A stretch of 64,000 nucleotides of DNA from Ectothiorhodospiraceae bacterium WFHF3C12 (GTDB lineage: Bacteria; Pseudomonadota; Gammaproteobacteria; Nitrococcales; Nitrococcaceae): contig JACDUA010000015.1 of the NCBI GenBank assembly GCA_013519935.1, forward strand, positions 1 through 64,000, in the 5' to 3' direction. The notes below the pieces were generated by a model. That model saw only the letters and a program-made list of their open reading frames with translations, ran no database searches and was not told the origin of the DNA. A program made the translations under genes and the position numbers. This document shows, piece by piece, positions 1 to 64,000 of this stretch (the first letter of the stretch is position 1; every line of letters begins with the position of its first letter).

Positions 1-164
1 CCCATGGCCGCGAACGGCGAAGCATCCGCACGTTGGGCAGCGCGTCCCGCAGCCCCCGTCGCCGCCCGCTCGTCGCAGGCCAATGCCCTTCATACCGTGC
101 ACGCCGGGGAAGAGCTATGTTCAGATAGTGACCGGCAATCACAGGCGAACGATCGGATGGTTCC
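1..164. other. Unassigned left edge of window
   Basis: No gene could be supported here. Several short frames are open on both strands, including one on the minus strand running off the window from a GTG at about 144, but none gives a recognisable protein and none has a clear ribosome-binding site. The right part must hold the promoter or leader of the kinase-like gene. Confidence 0.4.
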
Positions 165-1052
165 ATGACGCTTTGGTCTGAGATCACCGAAGCTATCGAG
201 TCGGCCACGGGCGAGCCGTTCCATCCCGAACCGCCCCAGGCCGTCGGCGGCGGCTGCATCAACGAGGCGCGCAGTCTCAGCGATGGCCGGCGCAGCTACT
301 TCGTGAAGACCAATGGCTCGAACCGCCTGCCCATGTTCGAGGCCGAGGCGGCCGGCCTGGACCTGCTCCGCCGGCCCGAGGGGGTGCGGGTACCCGAACC
401 GGTCTGTCACGGCAGCGCCGGCGACACGGCCTACCTGGTGCTGGAATACATACCCATGGGCCGTCCGGGCGCCGACGGCTGGGCGCGCATGGGTGCCGGT
501 CTGGCCGCGATCCATGCCAGCGCCGCGACGCGCTATGGCTGGGACCGGGACAACACCATCGGTACCACCCGCCAGCCCAATACATGGTCCAGCGATTGGG
601 CGGCGTTCTTCCGGGAAAACCGCCTGGGTTTCCAGCTCCGGCTGGCGGCGGACAACGGCCACGGCGGGGGCTGGCTGGAACGCGGGCAGCGGCTTGCCGA
701 CGGCCTACGGGGGTTCTTTCAGGGCTACGATCCCGTGCCTTCGCTGCTGCACGGCGATCTGTGGTCCGGCAACGCCGATTTCGACGCCGGCGGGGCGCCG
801 GTGATCTACGACCCGGCGGTCTACTTCGGTGACCGGGAAAGCGACATCGCCATGACCGAGCTGTTCGGCCGTTTCCCCGAGGCCTTCTACGACGCCTACG
901 CTGACGCCTGGCCGCTGGACGAAGGCTACCCGGTGCGCCGTGATCTCTATCAGCTCTACCACGTGCTCAATCACCTGAACCTGTTCGGCGGCGGCTATCG
1001 CGCCTCGGCGGCCAGGCTCATCGACAGGCTGCTGGCGGAATTGGGTCAGTAG
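165..1052 (+). CDS. Fructosamine kinase family protein
   Basis: A 295-residue protein of the fructosamine-3-kinase/ketosamine kinase family, close to the usual length of about 290. Family members phosphorylate sugar adducts on protein amines (deglycation) or small ketosamines in the cytosol; the substrate here is not known. The aminoglycoside-phosphotransferase-like fold shows as HGDLWSGN (catalytic H196-x-D198, N203) followed by a YDPA motif with metal-binding D216. The N-terminal part carries the GGGCINEA segment of the nucleotide-binding loop and YFVKTN with the probable ATP-binding lysine. It is monocistronic: no gene is recognised upstream, and a strong inverted repeat lies about 20 bp after the stop. 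Confidence 0.9.
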   Translation: MTLWSEITEAIESATGEPFHPEPPQAVGGGCINEARSLSDGRRSYFVKTNGSNRLPMFEAEAAGLDLLRRPEGVRVPEPVCHGSAGDTAYLVLEYIPMGRPGADGWARMGAGLAAIHASAATRYGWDRDNTIGTTRQPNTWSSDWAAFFRENRLGFQLRLAADNGHGGGWLERGQRLADGLRGFFQGYDPVPSLLHGDLWSGNADFDAGGAPVIYDPAVYFGDRESDIAMTELFGRFPEAFYDAYADAWPLDEGYPVRRDLYQLYHVLNHLNLFGGGYRASAARLIDRLLAELGQ

Positions 1053-1074
1053 CGCCAGGAGATGATGCGAACCA

Positions 1075-1161
1075 CGGCACCCGCAGGAGCGGCGCAAGCC
1101 GCGATCCGGCTCGATGAACCGCTCCCGTCCGTCGCGGCTTGCGCCGCTCCTACGGGTGCCG
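1075..1161. repeat. REP-like inverted repeat, family 1
   Basis: Two 30-base arms, 1075-1104 and 1132-1161, are inverted copies with one mismatch and flank a 27-base loop. The core is GGAGCGGCGCAAGCCGCGA. The same core occurs at 18970-19054, 27471-27501 and 34033-34102, so this is a dispersed family rather than a simple terminator. It lies between the kinase-like gene and the end of mlaA and could fold into a long hairpin in RNA from either strand. Confidence 0.85.
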
Positions 1162-1279
1162 CCGTGGGATCTTGGGCGATCGATTCAATATCGCGCCGCT
1201 AGGAGTCTGTAGCGGATCGATCGTCCCGGGGCCGGGGCTCACACAGGGCCTCGGTCAGCCCAGCGGTTGGTCATGGGTT

Positions 1280-1388
1280 GTGGGAGCGACGTCCACGTCG
1301 CGATTCGCCAGGCGGTCTCCCCGTTGGGTCCAGTGGGCGCGTCGCTCACGGGCCCGGGATCCATTGGCGGCAGGGTCGCCGCTCCCGT
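1280..1388. repeat. REP-like inverted repeat, family 2
   Basis: A degenerate inverted pair, 1280-1303 and 1364-1388, built on GTGGGAGCGAC...TCGCGA and its complement. Better preserved relatives lie at 20798-20881 and 33946-34009. Together with the family 1 element it fills most of the 344-bp gap between the kinase-like gene and mlaA; no further gene is seen in that gap. Confidence 0.65.
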
Positions 1389-1396
1389 CAGAAGAG

Positions 1397-2152
1397 CTAG
1401 CCGCCGCCGCTGTCCTGCTGCATCTGCTCGAAAAAGTCGTCGCTGTCGTACTCCATGGGCGGATTGCCGTCGTAGACCAGGTTGCGCCGGTACTGCATGT
1501 AGGCCGAGCGGGTGAACGCGTAGGGGTCCAGGGCCGCTTCCTCGCGAATACGCACGGCCTTGTCCAGCAGGGCGCGCTTGTTGATGTAGTTGACGACGTA
1601 AAGCGCCGTGACGGTCACCGGGTCGCCGACGTATGTCGTGACGTTGGTGTACCAGCTCACCGGATAGCTGGTGACGTCCCGGGCATTGGAGGAACCGAAG
1701 GCGGGCAGCACCAGGTAGGCGCCCGGCTCTGCGCCCCACGCGCCAAGGGTCTGGCCGAAGTCTTCGTTGTTGGCGGGCAGGCCCATGGTGGAGGCGGCGT
1801 CAAACACGCCGGCAATCCCCAGGGTCGAGTTGACGCCGAAGCGCAGGATGTCCTGGAAGCCCTGGCGTACCTTGCCCTGGAGGAAGTCGTTGAGGGCCAC
1901 GCCCGGGTAGGCCAGGTTGGAGAAGAAGTTGTCCACGCCGCGCCTGAAGAACGCCGGCGTGACGGCAGAGTACCCCCGGGCGACCGGACCGACGACATAG
2001 TCGTCCAGGGTGTCGTTGAATTCGTAGACGCCGCGGTTGGCCGGCTCCCAGGGGTCGTAGATCTCGCCGGGGCGTTGCGGGGTCTGGGCGCAGCCGCTGG
2101 CCACCAGCGCGATCAGCAGCGGGCCCAGCAGTCGAATCAATGTCCGTCTCAC
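1397..2152 (-). CDS. mlaA: MlaA (VacJ) phospholipid-transport lipoprotein
   Basis: Outer-membrane lipoprotein of the Mla pathway, which removes misplaced phospholipids from the outer leaflet and passes them toward MlaC and the inner-membrane MlaFEDB transporter. The 251-residue product starts with a lipoprotein signal peptide whose lipobox LVASGC places the lipidated cysteine at residue 21. It contains family motifs DPWEPANRGVYEFND near the N-terminus and FGQTLGAWG further on. The start is GTG at 2152. It lies 8 bp downstream of an alpha/beta hydrolase on the same strand, so the two are probably co-transcribed. The other mla genes are not in this window. Confidence 0.93.
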   Translation of the reverse strand: MRRTLIRLLGPLLIALVASGCAQTPQRPGEIYDPWEPANRGVYEFNDTLDDYVVGPVARGYSAVTPAFFRRGVDNFFSNLAYPGVALNDFLQGKVRQGFQDILRFGVNSTLGIAGVFDAASTMGLPANNEDFGQTLGAWGAEPGAYLVLPAFGSSNARDVTSYPVSWYTNVTTYVGDPVTVTALYVVNYINKRALLDKAVRIREEAALDPYAFTRSAYMQYRRNLVYDGNPPMEYDSDDFFEQMQQDSGGG

Positions 2153-2160
2153 GGCCTTGG

Positions 2161-3027
2161 CTATCCTTCTCGCTCGTGGCGGCGCCCGTACTCACCGGTG
2201 GCGCCGGCGTTATTCTCTCTGTGACGGTCGAGAAAATCCATGACCGCGTCGTTGAAAGCCTGAGGGCGCTCCACCATGAGCATGTGGGCGGCGTTGTCCA
2301 GAATTACCAGCTCCGCACCGGGTATGCGCCTGGCGAGCAGCCGTGCGTTGCCGGGCGGCCAGGCCCGGTCATCGGCACCGTGCAGCACCAGCGTCGGGGC
2401 AAGGATTCCGCGCTGGAAGTCGGGCGCCGGATCGAAGGCCCGGACCGCTTCCAGCTGCCTGTGGTAGGCATGCGGCGGCTGGGGCAGCTGTTCCTCGAAG
2501 CGCGTCAGCCGATCCACCAGGTCCGGTACCCGCCGTCGAAATGCCGGGTGATAGAAGACCTCGGCCACCGCCGCCATGTTCTCGCGCAGCGTACTGCCGT
2601 GCCGGTCCCGGGTGATGATCTCCATGGCCGTCTGATCCGGTGGCTCGCCCTCCGGGTCGTACAGGCTCGCTCCCGTGCAGGCCAGTATCAGGCTGCGCGT
2701 GCGCCCGGGATAGGCGTGATAGAAAGCCTGGGCGATAAATCCGCCCATGGAGGCACCCATGACGTGGGCCGAGTCCACGCCGGCGGCGTCGAGCACGCAG
2801 GCGAGATCCCCGGCCATGCCCGCGATGCTGTAGGGCACGTCCGGCTTGTCCGACCGTCCGGCACCGCGATTGTCCATGGCGATGACCCGATAACGCTGGG
2901 ACAGCTTCGGGATCTGCATGCCCCAGGCCTGGATGCTCCCACCCAGCCCCATCACCAACGCCAGGGGCGGGCCGTCGCCGTGGGCCTCGTAATACAGCCG
3001 CGTTTCACCGTTGCTTGCGTATGGCAT
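2161..3027 (-). CDS. Alpha/beta hydrolase
   Basis: A 288-residue cytosolic alpha/beta-hydrolase-fold protein resembling 3-oxoadipate enol-lactonase-type and related esterases. The nucleophile elbow is GASMGG with Ser93; the probable acid is Asp219 or Asp220 in LHGADD and the histidine is His248 in NAAHML. The MDNRGAGRSDKP loop before the elbow is typical. The open frame extends much further upstream, but ATG at 3027 gives the family N-terminus MPYASNGETRLYYE. It precedes mlaA by 8 bp and is divergent from the methyltransferase gene, with 78 bp between starts. The substrate cannot be inferred. Confidence 0.85.
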   Translation of the reverse strand: MPYASNGETRLYYEAHGDGPPLALVMGLGGSIQAWGMQIPKLSQRYRVIAMDNRGAGRSDKPDVPYSIAGMAGDLACVLDAAGVDSAHVMGASMGGFIAQAFYHAYPGRTRSLILACTGASLYDPEGEPPDQTAMEIITRDRHGSTLRENMAAVAEVFYHPAFRRRVPDLVDRLTRFEEQLPQPPHAYHRQLEAVRAFDPAPDFQRGILAPTLVLHGADDRAWPPGNARLLARRIPGAELVILDNAAHMLMVERPQAFNDAVMDFLDRHRENNAGATGEYGRRHEREG

Positions 3028-3105
3028 CTCACTGCGTCCGCGCCGGGAGCCTGGGAGTATAATCACCGCCGACGTGCAGCCGAAAGCGATGAGTGTTGAA
3101 ACGTA

Positions 3106-4095
3106 TTGTCCCGGCGCAAGAGACAATCCCGGACCAGGCCGGAGGCCGTACCGCCCGCGCTGCTCGAGCGCCTCGCGGAGATACTCGGCGCCGACGGCCT
3201 GCGGGCCTGGCAGGCCGGCGCCAGGCCGGCCCCGGTGGCCGGCCGCGTCAACACGCTGCTGACCGAGGTGCCGGCGGTCCACGACGAATTGCGGGCGGAT
3301 GGATTCGACCTGGAACGGGTGCCCTGGCTGTCGGAGGCCTTCACGGTACCCCCGGCCCAGCGCGAGGCATTGACGCGATCGCAGGCGGTGGCGGCGGGCC
3401 GGGTCTATCTGCAGAACCTCTCCAGCATGCTGCCACCGTATTGTCTGGCACCGGAGCCAGGCATGGAGGTCCTGGACCTGGCCGCGGCCCCGGGCAGCAA
3501 GACCCTGCAGATGGCCGCGATGATGGCCAACGAGGGCCGGCTGGCGGCGGTGGAGCGTTCGCGGCCGCGTTTCCACAAGCTCCGGGCCAACTGCCGGCGT
3601 GCCGGCGCCGACTGCGTGCGTCTGTATCTCAAGGACGGCACGATGGTGGGCCGACTCACCGCCGAGCGCTTCGACCGGGTCCTGGTTGACGCGCCCTGCT
3701 CGTCGGAGGCGCGTATCGACGCCTCGGATCCGGCGAGCGCCGCCGACTGGAGCGAGAAGAAGATCCGCCGGCTGGCGGGGCTGCAGCGGCGGCTGTTGAG
3801 CTCGGGCCTCGAAGCCCTGCGCCCGGGCGGGCGACTGGTCTACTCGACCTGCACATTCGCCCCGGAGGAGAACGAGGCGGTGGTGGCCGGCGTCCTCTCG
3901 CAGTTCGACGGCGCCGTCTCGCTGCTGCCCGCGGATATCCCGGTGACCAGTTCCAGTCCCGGCCTGACGGTATGGCGTGGGACCACCCTCCACCCGAGCC
4001 TGCGGTGCACGGCGCGAATACTGCCCGACGGTGTCATGGAAGGCTTCTACCTGGCGGTGTTCACCAAACGGGCCTCATTCGCCGCCGGTGGCTGA
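3106..4095 (+). CDS. RsmB/NOP family RNA (cytosine-5) methyltransferase
   Basis: SAM-dependent methyltransferase of the NOP2/Sun/RsmB group, expected to make m5C in rRNA or tRNA. The SAM-binding loop is LDLAAAPGSKT (about residues 124-133). Both signature cysteines are present: C198 in DAPCS and C249 in STCTFAPEENE. At 329 residues it is shorter than RsmB (about 430) and has no N-terminal NusB-like domain, so it is a different subfamily and the RNA target is unknown. The best start is TTG at 3106, just after an in-frame stop, but no good ribosome-binding site is visible. Its last 21 bp overlap the convergent sensor gene. Confidence 0.87.
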   Translation: MSRRKRQSRTRPEAVPPALLERLAEILGADGLRAWQAGARPAPVAGRVNTLLTEVPAVHDELRADGFDLERVPWLSEAFTVPPAQREALTRSQAVAAGRVYLQNLSSMLPPYCLAPEPGMEVLDLAAAPGSKTLQMAAMMANEGRLAAVERSRPRFHKLRANCRRAGADCVRLYLKDGTMVGRLTAERFDRVLVDAPCSSEARIDASDPASAADWSEKKIRRLAGLQRRLLSSGLEALRPGGRLVYSTCTFAPEENEAVVAGVLSQFDGAVSLLPADIPVTSSSPGLTVWRGTTLHPSLRCTARILPDGVMEGFYLAVFTKRASFAAGG

Positions 4096-6354
4096 GGCCG
4101 CGGGCCGGCGCCATTCCTCCACCGGCGAGAAGACCACCACGGCGCCCGTGCTGCGGCCGTTCTCGATGATCGGCGAGACCACGTACTGCACGTTCAGCGG
4201 CTTGCCCCGGCGATCGTGAAAGTAGTCATTCTCCACATGGTACGTGCGCTGATCCTCGATGCTGGCGTATACGCGGCTGTCCTCCCAGCGCCCGGCCTGG
4301 TGCCGGCGATCGCCGGGCTGGACGACCGTGTGCATGCGGATGCCGACCAGCTCCTCGGCCTCATAGCCCAGTATCCGCGCGGCGGCTTCGTTGACGAAGG
4401 TGGTGTAGCCGTCCATGTCCACCCCGTAAATGCCTTCGGCGGCGGCGTTGAGGATGAGATCGTGCTGATGGGAGATCTGGGTGAGCTGCTCCTCGGCGCG
4501 CTTGCGGTCGGAGATGTCCTGGATCTGCGCGATGAGGTAGCGAGGCTCGCCGTCGCTGTCCCGCATCAGATTGATGTTGCCGAGTGCCCAGACCGTGCCG
4601 CCGCTGCGGTTGAGATAACGCTTTTCTTCGAAAAAACTGTCCTTTTCCCCGCTCAACACCTGTTGGATCTCGCTCGGTGAGATGTGTTGATCCGCCGGAT
4701 GGGTTACCTCGGCGACGGTCTTCTCCTCCAGCTCCGAGCGGCTGTAGCCAAGCATCTCGCACAGCGCCCGGTTAACCCGCAGAAAACGGCCGTTGGCCGG
4801 TGACAACAGGGCCATGCCCACGCGTGCCTCCTCGAAGACAGTGCGGAACAGCGCCTCGCTCTCGCGCAGGGCCCGCTCGGCGTCGCGGCGTGCCGAGATG
4901 TCACGGGAGACCGATACGATCTCGCTGGGTTGGCCGGTGTTGGGGTCCGTGAGGATGCGGTGGGTCACCTCCAGCCAGACGATATGGCCCTGGGCGTGCT
5001 GCAGGCGATAGGCCACCGTGTAGACGCCGGGTCGGCTCAGGGCCTCCTCGACGCCACGCCGGACCTCCGGAATATCGAAGGCGGGCAGCAGCTCGTAGAC
5101 CGAGCGGCCGACCAGCTCCTCCGGCTCGTAGCCGAGGATGCTGCGCACGGCCGGCGAGACGTACAGCAGGGTGCCGTCGGGTGCCAGCCGGGAGATCACG
5201 TCCGTGGCGTTGTCCGCCAGCAGCCGGTAGCGGGCCTCGCTCTCGCTGAGCGCCTGCAGCGTGCGCTCGCGTGCCTCGGCGTTACGCACCAGATCCGACT
5301 GCGCCTCCAGCAGTGCCCGGGTGCCCTGGGAAACCTGGCGCTCGATGCTCTGGGAGCGGCGGGCCTGAGTGGCCAGGAAAACCGTCGCCAGGGCGGTGCC
5401 GATCAGGCCGGCAAGCAGGGTGAGCCACGGCAGCCAGGTTTCGCGCTCGGCGAGCAGTGCCCCGCTGGGCGAGAGCGTGATCTGCAGCGGCAGGTTGGCC
5501 AGCTGGGCATCGAACGAACGCACCGTGGCCTCGGGCACTTCGGAGGCGTCCAGTCGTGTCGTCCACGTGCCGGCGCTGTTGCCCTGATAGAGGGCTCTTG
5601 GCGGCAGGGCGCGCGAGGGGTCGGTCACGTTGATCCATAGCCCCGGTTTGCCGTTGCTGATGCTGGCGATGAGCTGCTCCGGCCTGAAGCCGATGCTGAC
5701 AACGCCGGCGGGCCGGGCCGCCCCGTCGGCGGAGGCGACGGGGTAGAAGGTCACGATGCCGCTGGCGGCGCTGGGTTCCCCCGGCACGGGGACCCCATGG
5801 GCCGTGACCGCTTCGCCGCTCTCCACCGCCCGGGCCAGGGCGGTAGCCCGCGGGTCGTCCACGCCGCTGGGGCTGTAGCCGTAGCGGTAAGGTCCGGCCG
5901 GGCTGGCCAGCCGCAGGGGATAGAGCCGGTTCGTGCCGCCGGTTTCGCCGGCCTCCGTCACCGGCTGACGCCCCTGGGACGTCTCCACGGCCGGCTCGCC
6001 GTCCCGCGCCACGGCCGGATGCCAGGCGATGGCTCCAAGCGGTGGGGCGTTGCGCATCAACGCGGTTGTGAACCGTTCGAAGACCGCGCCGCCCACGGGC
6101 TGCTGCTGGCCCGCGAACGCCGCGGTCAACCGCCCCATGCGGTCGTAGGCGCTCAGCGCGTCGCGGAAATCCTCGGCCCAGCGCTCGGAGCGATGGTCGT
6201 AGGCTTGATCCCAGCGTTCGCGCTCGTACTGGGCGAGCAGCACGCTGATCAATAGCGTCAGCGCCACGCCCAGGGTCAGGGCGCCCAGCGCCGGTATGAA
6301 CTCGCGCAGCTCGTCCAGCCGGGGACTGCGCATGGTCTGCTTGCGCTGTGTCAT
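4075..6354 (-). CDS. CHASE and triple-PAS membrane sensor without output domain
   Basis: A 759-residue membrane protein. A transmembrane helix at about residues 19-40 is followed by a ~280-residue extracytoplasmic region resembling a CHASE domain, a second helix near WLPWLTLLAGLIGTALATVF, a short coiled coil, and three PAS domains. Each PAS starts with a repeat of the ESEARYRLLADNA, ESEALFRTVFEEA or HDLILNAAAEGIYG type; the first two end in SVSRDISARR and QIQDISDRKR. The third ends in VVVFSPVEEW and the protein stops about 10 residues later. No GGDEF, EAL, histidine kinase or methyl-accepting domain follows, so it can sense but has no visible output. ATG at 6354 was preferred; the frame could begin up to 17 codons earlier. 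Confidence 0.85.
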   Translation of the reverse strand: MTQRKQTMRSPRLDELREFIPALGALTLGVALTLLISVLLAQYERERWDQAYDHRSERWAEDFRDALSAYDRMGRLTAAFAGQQQPVGGAVFERFTTALMRNAPPLGAIAWHPAVARDGEPAVETSQGRQPVTEAGETGGTNRLYPLRLASPAGPYRYGYSPSGVDDPRATALARAVESGEAVTAHGVPVPGEPSAASGIVTFYPVASADGAARPAGVVSIGFRPEQLIASISNGKPGLWINVTDPSRALPPRALYQGNSAGTWTTRLDASEVPEATVRSFDAQLANLPLQITLSPSGALLAERETWLPWLTLLAGLIGTALATVFLATQARRSQSIERQVSQGTRALLEAQSDLVRNAEARERTLQALSESEARYRLLADNATDVISRLAPDGTLLYVSPAVRSILGYEPEELVGRSVYELLPAFDIPEVRRGVEEALSRPGVYTVAYRLQHAQGHIVWLEVTHRILTDPNTGQPSEIVSVSRDISARRDAERALRESEALFRTVFEEARVGMALLSPANGRFLRVNRALCEMLGYSRSELEEKTVAEVTHPADQHISPSEIQQVLSGEKDSFFEEKRYLNRSGGTVWALGNINLMRDSDGEPRYLIAQIQDISDRKRAEEQLTQISHQHDLILNAAAEGIYGVDMDGYTTFVNEAAARILGYEAEELVGIRMHTVVQPGDRRHQAGRWEDSRVYASIEDQRTYHVENDYFHDRRGKPLNVQYVVSPIIENGRSTGAVVVFSPVEEWRRPAASATGGE

Positions 6355-6448
6355 GGCTTCGTACCGGGCTCCTTCCCGTCTGCACCGCCAGCGGCAACGC
6401 CTCAACCGGTCCTGGTGGCCCGGTGGGCGGGGTGCGTAATCCGAAGCT

Positions 6449-7486
6449 TCAGGTTACCTCTGCCCCGGGCCGAGAATCTGCGGCATAGTCGAACGAATCA
6501 AAGTAAAGATGCGCCGGGTCCATGCCGTGGTTCGCGAAGTCGCGCCGGGCCGACTCGATCATGCCCGGCGGCCCGCTCATATAGATATCGTAGTCGCTCA
6601 GGTCCGGATGGTCCTGCAGCACGATGTTGTGCACCAGGCCTATGTGGCCGTCCCATTCATCCCCCGGCAGCGGCTCCGATAACACCGGGGTGTAGCGGAA
6701 ATTCTCGTGGTCCGCGGCCCAGCGCCGCGGCAGCGCGTCGAGGTAGAGATCCCGGCGGGCACGCACGCCCCAGTACAGGTGTATCGGCCGTTGTATGCCG
6801 AGGAAAAAGGCATGCTCGATGATGCTCTTCAGCGGTGCGAAGCCGGTCCCGCCGCCAACGAGCAGAATCGGCCGCGGCGAATCCTCGCGCAGGAAGAAGT
6901 TGCCGAAGGGGCCCTCGAAGCGCAGCAGCGCCTTCTCCTGCAGTGCCTCGAAGACATGGCCCGTGAACTCGCCGCCGTCGACACGGCGGACGTGGAGCTC
7001 CAGGAGCTCGTCGTCATGGGGCGCATTGGCCAGTGAGAAGCCGCGGCGGCGTTGGCCCTGCAGCAGGATGTCGATGTATTGCCCGGCCAGGAACTGCAAC
7101 CGGTCATTGCCCGGGGGACGCAGCCACAGCCGCCGCACGTCATGCGCCAGGTCCTCGATGGCCTCCACCCGGCACGGCAGCCGTCGGGGGCGAATGTCGC
7201 CGGCGTCGCGGACCTCCCGGACCTCGATGACCAGGTCCCCGGTGGGCTGGGCCTGGCAGAACAGGGCCTGGCCGATGGCCTCTTCGGTCTCGCTGAGCGC
7301 CTCCGGGCGTCCGTGGGGATAGCGCACGTCGCCCTCCACGATCTTGCCGGCGCAGGTGCCGCAGGTGCCGCCCCGGCAGCTGTAGGGCAGGATCAGGCCC
7401 TGGCGAAGCGCGGCGTCCAGCACGCTTTCGTTTTCCTGGACCTGGAAACTGTGCTTGCTCGGTTCGATGGTGACCGTATAGCTCAT
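6449..7486 (-). CDS. 2Fe-2S ferredoxin/FAD reductase (AscD-like)
   Basis: A 345-residue NAD(P)H-dependent electron-transfer protein. Residues 1-90 form a plant-type ferredoxin domain with cluster ligands C37, C42, C45 (PYSCRGGTCGTC) and C77. An FNR-like module follows: RGFSLANAP for flavin, LVGGGTGFAPLKS for nucleotide and MSGPPGMIE near the end. Databases usually name this group CDP-6-deoxy-3,4-glucoseen reductase by similarity to AscD, but no sugar-deoxygenation genes lie nearby. It starts 1 bp after the ubiD stop. In E. coli the flavin reductase gene fre follows ubiD, so I infer a role in supplying reduced flavin or electrons near ubiquinone synthesis rather than sugar chemistry. Confidence 0.88.
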   Translation of the reverse strand: MSYTVTIEPSKHSFQVQENESVLDAALRQGLILPYSCRGGTCGTCAGKIVEGDVRYPHGRPEALSETEEAIGQALFCQAQPTGDLVIEVREVRDAGDIRPRRLPCRVEAIEDLAHDVRRLWLRPPGNDRLQFLAGQYIDILLQGQRRRGFSLANAPHDDELLELHVRRVDGGEFTGHVFEALQEKALLRFEGPFGNFFLREDSPRPILLVGGGTGFAPLKSIIEHAFFLGIQRPIHLYWGVRARRDLYLDALPRRWAADHENFRYTPVLSEPLPGDEWDGHIGLVHNIVLQDHPDLSDYDIYMSGPPGMIESARRDFANHGMDPAHLYFDSFDYAADSRPGAEVT

Positions 7487-7487
7487 G

Positions 7488-8963
7488 CTAGTGACCTGAA
7501 TCGATGCCGAGATCGTCCCAGATGGCGTCCACACGCTGTTTCACGGCCGGGTCCATGATGATGGGCCGCCCCCATTCCCGTTGCGTCTCTCCCTTCCATT
7601 TGTTGGTGGCGTCGAAGCCGATTTTCGAGCCCAGGCCCGATACGGGCGATGCGAAATCCAGGTAGTCGATGGGCGTGTTCTCGACCATGACCGTGTCCCG
7701 GGCCGGATCCATGCGGGTGGTCATGGCCCAGATCACGTCCCGCCAGTCCCGGGCGTCCACGTCGGCGTCGGTTACTATGACGAACTTGGTGTACATGAAC
7801 TGGCGCAGGAACGACCACACGCCCATCATCACGCGCTTGGCGTGGCCCGGGTACTGTTTGTTCATGGTCACCACGGCTACCCGGTAGCTGCAGCCCTCCG
7901 GCGGGAGGTAGAAGTCGACGATCTCCGGAAACTGCTTCTGCAGAATGGGTACGAACACCTCGTTCAACGCCACGCCGAGCACCGCGGGCTCGTCCGGCGG
8001 GCGGCCCGTGTAGGTGCTGTGGTACATGGGCCGGTCACGGTGGGTGATCCGGTCGATGGTGAAGACCGGGAAGTGCTCAACCTCGTTGTAGTAGCCGGTG
8101 TGGTCGCCGAACGGCCCTTCCGGTGCGGTGTCGCCGGGATGGATGTGGCCTTCCAGGATGATCTCGGCGGTGGCCGGCACCTGCAGATCCGAGCCGATGC
8201 ACTTGACCAGCTCCGTGCGGCTGCCGCGCAGTAGCCCGGCGAAGGCATGTTCCGAAAGGGTGTCCGGCACCGGGGTTACCGCCGCCAGCGTCGTCGCCGG
8301 GTCCGCCCCCAGGGCCACGGCTATGGGGAAGGGTTCCCCCGGCCGGGCCTGTTGCCAGTCCCGGAAATCCAGCGCCCCGCCACGGTGCGAGAGCCAGCGC
8401 ATGATCACGCGGTTGCGGTCGATGACCTGCTGGCGGTAAATGCCCATGTTCTGCCGCTCCCGCTCCGGGCCGCGGGTAATCACCAGGCCCCAGGTGATCA
8501 GCGGGCCGGCATCGCCGGGCCAGCAGGTCTGGATGGGTAGTCGTGACAGGTCCACGTCGCCGCCCTCGATGACGTTGTCCTGGGCGGCGGCGCTGCGCAC
8601 CCGCTTGGGCGCCATGTCCAGCACCTTCTTGAATACGGGCAGGCTCTTCCAGGCCTCGCGCAGGCCCTTGGGCGGGTCTGGCTCCTTGAGGAAGGCGAGC
8701 AGCCGGCCGATCTCCCGCAGCGCTTCGGTATCGTCGGCGCCCATGCCCAGGGCCACCCGCCGCGGCGTGCCGAAGAGGTTGCCGAGCAGCGGCATGCCGC
8801 CGCCCCTGGGGTTTTCGAACAACAGCGCCGGGCCACCCGCCCGGAGCGTGCGGTCGCAGATCTCGGTGACCTCCAGATTGGGGTCCACCTCGGTGCTGAC
8901 GCGCTTGAGCTCGCCGTCGGCCTCGAGCTTGGCGATGAAATCCCGCAGGTCTTTGTATTGCAT
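7488..8963 (-). CDS. ubiD: UbiD 4-hydroxy-3-polyprenylbenzoate decarboxylase
   Basis: UbiD decarboxylates 4-hydroxy-3-polyprenylbenzoate in ubiquinone synthesis using the prenylated FMN made by UbiX. At 491 residues it matches the usual length. Typical segments are [14 protein letters not shown] at the start, the prFMN and metal region around [17 protein letters not shown], and [12 protein letters not shown], which carries an active-site glutamate. The C-terminal part holds [16 protein letters not shown]. It is translationally adjacent to the ferredoxin-reductase gene downstream. A 203-bp composite repeat begins 9 bp before its ATG, so its promoter must lie inside or beyond the repeat, or expression must come from xthA. 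ubiX is not in this window. Confidence 0.96.
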
Positions 8964-8971
8964 GTTTCGTT

Positions 8972-9174
8972 AGCCACAGATGGACACGGAATGGTTCAGC
9001 CACAGATGAACACAGATGTGGGTTGCTTCCTGTGGAAACGTAGACCCCGGCGCCTGGCATTCCGGTGTCCAAGGCCGGCAAATCGCAGCGCTGTCATCGT
9101 TCCCGCGTGTTCACCCGGCCCGGTGCCCAGATCCGAGCCGCACAATCTGTGTTTATCTGTGTTCATCCGTGGCT
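8972..9174. repeat. Composite dispersed repeat with inverted ends
   Basis: The left end carries two tandem copies of the AGCCACAGATG motif (8972-8990 and 8998-9021). The right end, 9144-9174, is the inverted copy. About 120 bp of unrelated sequence lie between. It fills the whole space between the xthA stop and the ubiD start. It belongs to the family also seen at 18766, 20701, 27368-27574, 33879-34153, 43264-43580 and 51919. Confidence 0.85.
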
Positions 9175-9179
9175 ATCGT

Positions 9180-9947
9180 CTACAGATTGAATTCCGCCAC
9201 CACCGGCGCGTGGTCGGACGGGCGTTCCCAGCGGCGCGGGTCCACGTCCACGTAGCTGGCCGTGCAGCGTTCGGTCAGGGCCGGGCTGGTCAGGATCAGG
9301 TCGATACGCAGGCCGCGGTTGCGGCGGAAGTTGTTCATCCGGTAGTCCCACCAGGAGAAGGTCTGCTCGGCCTGCTCGAACAGCCGGAAGGTGTCGGTCA
9401 GCCCCTCGGCGGTCAGCCGCTGCACGGCCTCGCGCTCCGGTGTGCTGCACAGGATCTGCTCATGCCACTCCTCCGGGTCGTGGACGTCCCGGTCCTCCGG
9501 CGCGACGTTGAAATCGCCGACCACCGCCACGTTGGCGTGCTCGGTCAGCTCGCTCTTCAGCCACTGGTGGAGCCGACCCAGCCAGTCCAGCTTGTACTCG
9601 TACTTCTCCGAGCCCACGGCCTTGCCGTTGGGTACGTACAGGTTGATGAAGCGAACGTCGCCGACGGTAACGGCCAGCACCCGGCGCTGGGGATCCTCCA
9701 GTCCCGGGATGTCGACGACCGCGTCGGACAGGGGCGCCCGGGCCAGAACCGCCACGCCGTTATAGGTCTTCTGCCCGGAGTAGACCACCTGGTAGCCGGC
9801 TTCGGCGATGGCCTGGGCGGGGAAGCGCTCGTCGGTGAGCTTGGTTTCCTGGAGGCCCAGGATGTCGGGTCGGGCCGTTTCCAGCCAGTCCAGGACGTGC
9901 GGCAGGCGGACGTTGAGTGAGTTGACGTTCCAGGAGGCGAGCTTCAT
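9180..9947 (-). CDS. xthA: Exodeoxyribonuclease III
   Basis: ExoIII-family AP endonuclease and 3'-5' exonuclease for base-excision repair. The 255-residue length fits the XthA/ExoA group. Motifs appear in order: [14 protein letters not shown] at the N-terminus, LQETKL with the metal-binding glutamate, [29 protein letters not shown] and the C-terminal ERPSDHAPV with the catalytic Asp-His. The stop falls 6 bp from a dispersed repeat. Upstream, 141 bp separate it from the divergent acyl-CoA ligase gene. Confidence 0.96.
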
Positions 9948-10088
9948 CGGTGATCATCCCAGCGCAGTGAGGCAGTCACATTAAGCAATGGCTCGCCCGT
10001 CGGCAACGTGACGCCCCAGCGCGTTCGCCCCGTGGGCCGTCGATCGTGCCAGAATGACCGAAAAGCCCTTGGCACGGAGTGCGCCATC

Positions 10089-11627
10089 GTGAACGTAGCC
10101 AACCTGCTTGTCAGATCCGGACGCAGCTTTCCCGATCGCCCGGCGGTGGCGCTGGGTGCGGAGCCGGTGATGGACTACGCGGGCCTGGCTGCCCGGGTGG
10201 GACGCCTGGCCGGCGGCCTGCGCGAGACTCTGGGCTGCCAGGCCGGGGACCGGGTGGCCCTGATCATGAAGAACAGCCCCGCGTACATCGAGGCGCTGTT
10301 CGCGGCCTGGTATGCGGGGCTCATCGCCGTGCCGGTCAACGCCAAGCTGGCCCCCGGCGAGCTCGCTTTCATACTTCGCCACAGCGGGTCGCGGGTATGC
10401 CTGATAACAGACGACCTGGCGGACAGTGTCGGCGCGGCGGTCGCCGAGGCACCGGTGGTGGAGCAGGTCATTCCGGCTGGCGGCCACGCCTACGAGGACC
10501 TCTTCGCCGGGGAACCCATGCCTCCGGCCCCCGCCGAGCCGGATGACGTCGCATGGCTGTTCTACACCAGCGGCACCACCGGCACGCCGAAGGGCGCCAT
10601 GCTGACCCACCGCAACCTGGCCATGATGAGCGCCGGGTACTTCACTGACGTGGATGCCATCGCCGCCAACGACGCCATCGTTCACGCGGCACCCATGTCC
10701 CACGGATCCGGGCTCTATATCCTGCCTCACGTGGCGGCCGCGGCGGTGCAGGTCGTGCCATCCAGCGGCGGTTTCGACCCGGGCGAGGTGCTGGATCTGA
10801 TCGGGCGGTATCCGGGGACCTCCCTGTTCGCGGCGCCGACCATGGTGCGCCGGCTGACCGACGAGGCGCGGCGCAGTGGGGCGGATACGGCGAACCTGAA
10901 GACCATCGTCTACGGTGGTGGCCCCATGTACCTGGAGGATCTGAAGGATGCCATGGCGACCTTTGGCCCCAGGCTGGCGCAGATCTACGGCCAGGGGGAG
11001 AGCCCCATGACCATCACCGCCATGAGCCGCCGCCTTCATCACGAGGCGCTGCGCGACGGGAACGAGGAGCGCCTGGCTTCCGTGGGGTTGCCCCAGGCGC
11101 TGGTTCAGGTGCGGGTGGCCGACGAGCACGGCAATCCGGTGCCCGACGGCACGGTCGGGGAGGTGCTCGTGCGTGGCGACGTCGTCATGAAGGGCTATTG
11201 GAACGCCCCGGAAGCGACGGCGGCGACCCTGCGCGATGGCTGGCTGCACACGGGGGATACGGGCTGTTTCGACGCGGCGGGGTACCTCACCCTCAAGGAT
11301 CGCACCAAGGATCTCATTATCAGCGGCGGCACCAACATCTATCCCCGTGAGATCGAGGAGGTGCTGTTGCTGCACGAGGGTGTCGCGGAAGTCGCGGTGG
11401 TCGGGCGACGCAGCCGCGAATGGGGCGAGGAGGTCATCGCGTTCGTGGTGCCGTCGGGTGCGTCCGCCCCGGCGCCGCAGACCCTGGACGCGTTCTGCCT
11501 GGAGCGGATCGCCCGGTTCAAGCGGCCGCGTGAGTACCGGTTCCTCGATACGCTGCCCAAGAACGCATACGGAAAGGTGGTGAAATCCGAGCTGCGAAGC
11601 TCGCTTGAAGAGGAGGATCTTCGATGA
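10089..11627 (+). CDS. AMP-forming acyl-CoA synthetase/ligase
   Basis: A 512-residue adenylate-forming enzyme that activates a carboxylic acid to acyl-AMP and then acyl-CoA. The phosphate-binding loop YTSGTTGTPKG lies near residue 159, IYGQGESPM is the A5 motif, and WLHTGDTGCFD with KDRTKDLIISGGTNIYPREIE corresponds to A7-A8. NAYGKV near residue 495 holds the C-terminal adenylation lysine. GTG at 10089 is preferred over the longer frame because GGAG lies 9 bases upstream and VNVANLLVRSG matches family N-termini. Its stop overlaps the next gene (ATGA). The acid substrate (fatty, aromatic or other) cannot be told from sequence. Confidence 0.9.
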   Translation: MNVANLLVRSGRSFPDRPAVALGAEPVMDYAGLAARVGRLAGGLRETLGCQAGDRVALIMKNSPAYIEALFAAWYAGLIAVPVNAKLAPGELAFILRHSGSRVCLITDDLADSVGAAVAEAPVVEQVIPAGGHAYEDLFAGEPMPPAPAEPDDVAWLFYTSGTTGTPKGAMLTHRNLAMMSAGYFTDVDAIAANDAIVHAAPMSHGSGLYILPHVAAAAVQVVPSSGGFDPGEVLDLIGRYPGTSLFAAPTMVRRLTDEARRSGADTANLKTIVYGGGPMYLEDLKDAMATFGPRLAQIYGQGESPMTITAMSRRLHHEALRDGNEERLASVGLPQALVQVRVADEHGNPVPDGTVGEVLVRGDVVMKGYWNAPEATAATLRDGWLHTGDTGCFDAAGYLTLKDRTKDLIISGGTNIYPREIEEVLLLHEGVAEVAVVGRRSREWGEEVIAFVVPSGASAPAPQTLDAFCLERIARFKRPREYRFLDTLPKNAYGKVVKSELRSSLEEEDLR

Positions 11628-11944
11628 CGAATGAATTGCCAAGTGGTGCGCGCCGTATCGCTCGCGACTATCCGGAGCTCTGGGAGGCCTACACGCGCCT
11701 CGGCGAAGCCGGCAGCGACGCCGGGCCACTGGACGGCCGGGAAGCGCGTCTGGTGAAGGTGGCTCTGGCGGCCGGGGCTGGCCTGGAAGGCGCCGTGCAC
11801 TCCCATGTCCGGCGGGCCCGAGACGAGGGTATCGAGGCGGAGGCGATCCGTCATGTGGCGCTGCTCGGGGTCACGACCCTGGGCTTCCCCAGGGCCGTGG
11901 CGGTGATGAGCTGGGTGGACGACATCCTCGACGGGGCGGTATAG
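11624..11944 (+). CDS. Carboxymuconolactone decarboxylase-like small protein
   Basis: A 106-residue all-helical protein of the CMD/AhpD-like group, seen from LVKVALAAGAGLEGAVHSHVRRARDEGIEAEAIRHV. The redox CxxC pair of AhpD is absent, as in many CMD-type members, so peroxidase activity is unlikely. Its ATG overlaps the stop of the acyl-CoA ligase by 4 bases, which implies translational coupling and a shared pathway. The function is unknown; members often accompany catabolic CoA-ligase genes. Confidence 0.8.
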   Translation: MTNELPSGARRIARDYPELWEAYTRLGEAGSDAGPLDGREARLVKVALAAGAGLEGAVHSHVRRARDEGIEAEAIRHVALLGVTTLGFPRAVAVMSWVDDILDGAV

Positions 11945-12004
11945 GCGCACGGTACCGCACAGCGGTTTGCGCCAAGCCCGTTGTTGCGGTCAGAGGTCTT
12001 CACC

Positions 12005-12472
12005 ATGCGACTATCAAGCCCGGTCATCGGCGAGGGCGAGCGCATCGACCGGCGTTACTCCGCCCGAGGCCGTAACGAGCTGCCGCCGCTATGCGTGGCG
12101 GATGTGCCGCCGGGCACGCGCAGCCTCGCCATAGTCGTGGAGGATCCGGATTCTCCTCTGGGCGACGTGACCCATTGGCTGGCCTGGAATATCCCGCCGC
12201 AGACCCGGCAACTGGACGCGGTGCACCTGCCGCAGGGCTGCCGGCTGGGGACCAACAGCTTCGGCAAGGTCGGCTACCGGGGACCAACGCCGCCCGAGGG
12301 GCGGCATCGCATTCGCTTCGTGTTGCTTGCGCTTGATATGGCGCCGTCGCTGCCCCGCGGTGCCAACCGCGGGGCTTTCGAGCATGCCGTCTCGGGCCAC
12401 GTCCTGGCGCGGGCGGAGCTGACCGGCTTCATGGACGCGTCCGAAGCCGGTACGGACGGGGCGTCCCCCTGA
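12005..12472 (+). CDS. YbhB/YbcL family PEBP-like protein
   Basis: A 155-residue protein of the phosphatidylethanolamine-binding-protein (PEBP) family. The ligand-pocket motifs are VVEDPDSP (the usual DPDAP region) near residue 42 and GYRGPTPPEGRHRIRF, the GPxPPxGxHRY signature. There is no signal peptide, so it is probably cytosolic. Bacterial members bind small anionic ligands, but their roles are poorly known. ATG at 12005 is preferred over an earlier in-frame start at 11981 because MRLSSPVIGEGERI fits the family. The TGA overlaps the ATG of the betaine transporter by one base, so translation of the two is coupled. Confidence 0.88.
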   Translation: MRLSSPVIGEGERIDRRYSARGRNELPPLCVADVPPGTRSLAIVVEDPDSPLGDVTHWLAWNIPPQTRQLDAVHLPQGCRLGTNSFGKVGYRGPTPPEGRHRIRFVLLALDMAPSLPRGANRGAFEHAVSGHVLARAELTGFMDASEAGTDGASP

Positions 12473-14028
12473 TGGCGGTCAATGAGCTGCCCGCCAATCC
12501 CCGGGCGTTCTTCTCCACCGTCAACCCGACGGTCTTCATTGTCTCGGCTCTCATCGTCAGCGGTTTCGTGCTGTTCGGCGTGACTCTGCCCGACACCGCC
12601 AGCCGTCTGTTCGAGACGCTGCACGCCTTCATCACCGATTACCTCGGCTGGACCTACCTGCTGGCCGTGTCGGTGTTTCTGGCTTTCCTGATCTGGCTGG
12701 TGTTCAGCCGTTACGGCCGCATCCGGCTGGGACAGCCCGGGGAACAACCCAGGTTCGGGCTGCTGGCCTGGTTCGCCATGCTGTTCAGCACCGGCATGGG
12801 CATCGGTCTGGTGTACTGGAGCGTTGCCGAGCCGGTGCTGCATTACCAGAACCCGCCCACCGGCGATGGCGGTACGGCGGCCGCCGCCCGTCAGGCGATG
12901 ATCTACACGTTCTTCCACTGGGGACTGCATGCATGGGCGGTCTACGTCGTCCTGGGCCTGTCGATCGCGTACTTCAGTTACCGGCACCGCCTGCCGCTGA
13001 CCATCCGATCCATTTTCTATCCGACCCTGGGCGATCGGATCTATGGCCCCATTGGACACTGCATCGACATCCTGGCCGTTTTCGGCACGGTCTTCGGCCT
13101 GGCGACCTCGCTGGGGTTCGGTGCCATGCAGCTGAACACGGGTCTGAATACCCTCGTCGGTCTGCCGGTCTCCCAGTGGAGCCAGGTCGGGCTGATCGCC
13201 AGCATCACCACCATCGCGGTGCTGTCGGTGATCTCGGGACTGGAGCGCGGCTTGAAATGGCTGAGCGTGTTCAATCTGGTGCTGGCGCTGCTGGTGCTGG
13301 CCTTCGTTCTCCTGCTGGGGCCGACGCTGTTCATCATCCAGTTTCTGCTGGACGCCACCGGGGGCTATCTTCAGCAGCTCGTGGAGCTGAGTCTGTCCAC
13401 CGGAGCGCTGTCCGGCGGGGCCTGGCACAAGGAATGGACGATCTTCTACTGGGGCTGGTGGATCGCCTGGTCCCCGTTCGTGGGCATTTTCATCGCCCAG
13501 ATATCCCGCGGCCGAACCATCCGGGAGTTCATCGTCGGCGTGTTGCTGATGCCGACGCTGTTCGTGCTGGTCTGGATGGCCGCTCTCGGCGGCACGGCGC
13601 TGCACATGGAGCTCTTCGATGCGGGCAGCGGCATTGCGGCGGCCGTGGCGCAGGACACCACCGTCGCCCTTTATGTCACCCTGGAACGGATTCCGTTGAG
13701 CACGGTGACCTCCATCGCCGTGACGCTGCTCATCGCCACCTACTTCGTCACCTCTTCGGATTCGGGAACCCACGTGGTGGACAAGCTGATCTCCCGGGGC
13801 AGCCGCTACTCGCCGCGGCGGCAGCGGGTGATCTGGGGTATCGGCGAGGGCGTGGTCGCGGCCACCCTGCTCATCGTCGGTGGCGAGGAGGCCCTGAACA
13901 GCCTTCAGACGGCATCCGTTACCGCCGGCCTGCCCGTGGCGGTGATTCTGGCTTTCTCGTGCATCAACCTGTACCGCGCGCTGCGGCGCGAATATGCCGT
14001 CAAGGGCGTTGAGCCGCCATGGGGCTAG
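12472..14028 (+). CDS. BCCT family betaine/choline-type transporter
   Basis: A 518-residue secondary transporter of the betaine-choline-carnitine family, with about 12 membrane helices. The GMGIGLVYWSVAEP motif from residue 108 is the glycine-rich stretch of Na+-coupled betaine carriers. YWGWWIAWSPFVGIF with ISRGRTIREF near residues 325-350 is the aromatic-box signature. It probably imports glycine betaine or a related compatible solute. It starts within the stop of the PEBP gene. The stop is 5 bp from the convergent dehydrogenase stop, with no room for a separate terminator. Short N- and C-terminal tails mean no obvious osmosensing extension like that of BetP. Confidence 0.93.
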   Translation: MAVNELPANPRAFFSTVNPTVFIVSALIVSGFVLFGVTLPDTASRLFETLHAFITDYLGWTYLLAVSVFLAFLIWLVFSRYGRIRLGQPGEQPRFGLLAWFAMLFSTGMGIGLVYWSVAEPVLHYQNPPTGDGGTAAAARQAMIYTFFHWGLHAWAVYVVLGLSIAYFSYRHRLPLTIRSIFYPTLGDRIYGPIGHCIDILAVFGTVFGLATSLGFGAMQLNTGLNTLVGLPVSQWSQVGLIASITTIAVLSVISGLERGLKWLSVFNLVLALLVLAFVLLLGPTLFIIQFLLDATGGYLQQLVELSLSTGALSGGAWHKEWTIFYWGWWIAWSPFVGIFIAQISRGRTIREFIVGVLLMPTLFVLVWMAALGGTALHMELFDAGSGIAAAVAQDTTVALYVTLERIPLSTVTSIAVTLLIATYFVTSSDSGTHVVDKLISRGSRYSPRRQRVIWGIGEGVVAATLLIVGGEEALNSLQTASVTAGLPVAVILAFSCINLYRALRREYAVKGVEPPWG

Positions 14029-14033
14029 TCTGC

Positions 14034-15050
14034 TCAGCCCAATGCCCCGATTCTTTCCACCAGCGAGCGGGGCACTTCCACACCCGCGGTCAGTGTCCGC
14101 CGCCGCGCATCGACGCGGCGCTGGGACGGCAGGCGTGTACCTTCCTGCTCCAGGATGCGGCTGAATAGCTGCTCGGCGTGGCCGAGTGATGCCGTTGCCT
14201 CGCCTCCGGCGGTGCAGCGGGCCGGATCGATGGCGATCATGAGCTCCCCGCCCTGGGGAGCGCCGGTACCGTCGGCGTCGCGTTCGCCGGCCTCGTAGCT
14301 GAACAGGTCGCCGATCAGCGCGCCGGCCAGTAGCTCCACCATCATGGCGATGGCCGAGCCCTTGTGGCCGCCGAAGGGCAGCTGGGCGCCCTTCAGGGCG
14401 ATGTCGGGGTCGGTGGTGGGCGCCCCGTCCGGGCCGACGGCCCAGCCGGCGGGGAGCGACACGCCGTCACGGCGGCGGATCTGGATCTCGCCCCGCGCGC
14501 TGACGCTGGAGGCCTGGTCGAAGACCACCGGCGGCCCGTTCTCCCGGGGCCAGGCAAAGGCCATGGGGTTGGTGCCGAACAGGGGCCGTGTGCCGCCCGC
14601 GGGCGCCACGTAGTTGATGGCGCCGGTAAAGGCGAAGGCCACCAGGCCCTGCTCGGCCAATCGTTCCACCTCCGGCCACAACGCGGCGATGTGGAAGACG
14701 TTGTTCACCGACAAGGCGGCGATGCCCTGGCTGCGCGCCCGTTCGGCCAGGGGTGCGGCGCCGCGTTGCAGCGCCAGCGGCGCGAAGCCCATACGACCGT
14801 CCACCCGGGCGACGGCCGGCGCCAGCTCGGAGATCTCGGGCTCGGCCCGGGGGTCGGGTCGGCCGGTCGCGATCACCCTGGCGTAGAAGGGGATGCGGAA
14901 CAGGCCGTGGGACTGGCACTCGTCCCGCTCGGCGGCGGTAACCGTGTCGGCGATGGCGCCGGCCTGGGGCTCGGAGCAGCCCAGGCGGCGGAGGGCGTCG
15001 CGGGCGAGGGCGTGGACCTCTTCCAGGGACAGGTGGACGGTATCGGTCAT
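14034..15050 (-). CDS. Malate/L-lactate dehydrogenase family oxidoreductase (Pip2C reductase-like)
   Basis: A 338-residue NAD(P)-dependent enzyme of the LDH2/MDH2 family, a fold distinct from classical lactate dehydrogenase. HGLFRIPFY near residue 48, PLFGTNPMAFAWPR and PFGGHKGSAIAMMVELLAGAL are the family signatures. The last is closest in my memory to delta1-piperideine-2-carboxylate/pyrroline-2-carboxylate reductases such as DpkA, but ureidoglycolate or sulfolactate dehydrogenase activity cannot be excluded. It is convergent with the BCCT transporter. If it does reduce cyclic imino acids, uptake and turnover of proline- or pipecolate-type solutes would be a natural link, which is inference only. 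Confidence 0.85.
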   Translation of the reverse strand: MTDTVHLSLEEVHALARDALRRLGCSEPQAGAIADTVTAAERDECQSHGLFRIPFYARVIATGRPDPRAEPEISELAPAVARVDGRMGFAPLALQRGAAPLAERARSQGIAALSVNNVFHIAALWPEVERLAEQGLVAFAFTGAINYVAPAGGTRPLFGTNPMAFAWPRENGPPVVFDQASSVSARGEIQIRRRDGVSLPAGWAVGPDGAPTTDPDIALKGAQLPFGGHKGSAIAMMVELLAGALIGDLFSYEAGERDADGTGAPQGGELMIAIDPARCTAGGEATASLGHAEQLFSRILEQEGTRLPSQRRVDARRRTLTAGVEVPRSLVERIGALG

Positions 15051-15101
15051 GGAATTTACCGGTTCGGTGCCAGAGCCATAACGGGTTGCAGATTCCGGGC
15101 G

Positions 15102-15272
15102 CCCCCTCTCCCCCGGCCCCTCTCCCGCGAGGGGAGAGGGGCGTGACCGCTGCCAACCTGATTTCCGCCAGGAAACAGGGTCGCTGTTACGAGCCGCTCT
15201 TCCCCGTGAGATCGGGGAGTGGCAGCTTGAGCCCCTCTCCCCTGGCGGGCGAGGGGCCGGGGAGAGGGGGAA
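15102..15272. repeat. CCCTCTCCC-type inverted repeat
   Basis: Two ~40-base arms, 15102-15143 and 15231-15272, are near-perfect inverted copies built from CCCTCTCC and GGGGAGAGGGG blocks. Each arm is itself a hairpin. A third small hairpin, CTTCCCCGTGAGATCGGGGAG, lies between them around 15199-15219. The element occupies the gap between the oligopeptidase stop and the dehydrogenase start and is unrelated to the AGCCACAGATG family. Confidence 0.8.
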
Positions 15273-15279
15273 ACCCCCA

Positions 15280-17322
15280 TCAAGCCACCAGCCCGCTTTG
15301 CCTCAGCAGCGCCTCGATGCTCGGCTTGCGGCCGCGGAAGGCCACGAACAGGTCCATAAGGTCCTCCGAGCCGCCCTTTTCCAGGATGTTCTCCAGGAAG
15401 CTGCGGCCGGTGTCCTGGTTGAAAACGCCTTCCTCCTCGAAGCGGGCGTAGGCATCCGCGGACAGCACCTCGGCCCATTTGTAGCTGTAGTAGCCGGCCG
15501 CGTAGCCGCCGGCGAAGATGTGTCCGAAGCTGTGGGGAAAGCGGTTGAACGCCGGTGGCCTGACCACCGCTACCGCGTCGCGGACCTCGTCCAGTAGCTC
15601 CATGATCCGCGCCCCCTGCTCAGGTTGATATTCCATGTGCAGCCGGAAGTCGAACAGGGAGAACTCGAGCTGGCGCACCATCTGCATGGCCGACTGGAAA
15701 TTGCGCGCCGCGATCATCCGCTGATAGAGCTCATCGGGTATCGGGGCGCCGGTTTCGTGGTGGGCGGCGAACAGATCCAGCGCCTCCCGCTCCCAGCACC
15801 AGTTCTCCAGGAACTGGCTGGGCAGCTCCACGGCGTCCCAGGGCACGCCGGCGATGCCCGAGACGGCGGGCACGTCGATCCGGGTGAGCATGTGGTGCAG
15901 GCCGTGGCCGAACTCGTGGAACAGCGTCAGGACCTCGTCGTGGGTCAGACGGGCCACTGTCCCGCCGGCGGGCGGCGTGAAATTGCAGGTCAGATACGCG
16001 ACGGGGATCTGCAGGCCCTCGGCGCCGGCCCGGCGCATGCGGCAGACGTCCATCCAGGCGCCGCCGCGCTTGTGGCCGCGGGCGTAGAGGTCGGTGTAGA
16101 ACTGGCCGCGCAGGCTGCCGTCGCCGTCGCGGATCTCGAAGAACTGCACGTCCGGATGCCAGGTCTCGGCATCGCCCGTGCGCTCCTGGATGGCAATGCC
16201 ATAGAGCCGCTCCACCACCCGGAACAGACCCTGGATCACCCGGTCCGCGGGGAAGTAGGGGCGCAGGTCCTCGGCGGATAGCTGGTGGCGCTGCTGGCGC
16301 AGTTTTTCCGTGTAATAGGGCACGTCCCAGGCCTCCAGCGGGTCAACCCGGTCGGTATCGCGGGCGAAGGCCTGCAGCTCGGCGAACTCCCCTTCGGCGG
16401 CCGGTCTGGCCCGGGCAGCGAGCTCGTCCAGGAACTCCATCACCTGCGCTGTGGAATCGGCCATCTTCGGTTCCAGAGACAGCTCCGCGTAGTTGTCGAA
16501 GCCCAGCAGCCGCGCCTCCTCGTGGCGCAGGGCGAGGATCCGTTCCATGACCTCGCTGTTGTCCCAGCGCCCGGCATGGGGGCCGGTATCCGAGGCGCGG
16601 GTGGTGAAGGCCTCGTAGAGCTCCCGGCGCAGGGGCCGGTTGTCGCAGTAGGCGATCACGCCGAAGAACACCGGAAAGTCCAGGGTGATCAGCCAGCCCT
16701 CCAGGCCCTTGCCGGCCGCCGCCTCGGCCATGACATGGAGCGTCGACGCCGGGACGCCGGCCAGCTCGGATTCATCCGTGACGTGCTTCGACCAGGCGTT
16801 GGTCGCGTCCAGCAGGTTTTCCTCGAATTTCGCCGACAGTGCGGAAAGCTCCTGGCTGATGGCCTTGAAGCGTGCCTTCTTTTCCGGGTCCAGGGCTACG
16901 CCGCCAAGCCTGAAATCGCGCAGGGCGTTGTCCACGGCCTTGCGTTTCGCCGCGGGTAGCCGGGTGAAGTCGTCGCGCTCGCGCACGGCCTTCACGGCCC
17001 GGTAAAGGTCCTCGTTCTGCGCCAGCTCTGTCGTGTATTCGCTGAGCTTTGGCAGGCAGGCGTTGTAGGCCTCGCGCAGGGCCTCGGTGTTCATGACCGA
17101 GTTCAGATGCCGCACCGGCGACCAGGCCCGGGAGAGACGGTCCTCGAGGTCCTCCAGTGGCTGCATCAGGCTGTCCCAGGTGAATGATTCGGTCTCGGCC
17201 AGTAACCGTTGGATGGCCGCCCGGTTCTCGGCCAGGATGGTGTCGATGGCCGGCTCCACGTGCTCGGGGCGGACCGCGGAGAAGGGCGGCAGGCCCCGGG
17301 TGTCGAGTAGCGGGTTGGTCAT
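15280..17322 (-). CDS. prlC: Oligopeptidase A (M3 metallopeptidase)
   Basis: Cytosolic zinc endopeptidase that degrades short peptides, including cleaved signal peptides. At 680 residues it matches E. coli PrlC. The zinc site is HEFGHGLHHML with H469, E470 and H473, and the third ligand glutamate should lie in the following WDAVELPSQFLENW segment. The N-terminus MTNPLLDTRGLPPF and the C-terminal YSYKWAEVLSADAY block are typical of the group. The gene is divergent from gor, whose start is 91 bp away. The stop is followed within 8 bp by an inverted repeat. Confidence 0.95.
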   Translation of the reverse strand: MTNPLLDTRGLPPFSAVRPEHVEPAIDTILAENRAAIQRLLAETESFTWDSLMQPLEDLEDRLSRAWSPVRHLNSVMNTEALREAYNACLPKLSEYTTELAQNEDLYRAVKAVRERDDFTRLPAAKRKAVDNALRDFRLGGVALDPEKKARFKAISQELSALSAKFEENLLDATNAWSKHVTDESELAGVPASTLHVMAEAAAGKGLEGWLITLDFPVFFGVIAYCDNRPLRRELYEAFTTRASDTGPHAGRWDNSEVMERILALRHEEARLLGFDNYAELSLEPKMADSTAQVMEFLDELAARARPAAEGEFAELQAFARDTDRVDPLEAWDVPYYTEKLRQQRHQLSAEDLRPYFPADRVIQGLFRVVERLYGIAIQERTGDAETWHPDVQFFEIRDGDGSLRGQFYTDLYARGHKRGGAWMDVCRMRRAGAEGLQIPVAYLTCNFTPPAGGTVARLTHDEVLTLFHEFGHGLHHMLTRIDVPAVSGIAGVPWDAVELPSQFLENWCWEREALDLFAAHHETGAPIPDELYQRMIAARNFQSAMQMVRQLEFSLFDFRLHMEYQPEQGARIMELLDEVRDAVAVVRPPAFNRFPHSFGHIFAGGYAAGYYSYKWAEVLSADAYARFEEEGVFNQDTGRSFLENILEKGGSEDLMDLFVAFRGRKPSIEALLRQSGLVA

Positions 17323-17413
17323 GGCGCTGTGTTCTTTGCTCCGTCGGCAGGGGAATGGTTAATCTAACTCACTTTATGTAGCCAATCCTCCCACCTGACA
17401 AGGCTTCCCGACT

Positions 17414-18763
17414 ATGGCCCAGCATTACGATCTCATTTGTATCGGCGGCGGCAGCGGCGGCATCGCCACGGCCCGTCGAGCGGCCGGTTACGGCGCGAAA
17501 GTGGCGGTTATCGAGCAGTCCCGCCTGGGCGGCACCTGTGTGAACGTGGGCTGCGTGCCCAAGAAGGTGATGTGGAACGCCGCTCATACCGCGGAGCTCA
17601 TGGAGCGGGCCGGCGACTTCGGATTCGAGACCGGCCCGGTGGCGCTGGACTGGTCCACGCTTCGGGAACGCCGGGCGGCCTATATCGAGCGGCTCAACGG
17701 CATCTACGGCACCAATCTGGACAAGTCCGGCGTGGATCTCTATCGCGGTCAAGCCCGGTTCGTGGAATGCCGGACGCTGGAGGTGGACGGTGAGCGGATT
17801 GCCGCCGACCACGTGGTTATCGCGACGGGTGGACGGCCGGTCTGGCCACGCATCCCGGGGGCCGAGCTCGGTATAGATTCCGACGGCTTCTTCGAGCTAA
17901 CAGAGCAGCCGGGCAGGGTGGCGGTGGTGGGCGCCGGTTACATTGCCGTGGAGCTGGCCGGGCTGCTGCACCAGCTGGGCAGCGACACCCGTCTGGTGAT
18001 TCGCCACGAGGAGCCGCTGCGCAGCTTCGACCCCATCATCCGCGAGGCTTACATGGCGTCGACGCAGGTCTCGGGCCTGGAGGTGGTGACCCACGCCCGG
18101 CCCGAGTCACTGGAGCGCGGCGCGGATGGACGGCTGACCCTGCACGTGGGCGACGACCGGCGGCTGGAGGGGCTGGACACCGTAATCTGGGCCATCGGCC
18201 GCGAGGCCAACGTGGACAGCCTGGGGCTGGAGGACATCGACCTGCATCGGGACCACAACGGGCATATCCCCGTGGACCAGTGGCAGTGCACGGCCGTGGA
18301 GGGGGTCTACGCCATAGGCGACATCACCGGCCGGTTTCAGCTCACGCCCGTGGCCATCGCCGCCGGCCGGCGTCTGTCCGACCGACTGTTCGGCGGCAAG
18401 CCGGAGCGGTATCTGGAGTACCGGAACATCCCCTCGGTGGTCTTCACCCATCCGCCCATCGGCACCGTGGGCCTGACCGAAGACGAGGCCCGAGACGAAT
18501 ACGGCGAGGCGGTGCGGACCCACGAGGCCCGCTTCGTGCCCATGGATTTCGCCCTGGGCGAGACCAAGTACCGCAGCGCCATGAAGCTGGTGACGGTGGG
18601 CGATGAGGAACGCATCGTGGGGGTGCACCTGTTCGGCGTCGGCTCCGACGAGATGCTCCAGGGCTTCGCCGTGGCCGTGCGCATGGGCGCCACGAAGGCG
18701 GACTTCGACGACACCGTGGCCATTCATCCCACGGCCGCCGAAGAGCTGGTAACCATGGGATAA
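17414..18763 (+). CDS. gor: Glutathione reductase
   Basis: FAD-dependent disulfide reductase that regenerates GSH from GSSG with NADPH. The 449-residue product has the FAD GGGSGG loop, the redox pair C42/C47 in [13 protein letters not shown], and the second nucleotide loop [11 protein letters not shown]. The basic residues of [12 protein letters not shown] that follow fit NADPH preference. The C-terminal [11 protein letters not shown] carries the active-site His-Glu of the partner subunit. The GCVPKKVMW sequence after the cysteines separates it from lipoamide dehydrogenase, which has GCIPSK. A dispersed repeat begins 3 bp after the stop. Confidence 0.95.
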
Positions 18764-18765
18764 CC

Positions 18766-18795
18766 AGCCACAGATGAACACGGATGGACACGGAT
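18766..18795. repeat. Solo AGCCACAGATG repeat arm
   Basis: A single full-length copy of the ~30-base repeat (AGCCACAGATGAACACGGAT, then GGACACGGAT), three bases after the gor stop. No inverted partner was found before the carbonic anhydrase gene; instead a REP family 1 hairpin lies 175 bp further on. The intervening sequence (about 18862-18945) contains a decayed family 2-like pair. Confidence 0.8.
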
Positions 18796-18969
18796 ATCAG
18801 CGGCCATTCGAGTGGGTGGCCTGCGGCAGATCGCTGGTGCGGGTACCCCGGCCCGGAATCGCGGCGAGGTCGTCGCGCCCCATGGTTTCGTCCGGCACCG
18901 AGGTTGATTGTGGTTTGTGGGAAGCGCGTCCCCGCGGCGATGTCCCGAATCGGTTCGTGGTTGAGCCGG

Positions 18970-19054
18970 GGCACCTGTAGGAGCGCCGCGAGGCGGGATT
19001 TGACTGGTCGGCCAGGGGCGCCTGATCGCGCCTTGCGGCGCTCCTACAGGTGCC
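18970..19054. repeat. REP-like inverted repeat, family 1
   Basis: Arms 18970-18995 and 19029-19054 are inverted copies with one mismatch, reading GGCACCTGTAGGAGCGCCGC into the loop. The element ends about 50 bp before the carbonic anhydrase ATG, so it lies in that gene's leader or promoter. It is related to 1075-1161 and 34033-34102. Confidence 0.85.
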
Positions 19055-19104
19055 GGGGGAATCAGCGCAGGAGCCCGGCCCCTGGCCGCGAAGGAGAAAG
19101 CCAC

Positions 19105-19635
19105 ATGATCCGCAGATTCGAGCAATACACACCATCCATCGCCGACAGCGCCTACGTGGACGAGTCCGCGGTGGTCATCGGCGACGTGGCCCTGGCCGAG
19201 GACGTCTCCATATGGCCCGCCGCCGTGCTGCGCGGCGACGTGAACTACATCCGCGTTGGCGCGCGCAGTAACGTCCAGGACGGCACCGTGGTCCATGTCA
19301 CCCATGCCGGGCCCTACACCCCGGAAGGCGGCATCCCGACGGTCATTGGCGAGGACGTGACCATCGGCCACAAGGCCATCATCCACGCCTGCACGCTGGG
19401 GGACCGCATCCTCATCGGCATGGGGGCGACGGTGATGGACGGGGCGACGGTGGAGTCGGACGTCATTCTGGGTGCCAACGCCCTGGTTCCGCCCAACAAG
19501 ACCCTGGAGTCCGGGTACCTGTACGTCGGCAGTCCCGTGAAGCAGGCCAGGGCGCTGACGGACAGCGAGAAAGAATACCTGGTCTATTCCGCACGTCACT
19601 ACGTGCGGCTCAAACAGCGCCACGAGAAAGGCTGA
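19105..19635 (+). CDS. Gamma carbonic anhydrase family protein
   Basis: A 176-residue left-handed beta-helix protein of the YrdA/PaaY-type gamma carbonic anhydrase group. Hexapeptide turns run through the chain. Histidines suited to the trimer-interface metal appear in VHVTHAG and IGHKAIIHACTLGD, and RGDVNYIRVGARSNVQDG is the family signature. It may hydrate CO2, but many members lack measured activity. AAGGAG lies 8 bases before the ATG at 19105, which overrides a longer open frame reaching back into repeats. It is followed after 3 bp by the desuccinylase-like gene, so the two form an operon. Confidence 0.9.
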   Translation: MIRRFEQYTPSIADSAYVDESAVVIGDVALAEDVSIWPAAVLRGDVNYIRVGARSNVQDGTVVHVTHAGPYTPEGGIPTVIGEDVTIGHKAIIHACTLGDRILIGMGATVMDGATVESDVILGANALVPPNKTLESGYLYVGSPVKQARALTDSEKEYLVYSARHYVRLKQRHEKG

Positions 19636-19638
19636 AGC

Positions 19639-20685
19639 ATGGCGAATTCGGTGGTCGAGATCGCCGGCGTGAAGGTGGCGCCGGGGCAGCGCCAGACCGT
19701 GGATATCCCCGCGGCGCTGATGTACACCCACAACCCCATGACGTTGCCGGTGCACGTCGTCAATGGCCGGCGCGACGGGCCCTCCCTGGTGGTCTGCGCG
19801 GCCATCCACGGCGACGAGATCAACGGCGTGGAGATCATTCGCCGGCTGCTGCAGATGCCGGCGCTGCGCCGCCTTTCCGGCGTGCTGCTCGCCGTGCCCA
19901 TCGTCAATGTCTTCGGCTTCACCGACCGCTCCCGTTATCTGCCGGACCGGCGGGACCTGAACCGCTCGTTCCCGGGATCGGAGCGGGGCTCGCTGGCCGG
20001 CCGGATCGCCAACCTGTTCAAGACCGAGGTGCTGGATCACGCGAGCCATATCATCGATCTGCACACGGCGGCCATTCACCGCGACAACCTGCCGCAGATT
20101 CGTGCCAACCTGGACGATCCCGTGGTCGAGGCCATGGCCCGGGCTTTCGGTACGCCGGTCATGATCAACACGCCGCTGATCGAGGGCAGCCTGCGCCACA
20201 CCATGGACAAGGCCGGGGTTCCCGCCATCACCTACGAAGCGGGCGAGGCGCTGCGGTTCCAGGAGGGGGCCATCAAGGCCGGCGTCAGCGGCATCATCCG
20301 GGTGATGCGGCACCTGGAAATGATCCCCAGGAGCCGGTCCCGCAAGCCCGCCAAGGAATCCAACTATGCGGCCAACTCCAGCAGCTGGACCCGCGCCGAG
20401 CAGGACGGCATCTTCCGGGCCGTGGTGCCGCTGGGCGCTCACGTGCGCAAGGGTCAGCTGCTGGGCTATGTGTCGGATCCGTTCGGCGAGCGGGAGATCA
20501 CGGTGGACGCGCCGTTCGGTGGCATTGTCATCGGCCGGAACAACCTCCCTCTGGTTCACGAAGGCGAGGCGCTGTTCCACATCGCGCGCTTCGACGCCGC
20601 GGGCAAGGTGGCCCGGGACGTGGAGGAGTTCAACCGCAATCTGTACGAGGAGGAGGGGTGGCAGGGCGAGCCGCCTATCGTCTAG
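19639..20685 (+). CDS. Succinylglutamate desuccinylase/aspartoacylase family hydrolase
   Basis: A 348-residue zinc amidohydrolase-like protein of the AstE/AspA (M14-related) family. Zinc and substrate motifs are HGDEINGVE near residue 59, DRRDLNRSFPG near 103 and DLHTA near 140, with a C-terminal beta-barrel-like part after residue 250. Family members remove acyl groups from N-acyl amino acids, but this subgroup, often found beside RimK-type ligases, has no firm substrate. No rimK is present here. It shares an operon with the carbonic anhydrase, 3 bp upstream, and is followed by a dispersed repeat. Confidence 0.88.
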   Translation: MANSVVEIAGVKVAPGQRQTVDIPAALMYTHNPMTLPVHVVNGRRDGPSLVVCAAIHGDEINGVEIIRRLLQMPALRRLSGVLLAVPIVNVFGFTDRSRYLPDRRDLNRSFPGSERGSLAGRIANLFKTEVLDHASHIIDLHTAAIHRDNLPQIRANLDDPVVEAMARAFGTPVMINTPLIEGSLRHTMDKAGVPAITYEAGEALRFQEGAIKAGVSGIIRVMRHLEMIPRSRSRKPAKESNYAANSSSWTRAEQDGIFRAVVPLGAHVRKGQLLGYVSDPFGEREITVDAPFGGIVIGRNNLPLVHEGEALFHIARFDAAGKVARDVEEFNRNLYEEEGWQGEPPIV

Positions 20686-20700
20686 AGAAGCCTCTCTTTT

Positions 20701-20729
20701 GCCGCGGATGAACGCGGATGCACACGGAT
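20701..20729. repeat. Solo AGCCACAGATG-family arm (diverged)
   Basis: A diverged copy reading GCCGCGGATGAACGCGGATG then CACACGGAT, 15 bp after the desuccinylase-like gene. No inverted partner was seen nearby. It is closest to the variant at 51919-51949, which suggests a second sequence subtype with GCGGATG in place of ACAGATG. Confidence 0.7.
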
Positions 20730-20797
20730 GGGTGGGGTGAATCGTGCTTGTGATGGTGGCGCTTGCGCGTCTCCCTAGGTGCTGAGTGGAGCTGATT

Positions 20798-20881
20798 ATC
20801 GCGGCGGGGACGCCGCTCCCACAGGGCTTCGACGTCCTTCACGGTGAATCGGCGCCTGTGGGAGGCGCGTCCTCGCGGCGA
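20798..20881. repeat. REP-like inverted repeat, family 2
   Basis: Arms 20798-20826 and 20855-20881 are inverted copies of the TCGCGGCGGGGACGCCGCTC type, with a few mismatches. It matches 33946-34009 and the decayed pair at 1280-1388. It sits in the convergent gap between the desuccinylase-like gene and the small ORF ending at 20933; that gap holds no other recognisable gene. Confidence 0.75.
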
Positions 20882-20932
20882 AGCTTTTGGGGCTCGTCCG
20901 GCGCCGGCCCGTCCCTGGGCCGGCTGTTCGCC

Positions 20933-21115
20933 TCAATCGAACCGCGACAGTCCCGTGTAGTCGTGGGTGTAGCAGGGCGTGGCGCCGCAGACGTCGGTGA
21001 CCGCGCCGTCGCTGCGCAGGAAGTCCGATTTCTGCTGTCGTGCCGAGACCGTGTCCCGAGGCGACTCGTGGGGGTCCGCGCCGGCCGCGGCCAATGCGGG
21101 AATTCCGAATCTCAT
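20933..21115 (-). CDS. Small hypothetical protein downstream of DUF6351 gene
   Basis: A 60-codon frame on the same strand as the DUF6351 lipoprotein gene and about 106 bp downstream of it. AAGGAG lies 4 bases before the ATG, a strong ribosome-binding site, and codon third positions are mostly G or C as in neighbouring genes. The product begins MRFGIPALAAAGADP, has no clear signal peptide or membrane helix, and ends with a tail holding both cysteines (DVCGATPCYTHDYTGLSRFD). I do not recognise a family. It could be a genuine small protein or a decayed gene end. Confidence 0.5.
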   Translation of the reverse strand: MRFGIPALAAAGADPHESPRDTVSARQQKSDFLRSDGAVTDVCGATPCYTHDYTGLSRFD

Positions 21116-21221
21116 GGTGCTCCTTCATGCACCGTTACCCCGGCCTCGACGGCCCGGGGTCCGGTGCGTTTTTCTTGATGGACGGGGCGCGGGCACGCCG
21201 CGCCCCGCGTGGGGGAGAGGC

Positions 21222-23432
21222 CTACAGGCCGGACGGCCGTGCTGCGTCGCCGAGGCTGTAATCGCAGACGCCGGTTTCGCCGAAGATCTCGACGAGACGG
21301 TCCACCTGGTCCGGCGTGAACGTCACGCCGTCGTAGGTGCCGTCGGTGAGCGCCGTCTGAACGGGCTTGGTGTGGCACTTGAACACCCACCCGCGGAGGC
21401 TTTCCCCGGCCACGGTGCGCGGGCTGCCGAAGATCTCGAACTGGGGTGTGGCGCAGGCGCCGTCGTCGTCCGGTGTTTCGGTGAGTATGCCGTCCCAGAC
21501 GTCGGGGCCGCGGGCGATCTCGTCACCGTTGGCCTCGAAGCAGGCGTCGGCGGCCGCCACCGGCTTCATGCCGTCGTCGTTCCACTGCTCCAGCAGGCCG
21601 AAGGCCTCCAGCAGCAGGGCGGCCAGCGGCTCGTCGGCGTCACCGTCCAGGGTCCAGAGCACCAGGTTGCTGGCATCGCCGTCGTGGGCGAGCATCCGCT
21701 CCCGGATCTCGAACTTCTCCCGGGAGTGGTGCATGTCGAGCTCCGGCTCCAGGTAGTTGTCGATGAGGATCATCGGGTCTTCGATGCCGCCGCGGTAGAC
21801 CAGGCCATGCTCCCAGGCCGCCCGCATGGCCTCGATGTCGCCCCGCGTGCGCGGTGCGACGTCGCCCGGGGTCATGTGGTCCTGTGCCGTCGCGTTGCGG
21901 CTGCTCCAGGGGTCAAGGCCGTCGGCCGGATCGCCGCTGTAGGGATAGCCTTCTTCTTCCATCTGGTAGGGTTTCTTCCAGCCGCCCACGTGGGCGTTGA
22001 GCAGCAGGAACTCGTCTACCGAGATGTCGCCATTCTTGAGCGCCTGCAGGCCGTACTGCACGCCGACGTTGTCATAGGTCAGCCGGGCGAAGCCCGTGGC
22101 CGGGTCGGTGCCGAAGATATGCTTGAGGTCCTCGAAGTAGCTGAAGCGGGTGTTGGCGAATACCGCCGGCTGGGTCTGGCGCATCATCTCGTAGGTGTCG
22201 CCGTCCACGAAGTTCGGGTTCATGGTCAGCGCGCTGAGCCCTCGCCAGCCCTCGATGCATTCCGTGGTGCCGGGGTCGGCGGAAGAGCCGACGGGGCTAC
22301 CGCTGCCGTCGTCCCAGTCTGTCTCAGCACCGTTGATGGCATTCAGTCCCTCGATGAGCTGGCGGTTTTCCCAGTCGGTCCATTTGGGGTTCACCGAGCC
22401 GGTGCCGTTGACCTGGGCGTCCACCACGTCGAAGTAATGCTCCAGCAGCTCGCAGTCACCCACCGGGTTGATCTGGGTGATCATGTCGCCGTAGTTCTCC
22501 ACCGGCACCAGGCCGTCCAGCAGGTCAGGGTGATTCTGCTCGTAGATCAGCTGCTGGATGGCCCCGCCGGAGCCGCCGACGCCGAAGGTGTAGTCCGGCT
22601 CGCCGTAGGCGGTGACGAACTGGTGCTTGACCATGGTCGCCGTCTCGCCCATCAGCTGCAGGTTGTAGCTGGTGTTGGTGCCGGTGCCGGTGGAGCTGAC
22701 CACGGCATAGCCGGCTTCCAGGATAGGCACGTTGAGACCGCGTCCGTCCGGCTGGTCCACATAGCTGTTGATGAAGCCGTTGGACTGGGAGTGGCCCACG
22801 CCGACGCCGCCGCCGAAGTGGTAGACGAGCTTGTTGTTCCAGGCGGAGAGATCCGGCTCGGCCGGGTCGCTGCCCGGGTCCGGCTCGATCATGAAGATCG
22901 AGTAGATGAAGCGGTTAATGGTGCCGAGCTCCTGCCGGACGATGTAGTCCACCGTCTGCCCGTTGATGTCGACGGTGGCGAGATCCGCCGGCGGATTCTG
23001 CGGGTCCTCCAGCGGCTGCAGGCCGCCGCCGCCGGTGGAGCGGTACCAGTACTGGACCATGGTCGGGGCGCCGCAGTCGGCGCTGTAGCCGTCGATGTCG
23101 GCGGGGTCTATGGCGCCGTGATCGCCGGGCGCCGGGCCGCCCTCGTCGGTGACCGGGTAGCCGACGCCGTCCTGGTTATCGATGCTCGGCTGGCCCAGGG
23201 CCGTCTGGTAGGTCTGGCAGCCGAAGGGTTGCTGGCGCAGGTTGTCCTCGGCGATGGGACCAATGTCGCCGATCTGGACCGGGAAGGACTCGCTGGCCGG
23301 CACCTGGGTGCCGCCATCGTTGGTGGCCTGGTCGTTATCGTCGTCGTTGTCACCGCCACAGCCCGCCAGTATCGGCAGGGAGATAAACGCGGTCGCTATC
23401 AGGCGCCGTAGCGCCGGCGTGGTCGCTGTCAT
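21222..23432 (-). CDS. DUF6351 family lipoprotein, predicted esterase/hydrolase
   Basis: A 736-residue protein with a lipoprotein signal peptide; LPILAGC puts the lipidated cysteine at residue 25, followed by an Asp-rich linker. The body matches what I recall of DUF6351: YWYRSTGGG, a TVDYIVRQELGTINR segment, LVYHFGGG, then a nucleophile-elbow-like GVGGSGGAIQQ with Ser288. This suggests an alpha/beta-hydrolase acting outside the cytoplasm, possibly on polyester or oligomeric ester substrates; that activity is inference. AGGAGGAG lies just before the ATG at 23432, which fixes the start although the frame extends much further back. A MocR-type regulator is transcribed divergently and a small ORF follows. 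Confidence 0.85.
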   Translation of the reverse strand: MTATTPALRRLIATAFISLPILAGCGGDNDDDNDQATNDGGTQVPASESFPVQIGDIGPIAEDNLRQQPFGCQTYQTALGQPSIDNQDGVGYPVTDEGGPAPGDHGAIDPADIDGYSADCGAPTMVQYWYRSTGGGGLQPLEDPQNPPADLATVDINGQTVDYIVRQELGTINRFIYSIFMIEPDPGSDPAEPDLSAWNNKLVYHFGGGVGVGHSQSNGFINSYVDQPDGRGLNVPILEAGYAVVSSTGTGTNTSYNLQLMGETATMVKHQFVTAYGEPDYTFGVGGSGGAIQQLIYEQNHPDLLDGLVPVENYGDMITQINPVGDCELLEHYFDVVDAQVNGTGSVNPKWTDWENRQLIEGLNAINGAETDWDDGSGSPVGSSADPGTTECIEGWRGLSALTMNPNFVDGDTYEMMRQTQPAVFANTRFSYFEDLKHIFGTDPATGFARLTYDNVGVQYGLQALKNGDISVDEFLLLNAHVGGWKKPYQMEEEGYPYSGDPADGLDPWSSRNATAQDHMTPGDVAPRTRGDIEAMRAAWEHGLVYRGGIEDPMILIDNYLEPELDMHHSREKFEIRERMLAHDGDASNLVLWTLDGDADEPLAALLLEAFGLLEQWNDDGMKPVAAADACFEANGDEIARGPDVWDGILTETPDDDGACATPQFEIFGSPRTVAGESLRGWVFKCHTKPVQTALTDGTYDGVTFTPDQVDRLVEIFGETGVCDYSLGDAARPSGL

Positions 23433-23786
23433 GATGCTCCTCCTGCGTCGCGCCCTTCCCTGAGCGTCTTTTCTTGTGTTGGCAGGCTGCCTGCCCGCCG
23501 ATTGGCGGTTCACGTGCCGGGCGGTGCGGCATTGAGTGACCGTTAAGTCATGCTGCATCTCGCCACGGCCGTACACCGTTGTTACATTCTTAGAAGGCGT
23601 GTAGGGAACTGGGAAGTAGCAGTCGGCCCCGATCGAACTAGAACAGTTGGCCTCGCCGCGCGAACCAGGTCCGGATTCACCACGCCTTCGACAAGCAGGG
23701 ACTGCATCGATTGCCGCGGGACGGCCCCGTTGATAACAGACATGGGAGACGCCGAAGGTTTCCCGGTAACAGGCGGTGCAGCTGCG
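23433..23786. promoter_or_regulatory. Divergent regulatory region, DUF6351 gene and MocR gene
   Basis: About 350 bp between two divergently transcribed genes. The part near 23550-23600 is unusually AT-rich for this window (TTGTTACATTCTTAGAAG) and is the likely promoter area. GAAC-type motifs recur at 23606, 23635, 23641 and 23662; MocR regulators often bind direct repeats, so these are candidate operators, but the match is loose. No gene is seen here beyond possible upstream starts for the regulator. Confidence 0.4.
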
Positions 23787-25250
23787 ATGAACAGGAACGT
23801 GGAGGAGATGGCCGCGCTCGCCGAGGACGGGCGGCCGAACTATCTTTACGAGCGAATCTGCCAGCGCCTGGAAGGACAGATATCCGGCGGGACTTACGCT
23901 CCGGGCGAGCAGCTGCCGTCGCTGCGGCGCATGAGCCGGCTGTTCGGCGTCAGCGTGACAACGGTCATGCAGTGTTACCGCAAGCTGGAGGCGGACGGCT
24001 ACGTGGAGGCCCGGCCGCAGTCCGGCTTTTTCGTGCGCAGCCGGGAGCCGGCCGCGGTTCCCGCCGCGCCGTCGGGACCGGACCTGTTGCCGACGGAGGT
24101 GGGGCTCAGCGAACGGGTTCTGGAGCGCATGGCGCTGCATCGCGAGCCCAGCCTGTTGCGCCTGGGTATCGCCCTGCCCGCCATCGATGTTCAGCCGGTC
24201 CAGCGCATCATGCGCACGCTGGCCGACGTGAGCCGTCATCGGTCCATGGATGCCTGGGATTACATGCACCCCCACGGCCACGAGGCCCTGCGCCATCTGT
24301 TGGCGCGGCGCAGCCTCACTCACGAGGCGCCGCTGTCGCCCGAGGAGGTGTTCGTCACCAGTGGTTGCATGGAGGCCATGTCCATTGCCGTGCGCTGCAT
24401 TTCCCGGCCCGGGGATGCCATCGCCGTGGAATCGCCCGCCTATTACGGAACGCTGCTGATGCTGGAGGCGCACAAGCGCCGGGTGGTGGAAATCCCGGCC
24501 AGCCAGCATGACGGCATCTGCCTGGACACTCTGGAGCGGGCCTTCGCACGCGGTACCGTCGCGGGTTGCCTGTTTTCGGCCAACGCCCAGAATCCGTTGG
24601 GATTCACCATGAGCGATACCGCCAAACGGCGTATCGTCGCGCTCTCGGCGCGCTATGGCATTCCGTTGATCGAGAACGATATCTGGGGCGACACGGTCTA
24701 CGATCCCGGCCTGGCTACGCCGGCGAAGGCCTACGACAGTGCGGGGCTGGTGATCTACTGCAACTCGTTTTCCAAGACGCTGGTGCCCGGGTTTCGGGTC
24801 GGCTGGGCACTACCCGGCCGATTCCTGCGCCGTTTCCAGGAGATCAAGCTCCTGACCAGCATCACCTCGCCCTCCCCGCAACAGATCGCCCTGGCCAGGC
24901 TGCTGGAAAGCGGCGCCTATGAGCAGCACCTGATCGAGCTGCGTGGCTGTCTGGAACGCCAGGCACGAGAGACCGGCGAGGCCATACTCGACGCGTTCCC
25001 GGAGGGAACGGCGGTCGAGATGCCCAGCGGCGGCTGCGTGCTATGGGTACGCCTGCCCGCGGGTGTTGGTGCGGAGCGGCTTTTCGAGGCGGCCGTGGAG
25101 GCCGGCGTGCACATCTTTCCCGGTACGGTGTTCTCCAGCGGCGGCGAGTTCGACGACTGCATCCGCGTCAACGTGGGCAACCCCTGTTCAGCGGCCGTGC
25201 GGGCGGGCGTGGGAAAGCTCGGGCGCCTGGCGGGCGAGCTGGCGGCGTGA
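23787..25250 (+). CDS. MocR-type PLP-dependent transcriptional regulator
   Basis: A 487-residue fusion of a GntR winged-helix domain (residues about 18-85, with YLYERICQRLEGQISGG and FGVSVTTVMQCYRKLEADGY) and a class I aminotransferase-like domain. The PLP lysine is K330 in NSFSKTLVPGFRVGW. MocR proteins sense PLP or an amino-group effector and regulate a neighbouring gene, often a divergent one; here that would be the DUF6351 lipoprotein. ATG at 23787 was chosen as the last start before the GntR domain; ATG at 23742 is an alternative, and neither has a strong ribosome-binding site. It converges on the antiporter gene with 4 bp between stops. Confidence 0.88.
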   Translation: MNRNVEEMAALAEDGRPNYLYERICQRLEGQISGGTYAPGEQLPSLRRMSRLFGVSVTTVMQCYRKLEADGYVEARPQSGFFVRSREPAAVPAAPSGPDLLPTEVGLSERVLERMALHREPSLLRLGIALPAIDVQPVQRIMRTLADVSRHRSMDAWDYMHPHGHEALRHLLARRSLTHEAPLSPEEVFVTSGCMEAMSIAVRCISRPGDAIAVESPAYYGTLLMLEAHKRRVVEIPASQHDGICLDTLERAFARGTVAGCLFSANAQNPLGFTMSDTAKRRIVALSARYGIPLIENDIWGDTVYDPGLATPAKAYDSAGLVIYCNSFSKTLVPGFRVGWALPGRFLRRFQEIKLLTSITSPSPQQIALARLLESGAYEQHLIELRGCLERQARETGEAILDAFPEGTAVEMPSGGCVLWVRLPAGVGAERLFEAAVEAGVHIFPGTVFSSGGEFDDCIRVNVGNPCSAAVRAGVGKLGRLAGELAA

Positions 25251-25254
25251 ATGC

Positions 25255-26463
25255 TCAGCCGTTGCGCCTGCGTAGCAGGGCGGCCAGGAGGGGCGGGGTC
25301 ACCGTGCAGGTGCCCAGGGTGACCAGCGTCATGGCGCCGTAGAGTGCGTCGCTCACCGCCCAGGCGCCCAGATCGTGGGCCTGGTCCATGATCACCATGG
25401 CGATCTCGGCGCGCGGGACCATGCTCACGCCGATGGCCATCGCGCCTGCCGCCGAGGTGGCCAGCAGGGCCGGGAGAAAGGCACCGGCGAGCTTGCCCGC
25501 CACCGCGGCCACCAGCAGTACCGCGCCCATGGTCAGGGCCGGGATACCGACGCCCGGATCCAGCTTGAGACCGATGCCGATGAAGAAGAACGGCGCCAGA
25601 AAGTCGTAGAGGATCTGATAGGAACGATCGCTCCAGATAGTGCGCGGGTTGCGGCTGAACGTCAGGCCGGCGAACAGGGCGCCTATGGCCAGCGAGAACC
25701 CCAGCCAGCCGGCCAGCGCGGCAATCATCGTGCCCACGCCGGCCACCGTGAGCATGCGCGCCGGTGGTTTCTCCAGCCGTGCCAGCGCCTCGGCCAGCCG
25801 CGGTTCAAGGTAATGGGCGAAGAGGTAACAGCCAACCAGAAAGGCACCGAGCTTCAGGATCAGTCCCACCGCCGCGCCGGAGAAAGCGGCCCAGAAACCG
25901 CCGTTGCCGGAGGCGAGCACCGGAATCACCGCGAAGAGCAGGGCCATGGCGAGTATCCCCGAGACGTCGTCCAGCTCCGCGACGTCGACGGTGAGCGCGC
26001 CGTCATCGGTGGCGAGCTTGCCGGCCTCTTCCCAGACCGGCACGGCCACGCCGATGCTGGTGGCGGTCAAGGCCGTCGCCGCGATCAGGGAGGGGATCAG
26101 TTCGAGGGCCAGCAGGTAGTAGGCGGCGGCGAAGCCCAGCAGGCCCGACACCGCCACGTTGCCGACCCAGATCAGGCTGGCATCCGGCAGCTTGCGCCAC
26201 AGGCGGTGGGGATGACTGCCGACGCCGACCCGGAACAGCAGGGCGACAATGCCCAGGCTGGCCAGTAGCTCGAACATGTACATCGCCGGCTCCTGGAGCC
26301 AGACGCCACCCGGATCAGCGGCCCGTAGCGCGTAACCGAGCAGCACGTAACCCACCAGCGGCGGCACGCCCAGTGGTTCCAGGGCGGCCTTGAGCAGCAT
26401 CGCCGCCGTGGTGGTCGCACCCACCAGGAGCACCAGGACTACGTTGATGTCGGCCAGTTCCAT
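25255..26463 (-). CDS. CPA2-type cation:proton antiporter
   Basis: A 402-residue membrane protein of the monovalent cation:proton antiporter-2 family, with about 11-12 hydrophobic segments. The ion-binding pair is D165-D166 in AELDDVSGI, preceded by TATSIGVAVPVWEE. It likely exchanges Na+ or K+ for H+. Unlike KefB/KefC or YbaL it stops after the membrane domain and has no C-terminal TrkA-N/RCK domain, so it lacks built-in nucleotide control. ATG at 26463 gives the natural N-terminus MELADINVVLVLLVG. It follows aroE by 71 bp on the same strand. Confidence 0.88.
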   Translation of the reverse strand: MELADINVVLVLLVGATTTAAMLLKAALEPLGVPPLVGYVLLGYALRAADPGGVWLQEPAMYMFELLASLGIVALLFRVGVGSHPHRLWRKLPDASLIWVGNVAVSGLLGFAAAYYLLALELIPSLIAATALTATSIGVAVPVWEEAGKLATDDGALTVDVAELDDVSGILAMALLFAVIPVLASGNGGFWAAFSGAAVGLILKLGAFLVGCYLFAHYLEPRLAEALARLEKPPARMLTVAGVGTMIAALAGWLGFSLAIGALFAGLTFSRNPRTIWSDRSYQILYDFLAPFFFIGIGLKLDPGVGIPALTMGAVLLVAAVAGKLAGAFLPALLATSAAGAMAIGVSMVPRAEIAMVIMDQAHDLGAWAVSDALYGAMTLVTLGTCTVTPPLLAALLRRRNG

Positions 26464-26534
26464 GATCAGCGCAGGATAGCTCCCGGCGCGGCATCGGATG
26501 CCGAGCCAGATCAAGAGAGCCGGTTGGTGATCCC

Positions 26535-27350
26535 TTACTCCAGCTGCCGCAGCCCCTCGATGACCGGCGCCGTCTCCGGGCGGACGCCGCGCCAGAGGTA
26601 AAAGGCTTCAGCGGCCTGCTCAACCAGCATGCCGAGCCCGTCGACGGCCTTGGCGGCGCCGTGGTCCATGGCCCAGCGCACGAAGGCCGTGGGCTCGCTC
26701 GCGTAGAACATGTCCATGCATGCGGCCCCGTCCGCCAGCAGGTCATCGGGTAGTGGCGGAAGCCGGCCGTCAATGCCGGCGGACGTGGCGTTGATGACCA
26801 GCTGGAAGCGCTGACCCGGCAGGTCGTCGAAGCCGCAGCCGCGAATGGCACCGAGATCCCCGAAGGCCTCGGCCAGCCCATGGGCCCTGTCCTCGGTCCG
26901 GTTGGCCACGACGATTTCGGCAGGTGTCGCGGCCAGCAAGGTAGGGAGCACGCCCCGGGCCGCACCCCCCGCGCCCAGCAGGAGGATGCGGCGGTCGGCC
27001 AGGACCACGCCGTGGTTGTCGTGCAGATCCCGCACCAGGCCGACGCCGTCGGTGTTATCGCCGAAAGTGCCCGAGGGGCCGATAACGATGGTGTTCACCG
27101 CGCCGGCGCGTTCGGCCCGCTCCGAACGGCGCGTCACCAGCCGCCAGGCCTGTTCCTTGAACGGCACGGTAATGTTCAGCCCCTTGCCGCCCGACTCGAT
27201 GAAGGCACGAATAGCCCCGTCGAGGCCGTCCTCGGGCACCAGGATCTTCTCGTAGAACAGATCCTGCCGGGTCTGCTGGGCGAAGTGGGTATGAATCTCC
27301 GGCGATTTGCTGTGGGCAATCGGGTTGCCCATGACGGCGTAACGGTCCAT
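26535..27350 (-). CDS. aroE: Shikimate dehydrogenase (NADP+)
   Basis: Reduces 3-dehydroshikimate to shikimate in aromatic amino acid synthesis. The 271-residue protein begins MDRYAVMGNPIAHSKSP, which includes the substrate-binding Ser pair. Catalytic K65 lies in NITVPFKEQ and D101 in GDNTDGVGL; the NADP loop is GAGGAARGV with NRT after it. ATG at 27350 fits the family exactly. The longer open frame starting at 27419 would add residues that are only translated dispersed repeat. Other shikimate genes in the window, aroK and aroB, are 15 kb away in the pil cluster. Confidence 0.96.
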   Translation of the reverse strand: MDRYAVMGNPIAHSKSPEIHTHFAQQTRQDLFYEKILVPEDGLDGAIRAFIESGGKGLNITVPFKEQAWRLVTRRSERAERAGAVNTIVIGPSGTFGDNTDGVGLVRDLHDNHGVVLADRRILLLGAGGAARGVLPTLLAATPAEIVVANRTEDRAHGLAEAFGDLGAIRGCGFDDLPGQRFQLVINATSAGIDGRLPPLPDDLLADGAACMDMFYASEPTAFVRWAMDHGAAKAVDGLGMLVEQAAEAFYLWRGVRPETAPVIEGLRQLE

Positions 27351-27367
27351 CAAAAACCCTAGAATCC

Positions 27368-27574
27368 AGCCACAGATGAACACGGATGAACATAGATAGT
27401 ATCTCTTGGTCGAGCGCATCTCGCGGGACCTCGGCGAGGCATGATCCCCGATTGAGCCGGACCGGGCAGGTCGCGGCTCGTGCCGCTCCTAAAGGTGCCG
27501 CTGATCCCCGGCAGGAGCGGACCATGGTGGCGATTCCTCAGAATCATCTGTGTCCATCCGTGTTCATCTGTGGC
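27368..27574. repeat. Composite dispersed repeat with inverted ends
   Basis: Left arm 27368-27397 (AGCCACAGATGAACACGGAT...) and right arm 27542-27574 are inverted copies bounding a 207-bp unit. The interior contains a half-site of REP family 1 at 27471-27501 (TCGCGGCTCGTGCCGCTCCT); its partner arm is lost. The unit occupies the aroE-hemB spacer, 17 bp from the aroE ATG and 5 bp from the hemB stop. Confidence 0.87.
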
Positions 27575-27579
27575 TAAGC

Positions 27580-28932
<1,353 letters not shown>

Positions 28933-29643
28933 ATGAAATCATCCAACGTGATTCGCCTGGTGCTGGTGGTGCTGATCGTCGCCGCGGCCGTATTCGGTTA
29001 CCTGTACCGCGACAGTCTGAGCCGGGCCGGTATCCAGGCCTTTATCGAGGGATTCGGCATCTGGGCCCCCGTGGTGTTCATGTTGGCCTATATGGCCGCC
29101 ACGGTGCTGTTTCTACCCGGCTCACTGTTCACTCTGGCGGGCGGCGCCCTGTTCGGAGTCTGGGAGGGAACCGCGTACAGCCTCGGCGCGGCCACCGTCG
29201 GCGCGACACTGGCGTTCCTGGTGGCGCGTTATGTCGCCGCGGACTGGGTGGCGGCGAAGACCGGTGGGCGCCTGCGGCGAATCATTGACGGGGTCGAGGC
29301 CGAAGGCTGGCGTTTCGTGGCTTTTACCCGGCTGGTTCCGGTATTCCCGTTCAATCTGCTCAATTATGCCCTCGGCCTGACGCGGATCCCCGTGGTGCAC
29401 TATGTCCTGGCCAGCCTGGTATGCATGGCCCCCGGTGCCTTTGCGTATGCTTACCTGGGTGATGCACTGGCCCAGGTGGCGAGCGGCGTGGCCCAGGAGG
29501 GGCAGGCCCAGGATTTGCGGGGCACCATTCAGAACATTTTCATCGCAATCGGTGTTTTCGCCGCCGTCATGTTCCTGCCGCGGCTGGTCAAACGGCTGCG
29601 CAAGCGACCGATCCCGGGAGAGGAGCAGGAAAGTAGCCCATGA
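28933..29643 (+). CDS. TVP38/TMEM64 family membrane protein
   Basis: A 236-residue integral membrane protein of the DedA-like VTT superfamily. The motifs LFLPGSLFTLAGGALFG and FTRLVPVFPFNLLNYALGL, the latter with the re-entrant-loop arginine, are characteristic. Members are proposed lipid scramblases or transporters; no substrate is known for this subgroup. ATG at 28933 is preferred over an in-frame upstream start at 28888. Its TGA overlaps the ATG of the FAD oxidoreductase (ATGA), and arsS follows, an arrangement I recall from arsenosugar gene clusters. Confidence 0.9.
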   Translation: MKSSNVIRLVLVVLIVAAAVFGYLYRDSLSRAGIQAFIEGFGIWAPVVFMLAYMAATVLFLPGSLFTLAGGALFGVWEGTAYSLGAATVGATLAFLVARYVAADWVAAKTGGRLRRIIDGVEAEGWRFVAFTRLVPVFPFNLLNYALGLTRIPVVHYVLASLVCMAPGAFAYAYLGDALAQVASGVAQEGQAQDLRGTIQNIFIAIGVFAAVMFLPRLVKRLRKRPIPGEEQESSP

Positions 29644-31064
29644 AGCGCTTTGACCTGATGGTGATCGGCGGCGGCGTCGGCGGTCTGGTGACCGCCAGCG
29701 TGGCTGGCCAGCTGGGACTCGACGTGGCCCTGATAGAACGGGAGCCGGCCCTGGGCGGAGATTGCCTGCACTACGGCTGCGTGCCCAGCAAGAGCCTGAT
29801 CAAGTCCGCCCGCGTTGCTCACCTCATGCGCGACGGCGCCCGCTACGGGTTGCCGGCGGTGGATCCGGACGTCGACCTGGGAAAGGTCACGGACCGGGTG
29901 CGTGGCGTCATCGAGCACATCCAGGAACACGACGATCCAGACCGCTTCCGCGGCTACGGCGTCGACGTGATGTTCGGCGAGGCGCGCTTCGTCTCCACCA
30001 ACGAGGTCGAGGTGAAGGGGGAGCGCTTCAGTGCCCGCCGTTTTGTGATCGCCACCGGCTCCCGGCCCGCGGTGCCCCCGGTGGAGGGCCTCCCGGAGGC
30101 CGGTTACCTGACCAACGAGACGGTATTCGACCAGCGGCAACTGCCCGGGCGGCTGGCCGTGCTGGGCGCCGGGCCGATCGGTATCGAGCTCTCCCAGGCC
30201 TTCCGCCGGCTGGGAAGCGAGGTCAGTGTCATCGAAATCGCCCCGGAAATACTGCCGCGGGAGGATCCGCAGATTGCCGCGGAGCTGCGCGGGTTGCTCG
30301 AGGCGGAAGGCGTGGATATCCGGCTCGGTACGCGGGTGGAGCATGTGGAATCCGGCGACGGCCCCGGCAAGCGGCTCATATGCAAACAGGGGGATGACTA
30401 CCTGCCCCTGGACGTCGATGAGATTCTGGTGGCCGCGGGCCGTGCCCCGAACGTTGAAGCCCTGGACCTGGACGCGGCCGGCGTGCGCGTTGATCGCGGC
30501 GGCATCGTCGTGGACCGGCGCATGCGCACCAGCCAGCGCCATATCTATGCGGTGGGGGACTGTACGGGCCTGTTTCCGTTCACGCACATGGCCGAATACC
30601 AGGCCGGCATCGTCATCAGCAATGCCGTGTTCCGGTTTCCGAAAAAGGCGGACTACCGGGTCGTGCCCTGGGTGACGTACGCCGACCCGGAGCTTGCCCG
30701 GGTGGGACTGACCGCCGATCAGGCGCGGCAGCAGGGCATCGAGCCCGACGTGCTTACCTTCGCCTTCGAGGATGTCGATCGGGCACTGGCCGAGAGCGAA
30801 CCCCATGGCCGCATAAACCTGGTGGTCCACCGTGGCCGGATTCTAGGCGCGACCATCCTCGGCGCCCACGCCGGTGAGCTGCTGCACGAGATCGTGCTGG
30901 CCATGCAGGCCGGGGTGAAGATCGGCGAGATCAGCGCCGCGGTGCACGCCTACCCGACGCTCGCCCAGATCCACCGGCGGGCGGTGAATACCCATTACGG
31001 GGCCAAGCTGTTCAGCCCCGGGACCAAACGCCTGGTGCGGTGGATCAACCGCCTGTTGCCGTAG
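29640..31064 (+). CDS. FAD-dependent disulfide oxidoreductase (mercuric reductase/lipoamide dehydrogenase-like)
   Basis: A 474-residue pyridine nucleotide-disulfide reductase. FAD loop GGGVGGL, redox cysteines C42 and C47 in GGDCLHYGCVPSKS, NAD(P) loop GAGPIGIELSQ and the C-terminal HAYPTLAQIHRRAV dimer motif are all present. It has no N-terminal heavy-metal-binding domain and no C-terminal vicinal cysteines, so true mercuric reductase activity is unlikely despite the name such proteins often receive. Translationally coupled to the TVP38 gene and followed 48 bp later by arsS, it is probably a redox partner in that pathway. Confidence 0.88.
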   Translation: MKRFDLMVIGGGVGGLVTASVAGQLGLDVALIEREPALGGDCLHYGCVPSKSLIKSARVAHLMRDGARYGLPAVDPDVDLGKVTDRVRGVIEHIQEHDDPDRFRGYGVDVMFGEARFVSTNEVEVKGERFSARRFVIATGSRPAVPPVEGLPEAGYLTNETVFDQRQLPGRLAVLGAGPIGIELSQAFRRLGSEVSVIEIAPEILPREDPQIAAELRGLLEAEGVDIRLGTRVEHVESGDGPGKRLICKQGDDYLPLDVDEILVAAGRAPNVEALDLDAAGVRVDRGGIVVDRRMRTSQRHIYAVGDCTGLFPFTHMAEYQAGIVISNAVFRFPKKADYRVVPWVTYADPELARVGLTADQARQQGIEPDVLTFAFEDVDRALAESEPHGRINLVVHRGRILGATILGAHAGELLHEIVLAMQAGVKIGEISAAVHAYPTLAQIHRRAVNTHYGAKLFSPGTKRLVRWINRLLP

Positions 31065-31112
31065 GGAAGCGACCGGCCGCTCCCTCCATGCAATGACACG
31101 CGAGGTTTTACG

Positions 31113-32075
31113 ATGCAAGAGACGACGCAGCGCCAGCTAACCACCGAGTTTCCGGCGATCCACCGCCGGCGTTTGACGACGCTGCAGATGAATCTGGGCT
31201 ATCTGTGCAATATCGCCTGCGTGCACTGCCACGTATCGGCGGGCCCGAAACGCACCGAGCTCATGAGCCGCGAGACCATTGATACCGCCCTGGAGGTCAT
31301 CGACCGCCATGGTATCGGCACCGTGGACCTCACTGGCGGCTCCCCCGAGATGAACCCCCATTTCCGGGACCTGGTCCGGGCCTGTCGCGGGCGGGGCGTG
31401 CACGTCATGGACCGGCTCAACCCGACCATCATGAATGAGCCCGGTTACGAGTGGGTGGGCCCGTTCCTCGCGGAGCAGCGGGTCGAGGCCGTGGCCTCCC
31501 TGCCCTGCTACACCGAGGACCGCGTGGATGCCCAACGGGGCAAGGGCGTGTTCGGGCGCAGCATCGACGCGTTGCAGGCGCTCAACCGGCTCGGCTACGG
31601 CCAGCCGGGCAGCGGCCTGGTGCTGAACCTGGTCTACAACCCGGGCGGTCCCTCGCTGCCGCCGGACCAGGCGTCGCTGGAGGCGGACTACAAGCGGCAT
31701 CTGCGCGATGAATACGGCATCGAGTTCAACAATCTGTTCGTGATCGCCAATATGCCCATTGAGCGATTCGCCCACGCGCTGCGCCGGGACGGCCAGCTGG
31801 ACGGGTACATGGACCTGCTGAAGTCCGCTTACCGGCCCGAGAACCTGGAGCAGGTCATGTGCAAGGACCTGGTGAGCATCGACTGGCAGGGATATCTCTA
31901 CGATTGTGATTTCAATCAGATGCTGAACCTGCCGCTGGGCGCTGGCGCCAAGCCCCGTACCCATCTCCGAGAGCTGCTCAACAGGGACGTCGATGGCGCG
32001 CCCATCGCCATTGCCGATCATTGCTTTGGCTGCACCGCGGGGCAGGGGAGCAGCTGTGGCGGGGCCCTTTCCTGA
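31113..32075 (+). CDS. arsS: Arsenosugar biosynthesis radical SAM protein ArsS
   Basis: A 320-residue radical SAM enzyme. The cluster motif is C32-NIA-C36-VH-C39. The C-terminal region has YDCDFNQM and a CFGCTAGQGSSCGG tail whose cysteines probably bind an auxiliary cluster. ArsS is known to act after ArsM methylates arsenite and to attach a 5-deoxyadenosyl or ribosyl group to the arsenical, the first step to arsenosugars. GAGG lies 8 bases before the ATG. No arsM methyltransferase is in this window, so the methylated substrate must come from a gene elsewhere, or the real substrate differs. Confidence 0.9.
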   Translation: MQETTQRQLTTEFPAIHRRRLTTLQMNLGYLCNIACVHCHVSAGPKRTELMSRETIDTALEVIDRHGIGTVDLTGGSPEMNPHFRDLVRACRGRGVHVMDRLNPTIMNEPGYEWVGPFLAEQRVEAVASLPCYTEDRVDAQRGKGVFGRSIDALQALNRLGYGQPGSGLVLNLVYNPGGPSLPPDQASLEADYKRHLRDEYGIEFNNLFVIANMPIERFAHALRRDGQLDGYMDLLKSAYRPENLEQVMCKDLVSIDWQGYLYDCDFNQMLNLPLGAGAKPRTHLRELLNRDVDGAPIAIADHCFGCTAGQGSSCGGALS

Positions 32076-32269
32076 GGGCGCGTATCGGATGAATTCGGCC
32101 TGTCCCAGGCCGCACGTGGGTGGCTGCCCTCACCGCGGGGCGCCCGGGCGCTTCGCACAAGCGGGCATAGCGGGCGGTCAGCCCCACTCCCACGCCGGCC
32201 ACGGGCTGATAGTGGCGGTGATCGGTGGCCTCCGCGACTCGCTCCATGGACCTGCATTTTCTGCCAGGG

Positions 32270-32743
32270 TCAGGCCCTGTTGAGGCGTTCCACCGTCCAT
32301 TCGAGGACGCGCTGCACGCGGGGTGCGGTCAGCGCCAGTGCCTGGTCGTAGTCGACCCAGCGGTACTCCTGGTGTTCCGGGCGGCCGAGCTCGGGCGCGA
32401 TGCCCAGAACCACGTCGGTCTGGTCAGTCTCGGCCAGATAGTAGCGGGCTAGCTTGCCTCGCGCATAGGGTCCGGTCTCAACGTAGTCTTCTCCCCAGTG
32501 AAAGCGCAGGTCGGTGATGCCGGTTTCTTCCCGGACCTCGCGGCGGGCCGCCTCGAGCCAGGTTTCACCGGATTCCACCTGGCCCTTGGGGAAATCCCAG
32601 TACTGGAACGCCCGCAGAAGCAGATAGCGCCATTGTCCGCCTTCCCAGCGCACCACCGCCACGCCCGCCGAACGGACGCGGATGCCAGAGCGCCGCCGAC
32701 GGCGGCGGTCAGTGGGGCTGCGGTCCCGTGTCTGATCCGGCAT
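32270..32743 (-). CDS. Nudix hydrolase, Ap4A hydrolase-like
   Basis: A 157-residue Nudix protein. The Nudix box is complete, from [13 protein letters not shown] to REVREETGI, with FPKG just before it. The fold and the [11 protein letters not shown] segment resemble diadenosine tetraphosphate hydrolases, which recycle stress nucleotides. ATG at 32743 makes it overlap the 3' end of hemE by 35 bp, in another frame; a later start near residue 20 would remove the basic N-terminal stretch (DRRRRRRSG) and cannot be excluded. It is probably co-transcribed with hemE. The 194 bp beyond its stop, up to arsS, hold no recognisable feature. Confidence 0.85.
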
Positions 32744-33803
32744 GGTACTGGGGGCTGAGCTCGTGGACGGCCTCCACCATGGCCTGGGCATGGTCCGGCG
32801 GCACATCGGGATTGATGCCGTGGCCCAGATTGAAGACGTGCCCCGGACCGGCACCATATTCCGCCAGCACGTGGCCGACCTCGCGCCGGATAACCTCCGG
32901 CTGGGCGTAGAGGATGCAGGGATCGAGATTGCCCTGCAGCGCGACGCGCTGGCCCACCCGCCGGCGTGCTTCGCCGAGGTGCACCGTCCAGTCCAGCCCC
33001 AGGCCGTCGGCGCCGGATTGCGCCATGGCTTCCAGCCAGAGGCCGCCGCCCTTGGTGAAAAACACCGCCGGGACGTAGCTGCCGTCCGGGCGATGGCGGT
33101 TCAGTCCGTCCATGATCTGCCGGGCGTAGGCCAGCGAGAACTCGCGATAGGCCGCATGAGCAAGGGCGCCGCCCCAGGTGTCGAACATCATCACTGCCTG
33201 AGCGCCCGCCTCGATCTGGGCGTTGAGGTAGGCCGTCACGGAGCGGGCCAGCTTGTCGAGCAGCGCGTGGAGTACCCGGGGCTGGTCGTAGAGCAGGGTC
33301 TTGATGCGCGGGAAATTCCGGCTGCTGCCGCCTTCGACCATGTAGGTGGCCAGGGTCCAGGGGCTGCCCGTGAAGCCTATCAGCGGCACACGACCGTCCA
33401 GTTCGCGGCGGATGAGGCTCACGGCATCGGTGACATAGCCCAGGTCGGCGGCGACATCGGGCACGTTCAGCGCTTTGATCTGCGCCTCGTTGCGCAGGGG
33501 GTGCTCGAACTTGGGCCCTTCGCCTTCGGCGAAATACAGTCCGAGGCCCATGGCGTCGGGGATGGTGAGGATGTCCGAGAACAGGATGGCGGCATCCAGG
33601 TCGAAGCGCTCCAGGGGCTGCAGCGTGACCTCGCAGGCCAGCTCCGGCGCCTGGCAGAGGTTCATGAAGCTGCCGGCCTGCTGACGGATTTCCCGGTACT
33701 CGGGCAGGTAACGGCCGGCCTGACGCATCATCCACACCGGCGTCCGATCCACGGGCTGGCGGAGCAGGGCGCGAATCAAACGGTCGTTCTTGAGCTCGGT
33801 CAC
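32709..33803 (-). CDS. hemE: Uroporphyrinogen decarboxylase
   Basis: Decarboxylates uroporphyrinogen III to coproporphyrinogen III. With GTG at 33803 the product is 364 residues, matching the family, and begins [15 protein letters not shown]. The substrate-cleft motif [16 protein letters not shown] is present near residue 22, and [13 protein letters not shown] and the final [13 protein letters not shown] segment are typical. AGGA lies 6 bases upstream of the GTG. The much longer open frame to 34145 only translates a repeat. hemE follows gltD as in Pseudomonas, but here a composite repeat and the gltBD terminator separate them. Confidence 0.95.
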
Positions 33804-33878
33804 CGGGAGTCCTGACGCCTTGGAAATGTCGCGGTGCAGTGTATCACGCGGTATGGCGGGGTCGGAGAGGTGTTGATC

Positions 33879-34153
33879 AGCCACAGATGAACACGGATGG
33901 ACACAGATTCTTGTTCTTGGCCCTATGCGGGCCAGGAAGGGCGCCGTGGGAGCGGCGACCCCGCCGCGAACGGTTTTGTGAGGAATCGCGGCGCGGTCGC
34001 CGCTCCCACGCGGGCTTCGATGGGGCCTTCTCGTAGGAGCGCCGCTAGGCGCGAGGGTTGGGTGTCGACTCCACAACGGATCGCGGCTTGCGCCGCTCCT
34101 ACAGGTGCCTGAACGCAACACGAATCTGTGTTCATCCGTGTTCATCTGTGGCT
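33879..34153. repeat. Composite dispersed repeat carrying both REP families
   Basis: The best-preserved unit. Terminal arms 33879-33909 and 34123-34153 are 31-base inverted copies with one mismatch. Inside are a REP family 2 hairpin (33946-33969 with 33986-34009, perfect 24-base arms apart from short differences) and a REP family 1 hairpin (34033-34054 with 34081-34102). The total length is 275 bp. It directly abuts the A-tract of the gltBD terminator on its right side. Confidence 0.9.
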
Positions 34154-34184
34154 AAAACAAAAAGAGGCGGCCAGGGGCCGCCTC
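34154..34184 (-). terminator. Rho-independent terminator of gltBD
   Basis: A 9-bp stem, GAGGCGGCC at 34164-34172 paired with 34176-34184, with a 3-base loop. On the minus strand it is followed by TTTTTGTTTT (34154-34163). It is about 40 bp past the gltD stop. Confidence 0.85.
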
Positions 34185-34224
34185 GGGTGTTCGCCCGGCT
34201 GAGCCGGGCTCCTACGGGGCCGGC

Positions 34225-35631
<1,407 letters not shown>

Positions 35632-35669
35632 CTAGTTGCGTCTTCCCGTTTGATCGGCGGGCAGGGGCC

Positions 35670-40139
<4,470 letters not shown>

Positions 40140-40389
40140 GGGATACGCCTCTGGATTCTGCACATACGGGCGGGCAACCCAGGCCCGATCGGGTTTTCCG
40201 GCACCTCGCCGGGAAACCGTCCTGAATCGGGCGCGTCGCCCCCGACCATTACGATGGCGGCGCCGTACGGCGGCCATCCGGGTGGGTTGCTCGCGGCCCC
40301 GGACGCTGGGCAAATGGCCGCACAGTATATCGATTACTCGCCGGTGCGGCAAAGAGGTTGATGCGATGCCACATTCGCGGCGGCGCCGC

Positions 40390-41568
40390 TCAGGTCAGGT
40401 GCAGGGGGTCGCTGAGGCGGCGGTATTCGGTGATGGCGTAGCGGTCGGTCATCCCGGCCACGTAGTCGGCGACTGCGCGCGCGCGGCCGGATTTGCCGGA
40501 CTCCCGCTCCGCCGCGGTGGCCCGCTCGAACTGGCGTGGCGGCATCAGCGCCGGCTCGTCGAAAAAGGCTTCGAATAGATAGCGCACCACTCCCTTGGAC
40601 TTCTCCGCCATCCGGTAGACCCGGAAATGACGATAGAGGTTGTGGAAGAGGAAGTATTTCAGGGTCCTGTGCTCGGCCTGCATGGCCTCGCTGAAACCGA
40701 TCAGCGGGCTCTGGGACTCGCGGACCGCTGTGATATCCGCGGGGGGAGACTCCGCGATCAGCCCGGCGCTGGTCTCCACCAGATCGGCGACCTGGACGCC
40801 GATCATGTGGCGGACCACCTCGTAGATTCGGCGCCGCGGCGGAAGGTCGGGATGGCGGGCGTCGGTCTCGGCGAACAGGCGGGCCATCAAAGGAATCTCG
40901 TTGAGCTGTTCGACCGTGATCAGGCCGGCGCGCAGGCCGTCGTCCACGTCGTGGCTGTTGTAGGCGATCTCGTCGGCGACGTTCGTCAGCTGTGCCTCCA
41001 GCGATGGCTGGCCGCCTTCGACGAAGCGCCGGCCGAGCTCGCCCAGAGCCCGGGCCTGGCGCCGCGAGCAGCGCTTGAGAATGCCCTCCCGGGTCTCGAA
41101 GGTGAGATTGAGCCCATCGAAATCGGCATAACGCTGTTCCAGGACGTCGACGACGCGCAGGGACTGGAGGTTGTGCTCGAAGCCGCCGTGCTCGCGCATG
41201 CACTGGTTCAGCGCGTCCTGGCCGGCGTGGCCGAAGGGCGTGTGGCCCAGGTCGTGGGCCAGGGCGATGGCCTCCACCAGGTCTTCATTCAGGGCAAGGG
41301 TGCGCCCCACCGTACGGGCAATCTGGGCCACTTCCAGGGTATGGGTGAGACGCGTCCGGAACAGGTCTCCCTCGTGATTCACGAAGACCTGGGTCTTGTA
41401 CTCGAGCCGTCGAAACGCCTTGGAGTGGATAATGCGGTCACGGTCGCGCTGGAACTCGCTGCGGTAGGTCGGTGCCGGCTCGGGCATCGCCCGGCCACGG
41501 GTGGACTCGGACGAGGCCGCGTAGGGGGCCAGCAGGAGCGCTTCACGGTCACGCGGAGCGAATGTCAT
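40390..41568 (-). CDS. dgt: dGTPase-like HD domain deoxynucleotide triphosphohydrolase
   Basis: A 392-residue HD-superfamily enzyme that hydrolyses dNTPs to deoxynucleoside and triphosphate. The metal site is formed by H76 in [10 protein letters not shown] and H105-D106 in [11 protein letters not shown], with a later Asp in [16 protein letters not shown]. Length and N-terminus ([21 protein letters not shown]) fit the type-2 dGTPase-like group. It starts 16 bp after aroB. In Pseudomonas the space between aroB and gltB holds a SPOR-domain (DamX-like) gene; here dgt takes that position and no SPOR gene is present. Confidence 0.92.
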
Positions 41569-41584
41569 GGAAGCGGGGCGATGA

Positions 41585-42670
41585 TCAGGCCGCCTGGTGG
41601 GTGAACGCGGTCAGGGTGGTCTCGAGGGCTTCGACCGGAAAGTCGGCAGTAACGGTGGCGTTGCCCAGGCCCTGAAGGAGTACGAGGCGGATGCGACCGT
41701 GCTCCACCTTTTTGTCCACCGACATGAGCGCCATGAACTGCTCGGCGGTCATTGCCGGCGGTTCCACGGGAAGTCCGGCCTCGGCGATCAGGGCGCGAGC
41801 CCGCCGCAGGGCACTGTCGCTGATCCAGCCCAGCTCCCGCGACATGTGCGCCGCCATGCACATGCCTGCCGCCACCGCTTCGCCGTGGAGCCACTCGCTG
41901 TAGCCGGTCGCGGTCTCGATGGCGTGGCCGAAGGTATGCCCCAGATTCAACAACGCGCGCTGCCCGGTCTCACGTTCATCGGCTGCCACGACCCGCGCCT
42001 TGTTCATGCAGGACTGCTCGACGGCATGGACCATCGCATCCGGTTCCCGCGCCAGCAGGGCTGACATGTTGCGCTCCAGCCACTGTAAGAAGCCGTAGTC
42101 CATGATCAGCCCGTACTTGATGACCTCCGCGATGCCGGCCCGGTATTCTCGATCCGGCAGCGACTCCAGCGTCCGCACGTCCGCGAGGACGCAGCGCGGC
42201 TGGTGGAACGCCCCGATCATATTCTTGCCGCGCGGGTGATTGACCGCGGTCTTGCCGCCGACGGACGAGTCCACCAGCGCGAGCAGGGTGGTCGGTACCT
42301 GAATGAAGTGCACGCCCCGCTGGTAGGTGGCCGCGACGAAGCCCGCCAGGTCTCCGACCACGCCGCCGCCCAGGGCTATGATGGTGGTCTGGCGATCCAT
42401 CCGGTTGGCCAGCAGCGCGTCGTAAACCAGATTGGCGGTTTCCAGGTTCTTGAACTGCTCGCCGTCCGGTATGGCCACCGTCTCGGTGCGCAGACCGTCG
42501 AGGGCCGCGGCCAATCGCGTGCCGTAGATCGGCGCCACGGTCTCGTTGGTCACCACCAGCGCGCTGTTGCCGGGTATGTGCCGTCGCAGCAACTCGGGCT
42601 GGTCGAGGAGTCCCGTGCCGATGTAGATCGGGTAACTGCGATCCTGAAGGTCGACTTGAACGGTACGCAT
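41585..42670 (-). CDS. aroB: 3-dehydroquinate synthase
   Basis: Converts DAHP to 3-dehydroquinate with NAD+ and a divalent metal. The 361-residue form starting at ATG 42670 begins [15 protein letters not shown], as expected. Signatures are [36 protein letters not shown] and the metal-binding [15 protein letters not shown] at 42706 overlaps the aroK stop in GTGA fashion and would add 12 residues. A 15-base hairpin, GCCGCAGTTTGCGGC at 42680-42694, lies between the two candidate starts, and the ATG has no ribosome-binding site, so coupling through the GTG is a real alternative. Confidence 0.94.
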
Positions 42671-42702
42671 GGTCCGAATGCCGCAGTTTGCGGCTGGCTC
42701 TA

Positions 42703-43218
42703 TCACGGCAGCCGCTGAAGGATGTCGTCGACGAGGGCGCGAACGCCGCCATCATCCGTGGAGACAATGATATCAGCGATCTCCCGATAGAGCGGCTCCC
42801 GCTCGGCGGCGATCTGTGCCAGGCGCTCGCGAGGGTTCGCGGTCTGAAGCAATGGACGGTTGGAGTCGTGCCGCGTGCGCTCGAACTGTTTGTCCACGGA
42901 GGTTTGCATGTAGACAACCGTGCCGCGGCCGGCGAGGTGCTTGCGGTTCTCGGGGTCCAGCACGGCGCCGCCGCCGGTGGCTACCACGACGCCTTCCTGG
43001 GCCGTGAGCTCCTCGATCATGGCCTTTTCGCGGCGGCGAAATCCGTCTTCGCCCTCGTATTCAAAGATCACCGGAATGTCCACGCCGGTGCGGTTTTCCA
43101 GCTCCCGGTCGCTGTCGTGGAACTCCAGTCCCAGAGCGCGAGCGAGTCGCTTGCCGACCGTTGATTTGCCGGCGCCCATGGGACCGATGAGGAATATATT
43201 GGTGTGCATCTTTGCCAT
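42703..43218 (-). CDS. aroK: Shikimate kinase
   Basis: Phosphorylates shikimate at the 3-hydroxyl. With ATG at 43218 the product is 171 residues, close to E. coli AroK, and starts [20 protein letters not shown]. Walker A is GPMGAGKST, the shikimate-binding DSD lies near residue 34 and GGG near 80, and the adenine-side RxxxRPLL lid is RHDSNRPLL. The next ATG, three codons later at 43209, is also possible. aroB follows immediately. Upstream, a composite repeat and the pilQ terminator separate it from pilQ, so aroKB needs its own promoter. Confidence 0.94.
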
Positions 43219-43263
43219 GCGCCGGGAGATTGCCACCAATGTTGCGGCGCTGCAATTGGGCAC

Positions 43264-43580
43264 AAGCCACAGATGGACACGGATTTGTTCTACGGCAGGA
43301 CGGCCCAGTGCCGGCGCCGATGGGGACGCTGAAATACGCCCGCGAGCCTATGAGCCTCATAGCGCGGCTCCGGAAAGGCGGCGTTCGCGGTAAGTGGCCG
43401 TAGCAGCCGTACCCCTTTGCCAGAACGCCAACGCAGCAAAGGGCCGCGCCACGATCCGGCGTACGAGTCGTAGGACGCGCCTGCAAGGATTGCTCAGCGT
43501 CTGCGTGGCCCTGATCGCCACACTCCGCAGGGATGAGACATGCGTCCCGGAGTCCGTGTTAATCGGCGTTCATCCGAGGC
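43264..43580. repeat. Composite dispersed repeat (diverged ends)
   Basis: The left arm 43264-43286 (AAGCCACAGATGGACACGG) is good; the right arm 43551-43580 is a diverged inverted copy ending CATCCGAGGC. The ~265-bp interior has no clear REP hairpin and no gene. The unit lies between aroK and the pilQ terminator and, like the copy at 33879-34153, touches the terminator A-tract on its right side. Confidence 0.7.
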
Positions 43581-43583
43581 CAT

Positions 43584-43617
43584 GAACAAAAAAAGGGCGC
43601 ATGAGGTGCGCCCTTTT
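43584..43617 (-). terminator. Rho-independent terminator of pilMNOPQ
   Basis: An 11-bp stem, AAAAGGGCGCA at 43591-43601 with TGCGCCCTTTT at 43607-43617, and a 5-base loop. On the minus strand it is followed by a T-tract from the A-run beginning at 43588. It lies 19 bp past the pilQ stop and could also work on the opposite strand. Confidence 0.88.
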
Positions 43618-43635
43618 CGTGGGAACCGGGCCCGG

Positions 43636-45804
43636 CTAGTTCAGGGCCAGGCTCTCCTTGAGGATCTTCGGCGTGACGAAGATCAGGAGCTCGGAGTTGT
43701 CGTCTATCTTGGACTTGTTCCTGAACATCCAGCCTACGAAAGGCAGTTCGCCGAAGAATGGGACCCGATCGATAGTATCAGTACGGGTTCGTTCATATAC
43801 ACCGCCCAGGACAACGGTCTCGCCGTTGTCGACCAGTACACGCGTGGTCACGGACTGGGTGTTGATCGCAGGCCCCGCCTGGGTCTCCTGGCCACGGCTG
43901 TCCTTGCTGACTTCCAAATCCAGGAGGATTCTGTCATCCGGTGTGATCTGCGGGGTGACAGTCAGTCCGAGCACAGCCTTCTTGAATGAAACGCTGGTTG
44001 CACCGGAGGAGGAAGCTTCCTCATATGGAATTTCCACGCCTTGCTCGATGCTGGCTGCCGTCTGATTCGCGGTGATCACGCGTGGGCTCGAAATAATGTC
44101 ACCACGGCTCTCCGTTTCCATTGCGCTGAGTTCGAGTTGGAGAAGGTAGCTACCGATTCTGCCCACTGCCAGACCCAGGCTGGATCCGGATGCGCTGGTG
44201 GGCAGATCTACCACGAGTCCCTCATTGCCGCTTCCCGCGGGCACCTCGAAACCGGTTGTGCCGCCATAGTCGGTGTCACCCGGCTGCGTGCCGCCAACTC
44301 CGTAAACCATGTCTCCGACGGCGCCGTTGCGGCTATAGCCGAATTGCACGCCGAGTTCCCGGCTGAAGTCGTCGTTGGCTACGACCACGCGGGACTCGAT
44401 CAGGACCTGCCGTACGGGGATGTCCAAGGTCGAAATGAGCGAGCGAATATCCGAGATGTTCTGCTCCGTGTCCTTGACAATCAGCGTGTTCGTGCGTTGA
44501 TCGACAGTGACCGAGCCTCGCTCCGAGATGAGGGCCGTGCCTTCACTCTGAATTAACGACGCGATGTCTGTGGCCTTCGCATAGTTGACCTGAACGAAAT
44601 CGGTCCGGAGCGGTGCGAGTTCTCGCTGCTGTTGCTGAGACTCCAGCTCGATGCGTTCCTGTTCGGCGATTTCCTGTGCCGGCGCGATGCGGATCACATT
44701 GCCGGTCCTGCGCTTGTCGAGTCCCTTGGTCTTGAGAATGATGTCGAGGGCCTGATCCCAAGGCACGTTTTGCAGTCGCAGCGTAATATTACCGTCCACG
44801 CTGTCGCTCACCACGATGTTCAGGTCGGTGAAATCGGCGATCAGCTGCAATACCGACCGAACCTCGATATCCTGAAAGTTAAGAGACAGCCGCTCTCCGG
44901 TATACTGCGGCTCCTCTCGGGCCGCCCTGGCCTGCTCTTCCGGCGTGACTGGCTGAACCTCCACGGTGAACGTGGAGCCCGCCTGGTAGGCGATCTGTTC
45001 GTACTCGTCGTCGTGCGGGGTAATCTCCACGCTGACGCGATCACCCTGCTGACGCGTCGACACGTAGTTCACAGGCGTGGCGAAGTCCGTTACGTCGAGT
45101 CGACGTTGCAGCTTTTCCGGTACGCGTGCGTTGAGGAAATAGGCCACGATGCGGCCCCCTTCCTGCTCCACGTTGACGGGCGTCGTGGGGTCGGAAAGCT
45201 CCACGATCACCTGCCCGGCGCCTTTCTCCGACCGTGCAAAGTCAACGTTCTGGATCTGCTGCCCGGTCGCCGCCGCCGGCGCGCGTGTGCTCTCAACCTG
45301 GCCTGAAATATCGTTGCTGTCGGCCGTACGTCCGGCGGCACTGATCTGTGCGGCGCCGGGCTCGACGGTCAGAACGAGCGTGTTGCCCTCGGTTCGGGTA
45401 TCAAACGGCACGAGGCGAGAGAGCCGGACGACGGCACGGGTGCGGCTGCCGGCTTCCACAGTCGAGACGCCTTCCACAACCCCCACGCCGATATCGATCT
45501 GACGACTGTCGAGTCCGCTTCGAGTGTCCATGAAGTCCAGGGCCACGCGGGCTGGATTCTCCGTCTTGAAAAGGGATGGTTCGGCGACGGATTCGCTGAA
45601 TTCGAACGTGATCTGGACTTTGTTCCCCGGCAGGGATGAGAAATCGACTCGCTGGAGAGTATTCGCCGTCTGGCCCAGCGCGGACGGTGTCTGCATGAGC
45701 AGGAGCATGCCCGCGATGGCGAAGTTCAACCATGCGGCGTGCCTCCGGCGCCCCACGCGTGGTAGACGGTTGATGCCGATTCGACCTGGCAGTTCCCAAT
45801 TCAT
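43636..45804 (-). CDS. pilQ: Type IV pilus secretin PilQ
   Basis: Outer-membrane secretin through which the type IV pilus passes. The 722-residue precursor has a long signal peptide ending near residue 44 (SALGQT). Two AMIN-type peptidoglycan-binding regions follow, then the STN/N0 segment (LSLNFQDIEVRSVLQLI), N1 and the C-terminal secretin gate with EQGVEIPYEEAS and VLVDNGETVVLGG. It is the last gene of pilMNOPQ, 11 bp after pilP, and is followed by a strong terminator. Codon use here and in the other pil genes looks slightly less GC-rich than in the flanking operons. Confidence 0.96.
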   Translation of the reverse strand: MNWELPGRIGINRLPRVGRRRHAAWLNFAIAGMLLLMQTPSALGQTANTLQRVDFSSLPGNKVQITFEFSESVAEPSLFKTENPARVALDFMDTRSGLDSRQIDIGVGVVEGVSTVEAGSRTRAVVRLSRLVPFDTRTEGNTLVLTVEPGAAQISAAGRTADSNDISGQVESTRAPAAATGQQIQNVDFARSEKGAGQVIVELSDPTTPVNVEQEGGRIVAYFLNARVPEKLQRRLDVTDFATPVNYVSTRQQGDRVSVEITPHDDEYEQIAYQAGSTFTVEVQPVTPEEQARAAREEPQYTGERLSLNFQDIEVRSVLQLIADFTDLNIVVSDSVDGNITLRLQNVPWDQALDIILKTKGLDKRRTGNVIRIAPAQEIAEQERIELESQQQQRELAPLRTDFVQVNYAKATDIASLIQSEGTALISERGSVTVDQRTNTLIVKDTEQNISDIRSLISTLDIPVRQVLIESRVVVANDDFSRELGVQFGYSRNGAVGDMVYGVGGTQPGDTDYGGTTGFEVPAGSGNEGLVVDLPTSASGSSLGLAVGRIGSYLLQLELSAMETESRGDIISSPRVITANQTAASIEQGVEIPYEEASSSGATSVSFKKAVLGLTVTPQITPDDRILLDLEVSKDSRGQETQAGPAINTQSVTTRVLVDNGETVVLGGVYERTRTDTIDRVPFFGELPFVGWMFRNKSKIDDNSELLIFVTPKILKESLALN

Positions 45805-45815
45805 CTTGCGGACTC

Positions 45816-46382
45816 CTAAGACTGACCATCCCTGAGGGCGATCGAATTTATTCTTTCCAGCCAGCCGCCGTTCGGTTCTCGAACTAGCTCTCTGAGCCGA
45901 ATTTCCCGTGGTGTTATCGCAATGATCTCGCCGTAATTCTGGCCGAGGTAATTCCCGGTAGATACGCGATGAACTGTGCCGTCCGGATCTCTTATCAATG
46001 CCCAGCTACTCTGGTTCTGGCCAAGAGTGCCCACGTAACTCAGAGCGTCCAGCGGAAACTCCTCGAGCGCTTCCTTGGCACGTGTCGGGTCAGGCTCAGG
46101 ACCTTCACCGGGGTCCTTGCCCCCCGTTTCGGCCTGGGCAGCTGCCTGGCCGAATCCAAGCGGCTCGAAGGGGTTCCTGAGCTCCGAGGTCCCGGGGTAT
46201 TGATAGCTTTCGAAGGGCTTCATCTCCGGAATCGGCTCGATCGGGCTGGGCTTTTTGGACTTCACGTTGGCCACGTATTTGTCCAGATCCTGCATTTCCT
46301 GTGAACAGCCCAGCAGCGTGAGCGTCACACACAGCCCAATGATCAGAGGCGCGCGATGATTTCTTCGTGTCGAGGCCGTCAT
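45816..46382 (-). CDS. pilP: Type IV pilus inner-membrane lipoprotein PilP
   Basis: A 188-residue lipoprotein that links the PilN-PilO inner-membrane complex to PilQ. The lipobox TLLGC puts the lipidated cysteine at residue 26. A flexible Pro/Glu-rich stretch (SKKPSPIEPIPEMKPFE) follows, then RNPFEP, and the C-terminal HR domain seen in LDALSYVGTL and VSTGNYLGQNYGEI that docks on the secretin N0 domain. It is 2 bp downstream of pilO. Confidence 0.94.
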   Translation of the reverse strand: MTASTRRNHRAPLIIGLCVTLTLLGCSQEMQDLDKYVANVKSKKPSPIEPIPEMKPFESYQYPGTSELRNPFEPLGFGQAAAQAETGGKDPGEGPEPDPTRAKEALEEFPLDALSYVGTLGQNQSSWALIRDPDGTVHRVSTGNYLGQNYGEIIAITPREIRLRELVREPNGGWLERINSIALRDGQS

Positions 46383-46384
46383 GG

Positions 46385-46966
46385 TTACTGCGCTTCCAGA
46401 TAGCGATAGGTCTTGGCGGTCACGCTCATGCTCAAATCATCGCCATCACTCACGGGTTCAATGACGATATCGTGCAGAGTGACGATGCGGGGCAGGTTGG
46501 CTACCCCGCTCACGAAGCGAGCGAGCTCGTGGTAACCGCCAATCACCCTTATGGATACGGGCAGTTCTGCATAAAATTCCCTGGTGGCTTCCCCCTTCGG
46601 CTGGAAAAGCTCGAACTCCAGCCCGGCCGAGAGGCCAGTCTGGGTTATGTCGTCCAGCAACTTGGATACTTCCGCGCGGCTAGGTAATTGCCTCAACATG
46701 CTGCCGAATGACTGGCGCATTTCTGCAAGCTGCTCCTCGTAGGCCTCCAGGTTCGCCGCGCGCTTTTGCTTCTTCTCGAACTCGGCTCGCAGGTCCTTTT
46801 CCTTCGCCGCAACGCGTTCGAGCCGGTCGAGCTGATCCTGCCAGCCGAAGTACCAGGCCGCTCCTAACGCCAGGATAAAGACCAGGATCACTGTTATCAG
46901 TTTAACCGGCCAAGGCCAGTTTCCGGCGTTGTTCAGGTCCAGTTCGTTGAGTTGGGAGAGATCCAT
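46385..46966 (-). CDS. pilO: Type IV pilus alignment protein PilO
   Basis: A 193-residue bitopic inner-membrane protein that dimerises with PilN. A short cytoplasmic N-terminus precedes one transmembrane helix (about residues 22-40, LITVILVFILALGAAWYF), a coiled coil of about 50 residues, and a periplasmic ferredoxin-like domain. Its ATG overlaps the pilN stop by one base. Confidence 0.94.
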   Translation of the reverse strand: MDLSQLNELDLNNAGNWPWPVKLITVILVFILALGAAWYFGWQDQLDRLERVAAKEKDLRAEFEKKQKRAANLEAYEEQLAEMRQSFGSMLRQLPSRAEVSKLLDDITQTGLSAGLEFELFQPKGEATREFYAELPVSIRVIGGYHELARFVSGVANLPRIVTLHDIVIEPVSDGDDLSMSVTAKTYRYLEAQ

Positions 46967-47544
46967 CAGGAGGCCCCCTCCTTATCGCTATCGTCATCCT
47001 CTGGCGTGGTCTGTTTGACCGACATCGAGAATCTGCTCACGCGGCTGGACCCTTGCTCTTCAACCTCGATAATCTGCAGCCCCGGGTCGCTAAGCCAGGC
47101 CGAGGCATCGAGACTTTCCATGTAGTTGGAGATTCGACCGTTGGACTCGGCGACACCTTCGAGACTCAGGCTGTCACCGCTCTCTTCCATCTTTGTAAGG
47201 TAGAGGCCATCAGGTATCGTTCTGACAATTTGCTCGAATATATGAACGATCTGTGGCCGCCCCTGCTGGAGCTCCTGGATGACCTGCATTCGTGACAGCA
47301 GCTGCTCCTTGGTTTCTTCCAGGTCCCGGATTTTTAGAATCTGCTTGTCCAGTTTTGAAATCTCGTCACGCAGAAACTCGTTCCGGTTTTCCTGGTGCGC
47401 GATTTCCCCGTTCAGATGGGTGTGAACGCCGAACCAGACGCCGCCCGCCGCCACCAGGGCCAGCACCAGCATCCCGCCGAATTCCCGCTTGCGCTGCTCC
47501 CTAAGCTCCTGGCGCCAGGGAAGTAGATTGATCTTGGTCGCCAT
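46966..47544 (-). CDS. pilN: Type IV pilus alignment protein PilN
   Basis: A 192-residue bitopic inner-membrane protein. The cytoplasmic N-terminus carries INLLPWR (residues 5-11), the peptide known to insert into a groove of PilM. One transmembrane helix (about 25-42) leads into a coiled coil and a periplasmic ferredoxin-like fold. It starts 2 bp after pilM and overlaps pilO by one base, so the complex partners are made from coupled cistrons. Confidence 0.95.
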   Translation of the reverse strand: MATKINLLPWRQELREQRKREFGGMLVLALVAAGGVWFGVHTHLNGEIAHQENRNEFLRDEISKLDKQILKIRDLEETKEQLLSRMQVIQELQQGRPQIVHIFEQIVRTIPDGLYLTKMEESGDSLSLEGVAESNGRISNYMESLDASAWLSDPGLQIIEVEEQGSSRVSRFSMSVKQTTPEDDDSDKEGAS

Positions 47545-47546
47545 TG

Positions 47547-48605
47547 TCAGTCGAAGCTCCTCATGGCCAGGCCGCAGGCAATCATCAGCGCCGGCGCATC
47601 CTCGGCAAGCATTTGAGGCCGTATGCGCGAAGCCACCGCCATGTCATTGAAGGGGTTCGCCGTCGAGGTCTCGGTTCCCGTGCGCTCCGCGATGATCTCG
47701 GTAATCCCGGGGATGCTGGCGCAGCCACCGCAGAGCACGATGTGCTCCACCGCGTTGTGCTGGCTCGCGCCGAAGAAGAACTGCAGTGACCGGCTCACCT
47801 GTTGCCCCATGGCCTCCTTGAACGGCTCCAGCACTTCTTCCTCGTAGTTGTCCGGCAACCCGCCCTGGCGTTTCGCCCGACCGGCCTCTTCGTAGGACAG
47901 GCCGTAGCGACGCATGATCTCCTCGGTGAGCTGTTTGCCGCCAAATACCTGCTCTCTCGTGTAGACGATTCGGCCTTCTTCGAGCACCGTCAGCGTGGTC
48001 ATGGTGGCGCCCACGTCGATCAAGGCAAGAGTCGAGTCGGGCGGGCACGGCAGTGTCGGTGCCACCAGCTCGAACGCGGTTTCCATCGCGTAGCTCTCGA
48101 CGTCGACGATCTTCGCGGTCAGGCCGGCGGACGAGATGCAGTCCAATCTGGCTTCAACATTCTCGCTGCGAGAAGCGACCAGCAGCACCTCCACCTCGTT
48201 GGGGTTTGTCGCTGCGGGGCCGATGACCTGAAAATCCGTATTCACCTCGTCCAGCGGATAGGGGATGTACTGATCGGCCTGGAGCTCGATCTGCGCTTCC
48301 ATCTCTTCATCGGAGAGGTCCGCCGGCAGAATCAGTGTCTTGCTGATAGCCGCCGATCCCGGCACGGCGACGGCTGCGGTCTTGGTCTTGGTCTGGGCGC
48401 GTTTCAGAGCCGAGCGGATGGTGTCGGCAACGGCTTCCGGATTGGCGATGCTCTTCTCGACCACAGCGTTGGGAGGCAGCGGCTCGACCGCATACGCAAG
48501 CACCTTGTATCGGGTATCCTGTTTCCCCAATTCCAGAAGCTTGACTGCTGTCGAACTGATGTCGACACCGATCAGGCGGGTCGGTTTCTTGCCCAGCAAT
48601 GCCAC
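47547..48605 (-). CDS. pilM: Type IV pilus actin-like ATPase PilM
   Basis: A 352-residue cytoplasmic FtsA/actin-like protein that binds the PilN N-terminal peptide and forms the inner ring of the alignment complex. Actin-fold nucleotide motifs are visible as IGVDISSTAVKLLEL near the start, ALIDVGATMTTLTV in the middle and VLCGGCASIPGI near the end. The start is GTG at 48605, with AAGGA 8 bases upstream. It is the first gene of pilMNOPQ and divergent from the PBP1A gene with 164 bp between starts, the same arrangement as in Pseudomonas. Confidence 0.95.
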   Translation of the reverse strand: MALLGKKPTRLIGVDISSTAVKLLELGKQDTRYKVLAYAVEPLPPNAVVEKSIANPEAVADTIRSALKRAQTKTKTAAVAVPGSAAISKTLILPADLSDEEMEAQIELQADQYIPYPLDEVNTDFQVIGPAATNPNEVEVLLVASRSENVEARLDCISSAGLTAKIVDVESYAMETAFELVAPTLPCPPDSTLALIDVGATMTTLTVLEEGRIVYTREQVFGGKQLTEEIMRRYGLSYEEAGRAKRQGGLPDNYEEEVLEPFKEAMGQQVSRSLQFFFGASQHNAVEHIVLCGGCASIPGITEIIAERTGTETSTANPFNDMAVASRIRPQMLAEDAPALMIACGLAMRSFD

Positions 48606-48769
48606 GGGATTTTCCTTATACGTTTTCAGGTTATGCGTAAGAGGTGCCCTATCACATTCAATACCATGCTTAACTCTAGATCAAGTGCGGAAAAAGCCAG
48701 ATCGTGCACGGTTTCGCAGATTGCCCGGATGGTACACTCGCGGGCCAGTGACAGCGCAGGTATTCGGGA

Positions 48770-51229
48770 ATGAAGTCCTTCTCCAAGATCATGGCCTATC
48801 TCCTTAGCCTCGGTTTGGCTGGTGCGTTTCTGGGCGTCGCCGCCGTGGGCGTGGGCTATCTAGTGCTGGCGCCCAAACTGCCGTCGGTCGATGCCCTAAG
48901 GGATGTAGAGCTGCAAGTACCCCTCAAAGTCTATGCCGCCGATGGCGGTCTGCTGGCCGAGTACGGCGAGAAGAAGCGCACGCCCCTGACCTACGAGGAA
49001 GTGCCGCAGGCCATGGTGGATGCGTTCATCGCCGCCGAGGATCAGCGCTTTTATGAACATCCGGGTGTAGATTACCAAGGCCTGATCCGCGCAATCTGGT
49101 ACCTAGTTCGCACTGGAGAAAAGGGGCCGGGCGGTAGCACCATCACGATGCAGGTCGCGCGGAACTTCTTCCTGACGCGTGAGCAGACCTACCTGCGCAA
49201 GGCCAACGAGATCCTTCTGGCCCTCAAGATCGAGCGCGAGCTGACCAAGCGGGAGATTCTGGAGCTCTACGTCAACAAGATCTACCTGGGACACCGGGCC
49301 TATGGCGTTGGCGCCGCGGCGAAGGTGTATTACGGCAAGCCGGTGCGCGAGCTGGACCTGGCACAGGTCGCCATGATCGCCGGGCTCCCCAAGGCGCCGT
49401 CATCGCTCAATCCGCTTACCAACCCGGAGCGCGCGCGACAGCGGCGTGGTTACGTGCTGGGCCGCATGCTGGAGCAGGGGTTCATCGAGGAGCAGGCCTA
49501 CGCCAAGGCCATGAAGACGCCGGTGACGACCGCGGCGGCCGGGGAGCAGGCTTCGTCAGTCGCGCCCTACCTGGCGGAGATGGTGCGCCAGGACATGGTC
49601 GAGCGCTTCGGGGAGAACGCCGCCTATACCAACGGATATCGGGTCCACACGACGCTGGACGTGAATCGCCAGAAGGCGGCCCGCCAGGCTCTGCGCGATG
49701 CCCTGCACGCCTACGACGAACGCCATGGTTACCGCGGGTCGGTGGATTCGCTGGAACTCAAGGAGGCCCCCGAGCTTGCCACGCTCCGCGAACGCCTCGC
49801 CGCATACGAATCCGTGGCCGAGCTTCGCAACGCCCTGGTGCTGGAGGTGGGGCAGAAAATGGCACGCGTGCTGGTGGCGGGCGAGGAAACGCCCGTGGAG
49901 TTGGGCATGCCCGCGGTGGAGTGGGCGAAACCGTTCCAGACGCGGGAACGCGTGGGCGCGGCGCCGGAGAAGATCGCCGACGTGCTGGGTGTGGGGGACG
50001 TGATCCGCTTGCGCGTGTCCGGCGACGGCAATTACCGGCTTGCACAGGTGCCGGAGATCGCCGGCGCTCTGGTTTCCCTGGCACCGGCCGATGGCGCCAT
50101 CATGGCCCTGGTCGGGGGATACGACTTCTACCAGAGCAGTTTCAACCGCGTGACCCAGGCAAGGCGGCAACCCGGGTCCGCGTTCAAGCCGTTCATCTAC
50201 TCCGCCGCGCTTGACAAGGGCTATACGCCGGCGACGCTGGTCAACGACGCGCCGGTGGTCTTCCGGGACGAGGCGCTGGAGAGCACCTGGCGACCGGAGA
50301 ACTATAGTGGACAGTTCTTCGGGCCGACGCGGCTGCGTAAGGCACTATACCGCTCGCGCAACCTGGTTTCGATCCGGGTTCTGCGCGACATCGGCATCCC
50401 GCACACCGTGGATCATGCCGCACGGTTCGGCTTCGACCCGGAGCAGTTACCGCGAAACCTGTCGCTGGCGCTGGGCAGCGCCAGCGTCACGCCCCTGGAG
50501 CTCGCGCGGGGGTACGCCGCGTTCGCCAATGGTGGCTTTCGCGTGCGCCCCTACTTCGTCACGCGCATAGAGGACGGCGCCGGCGAAGTGGTCTATGAAG
50601 CCGCTCCGGCCCGGGCCTGTGAGCCGTGCGAACCGACGGACCAGGCGGGCGCGACCGATGAAGCGGCCAACGGCGACGAAGGCGGCGATGACGGCGGTGA
50701 CGGCGGCAGCGCCGGGGAGTCCGGTGGCGAGAATGCGCCCCGGGCAATCACGGCGCAGAACAATTACCTCATGAACACCATGCTGCGCGATGTCGTCCAG
50801 CGAGGCACCGGTCAGGGTGCAAAAGCGCTGGGCCGAGGTGATCTGGCCGGCAAGACCGGCACCACGAATGACCAGCGCGACGCCTGGTTCTCCGGCTTCA
50901 ATCACGCGGTCGTGGCGACGGCCTGGGTCGGCTTCGATCAGGTTCAACCGTTGGGCCGGGGCGAGACGGGCGCCCGGGCCGCGCTGCCAATGTGGATCGA
51001 CTATATGCGCGTCGCTCTGGAGGGCGTGCCGGAGCGCTCTCTGGAACAGCCCGCGGGGCTGGTTACCGTCCGCGTGGACGCCGAATCGGGCTTGTTGACC
51101 AGTGCCGACAACCCCAACGCGATATTCGAGACATTTCGTGAGGGCAATCTGCCGGACCCGGGGCCGTCGCTCAGCACCGGCGGCTCGGCGGAGGAAGGCG
51201 TCGAAAGCGGGGGGCAGGGACTGTTCTGA
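48770..51229 (+). CDS. mrcA: Penicillin-binding protein 1A
   Basis: Bifunctional class A PBP that polymerises and cross-links peptidoglycan. The 819-residue protein has an N-terminal membrane anchor (about residues 8-33). The GT51 domain carries catalytic E90 in AAEDQRFYEHPGVD and GGSTITMQVARN, and an OB-like insert follows. The transpeptidase domain has S470-x-x-K473 in PGSAFK, SRN in YRSRNLVS and K695-TGT. Between residues about 627 and 655 there is a low-complexity acidic/Gly linker (DEGGDDGGDGGSAGESGGEN) inside the transpeptidase region that many homologues lack. It is divergent from pilM. Confidence 0.95.
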   Translation: MKSFSKIMAYLLSLGLAGAFLGVAAVGVGYLVLAPKLPSVDALRDVELQVPLKVYAADGGLLAEYGEKKRTPLTYEEVPQAMVDAFIAAEDQRFYEHPGVDYQGLIRAIWYLVRTGEKGPGGSTITMQVARNFFLTREQTYLRKANEILLALKIERELTKREILELYVNKIYLGHRAYGVGAAAKVYYGKPVRELDLAQVAMIAGLPKAPSSLNPLTNPERARQRRGYVLGRMLEQGFIEEQAYAKAMKTPVTTAAAGEQASSVAPYLAEMVRQDMVERFGENAAYTNGYRVHTTLDVNRQKAARQALRDALHAYDERHGYRGSVDSLELKEAPELATLRERLAAYESVAELRNALVLEVGQKMARVLVAGEETPVELGMPAVEWAKPFQTRERVGAAPEKIADVLGVGDVIRLRVSGDGNYRLAQVPEIAGALVSLAPADGAIMALVGGYDFYQSSFNRVTQARRQPGSAFKPFIYSAALDKGYTPATLVNDAPVVFRDEALESTWRPENYSGQFFGPTRLRKALYRSRNLVSIRVLRDIGIPHTVDHAARFGFDPEQLPRNLSLALGSASVTPLELARGYAAFANGGFRVRPYFVTRIEDGAGEVVYEAAPARACEPCEPTDQAGATDEAANGDEGGDDGGDGGSAGESGGENAPRAITAQNNYLMNTMLRDVVQRGTGQGAKALGRGDLAGKTGTTNDQRDAWFSGFNHAVVATAWVGFDQVQPLGRGETGARAALPMWIDYMRVALEGVPERSLEQPAGLVTVRVDAESGLLTSADNPNAIFETFREGNLPDPGPSLSTGGSAEEGVESGGQGLF

Positions 51230-51279
51230 CGGTGACCTGCCGGCATCTTGCGGGAAGCTCAACGCGCGGGGATGCAAAC

Positions 51280-51909
51280 GTGGCAAAACGAAACGGACTC
51301 AAGGATGCCCGGATGCGTGAACGGCTCATGCATGAGGCCGCCCGCATCATGGCGGACGAGGGCATCAAGGACTATCTCCAGGCGAAGAAGAAGGCGGCAC
51401 AGCACCTGGGTGCGCCGGATACCCGCAACATGCCCACCAACCGGGAAATCCAGGACGCCCTGGTTGGCTATCAGCGCCTTTTCCAGTCGGACAGCCAGCC
51501 GCAACGACTGCAGCGGCTACGCCGTCTCGCCGTCGAGGCGATGGAGTTCCTCGAACGGTTCAGGCCACGCCTTGTCGGTTCGGTGCTCGACGGTAGCGCG
51601 GGGGCCTACTCGGACATCAACCTCCATGTCTTCGCGGATACCTCGGAGGATGTGGCGGTGTTCCTGATGGAGCACGACATCCCGTTCGAGACGCAGGAGC
51701 GGCGCCTGAAATTCGGCAAGGATGACTACGCCAATCTGACCGTCTACCGGTTCACGGCCGACGGCGAGACCGTCGACCTCACGGTGTTCGGCGAGTCCGG
51801 CAGAAAGGAGGCGCCCCGGAGCCGGGTTGACGGTGCTGCCATGGCTCGCGCCAAGCTGGAGGATGTGCGGGGCCTGATCGAGGAGTCGGAGGACAGCGCT
51901 GCGGTCTGA
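51280..51909 (+). CDS. Nucleotidyltransferase-like protein of unknown function
   Basis: A 209-residue protein with a helical N-terminus (HEAARIMADEGIKDYLQAKKKAAQHLG), a helical middle and a nucleotidyltransferase-like core. The expected GS...DxD site reads DGSAGAYSDINLH, with Asn where the second carboxylate is usual, so catalysis is doubtful. I recall similar uncharacterised proteins in other gammaproteobacteria. The best start is GTG at 51280 (VAKRNGLKDARMRERL), with ATG at 51313 as an alternative. It follows the PBP1A gene by 50 bp on the same strand. Confidence 0.75.
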   Translation: MAKRNGLKDARMRERLMHEAARIMADEGIKDYLQAKKKAAQHLGAPDTRNMPTNREIQDALVGYQRLFQSDSQPQRLQRLRRLAVEAMEFLERFRPRLVGSVLDGSAGAYSDINLHVFADTSEDVAVFLMEHDIPFETQERRLKFGKDDYANLTVYRFTADGETVDLTVFGESGRKEAPRSRVDGAAMARAKLEDVRGLIEESEDSAAV

Positions 51910-51918
51910 CTGTGTATT

Positions 51919-51949
51919 AGCCGCAAATGAACGCGGATGGACGCTGATT
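51919..51949. repeat. Solo AGCCACAGATG-family arm (diverged)
   Basis: One copy reading AGCCGCAAATGAACGCGGAT then GGACGCTGATT, 9 bp after the nucleotidyltransferase-like gene. No inverted partner lies in the remaining 250 bp before the citrate synthase terminator. Confidence 0.75.
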
Positions 51950-52129
51950 GTCCGTTTCGGGGGGCAGCGTCCGGCGGTGTATCCAGTCTGGGCAGGTGCA
52001 GCCGCCTCGCCAGGATCCAAGCCGTGAAAAGCCGCCCCGGCGAAGGTCGCGAGCATCTCTGAGGGGTCACGCCGGCAAGCCTTGCTCTACCAATGCCGCC
52101 GCCCGAGCGATGGCGGATGTCCTCTCCTT

Positions 52130-52169
52130 CAAGAATAAACACCCCGGGGCCGTGGGCGGCGCCGGGGTG
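52130..52169 (-). terminator. Probable terminator of gltA
   Basis: An 8-bp GC stem, CACCCCGG at 52140-52147 with CCGGGGTG at 52162-52169. On the minus strand it is followed by GTTTATTCTT, an imperfect T-tract. It is 29 bp past the gltA stop. Confidence 0.65.
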
Positions 52170-52197
52170 CCTGGGTCCTGACTGAGACCAGCCGGGA

Positions 52198-53493
52198 TCA
52201 GCGCTTGTGTAGCGGCACGTAGTCGCGTTTCGCCGCGCCGGTGTAGACCTGCCGCGGTCGTCCGATTCGCTGTTCCGGGTCGCCGAGCATCTCCGCCCAC
52301 TGGGCGATCCAGCCTGGCGTGCGGCCCAGGGCGAACAGCACCGTGAAGAACTCCGTGGGAATGCCCAGCGCCCGGTAGATGATGCCGGAGTAGAAATCGA
52401 CGTTCGGGTAGAGCTTGCGCTCGACGAAGTAATCGTCCGCCAGTGCGATCTCCTCGAGTCGCATGGCGAGCTCCAGCTGGGGATCGTCGGCGACGCCCAA
52501 CTCGGAGAGGACCTCGTGGCAGGTCTTGCGGATGATGGTCGCCCGCGGGTCGTAGTTCTTGTACACCCGGTGTCCGAACCCCATGAGCCGGAACGGGTCG
52601 TCCTTGTCCTTGGCCTTCTCGATGAACTTCGGCACGTTGTCCACGTGGCCGATTTCCTCGAGCATGCGCAGCACCGCCTCGTTGGCGCCGCCATGAGCCG
52701 GTCCCCAAAGGGCGGCGCAGCCGGCGGAGATGGCGGCGAACGGATTGGTGCCCGTGCTGCCCGCCAGGCGCACGGTGGAGGTGCTGGCGTTCTGCTCGTG
52801 ATCGGCGTGCAGGATGAGCAGCTGGTCCAGGGCCTTCTCCGCGACCGGGTTGATTTCGTAGTCCTCGGAGGGGCGGGCGAACAGCATGCGCAGGAAGTTG
52901 CCGGCGTAGCTCAGCTCGCTGCGCGGATACACGAAGGGTTCGCCCTGCATGTGCTTGAAGGCCGCGGCCGCGATCGTCGGCATCTTGGCGATGATGCGGT
53001 AGGAGGAGAGGAGCCGGTTCTCGTTGTTATTGACGTCGATGGTGTCGTGATAGAAGGCCGAGAGGGAGCCGACCACGCCGGTGAGCATCGCCATCGGGTG
53101 GGCGTTGTAATGGAAGCCGTTGAAGAAGTTCTTCAGGCTCTCGTTGACCATCGAGTGTTCGGTGATTGCGCCCTCGAAACGCTCCAGTGCCAGCTTGGAC
53201 GGCAGCTCGCCGTGGACCAGCAGGTAACAGACCTCCAGAAACGAGCTTTGCTCGGCAAGCTGATCGATGGGGTACCCACGATACAGAAGAATGCCCTGGT
53301 CACCGTCAATGAAGGTGATGTCGCTGCGACAGCTCGCCGTGGATGTGAAGCCCGGGTCGTAGGTGAAGTAGCCGAGGTCGCCGTAGAGCCCCTTGATGTC
53401 GACGGCGTTCGGTCCGTGCACGGGTTCGCGGAGCGGGTACTCCACGCTCTTGCCGGACGCGTTGTCGGTGATGGTCACGGTCTTCTGGGACAT
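52198..53493 (-). CDS. gltA: Citrate synthase
   Basis: Condenses acetyl-CoA and oxaloacetate at the entry to the TCA cycle. The 431-residue product is of the type II, hexameric NADH-sensitive size found in Gammaproteobacteria. Active-site His lies in [11 protein letters not shown], the second His in [13 protein letters not shown], and catalytic Asp in VDFYSGI. AGGAG sits 7 bases before the ATG at 53493; an ATG five codons earlier and longer frames have no support. It is transcribed alone. Confidence 0.97.
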
Positions 53494-53839
53494 GGACGGT
53501 CTCCTCATGTCACATGAACCGGCATTCAGTCGCTTGCCCGGGACAGCTCCTGCCCGGAGCGGCTCTGGAGTCGAAATCGGCAGGGGTGCGCTGTTCTGGG
53601 CACCCGCAAGCGCCCGAAGGTGCCGGCTGGTCTGGGAGCTGGCGCAGCCCGTTGGCGGCGCAGCAACGGCTAAGCTGTGTTTTCCAGCCGGCGATACTAC
53701 CAATAATCGCAGGTACCGGGAAGCGCGGGTTTGTGCACCGCACACAACCCGACCCGCCCCGTGCTGGAATCCGGCTGGACAAAGAAAAAGGGGTGCCGTT
53801 GAAGCACCCCTTTACTCGAATTCGGACCGCTGCGAGAGC
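53494..53839 (-). promoter_or_regulatory. gltA upstream region
   Basis: About 290 bp between gltA and the rpmE terminator with no gene. A candidate minus-strand promoter has -10 TAGTAT (53694-53699) and a weak -35 TTCCCG (53717-53722), 17 bp apart. It would give a leader of about 190 bases. Several GC-rich hairpins are possible in that leader, for example around 53545-53575, but none has a recognised function. Confidence 0.35.
53780..53813 (-). terminator. Rho-independent terminator of rpmE
   Basis: A 10-bp stem, AAAGGGGTGC at 53787-53796 with GCACCCCTTT at 53804-53813, and a 7-base loop. A T-rich tract follows on the minus strand (53781-53789). It lies 27 bp past the L31 stop. Confidence 0.88.
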
Positions 53840-54100
53840 TTACTTCTTGCCCTTCGCCATCTTTCCGTAGCGCTTGCGGAACTGGTCGACGCGACCACCG
53901 CTGCTCAGTACGCGCTGCTTGCCCGTGAAGAACGGATGGCTGGCGCTGGACACCTCGAGCTTCACCAGCGGGTATTCGTTGCCGTCTTCCCACTGGATGG
54001 TCTCGTCCGTGCTGATCGTCGAACGCGTCAGAACCGCGAAATCCGACGAGATATCCTGGAAGACGACCGGCCTGTATTCCGGATGAATGCCCTGTTTCAT
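53840..54100 (-). CDS. rpmE2: 50S ribosomal protein L31 type B
   Basis: An 86-residue large-subunit protein. It has no cysteine, so it is the zinc-independent C-minus form (type B, YkgM-like). [26 protein letters not shown] and [12 protein letters not shown] are typical. In several bacteria this paralogue replaces the zinc-binding L31 when zinc is scarce under Zur control; here it has a strong sigma-70-like promoter, which suggests it may be the main L31. ATG at 54100 has AGGA 6 bases upstream; a TTG two codons earlier is less likely. Confidence 0.95.
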
Positions 54101-54160
54101 GTTCAATCCTGCTCGTGGGTGGCGGCGTGGAAATGGCGCTCACGCCAAAATAGGTCGCAT

Positions 54161-54189
54161 ATCATATTGATAAGCACCCGACGGTGCAA
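54161..54189 (-). promoter_or_regulatory. Sigma-70-like promoter of rpmE
   Basis: On the minus strand, -35 TTGCAC (54189-54184) and -10 TATGAT (54166-54161) are separated by exactly 17 bases. The start site would be near 54154, giving a leader of about 50 bases. A symmetric TATCATATTGATA at 54160-54172 overlaps the -10 and could be an operator, though it does not clearly match a known Zur box. Confidence 0.7.
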
Positions 54190-54257
54190 CTATGGCGGCC
54201 TTCTCCTGAAAGCCATTGTCTTTGTGGCAGACCTGCAAGCGTCGCGGCGGTTCGTGC

Positions 54258-54611
54258 TCAATGGCTGCGGGGGCTGGCGAACTTCAGGATCTTCGCGCTT
54301 TGCCGCCGGCGCGGTAGCCGCCGCTCGCCCCGCAGCGCCTCCATGCGGGCGATGAGGCCGTCACTTCCGGTCACCGACTCCCACATCATGTTCGAAATTC
54401 GCAGACAGGCAGCCAGCGGTGTACCCGACGTGGCCCGGACCTGATCGATCTGCCATTGCAGGCCTCTGAGGCGTGCCTGGCGATGACCCGGGGCCTGACT
54501 AATCAGGTCCTCGATAGCGCGGGAACGGCACGCCTCGAAGCCGCTGGGATCCTCCCGTGCCAGGCGGGACCACTCATCGAAGTCGAACGATCGGCTGGGC
54601 TGCGGCGACAT
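54258..54611 (-). CDS. DUF3135 domain-containing protein
   Basis: A 117-residue cytosolic protein. FDFDEWSRLAREDPSGFEACR and RLRGLQWQIDQVRA match the DUF3135 pattern I recall from gammaproteobacterial genomes; the function is unknown. GGAG lies 7 bases before the ATG at 54611. The Arg/Lys-rich C-terminus (RGERRLPRRRQSAK) could contact nucleic acid, but this is speculation. It is downstream of the AAA ATPase gene on the same strand, 147 bp apart. Confidence 0.78.
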   Translation of the reverse strand: MSPQPSRSFDFDEWSRLAREDPSGFEACRSRAIEDLISQAPGHRQARLRGLQWQIDQVRATSGTPLAACLRISNMMWESVTGSDGLIARMEALRGERRLPRRRQSAKILKFASPRSH

Positions 54612-54758
54612 GGCAACGCTCCGCTTGAGTACCCCATCAAGAATAGCACAAGGGTTCTCAGCGCATGCCGGATGCCCCATATGGCGGGCACGCGCCCTGG
54701 CATGGCCCCCGTGCGCCCGTGCCGGACCTGAAAGGCCCACGGCGCGCTTCCCCAGAGC

Positions 54759-56228
54759 TCAATCAGCCGGTACGCTGCGACTCCGCGCCCACTCCCGCAG
54801 TGCCTGGATCTTCTCGGCCATGACCACCGACAGGGGTGAGGTGGCGCGCAGCTCTTCAAGCACGTGGGTCTCGTCCAGGGGTTGTTTGCGCTCGCGGGCG
54901 AGGTAGAGCGCGGCGACCACGGCCTGTTCGATCTCCGCGCCGCTGAAGCCCTCGGCCGCGTCCGCGAGCCCTTCAAGGTTGAAGTCCTCCGCTTCGACGC
55001 CCCGTCGTTCCAGATGGATGGCGAAGATCTCCCCGCGCACGTCTGCCGAGGGCAGATCGACGAAGAATATCTCGTCCATCCGCCCCTTGCGGATGAGCTC
55101 CGGGGGCAGGCGTTCGATGGCGTTCGCCGTCGCCACGAGGAACACAGGCTTGCGCTTTTCGGCCATCCAGGTGAGCAGGGTGCCCAGCATGCGCCGCGAA
55201 ACGCCGCCGTCGTTCTCCCCCTCGGCCATGGCCTTCTCGATCTCGTCGATCCACAGCACGCACGGTGCCATGAGCTCCGCGGTCTGGATGGCTTCTCGCA
55301 GGTTGCGTTCGCTCTCGCCGAAGTACTTGTTGTAAAGCGTGCCCACGTCCAGGCGCAGCAGCGGCAGTTGCCAAAGGCCGGCCACCGCCTTGGCCGCAAG
55401 GCTCTTGCCCGCCCCCTGGACGCCAACCAGCAGAATGCCTTTGGGTGGTTCCAGAGCCGGATCCGGCGCCAGGAAGACCTCGCGGCGACGGCGCAGCCAC
55501 TGCTTCAGCCGGTTGAGGCCGCCGACATCCGAAAACCGTGCGGTCTCGTATTCGAAAGACAGCGCGCCGGTGCGGTCGAGCAACTCGTACTTTGCCTCCA
55601 TGACCTGTGGCAGATCGTCCTCGGTAATCGCTCCGTCGTCCTGGATGGCGCCCTTGGCCAGGCGCTCGGCGTCCGCCCGGCTGAGCCCGGCGAGATTGGT
55701 GATCAGCTTGTCCAGCGTCTTTCGATCGGTGCGCACCCGCTGGCCGCGGTTCCGGCTCCAGGCGGTGGCGATGTCGTGGACCATCCGTTCCAGCGCGTCG
55801 CGATCGGGCATGGTCAGCTCGAACCGGGCGGTGAAGGGTCGGAGCTCTTGCGGGACATCCAGCGCGTGGCTCAGCAGCACCAGCTTGTGACCCAGCTGCC
55901 CGTGTGCGAGGGCGATCTCCTTGAGCAGGCGGGTGTTGACCGGGTCCTCCAGGTAGGGATGGAAGTCGGCCATGGCGAACACGGATGGCGTGGTCAGGGT
56001 CTTGATGTGCCGCAGCGCATCCCCCGGGTCTGCCGTCTGGCGCTGGGCCGGGCCCTCGTAGTCCGCCCGCCCGAGGCCCTCCGTGATGCTCCACAGGTAG
56101 AGCGGGCGGTTCGCGCGCAGGCTGGCCTTGCGCAGCATCTGCATCGCCCGGTTCTCTTCGCGGGATTCGATGATGACCAACGGGACATGGGAGCCGAGCA
56201 TCAGCTCCAGATCGTGGCTGTCAGGAAT
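54759..56228 (-). CDS. Ycf46-like AAA ATPase with probable ATT start
   Basis: An AAA-family ATPase of the Ycf46 type. Residues 1-200 form the poorly characterised N-terminal region (ELMLGSHVPLVIIESREE). Walker A is GVQGAGKS, Walker B CVLWIDEIEK, and sensor/arginine-finger elements lie in ATANAIERLPPELIRKGRMDE. The function is unknown; cyanobacterial Ycf46 affects inorganic carbon use. The first ATG (56201) has GGAG only 3 bases upstream, whereas an in-frame ATT at 56228 has AGGAGG at an ideal 6-base distance and adds PDSHDLEL, which fits family N-termini. The ATT form has 489 residues. It follows rof by 35 bp in an operon. Confidence 0.82.
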   Translation of the reverse strand: MPDSHDLELMLGSHVPLVIIESREENRAMQMLRKASLRANRPLYLWSITEGLGRADYEGPAQRQTADPGDALRHIKTLTTPSVFAMADFHPYLEDPVNTRLLKEIALAHGQLGHKLVLLSHALDVPQELRPFTARFELTMPDRDALERMVHDIATAWSRNRGQRVRTDRKTLDKLITNLAGLSRADAERLAKGAIQDDGAITEDDLPQVMEAKYELLDRTGALSFEYETARFSDVGGLNRLKQWLRRRREVFLAPDPALEPPKGILLVGVQGAGKSLAAKAVAGLWQLPLLRLDVGTLYNKYFGESERNLREAIQTAELMAPCVLWIDEIEKAMAEGENDGGVSRRMLGTLLTWMAEKRKPVFLVATANAIERLPPELIRKGRMDEIFFVDLPSADVRGEIFAIHLERRGVEAEDFNLEGLADAAEGFSGAEIEQAVVAALYLARERKQPLDETHVLEELRATSPLSVVMAEKIQALREWARSRSVPAD

Positions 56229-56263
56229 GGCAGGCCTCCTCTTGCTCCCCTGCCGCTGGCCGG

Positions 56264-56521
56264 TCAGGCCGAGTGCCGGGTGGGCGTTAACGGCTCGAAT
56301 CGGGTAATGCGGTCCAGGCGGATCTCCAGCGAGCGTCCGCGGCCATCTTCGGCGCGCAGGAACTCCTCATGATTGCGGGTGTTGAGGTCCTTGGGCGTCA
56401 ATGTTTCCAGGTGCCGCTCGCCGCCGGGGTCCCGCCACGCGATGCGCAGCCGCAGCTGATGGAGGATGGAAACCTCCAGCTCAGCGTAGGTTTCGCACGG
56501 AATCGGCCTGTAGTCCGTCAT
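56264..56521 (-). CDS. rof: Rho-binding antiterminator (Rof/YaeO-like)
   Basis: An 85-residue protein of the Rof family, which binds Rho and blocks its RNA loading. The start MTDYRPIPCETYAELEVS and the Sm-like beta-barrel ending in LEIRLDRITRFEP are characteristic. It lies directly upstream of the AAA ATPase gene and is divergent from the SirB2 gene, with 114 bp between starts. Confidence 0.85.
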   Translation of the reverse strand: MTDYRPIPCETYAELEVSILHQLRLRIAWRDPGGERHLETLTPKDLNTRNHEEFLRAEDGRGRSLEIRLDRITRFEPLTPTRHSA

Positions 56522-56635
56522 GGCTCAAAGCTTACAGCGCAATCAAGGTCCGAGGCCACTGGAGGTGAAGACGGGCACTTGCGTCGTTACACTCCCGGCC
56601 GGACACATCCCATGACCGCCATTCGGGAACGTCAC

Positions 56636-57019
56636 ATGAACACCTATCAGTTGCTCAAGCATGTCCACCTGACGACCGTAGCCGTCACGCTGGTCCTCTT
56701 CGTCCTCCGGGGCGTATGGATGATGCTGGATTCGCCCCGGTTGCAGCGCCGGTGGGTGAAGGTGCTGCCCCACGTCAATGACACGATCCTTCTGGTTTCC
56801 GCGCTGTGGATGGCCGTTGGCATCTGGCGCTATCCGATGGTCTTCCATGGCTGGATCACGGCCAAGATCGTGGCCCTGCTCGTCTACATCGTATTGGGCA
56901 CCGTGGCGCTGAAGCGTGGCCGCAGCAAGACAATTCGCGGGGCGGCGTTCATCGGCGGGCTGGCGGTGTTCGCGTATATCGTTCAGACCGCCTATAGCAA
57001 GTCGGTGTTGCCCTTCTGA
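56636..57019 (+). CDS. SirB2 family membrane protein
   Basis: A 127-residue protein with four predicted membrane helices, starting MNTYQLLKHVHLTTVAVT. RGVWMML, KVLPHVNDTILL and KIVALLVYIVLGTVALKRG are typical SirB features. The biochemical role is unknown. ATG at 56636 is chosen over longer frames because it gives the family N-terminus. It is transcribed alone. Confidence 0.88.
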   Translation: MNTYQLLKHVHLTTVAVTLVLFVLRGVWMMLDSPRLQRRWVKVLPHVNDTILLVSALWMAVGIWRYPMVFHGWITAKIVALLVYIVLGTVALKRGRSKTIRGAAFIGGLAVFAYIVQTAYSKSVLPF

Positions 57020-57059
57020 GGCGGGGCCGTTGCGGAACCCTCCGGGCGCAGGGTCGGTG

Positions 57060-57248
57060 TCATTCGTCGTCGCGTGACGTATCGACGCCCGTCAGCTTGC
57101 CGTCTTCGGCCACGTTGATGGTGATTTCAATGGGCCGGCAGCAGACCTGGCAGTCCTCGACGTAACGCTGGTCCCCGGCGGAGCAGTCCACCAGCGTGGC
57201 GAAGGATTCGCCGCAGTAGGGGCAGGCAAGCACGATCTCTTCAAGCAT
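57060..57248 (-). CDS. CPXCG motif cysteine-rich protein
   Basis: A 62-residue zinc-ribbon-like protein with CPYCG at residues 9-13 and CQVCCRP at residues 33-39, the pattern of the CPXCG family. It probably binds zinc; the role is unknown. Its ATG lies 8 bp inside the end of hemW, in another frame, so the two are co-translated. Confidence 0.88.
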   Translation of the reverse strand: MLEEIVLACPYCGESFATLVDCSAGDQRYVEDCQVCCRPIEITINVAEDGKLTGVDTSRDDE

Positions 57249-58425
57249 GATCGGGCAGGAACAGGGCGAGCAGGTCGTCGAGGAACAGAGCGCCGCGCGC
57301 CGTCTTGGCTATGCGCGTGCCGTCGTCGGTGAGCAGGCCCTGATCCGCGGCCGCCGCCACCATCGGACCCACGGTGTCCCAGGGCTCGCCGGTGCGCTGT
57401 TCCCAGAGACGATGCTCTATGGGCTCGTTGAGCCGTAGCGCGTTCATCATGAATTCCAGCGGCAGCTCACCGGCGTCCACGGCACGGCGTCCGGCAAGCG
57501 CCGCCTCGGTGCCCGCGCGCTGCATAAACGCGTTGGGATGACGGACCCGTTCCTCGCGGTGGACGCGGCCGGTGGCCGCATCGGTCACCTTGGCATGAGC
57601 GCCGGCCCCGATGCCCAGGTAGTCGCCGAAACGCCAGTAATTGAGGTTGTGCCGGCAGCGCCTGCCTTCGGCGGCGTACGCGCTGACCTCGTAGTGCCGG
57701 TAGCCGTGCTCCGCCAGCAATGCCTGGCACTCATGCTGCATCGTATAGGCTAGATCCGGGTCCGGCAGCGCCGGCGGCCGGGCGAAGAACGCCGTCCCCG
57801 GCTCCAGGGTGAGCTGATAGTGCGAAATATGCCCCGGCCGCAAGGCGATGGCCCGGCGCAGGTCGGCCAGGGCGCCGGTTACGTCCTGATCCGGCAGGGC
57901 GTACATCAGGTCCAGGTTCAGTGCCTCGAAACCGGCTGCCCGCGCGGCGTCCACGGCCTGTTCGGCCGCTGCGGCGTCATGGATGCGGCCCAGGGCGGCC
58001 AGTGCGTCGTTGTCGAAGCTCTGCACGCCGATGGACAGCCGGTTGACCCCGTGCTCCCGGTATCCCGCGAAGCGGGCCCGTTCCAGTGTGCCGGGGTTGG
58101 CCTCCAGGGTGATCTCGGCATCCGCCGTCAGGCCCACGAGATCCGCCGCGCCCGCCAGGACGCGGCCGACGGCCTCGGCGGGAAACAGGCTGGGTGTGCC
58201 GCCGCCGATGAACACGCTCTCGATCCGCCGCCCCGGCACGGCCGTGGCCGCCATTCGCAAATCGCGCAGCAGTGCGTCGACGTAATCGTCCACCGGCAGC
58301 GCGCCGCGCTGCGCATGGGAGTTGAAATCGCAATACGGGCACTTGCGCACGCACCATGGCAGGTGAATGTACAGGCCCAGCGGCGGTGCTGGCGTGTCGG
58401 CGTACGTGGCGGCTTGCAGGGTCAT
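57241..58425 (-). CDS. hemW: Heme chaperone HemW (radical SAM)
   Basis: A 394-residue radical SAM protein formerly called oxygen-independent coproporphyrinogen III oxidase-like. It starts near PPLGLYIHLPWC and carries the CVRKCPYC cluster motif, GGGTPSLF and a C-terminal HemN-like domain. HemW binds and delivers heme and lacks the HemN N-terminal extension. ATG at 58425 was chosen since upstream codons to 58578 show no homology. It sits downstream of rdgB and rph and overlaps the CPXCG gene, as in many gammaproteobacteria (rph-rdgB-hemW). Confidence 0.95.
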   Translation of the reverse strand: MTLQAATYADTPAPPLGLYIHLPWCVRKCPYCDFNSHAQRGALPVDDYVDALLRDLRMAATAVPGRRIESVFIGGGTPSLFPAEAVGRVLAGAADLVGLTADAEITLEANPGTLERARFAGYREHGVNRLSIGVQSFDNDALAALGRIHDAAAAEQAVDAARAAGFEALNLDLMYALPDQDVTGALADLRRAIALRPGHISHYQLTLEPGTAFFARPPALPDPDLAYTMQHECQALLAEHGYRHYEVSAYAAEGRRCRHNLNYWRFGDYLGIGAGAHAKVTDAATGRVHREERVRHPNAFMQRAGTEAALAGRRAVDAGELPLEFMMNALRLNEPIEHRLWEQRTGEPWDTVGPMVAAAADQGLLTDDGTRIAKTARGALFLDDLLALFLPDHA

Positions 58426-58483
58426 GGACTGGTTATCCGGGGCGTCTCTCAGTGACGTCAGACGCGGGTCGGCCGGGGAGAGT

Positions 58484-59113
58484 TCAAACCGCCCTGGGAT
58501 GAGCCTGGGGGCTTTGCATGAATTCGTCCAGGGATGCGGCCAGGGCGCGCAACGCCTGTCCCCGGTGGCTGAGCTCATTCTTGGTCTGCGGGTCCAGCTC
58601 CGCTGAGGTTCGTCCCATCTCGGGGATGAAGAAGAGCGGATCGTAGCCGAATCCGTTCTCGCCCCGGGGTGCGTCTATGATGACGCCGTCCCAGCGGCCG
58701 TGGCAGATCAACGGCGTTGGGTCGGCGGCGTGACGCATCGCCACCATCACGCAGTGAAAGGCGGCGCCGCGTTCGTCCTCAGGCACGTCGAAGAGCTCGT
58801 CGAGCAGGCGCCGGTTGTTGGCGTCATCGTCGCCGTCCTCGCCGGCGAAGCGGGCGGAGTAGATCCCCGGTGCTCCGTCCAGAGCGTCGACGGCGATGCC
58901 GGAATCGTCGGCAATGGCCGGCAGTCCGGTGTGCCCGCAGGCGTGACGCGCCTTGAGGATGGCGTTCTCGACGAAGCTCAGGCCGGTCTCCGCCACCGAC
59001 GGCACCGCGTACTCCGATTGCGGCACCAGCGTCCAGGAGTGGCCGGCCAGGATGGCCGCGACCTCCCGGACCTTGCCGGCGTTGTTGCTGGCGAAGACGA
59101 TTCGCTGGCTCAT
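58484..59113 (-). CDS. rdgB: RdgB/HAM1 non-canonical purine NTP pyrophosphatase
   Basis: Hydrolyses dITP, ITP and XTP to monophosphates and so keeps them out of DNA. The 209-residue protein has SNNAGKVRE at the N-terminus, FVENAILKARHA, DDSGIAVDALDGAPGIYSAR and GFGYDPLFF, all family signatures. It lies between rph (19 bp upstream) and hemW on the same strand. Confidence 0.96.
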   Translation of the reverse strand: MSQRIVFASNNAGKVREVAAILAGHSWTLVPQSEYAVPSVAETGLSFVENAILKARHACGHTGLPAIADDSGIAVDALDGAPGIYSARFAGEDGDDDANNRRLLDELFDVPEDERGAAFHCVMVAMRHAADPTPLICHGRWDGVIIDAPRGENGFGYDPLFFIPEMGRTSAELDPQTKNELSHRGQALRALAASLDEFMQSPQAHPRAV

Positions 59114-59132
59114 CGGGCTGCTCCCTGACCGG

Positions 59133-59849
59133 TTAGCGTTCCAGGGCCTGGCTCTGGTGATCGATCAGCTCGCCAATGCCCTTCTGGGCGAGATCCAGCA
59201 TGGCGTCCAGCTCGGCACGATGAAAGGCGTGGCCCTCGGCGGTACCCTGAACCTCGATGAACGCCCCGGCCTCGTTCATGACCACGTTCATGTCCGTCTC
59301 GGCCTCGCCGTCCTCGCGGTAGTCCAGGTCCAGGACGGGCGCGCCGCGGTAGATACCCACGGACACTGAGGCAAGCTGGCCGTGAATCGGGCTGCGCTTG
59401 ATGGCCTTGCGCCGGATCAGGCTGTTCATGGCGTCCACCAGGGCCACGTAGCTACCGGTAATGGACGCGGTGCGCGTGCCGCCGTCGGCCTGAAGCACGT
59501 CGCAGTCGACCACCACCTGGCGCTCGCCCATGGCCTCCAGGTCCACCACCGCGCGGAGCGAGCGGCCGATCAGCCGCTGGATCTCGATGGTGCGCCCCTG
59601 CTGTTTGCCGCGGGCGGCCTCGCGATCATTGCGGGTGTTCGTTGAACGGGGCAGCATGCCGTACTCGGCCGTGACCCAGCCGCGCCCGGTATTGCGCAGC
59701 CACGGCGGCACGCGCTCCTCCACCGAGGCGGTGCACAGCACCTTCGTGTCGCCGAACTCCACCAGCACCGAGCCCTCGGCATGCTTGGTGAAGGAGCGAG
59801 TGATTCGCACCGCGCGCATCTCGTCGTTGGCGCGTCCGCTGGGTCGCAT
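59133..59849 (-). CDS. rph: Ribonuclease PH
   Basis: Phosphorolytic 3'-5' exoribonuclease that trims tRNA 3' ends. The full 238-residue length is present, with no sign of the C-terminal frameshift known from some E. coli K-12 strains. [30 protein letters not shown] and the phosphate-binding [12 protein letters not shown] segment are typical. It is divergent from yicC, 159 bp apart, as is common. Confidence 0.97.
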
Positions 59850-60008
59850 AGGTTGTCCTGTTGCAGTGGAGCTGAAATGGGACGCGGAAGGTTAACACAG
59901 TCCGGTTGCGCTTTCGGCGCCGCCGGGCGGGTCGGCGTGCGGCAATAGATCACTCCCCGCGCAGCGCGTAATATGGCCGGCTCGGAAACGACGATGGAGA
60001 TCATTCCA

Positions 60009-61503
<1,495 letters not shown>

Positions 61504-61629
61504 TCCGTCTGTCTCAGTGAATGTGAAGGGTGTCCCCCCGTGATGTTGCTCTGCCGCACGGTTCCCTTCGGTTCGCAGATCGTTGTACTATCAATAGTTT
61601 CCCGTAATCAGAAGTGAGGATCCGAATCG

Positions 61630-61902
61630 ATGGCACGTGTGACGGTGGAAGACTGCCTCGGGCAGCTCAACAACCGCTTCGAGCTGGTCATGGCGGCGGC
61701 CAAGCGCGCCCGCAAGATCGCCAATGGCGCCGAGCCCTTCGTTCCCTGGGAGAACGACAAACCCACCGTGGTGGCGCTGCGTGAGATCGCCGACGGTTTC
61801 GTGAGCATCGAGCCTGGCGCGCAATCGGACGAGGCCGATGCCGAGCAGGGGCCGGCCATCGAGATCGAGACGGGGGACGAGGCGGACCCGGACACCCAGT
61901 AA
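61630..61902 (+). CDS. rpoZ: RNA polymerase omega subunit
   Basis: A 90-residue omega subunit, which helps beta-prime assembly and forms part of one ppGpp site on RNA polymerase. [20 protein letters not shown] and AAAKRARKI are the conserved N-terminal elements; the C-terminus is acidic. GAGGA lies 9 bases before the ATG. The 126-bp gap after gmk contains TACTAT at 61586-61591, a possible -10 for an internal promoter. Confidence 0.97.
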
Positions 61903-61918
61903 TAAAGGTAACGCGTGT

Positions 61919-64000
61919 ATGGCGAGCGGCGATCTGGCTGCGCCCCAGCAGGAAGGTAACGCCGATCTGGAGATTCGGGTCGGTGACCTGTGTTCGCTGC
62001 TCGAGCATTACCTGGAGCCCAAGCAGGTCCAGAAGGTCTATCAGGCCTATCAGTTCGCCAACGCCGCCCACGAAGGGCAGCGACGCCTCTCCGGCGAACC
62101 CTACATCACGCATCCCATCGCCGTGGCCAAGGTGCTCGCGGAGATGCGTCTCGATTATCAGAGCATCGCCGCCGCCATTCTCCATGACGTCATAGAGGAC
62201 ACCCCAACGGCGAAGGCCGAGATCACCGAGCAGTTCGGCGAGGACGTCGCCGAGCTGGTGGACGGGGTCAGCAAGCTCACCCAGATCGATTTCCGCAGCA
62301 AGGCCGAGGCCCAGGCGGAGAATTTCCGCAAGATGGTGCTGGCCATGTCCCGGGATATCCGGGTCATTCTCATCAAGCTGGCCGATCGTCTCCATAACAT
62401 GCGCACCATCTGGGTCATGCCGCCGCACAAGCGCCGGCGCATCGCCCGGGAAACCCTGGAGATCTACGCGCCGATCGCCCAGCGCCTGGGCATCAACAGC
62501 CTGCGGGTGGAGCTGGAGGATCTGAGCTTCGCCGCGCTCTATCCCATGCGCTACCGCGTGCTGAAGGACAAGCTGCGCCGGCAGCGAGGCAATCGCCGCG
62601 AGATCGTCGGCAAGGTGCGCGAGGCGTTGCAGGACAGGTTGGACGAGGCCGGCATTAAAGGCGCCGTGCACGGCCGTGAGAAGCATCTGTGGAGCGTGTA
62701 TCAGAAAATGCGCTCCAAGAACAATAACTTCCACGACATTTTCGATGTCTACGGCTTCCGGGTCATCGTTGACTCCGTGGACAGCTGCTATCGCGTCCTG
62801 GGCCTGATGCACAGCCTCTACAAGCCCATGCCCGGGCGTATCAAGGACTACATTGCCATCCCCAAGGCGAACGGTTACCAGTCCCTGCACACCACATTGC
62901 TTGGCCCGCGGCGCACCCGGATAGAAGTGCAGATCCGGACCGCCGAAATGGATCGGGTGGCCGAGGCGGGCATCGCGGCCCACTGGCTCTACAAGGAAGG
63001 GGAGGCGGCCACCAACGCCGCGCATGCCCGTGCCCGGGAGTGGGTCCGGGGGCTGCTGGAGATGCAGAAGAACGCCGGCAATTCGCTGGAGTTCATCGAG
63101 AACGTCAAGATCGACCTGCTGCCGGACGAGATCTACGTGTTCACGCCCAGCGGCGAGATCATGGAGCTGCCCCGTGGCGCCACCGTGGTGGACTTCGCCT
63201 ACGCCGTGCACTCGGATATCGGCGACAGCTGCATCGCCGCCATGGTGGACCACCGGCTCACGCCGTTGCGCACGCAGCTGGAGACCGGCCAGACGGTGGA
63301 GATCATCACCGCCCCGGTGGCCCGGCCGAACCCGGCCTGGCTGGATTTCGTGGTTACCGCCAAGGCCCGGACCGCCATCCGTCATGCGTTGAAGCGGCTC
63401 AAGGGGCAGGAGGCCGTCAACCTGGGGCGGCGGCTGGTGGAAGAGGCGCTGGAGGCGCTGGGGTTAAAGCTCGAGACCATCAGCGCCGATCGTATCGAAG
63501 AGGCCAGTGCCGCCCTCGGGGCCGAGAACCTGGAGAAGGTGTTCGAGGACGTGGGCCTCGGTCAGCAGATGCCCTGGCTGGTGGCCCAGCGGCTCACCGG
63601 CGTCTCCCAGGGCCTGGAAGAAGAGAGGCTGGAGCGTTCGCCCCAGCGCCTGACCATCCGAGGCACCGAGGGCGCCGTGGTCACCTTCGGCCGCTGCTGT
63701 CATCCCATCCCGGGTGATCCCATCGTCGGCTTCGCGAGCTCCGGCCGCGGCGTGGTCGTCCATCATCAGGATTGCCGCAATATCCGCGAGTACCGCAATC
63801 ACCCGGAGAAGTGGCTGGACGTCCAGTGGGATGAAGGTGTCGAAGGGGAGTTTCCCGCCGCCATCGCCGTGGATGTCGTCAACAAGCGGGGTGTTCTCGC
63901 CGATGTGGCCGCGACCGTTGCGGACATGGAATCCAATATCGAGAATGTCTCCCTGGACGAGCGGGAGGGCATGATCGCGACCATCCGCCTGGTGGTGGCG
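61919..64000 (+). CDS. spoT: Bifunctional (p)ppGpp synthetase/hydrolase SpoT, 3' end cut by window
   Basis: RelA/SpoT-family enzyme that makes and degrades (p)ppGpp. 694 codons are inside the window and the frame is still open at 64000; the full protein should need only a few more residues. The hydrolase HD domain has H65 (ITHPIAVA) and H89-D90 in HDVIEDT. The synthetase domain carries R307-I-K-D310, the form found in bifunctional Rel/SpoT proteins rather than the acidic form of RelA. A TGS domain (IYVFTPSGEIMELPRG) and the start of the ACT domain (VDVVNKRGVLADVAA) follow. It is 16 bp downstream of rpoZ. Confidence 0.96.
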   Translation, partial: MASGDLAAPQQEGNADLEIRVGDLCSLLEHYLEPKQVQKVYQAYQFANAAHEGQRRLSGEPYITHPIAVAKVLAEMRLDYQSIAAAILHDVIEDTPTAKAEITEQFGEDVAELVDGVSKLTQIDFRSKAEAQAENFRKMVLAMSRDIRVILIKLADRLHNMRTIWVMPPHKRRRIARETLEIYAPIAQRLGINSLRVELEDLSFAALYPMRYRVLKDKLRRQRGNRREIVGKVREALQDRLDEAGIKGAVHGREKHLWSVYQKMRSKNNNFHDIFDVYGFRVIVDSVDSCYRVLGLMHSLYKPMPGRIKDYIAIPKANGYQSLHTTLLGPRRTRIEVQIRTAEMDRVAEAGIAAHWLYKEGEAATNAAHARAREWVRGLLEMQKNAGNSLEFIENVKIDLLPDEIYVFTPSGEIMELPRGATVVDFAYAVHSDIGDSCIAAMVDHRLTPLRTQLETGQTVEIITAPVARPNPAWLDFVVTAKARTAIRHALKRLKGQEAVNLGRRLVEEALEALGLKLETISADRIEEASAALGAENLEKVFEDVGLGQQMPWLVAQRLTGVSQGLEEERLERSPQRLTIRGTEGAVVTFGRCCHPIPGDPIVGFASSGRGVVVHHQDCRNIREYRNHPEKWLDVQWDEGVEGEFPAAIAVDVVNKRGVLADVAATVADMESNIENVSLDEREGMIATIRLVVA

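Follow-up and report, generated by a model that had tools for sequence, protein, structure and literature searches.

Dispersed inverted repeats as probable gene-less relatives of a minimal nuclease-encoding element

What are the short, paired repeats that recur throughout the 64-kb window (the whole stretch of DNA analysed, 64,000 nucleotides), and how might they have been dispersed? A 20-mer from the repeat arm, searched with at most three mismatches, found ten matches in the window versus 0.01 expected from shuffled sequences. The arm repeat is thus real, with arms at positions 8972, 8998, 9145 (minus strand), 18766, 20700, 27368, 27546 (minus), 33879, 34124 (minus), 43264, 43552 (minus, diverged) and 51919. 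Equally real are the four inverted pairs given in the preliminary description, at 8972–9174, 27368–27575, 33879–34153 and 43264–43581, although the second had been recorded as 27368–27574 and is one base longer. The element at 33879–34153 is complete and gene-less: its inverted arms, AGCCACAGATGAACACGGATGGACACAGAT on the plus strand (33879–33908) and AGCCACAGATGAACACGGATGAACACAGAT as read on the minus strand (34124–34153), enclose a 215-bp interior that consists largely of two nested REP palindrome pairs, namely GTGGGAGCGGCGACC...GGTCGCCGCTCCCAC at 33946–34009, which represents a separate repeat system, and a second pair of the GTAGGAGCGCC...GGCGCTCCTAC type at 34033–34103. An A-run adjoining the right arm (34154–34166) forms an AT-rich outer end, a conserved feature of the outer edges. 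Another complete gene-less element occupies 27368–27575, with arms at 27368–27397 (plus) and 27546–27575 (minus). In the element at 8972–9174, the left arm is doubled and partial (8972–8991 and 8998–9017) and the right arm lies at 9145–9174 (minus), and the degenerate element at 43264–43581 has a partial left arm (43264–43284) and a diverged right arm (43552–43581, minus). Single arms, all on the plus strand, are located at 18766–18795, 3 bp past the end of the ORF 17414–18763, and, in diverged form, at 20700–20729 (TGCCGCGGATGAACGCGGATGCACACGGAT) and 51919–51948 (AGCCGCAAATGAACGCGGATGGACGCTGAT).

The genome from which the window derives (4.6 Mb, 168 contigs) contains at least 101 arms (27-mer, at most three mismatches), with none in the reversed control, and of the 40 genomes searched just one other contains a match. 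Inward-facing arms form 54 pairs of 120–1500 bp (median about 205 bp) with sharp outer edges, and the elements take up roughly 0.3% of the genome. The longest pair (1500 bp, L027 64–1563) encloses an IS110-like transposase ORF (366–1376) beside REPs, apparently as an insertion inside the element; the left arm of this element is enlarged by additional 10-bp units. The consensus of 118 arms, AGCCACAGATG[A/g]ACAC[G/A/C]GAT[G/A][A/G]ACAC[A/G/C]GAT, consists of three 7-bp CACNGAT heptamers repeated with a 10-bp period. Most columns are 92–100% fixed and the variation is concentrated in five columns, the wobble columns varying freely. The outer side of the arm is AT-rich, T predominating directly beside the arm (75–82% at the last two bases) and A prevailing 11–13 bases out.

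Arms of the same pair differ at 3.98 positions and arms of different pairs at 4.00 (p 0.46). Copying of paired arms from each other is therefore rejected, and the lack of any within-pair likeness beyond that of random pairs argues against selected hairpin pairing and for each arm being read singly. A hairpin or RNA function is likewise rejected, given that the paired arms show no covariation and that no Rfam family matches anywhere in the window. The earlier suggestion of a retron-like unit finds no support in the window, which has no Rfam match, or in the interiors, which are too short for a reverse transcriptase.

The architecture recalls the REPIN-RAYT system, in which REP palindromes are associated with REP-associated tyrosine transposases (PMC3116915, PMC2817692). 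As in that system, one repeat-flanked copy holds a single protein gene and many gene-less inverted pairs lie in tandem or convergent intergenic regions. Mobilization of the present repeats as REPINs by a RAYT, that is, a Y1 transposase, might also be suspected from six Y1_Tnp matches in the genome and from the true REPs that reside within many elements. However, arms were found near none of the six Y1 loci in the flanks fetched, REPs lie near two of them (L010 and L011), and the arm consists of phased direct repeats and is not palindromic, its paired copies showing no hairpin covariation. Thus, RAYT/REPIN as the driver is largely refuted by the missing arms at all six loci, and we consider it highly improbable. 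GTAG-tagged REP palindromes are a known REP class (PMC3733652). They do occur in the elements described here, but as nested interior insertions and not as arms; REP palindromes of the GTAGGAGCG type are nested in about half of the element interiors, including that of the 33879–34153 element (33946–34103).

A gene linked to the arms lies outside the window. The preliminary description noted no ORF inside the repeats, which holds for the window but not for the genome, because at locus L051 (1112–1558) one arm pair encloses a complete GxxExxY gene, the start codon of which falls in the left arm (ATGAACACGGAT, MNTD). In the window, the listed ORF 18784–19635 would similarly begin within the single arm at 18766–18795. 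Judged by its profile matches, the L051 product clearly belongs to the GxxExxY/PDDEXK_3 family (PF13366, E 3e-41, 140.7 bits, cut-off 22; TIGR04256 of NCBIfam, E 1e-41, 142 bits, cut-off 35). This is the sole GxxExxY gene in the genome, and its location in an arm pair is unlikely to be due to chance because the elements cover such a small part of the genome. An AlphaFold2 model of a relative from Wenzhouxiangella limi, built on a 39-sequence alignment, has a mean pLDDT of 96.5, and the solved folds closest to it, SSO0001 (E 8e-4) followed by the AddAB nuclease domain, lambda exonuclease and LHK-Exo, are all PD-(D/E)XK enzymes, whereas no solved structure has a convincing sequence match to the protein. 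With D68, E78 and K80 invariant in the 39 sequences, the protein is predicted to adopt the PD-(D/E)XK fold with a D..ExK active site. The repeats of the window are probably gene-less relatives of a minimal nuclease-encoding inverted-repeat element, the full-length form of which (arm, GxxExxY gene, arm) has a median length of 474 bp. It differs from REPIN-RAYT, with its Y1/HUH enzyme, in the PD-(D/E)XK nuclease and the non-palindromic, phased-heptamer arms.

The association between arms and gene extends far beyond this genome. Scanning genome contigs with a GxxExxY alignment led to 80 loci that were fetched, spanning over a dozen bacterial phyla and a Methanosarcinales archaeal bin. Inverted phased-repeat arms with a score of at least 30 flank 56 of the 76 testable genes, versus 0.6% of 1569 windows of the same geometry at the same loci, and the highest score in 1520 shuffles was 30. 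The motif changes with lineage (CACAGAT, CGCAGAG, CACGAAG, ACAGGAT, CACGGAA, CGCAGAC) and the period of about 9–11 bp is kept. On a tree of 88 proteins, built from few columns, with many forks unresolved and a few arm-class labels set by hand, the four arm end classes (GAT, AAG, GAA and GAC) require 3 changes, the minimum possible; the mean under shuffling is 25.7, and none of 200 shuffles came as low as 3. Host relatedness alone is insufficient to account for this pattern because the two main classes, GAT and AAG, are both present among the GxxExxY genes of one bacterial family. Given that arms and gene travel together, the co-segregation amounts to co-inheritance, which is consistent with recognition of the arms by the nuclease but no proof of it.

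Exact arm matches number 2–144 in 21 of 24 GxxExxY-carrying genomes and are strand-balanced in most, with 0–2 in the reversed controls. Among 398 sampled genomes of the phylum, GxxExxY is present in 18 of the 23 with at least three arm matches versus 46 of the other 375 (p about 1e-11), an association partly confounded by phylogeny, most of the genomes coming from one family; inside that family it persists with p 0.001 for at least one match and 0.02 for at least three. The remark in the preliminary description that similar strings occur in unrelated genomes was correct and proved the principal lead, the strings being arms of GxxExxY nuclease elements.

Could the repeats instead belong to the host, as structural or regulatory intergenic elements akin to the protein-binding sites of the REP/BIME kind, with GxxExxY a mere passenger? 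Their placement would fit, 28 lying between tandem genes, 22 between convergent and only 3 between divergent ones, at some 19 bp from the genes by crude ORF calling; moreover, one genome lacking GxxExxY (G083) retains well-conserved arms at one site, and arms outlast interiors at most orthologous sites compared (see below). A host role does not readily explain why GxxExxY genes are arm-flanked across unrelated phyla, why the nuclease tree and not the host predicts arm class, or why whole elements are absent from sister species, and we regard it as unlikely. A further alternative casts GxxExxY as a defensive or toxic nuclease for which the arms would label self DNA or immunity sites. Defence systems often employ PD-(D/E)XK nucleases, and the arms are both constrained and numerous. 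Yet the gene stands alone between its arms, often amid housekeeping genes such as trpD–trpC, and truncated copies are frequent, which makes this alternative very improbable.

Comparison of sister species is consistent with movement of the elements. Site occupancy varies between such species and includes sites without an insert; no empty site with an exact junction turned up at high identity in this comparison. Sister species lack the elements found at hisA–hisF, the L224 site and elsewhere, and their flanking genes almost touch there; the inserted DNA reaches about 10 bp beyond each arm. The gene names used for these sites were read off the adjoining sequence. Within a single genus (G064/G087), the number of arms of one class ranges from 0 to 39 per genome, and a locus of this genus (L086) has a protein and arms identical to those of a Mariprofundus bin (L129). 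Three elements of genome G087 have a common interior. Between trpD and trpC, a GxxExxY element is found in several species, the site is uninterrupted in six, and G079 and G199 have a truncated or stop-bearing copy. The element lies within the trp operon of many species belonging to one genus, among them G087, G245, G060 and G115. At the L224 site, elements of unlike arm class are present in different species. Arms of mixed class, CACAGAT on the left and CTCTGCG on the right, occur in L272 (hisA–hisF of G199) and L269 (the L217 site of G167).

The original notion of a MITE-like mobilized unit holds in outline, in that the inverted ends are sharp, the elements are present or absent in sister species and an interior is shared in G087, but target duplications, which the preliminary description had proposed to look for, were not found (0 bp at 48 and 1 bp at 6 of the 54 pairs, with flank similarity equal to random), and the interiors in the window's genome are unrelated. 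MITEs of the usual kind, derived from a DDE insertion sequence and driven by a transposase elsewhere in the genome, would likewise be short, gene-less units with inverted ends of about 30 bp and a presence that varies between relatives. Such elements, however, are expected neither to lack target duplications nor to have unrelated interiors, and the only intact gene between arms is GxxExxY, the other enclosed ORF being the IS110-like one apparently inserted in L027; no DDE transposase was found as the resident gene. A whole sequence in common with an autonomous parent, by which MITEs are defined, was not found in the window's genome. We accordingly judge this possibility improbable.

The interiors deserve separate consideration. 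Genome-wide comparison bears out that the ends are conserved and the interiors differ: 21 interiors have no counterpart among the others, and the remainder match mainly via REP palindromes. An exception is formed by the interiors of 43264–43581 in the window and of L023 1466–1891, which have 122 bp in common (72% identity), a stretch that appears to be a further dispersed repeat. When 17 interiors were joined and compared with the genome, the matches were to themselves, apart from short REP-like matches to one interior, and an 862-base part used as query had no plasmid match; capture of the interiors from elsewhere in the genome or from plasmids is thus rejected. Remnants of GxxExxY were also rejected as their source in the window's genome, scores being lower than those of shuffled controls.

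Arm identity is 82–97% and interior identity 61–82% in three pairs of orthologous elements. In a fourth, at hisA–hisF (G087/G079), arm identity is merely 0.61 and that of the interiors is 53%, barely above the shuffled value of 49%. Two further pairs with high flank identity have interiors 99–100% identical, which indicates that interiors are not hypervariable and, therefore, that age, with the arms kept under constraint, is the most likely reason why the interiors in the window's genome are unrelated; their replacement is the less likely alternative. The ‘exchangeable cargo’ of the preliminary description finds no clear support: the interiors are single-copy and in two orthologous pairs look decayed rather than swapped, but in one more pair those found at a shared site are unrelated. 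As one nuclease gene faces more than 50 gene-less pairs, most present copies in this genome are probably old insertions with decayed interiors into which REP elements have inserted.

How could such an element move? Most likely, the nuclease, or a partner or complex, would read the roughly three heptamers of each arm, one helical turn apart, as duplex DNA, and the nuclease would cut at the AT-rich outer edges of the arms. Host repair would then integrate the unit in AT-rich DNA between genes, with no target duplication, and gene-less copies would be served in trans. We infer this nuclease-driven movement, including arm binding, cutting and joining, from several observations. Arms are associated with the gene, and their class segregates with the lineage of the nuclease; most of the GxxExxY genomes tested have gene-less arms in high copy number; occupancy varies in sister species; some whole units have been copied; the nuclease gene has decayed in situ; and the arms are better conserved than the interiors in three of the four orthologous pairs. 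Against it weigh the lack of target duplications and of exact junctions, the partial phylogenetic confounding of the genome-level association, the mixed-class arms, the arms of G083, the low arm identity at hisA–hisF and the fact that, unlike in ordinary MITEs, the interiors of gene-less elements in the window's genome neither are copies of one another nor contain any trace of GxxExxY. More tentatively, these elements might constitute a pan-prokaryotic mobile class with a single PD-(D/E)XK nuclease of about 120 residues, no transposase or recombinase, duplex phased-heptamer arms, joining by host repair and dozens of gene-less copies.

The open-access literature searched, in which two papers name GxxExxY without reference to repeats, contained neither a function or repeat association for GxxExxY (TIGR04256/PF13366) nor the arm strings; given the incomplete coverage of that literature, the link between the two is likely, though not certain, to be new. 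It accounts for the recurrence of one repeat string across microbial genomes that are not related, offers a testable function for a nuclease family that is widespread yet hardly described, and may place the element, operating without a transposase, among the smallest mobile elements that carry a gene.

Some minor observations concern the arms and their sources. L124, L158 and L170 derive from metagenome bins named Bordetella parapertussis and Chryseobacterium gleum, names that look doubtful. Relative to L223 2860–2945, the orthologous element in L252 is shorter by about one 10-bp unit in the right arm, which suggests slippage of the phased motif. Finally, an extreme expansion comprising many head-to-tail arm units (ACACAGATAA) is found at G064:C1:232588-232675.
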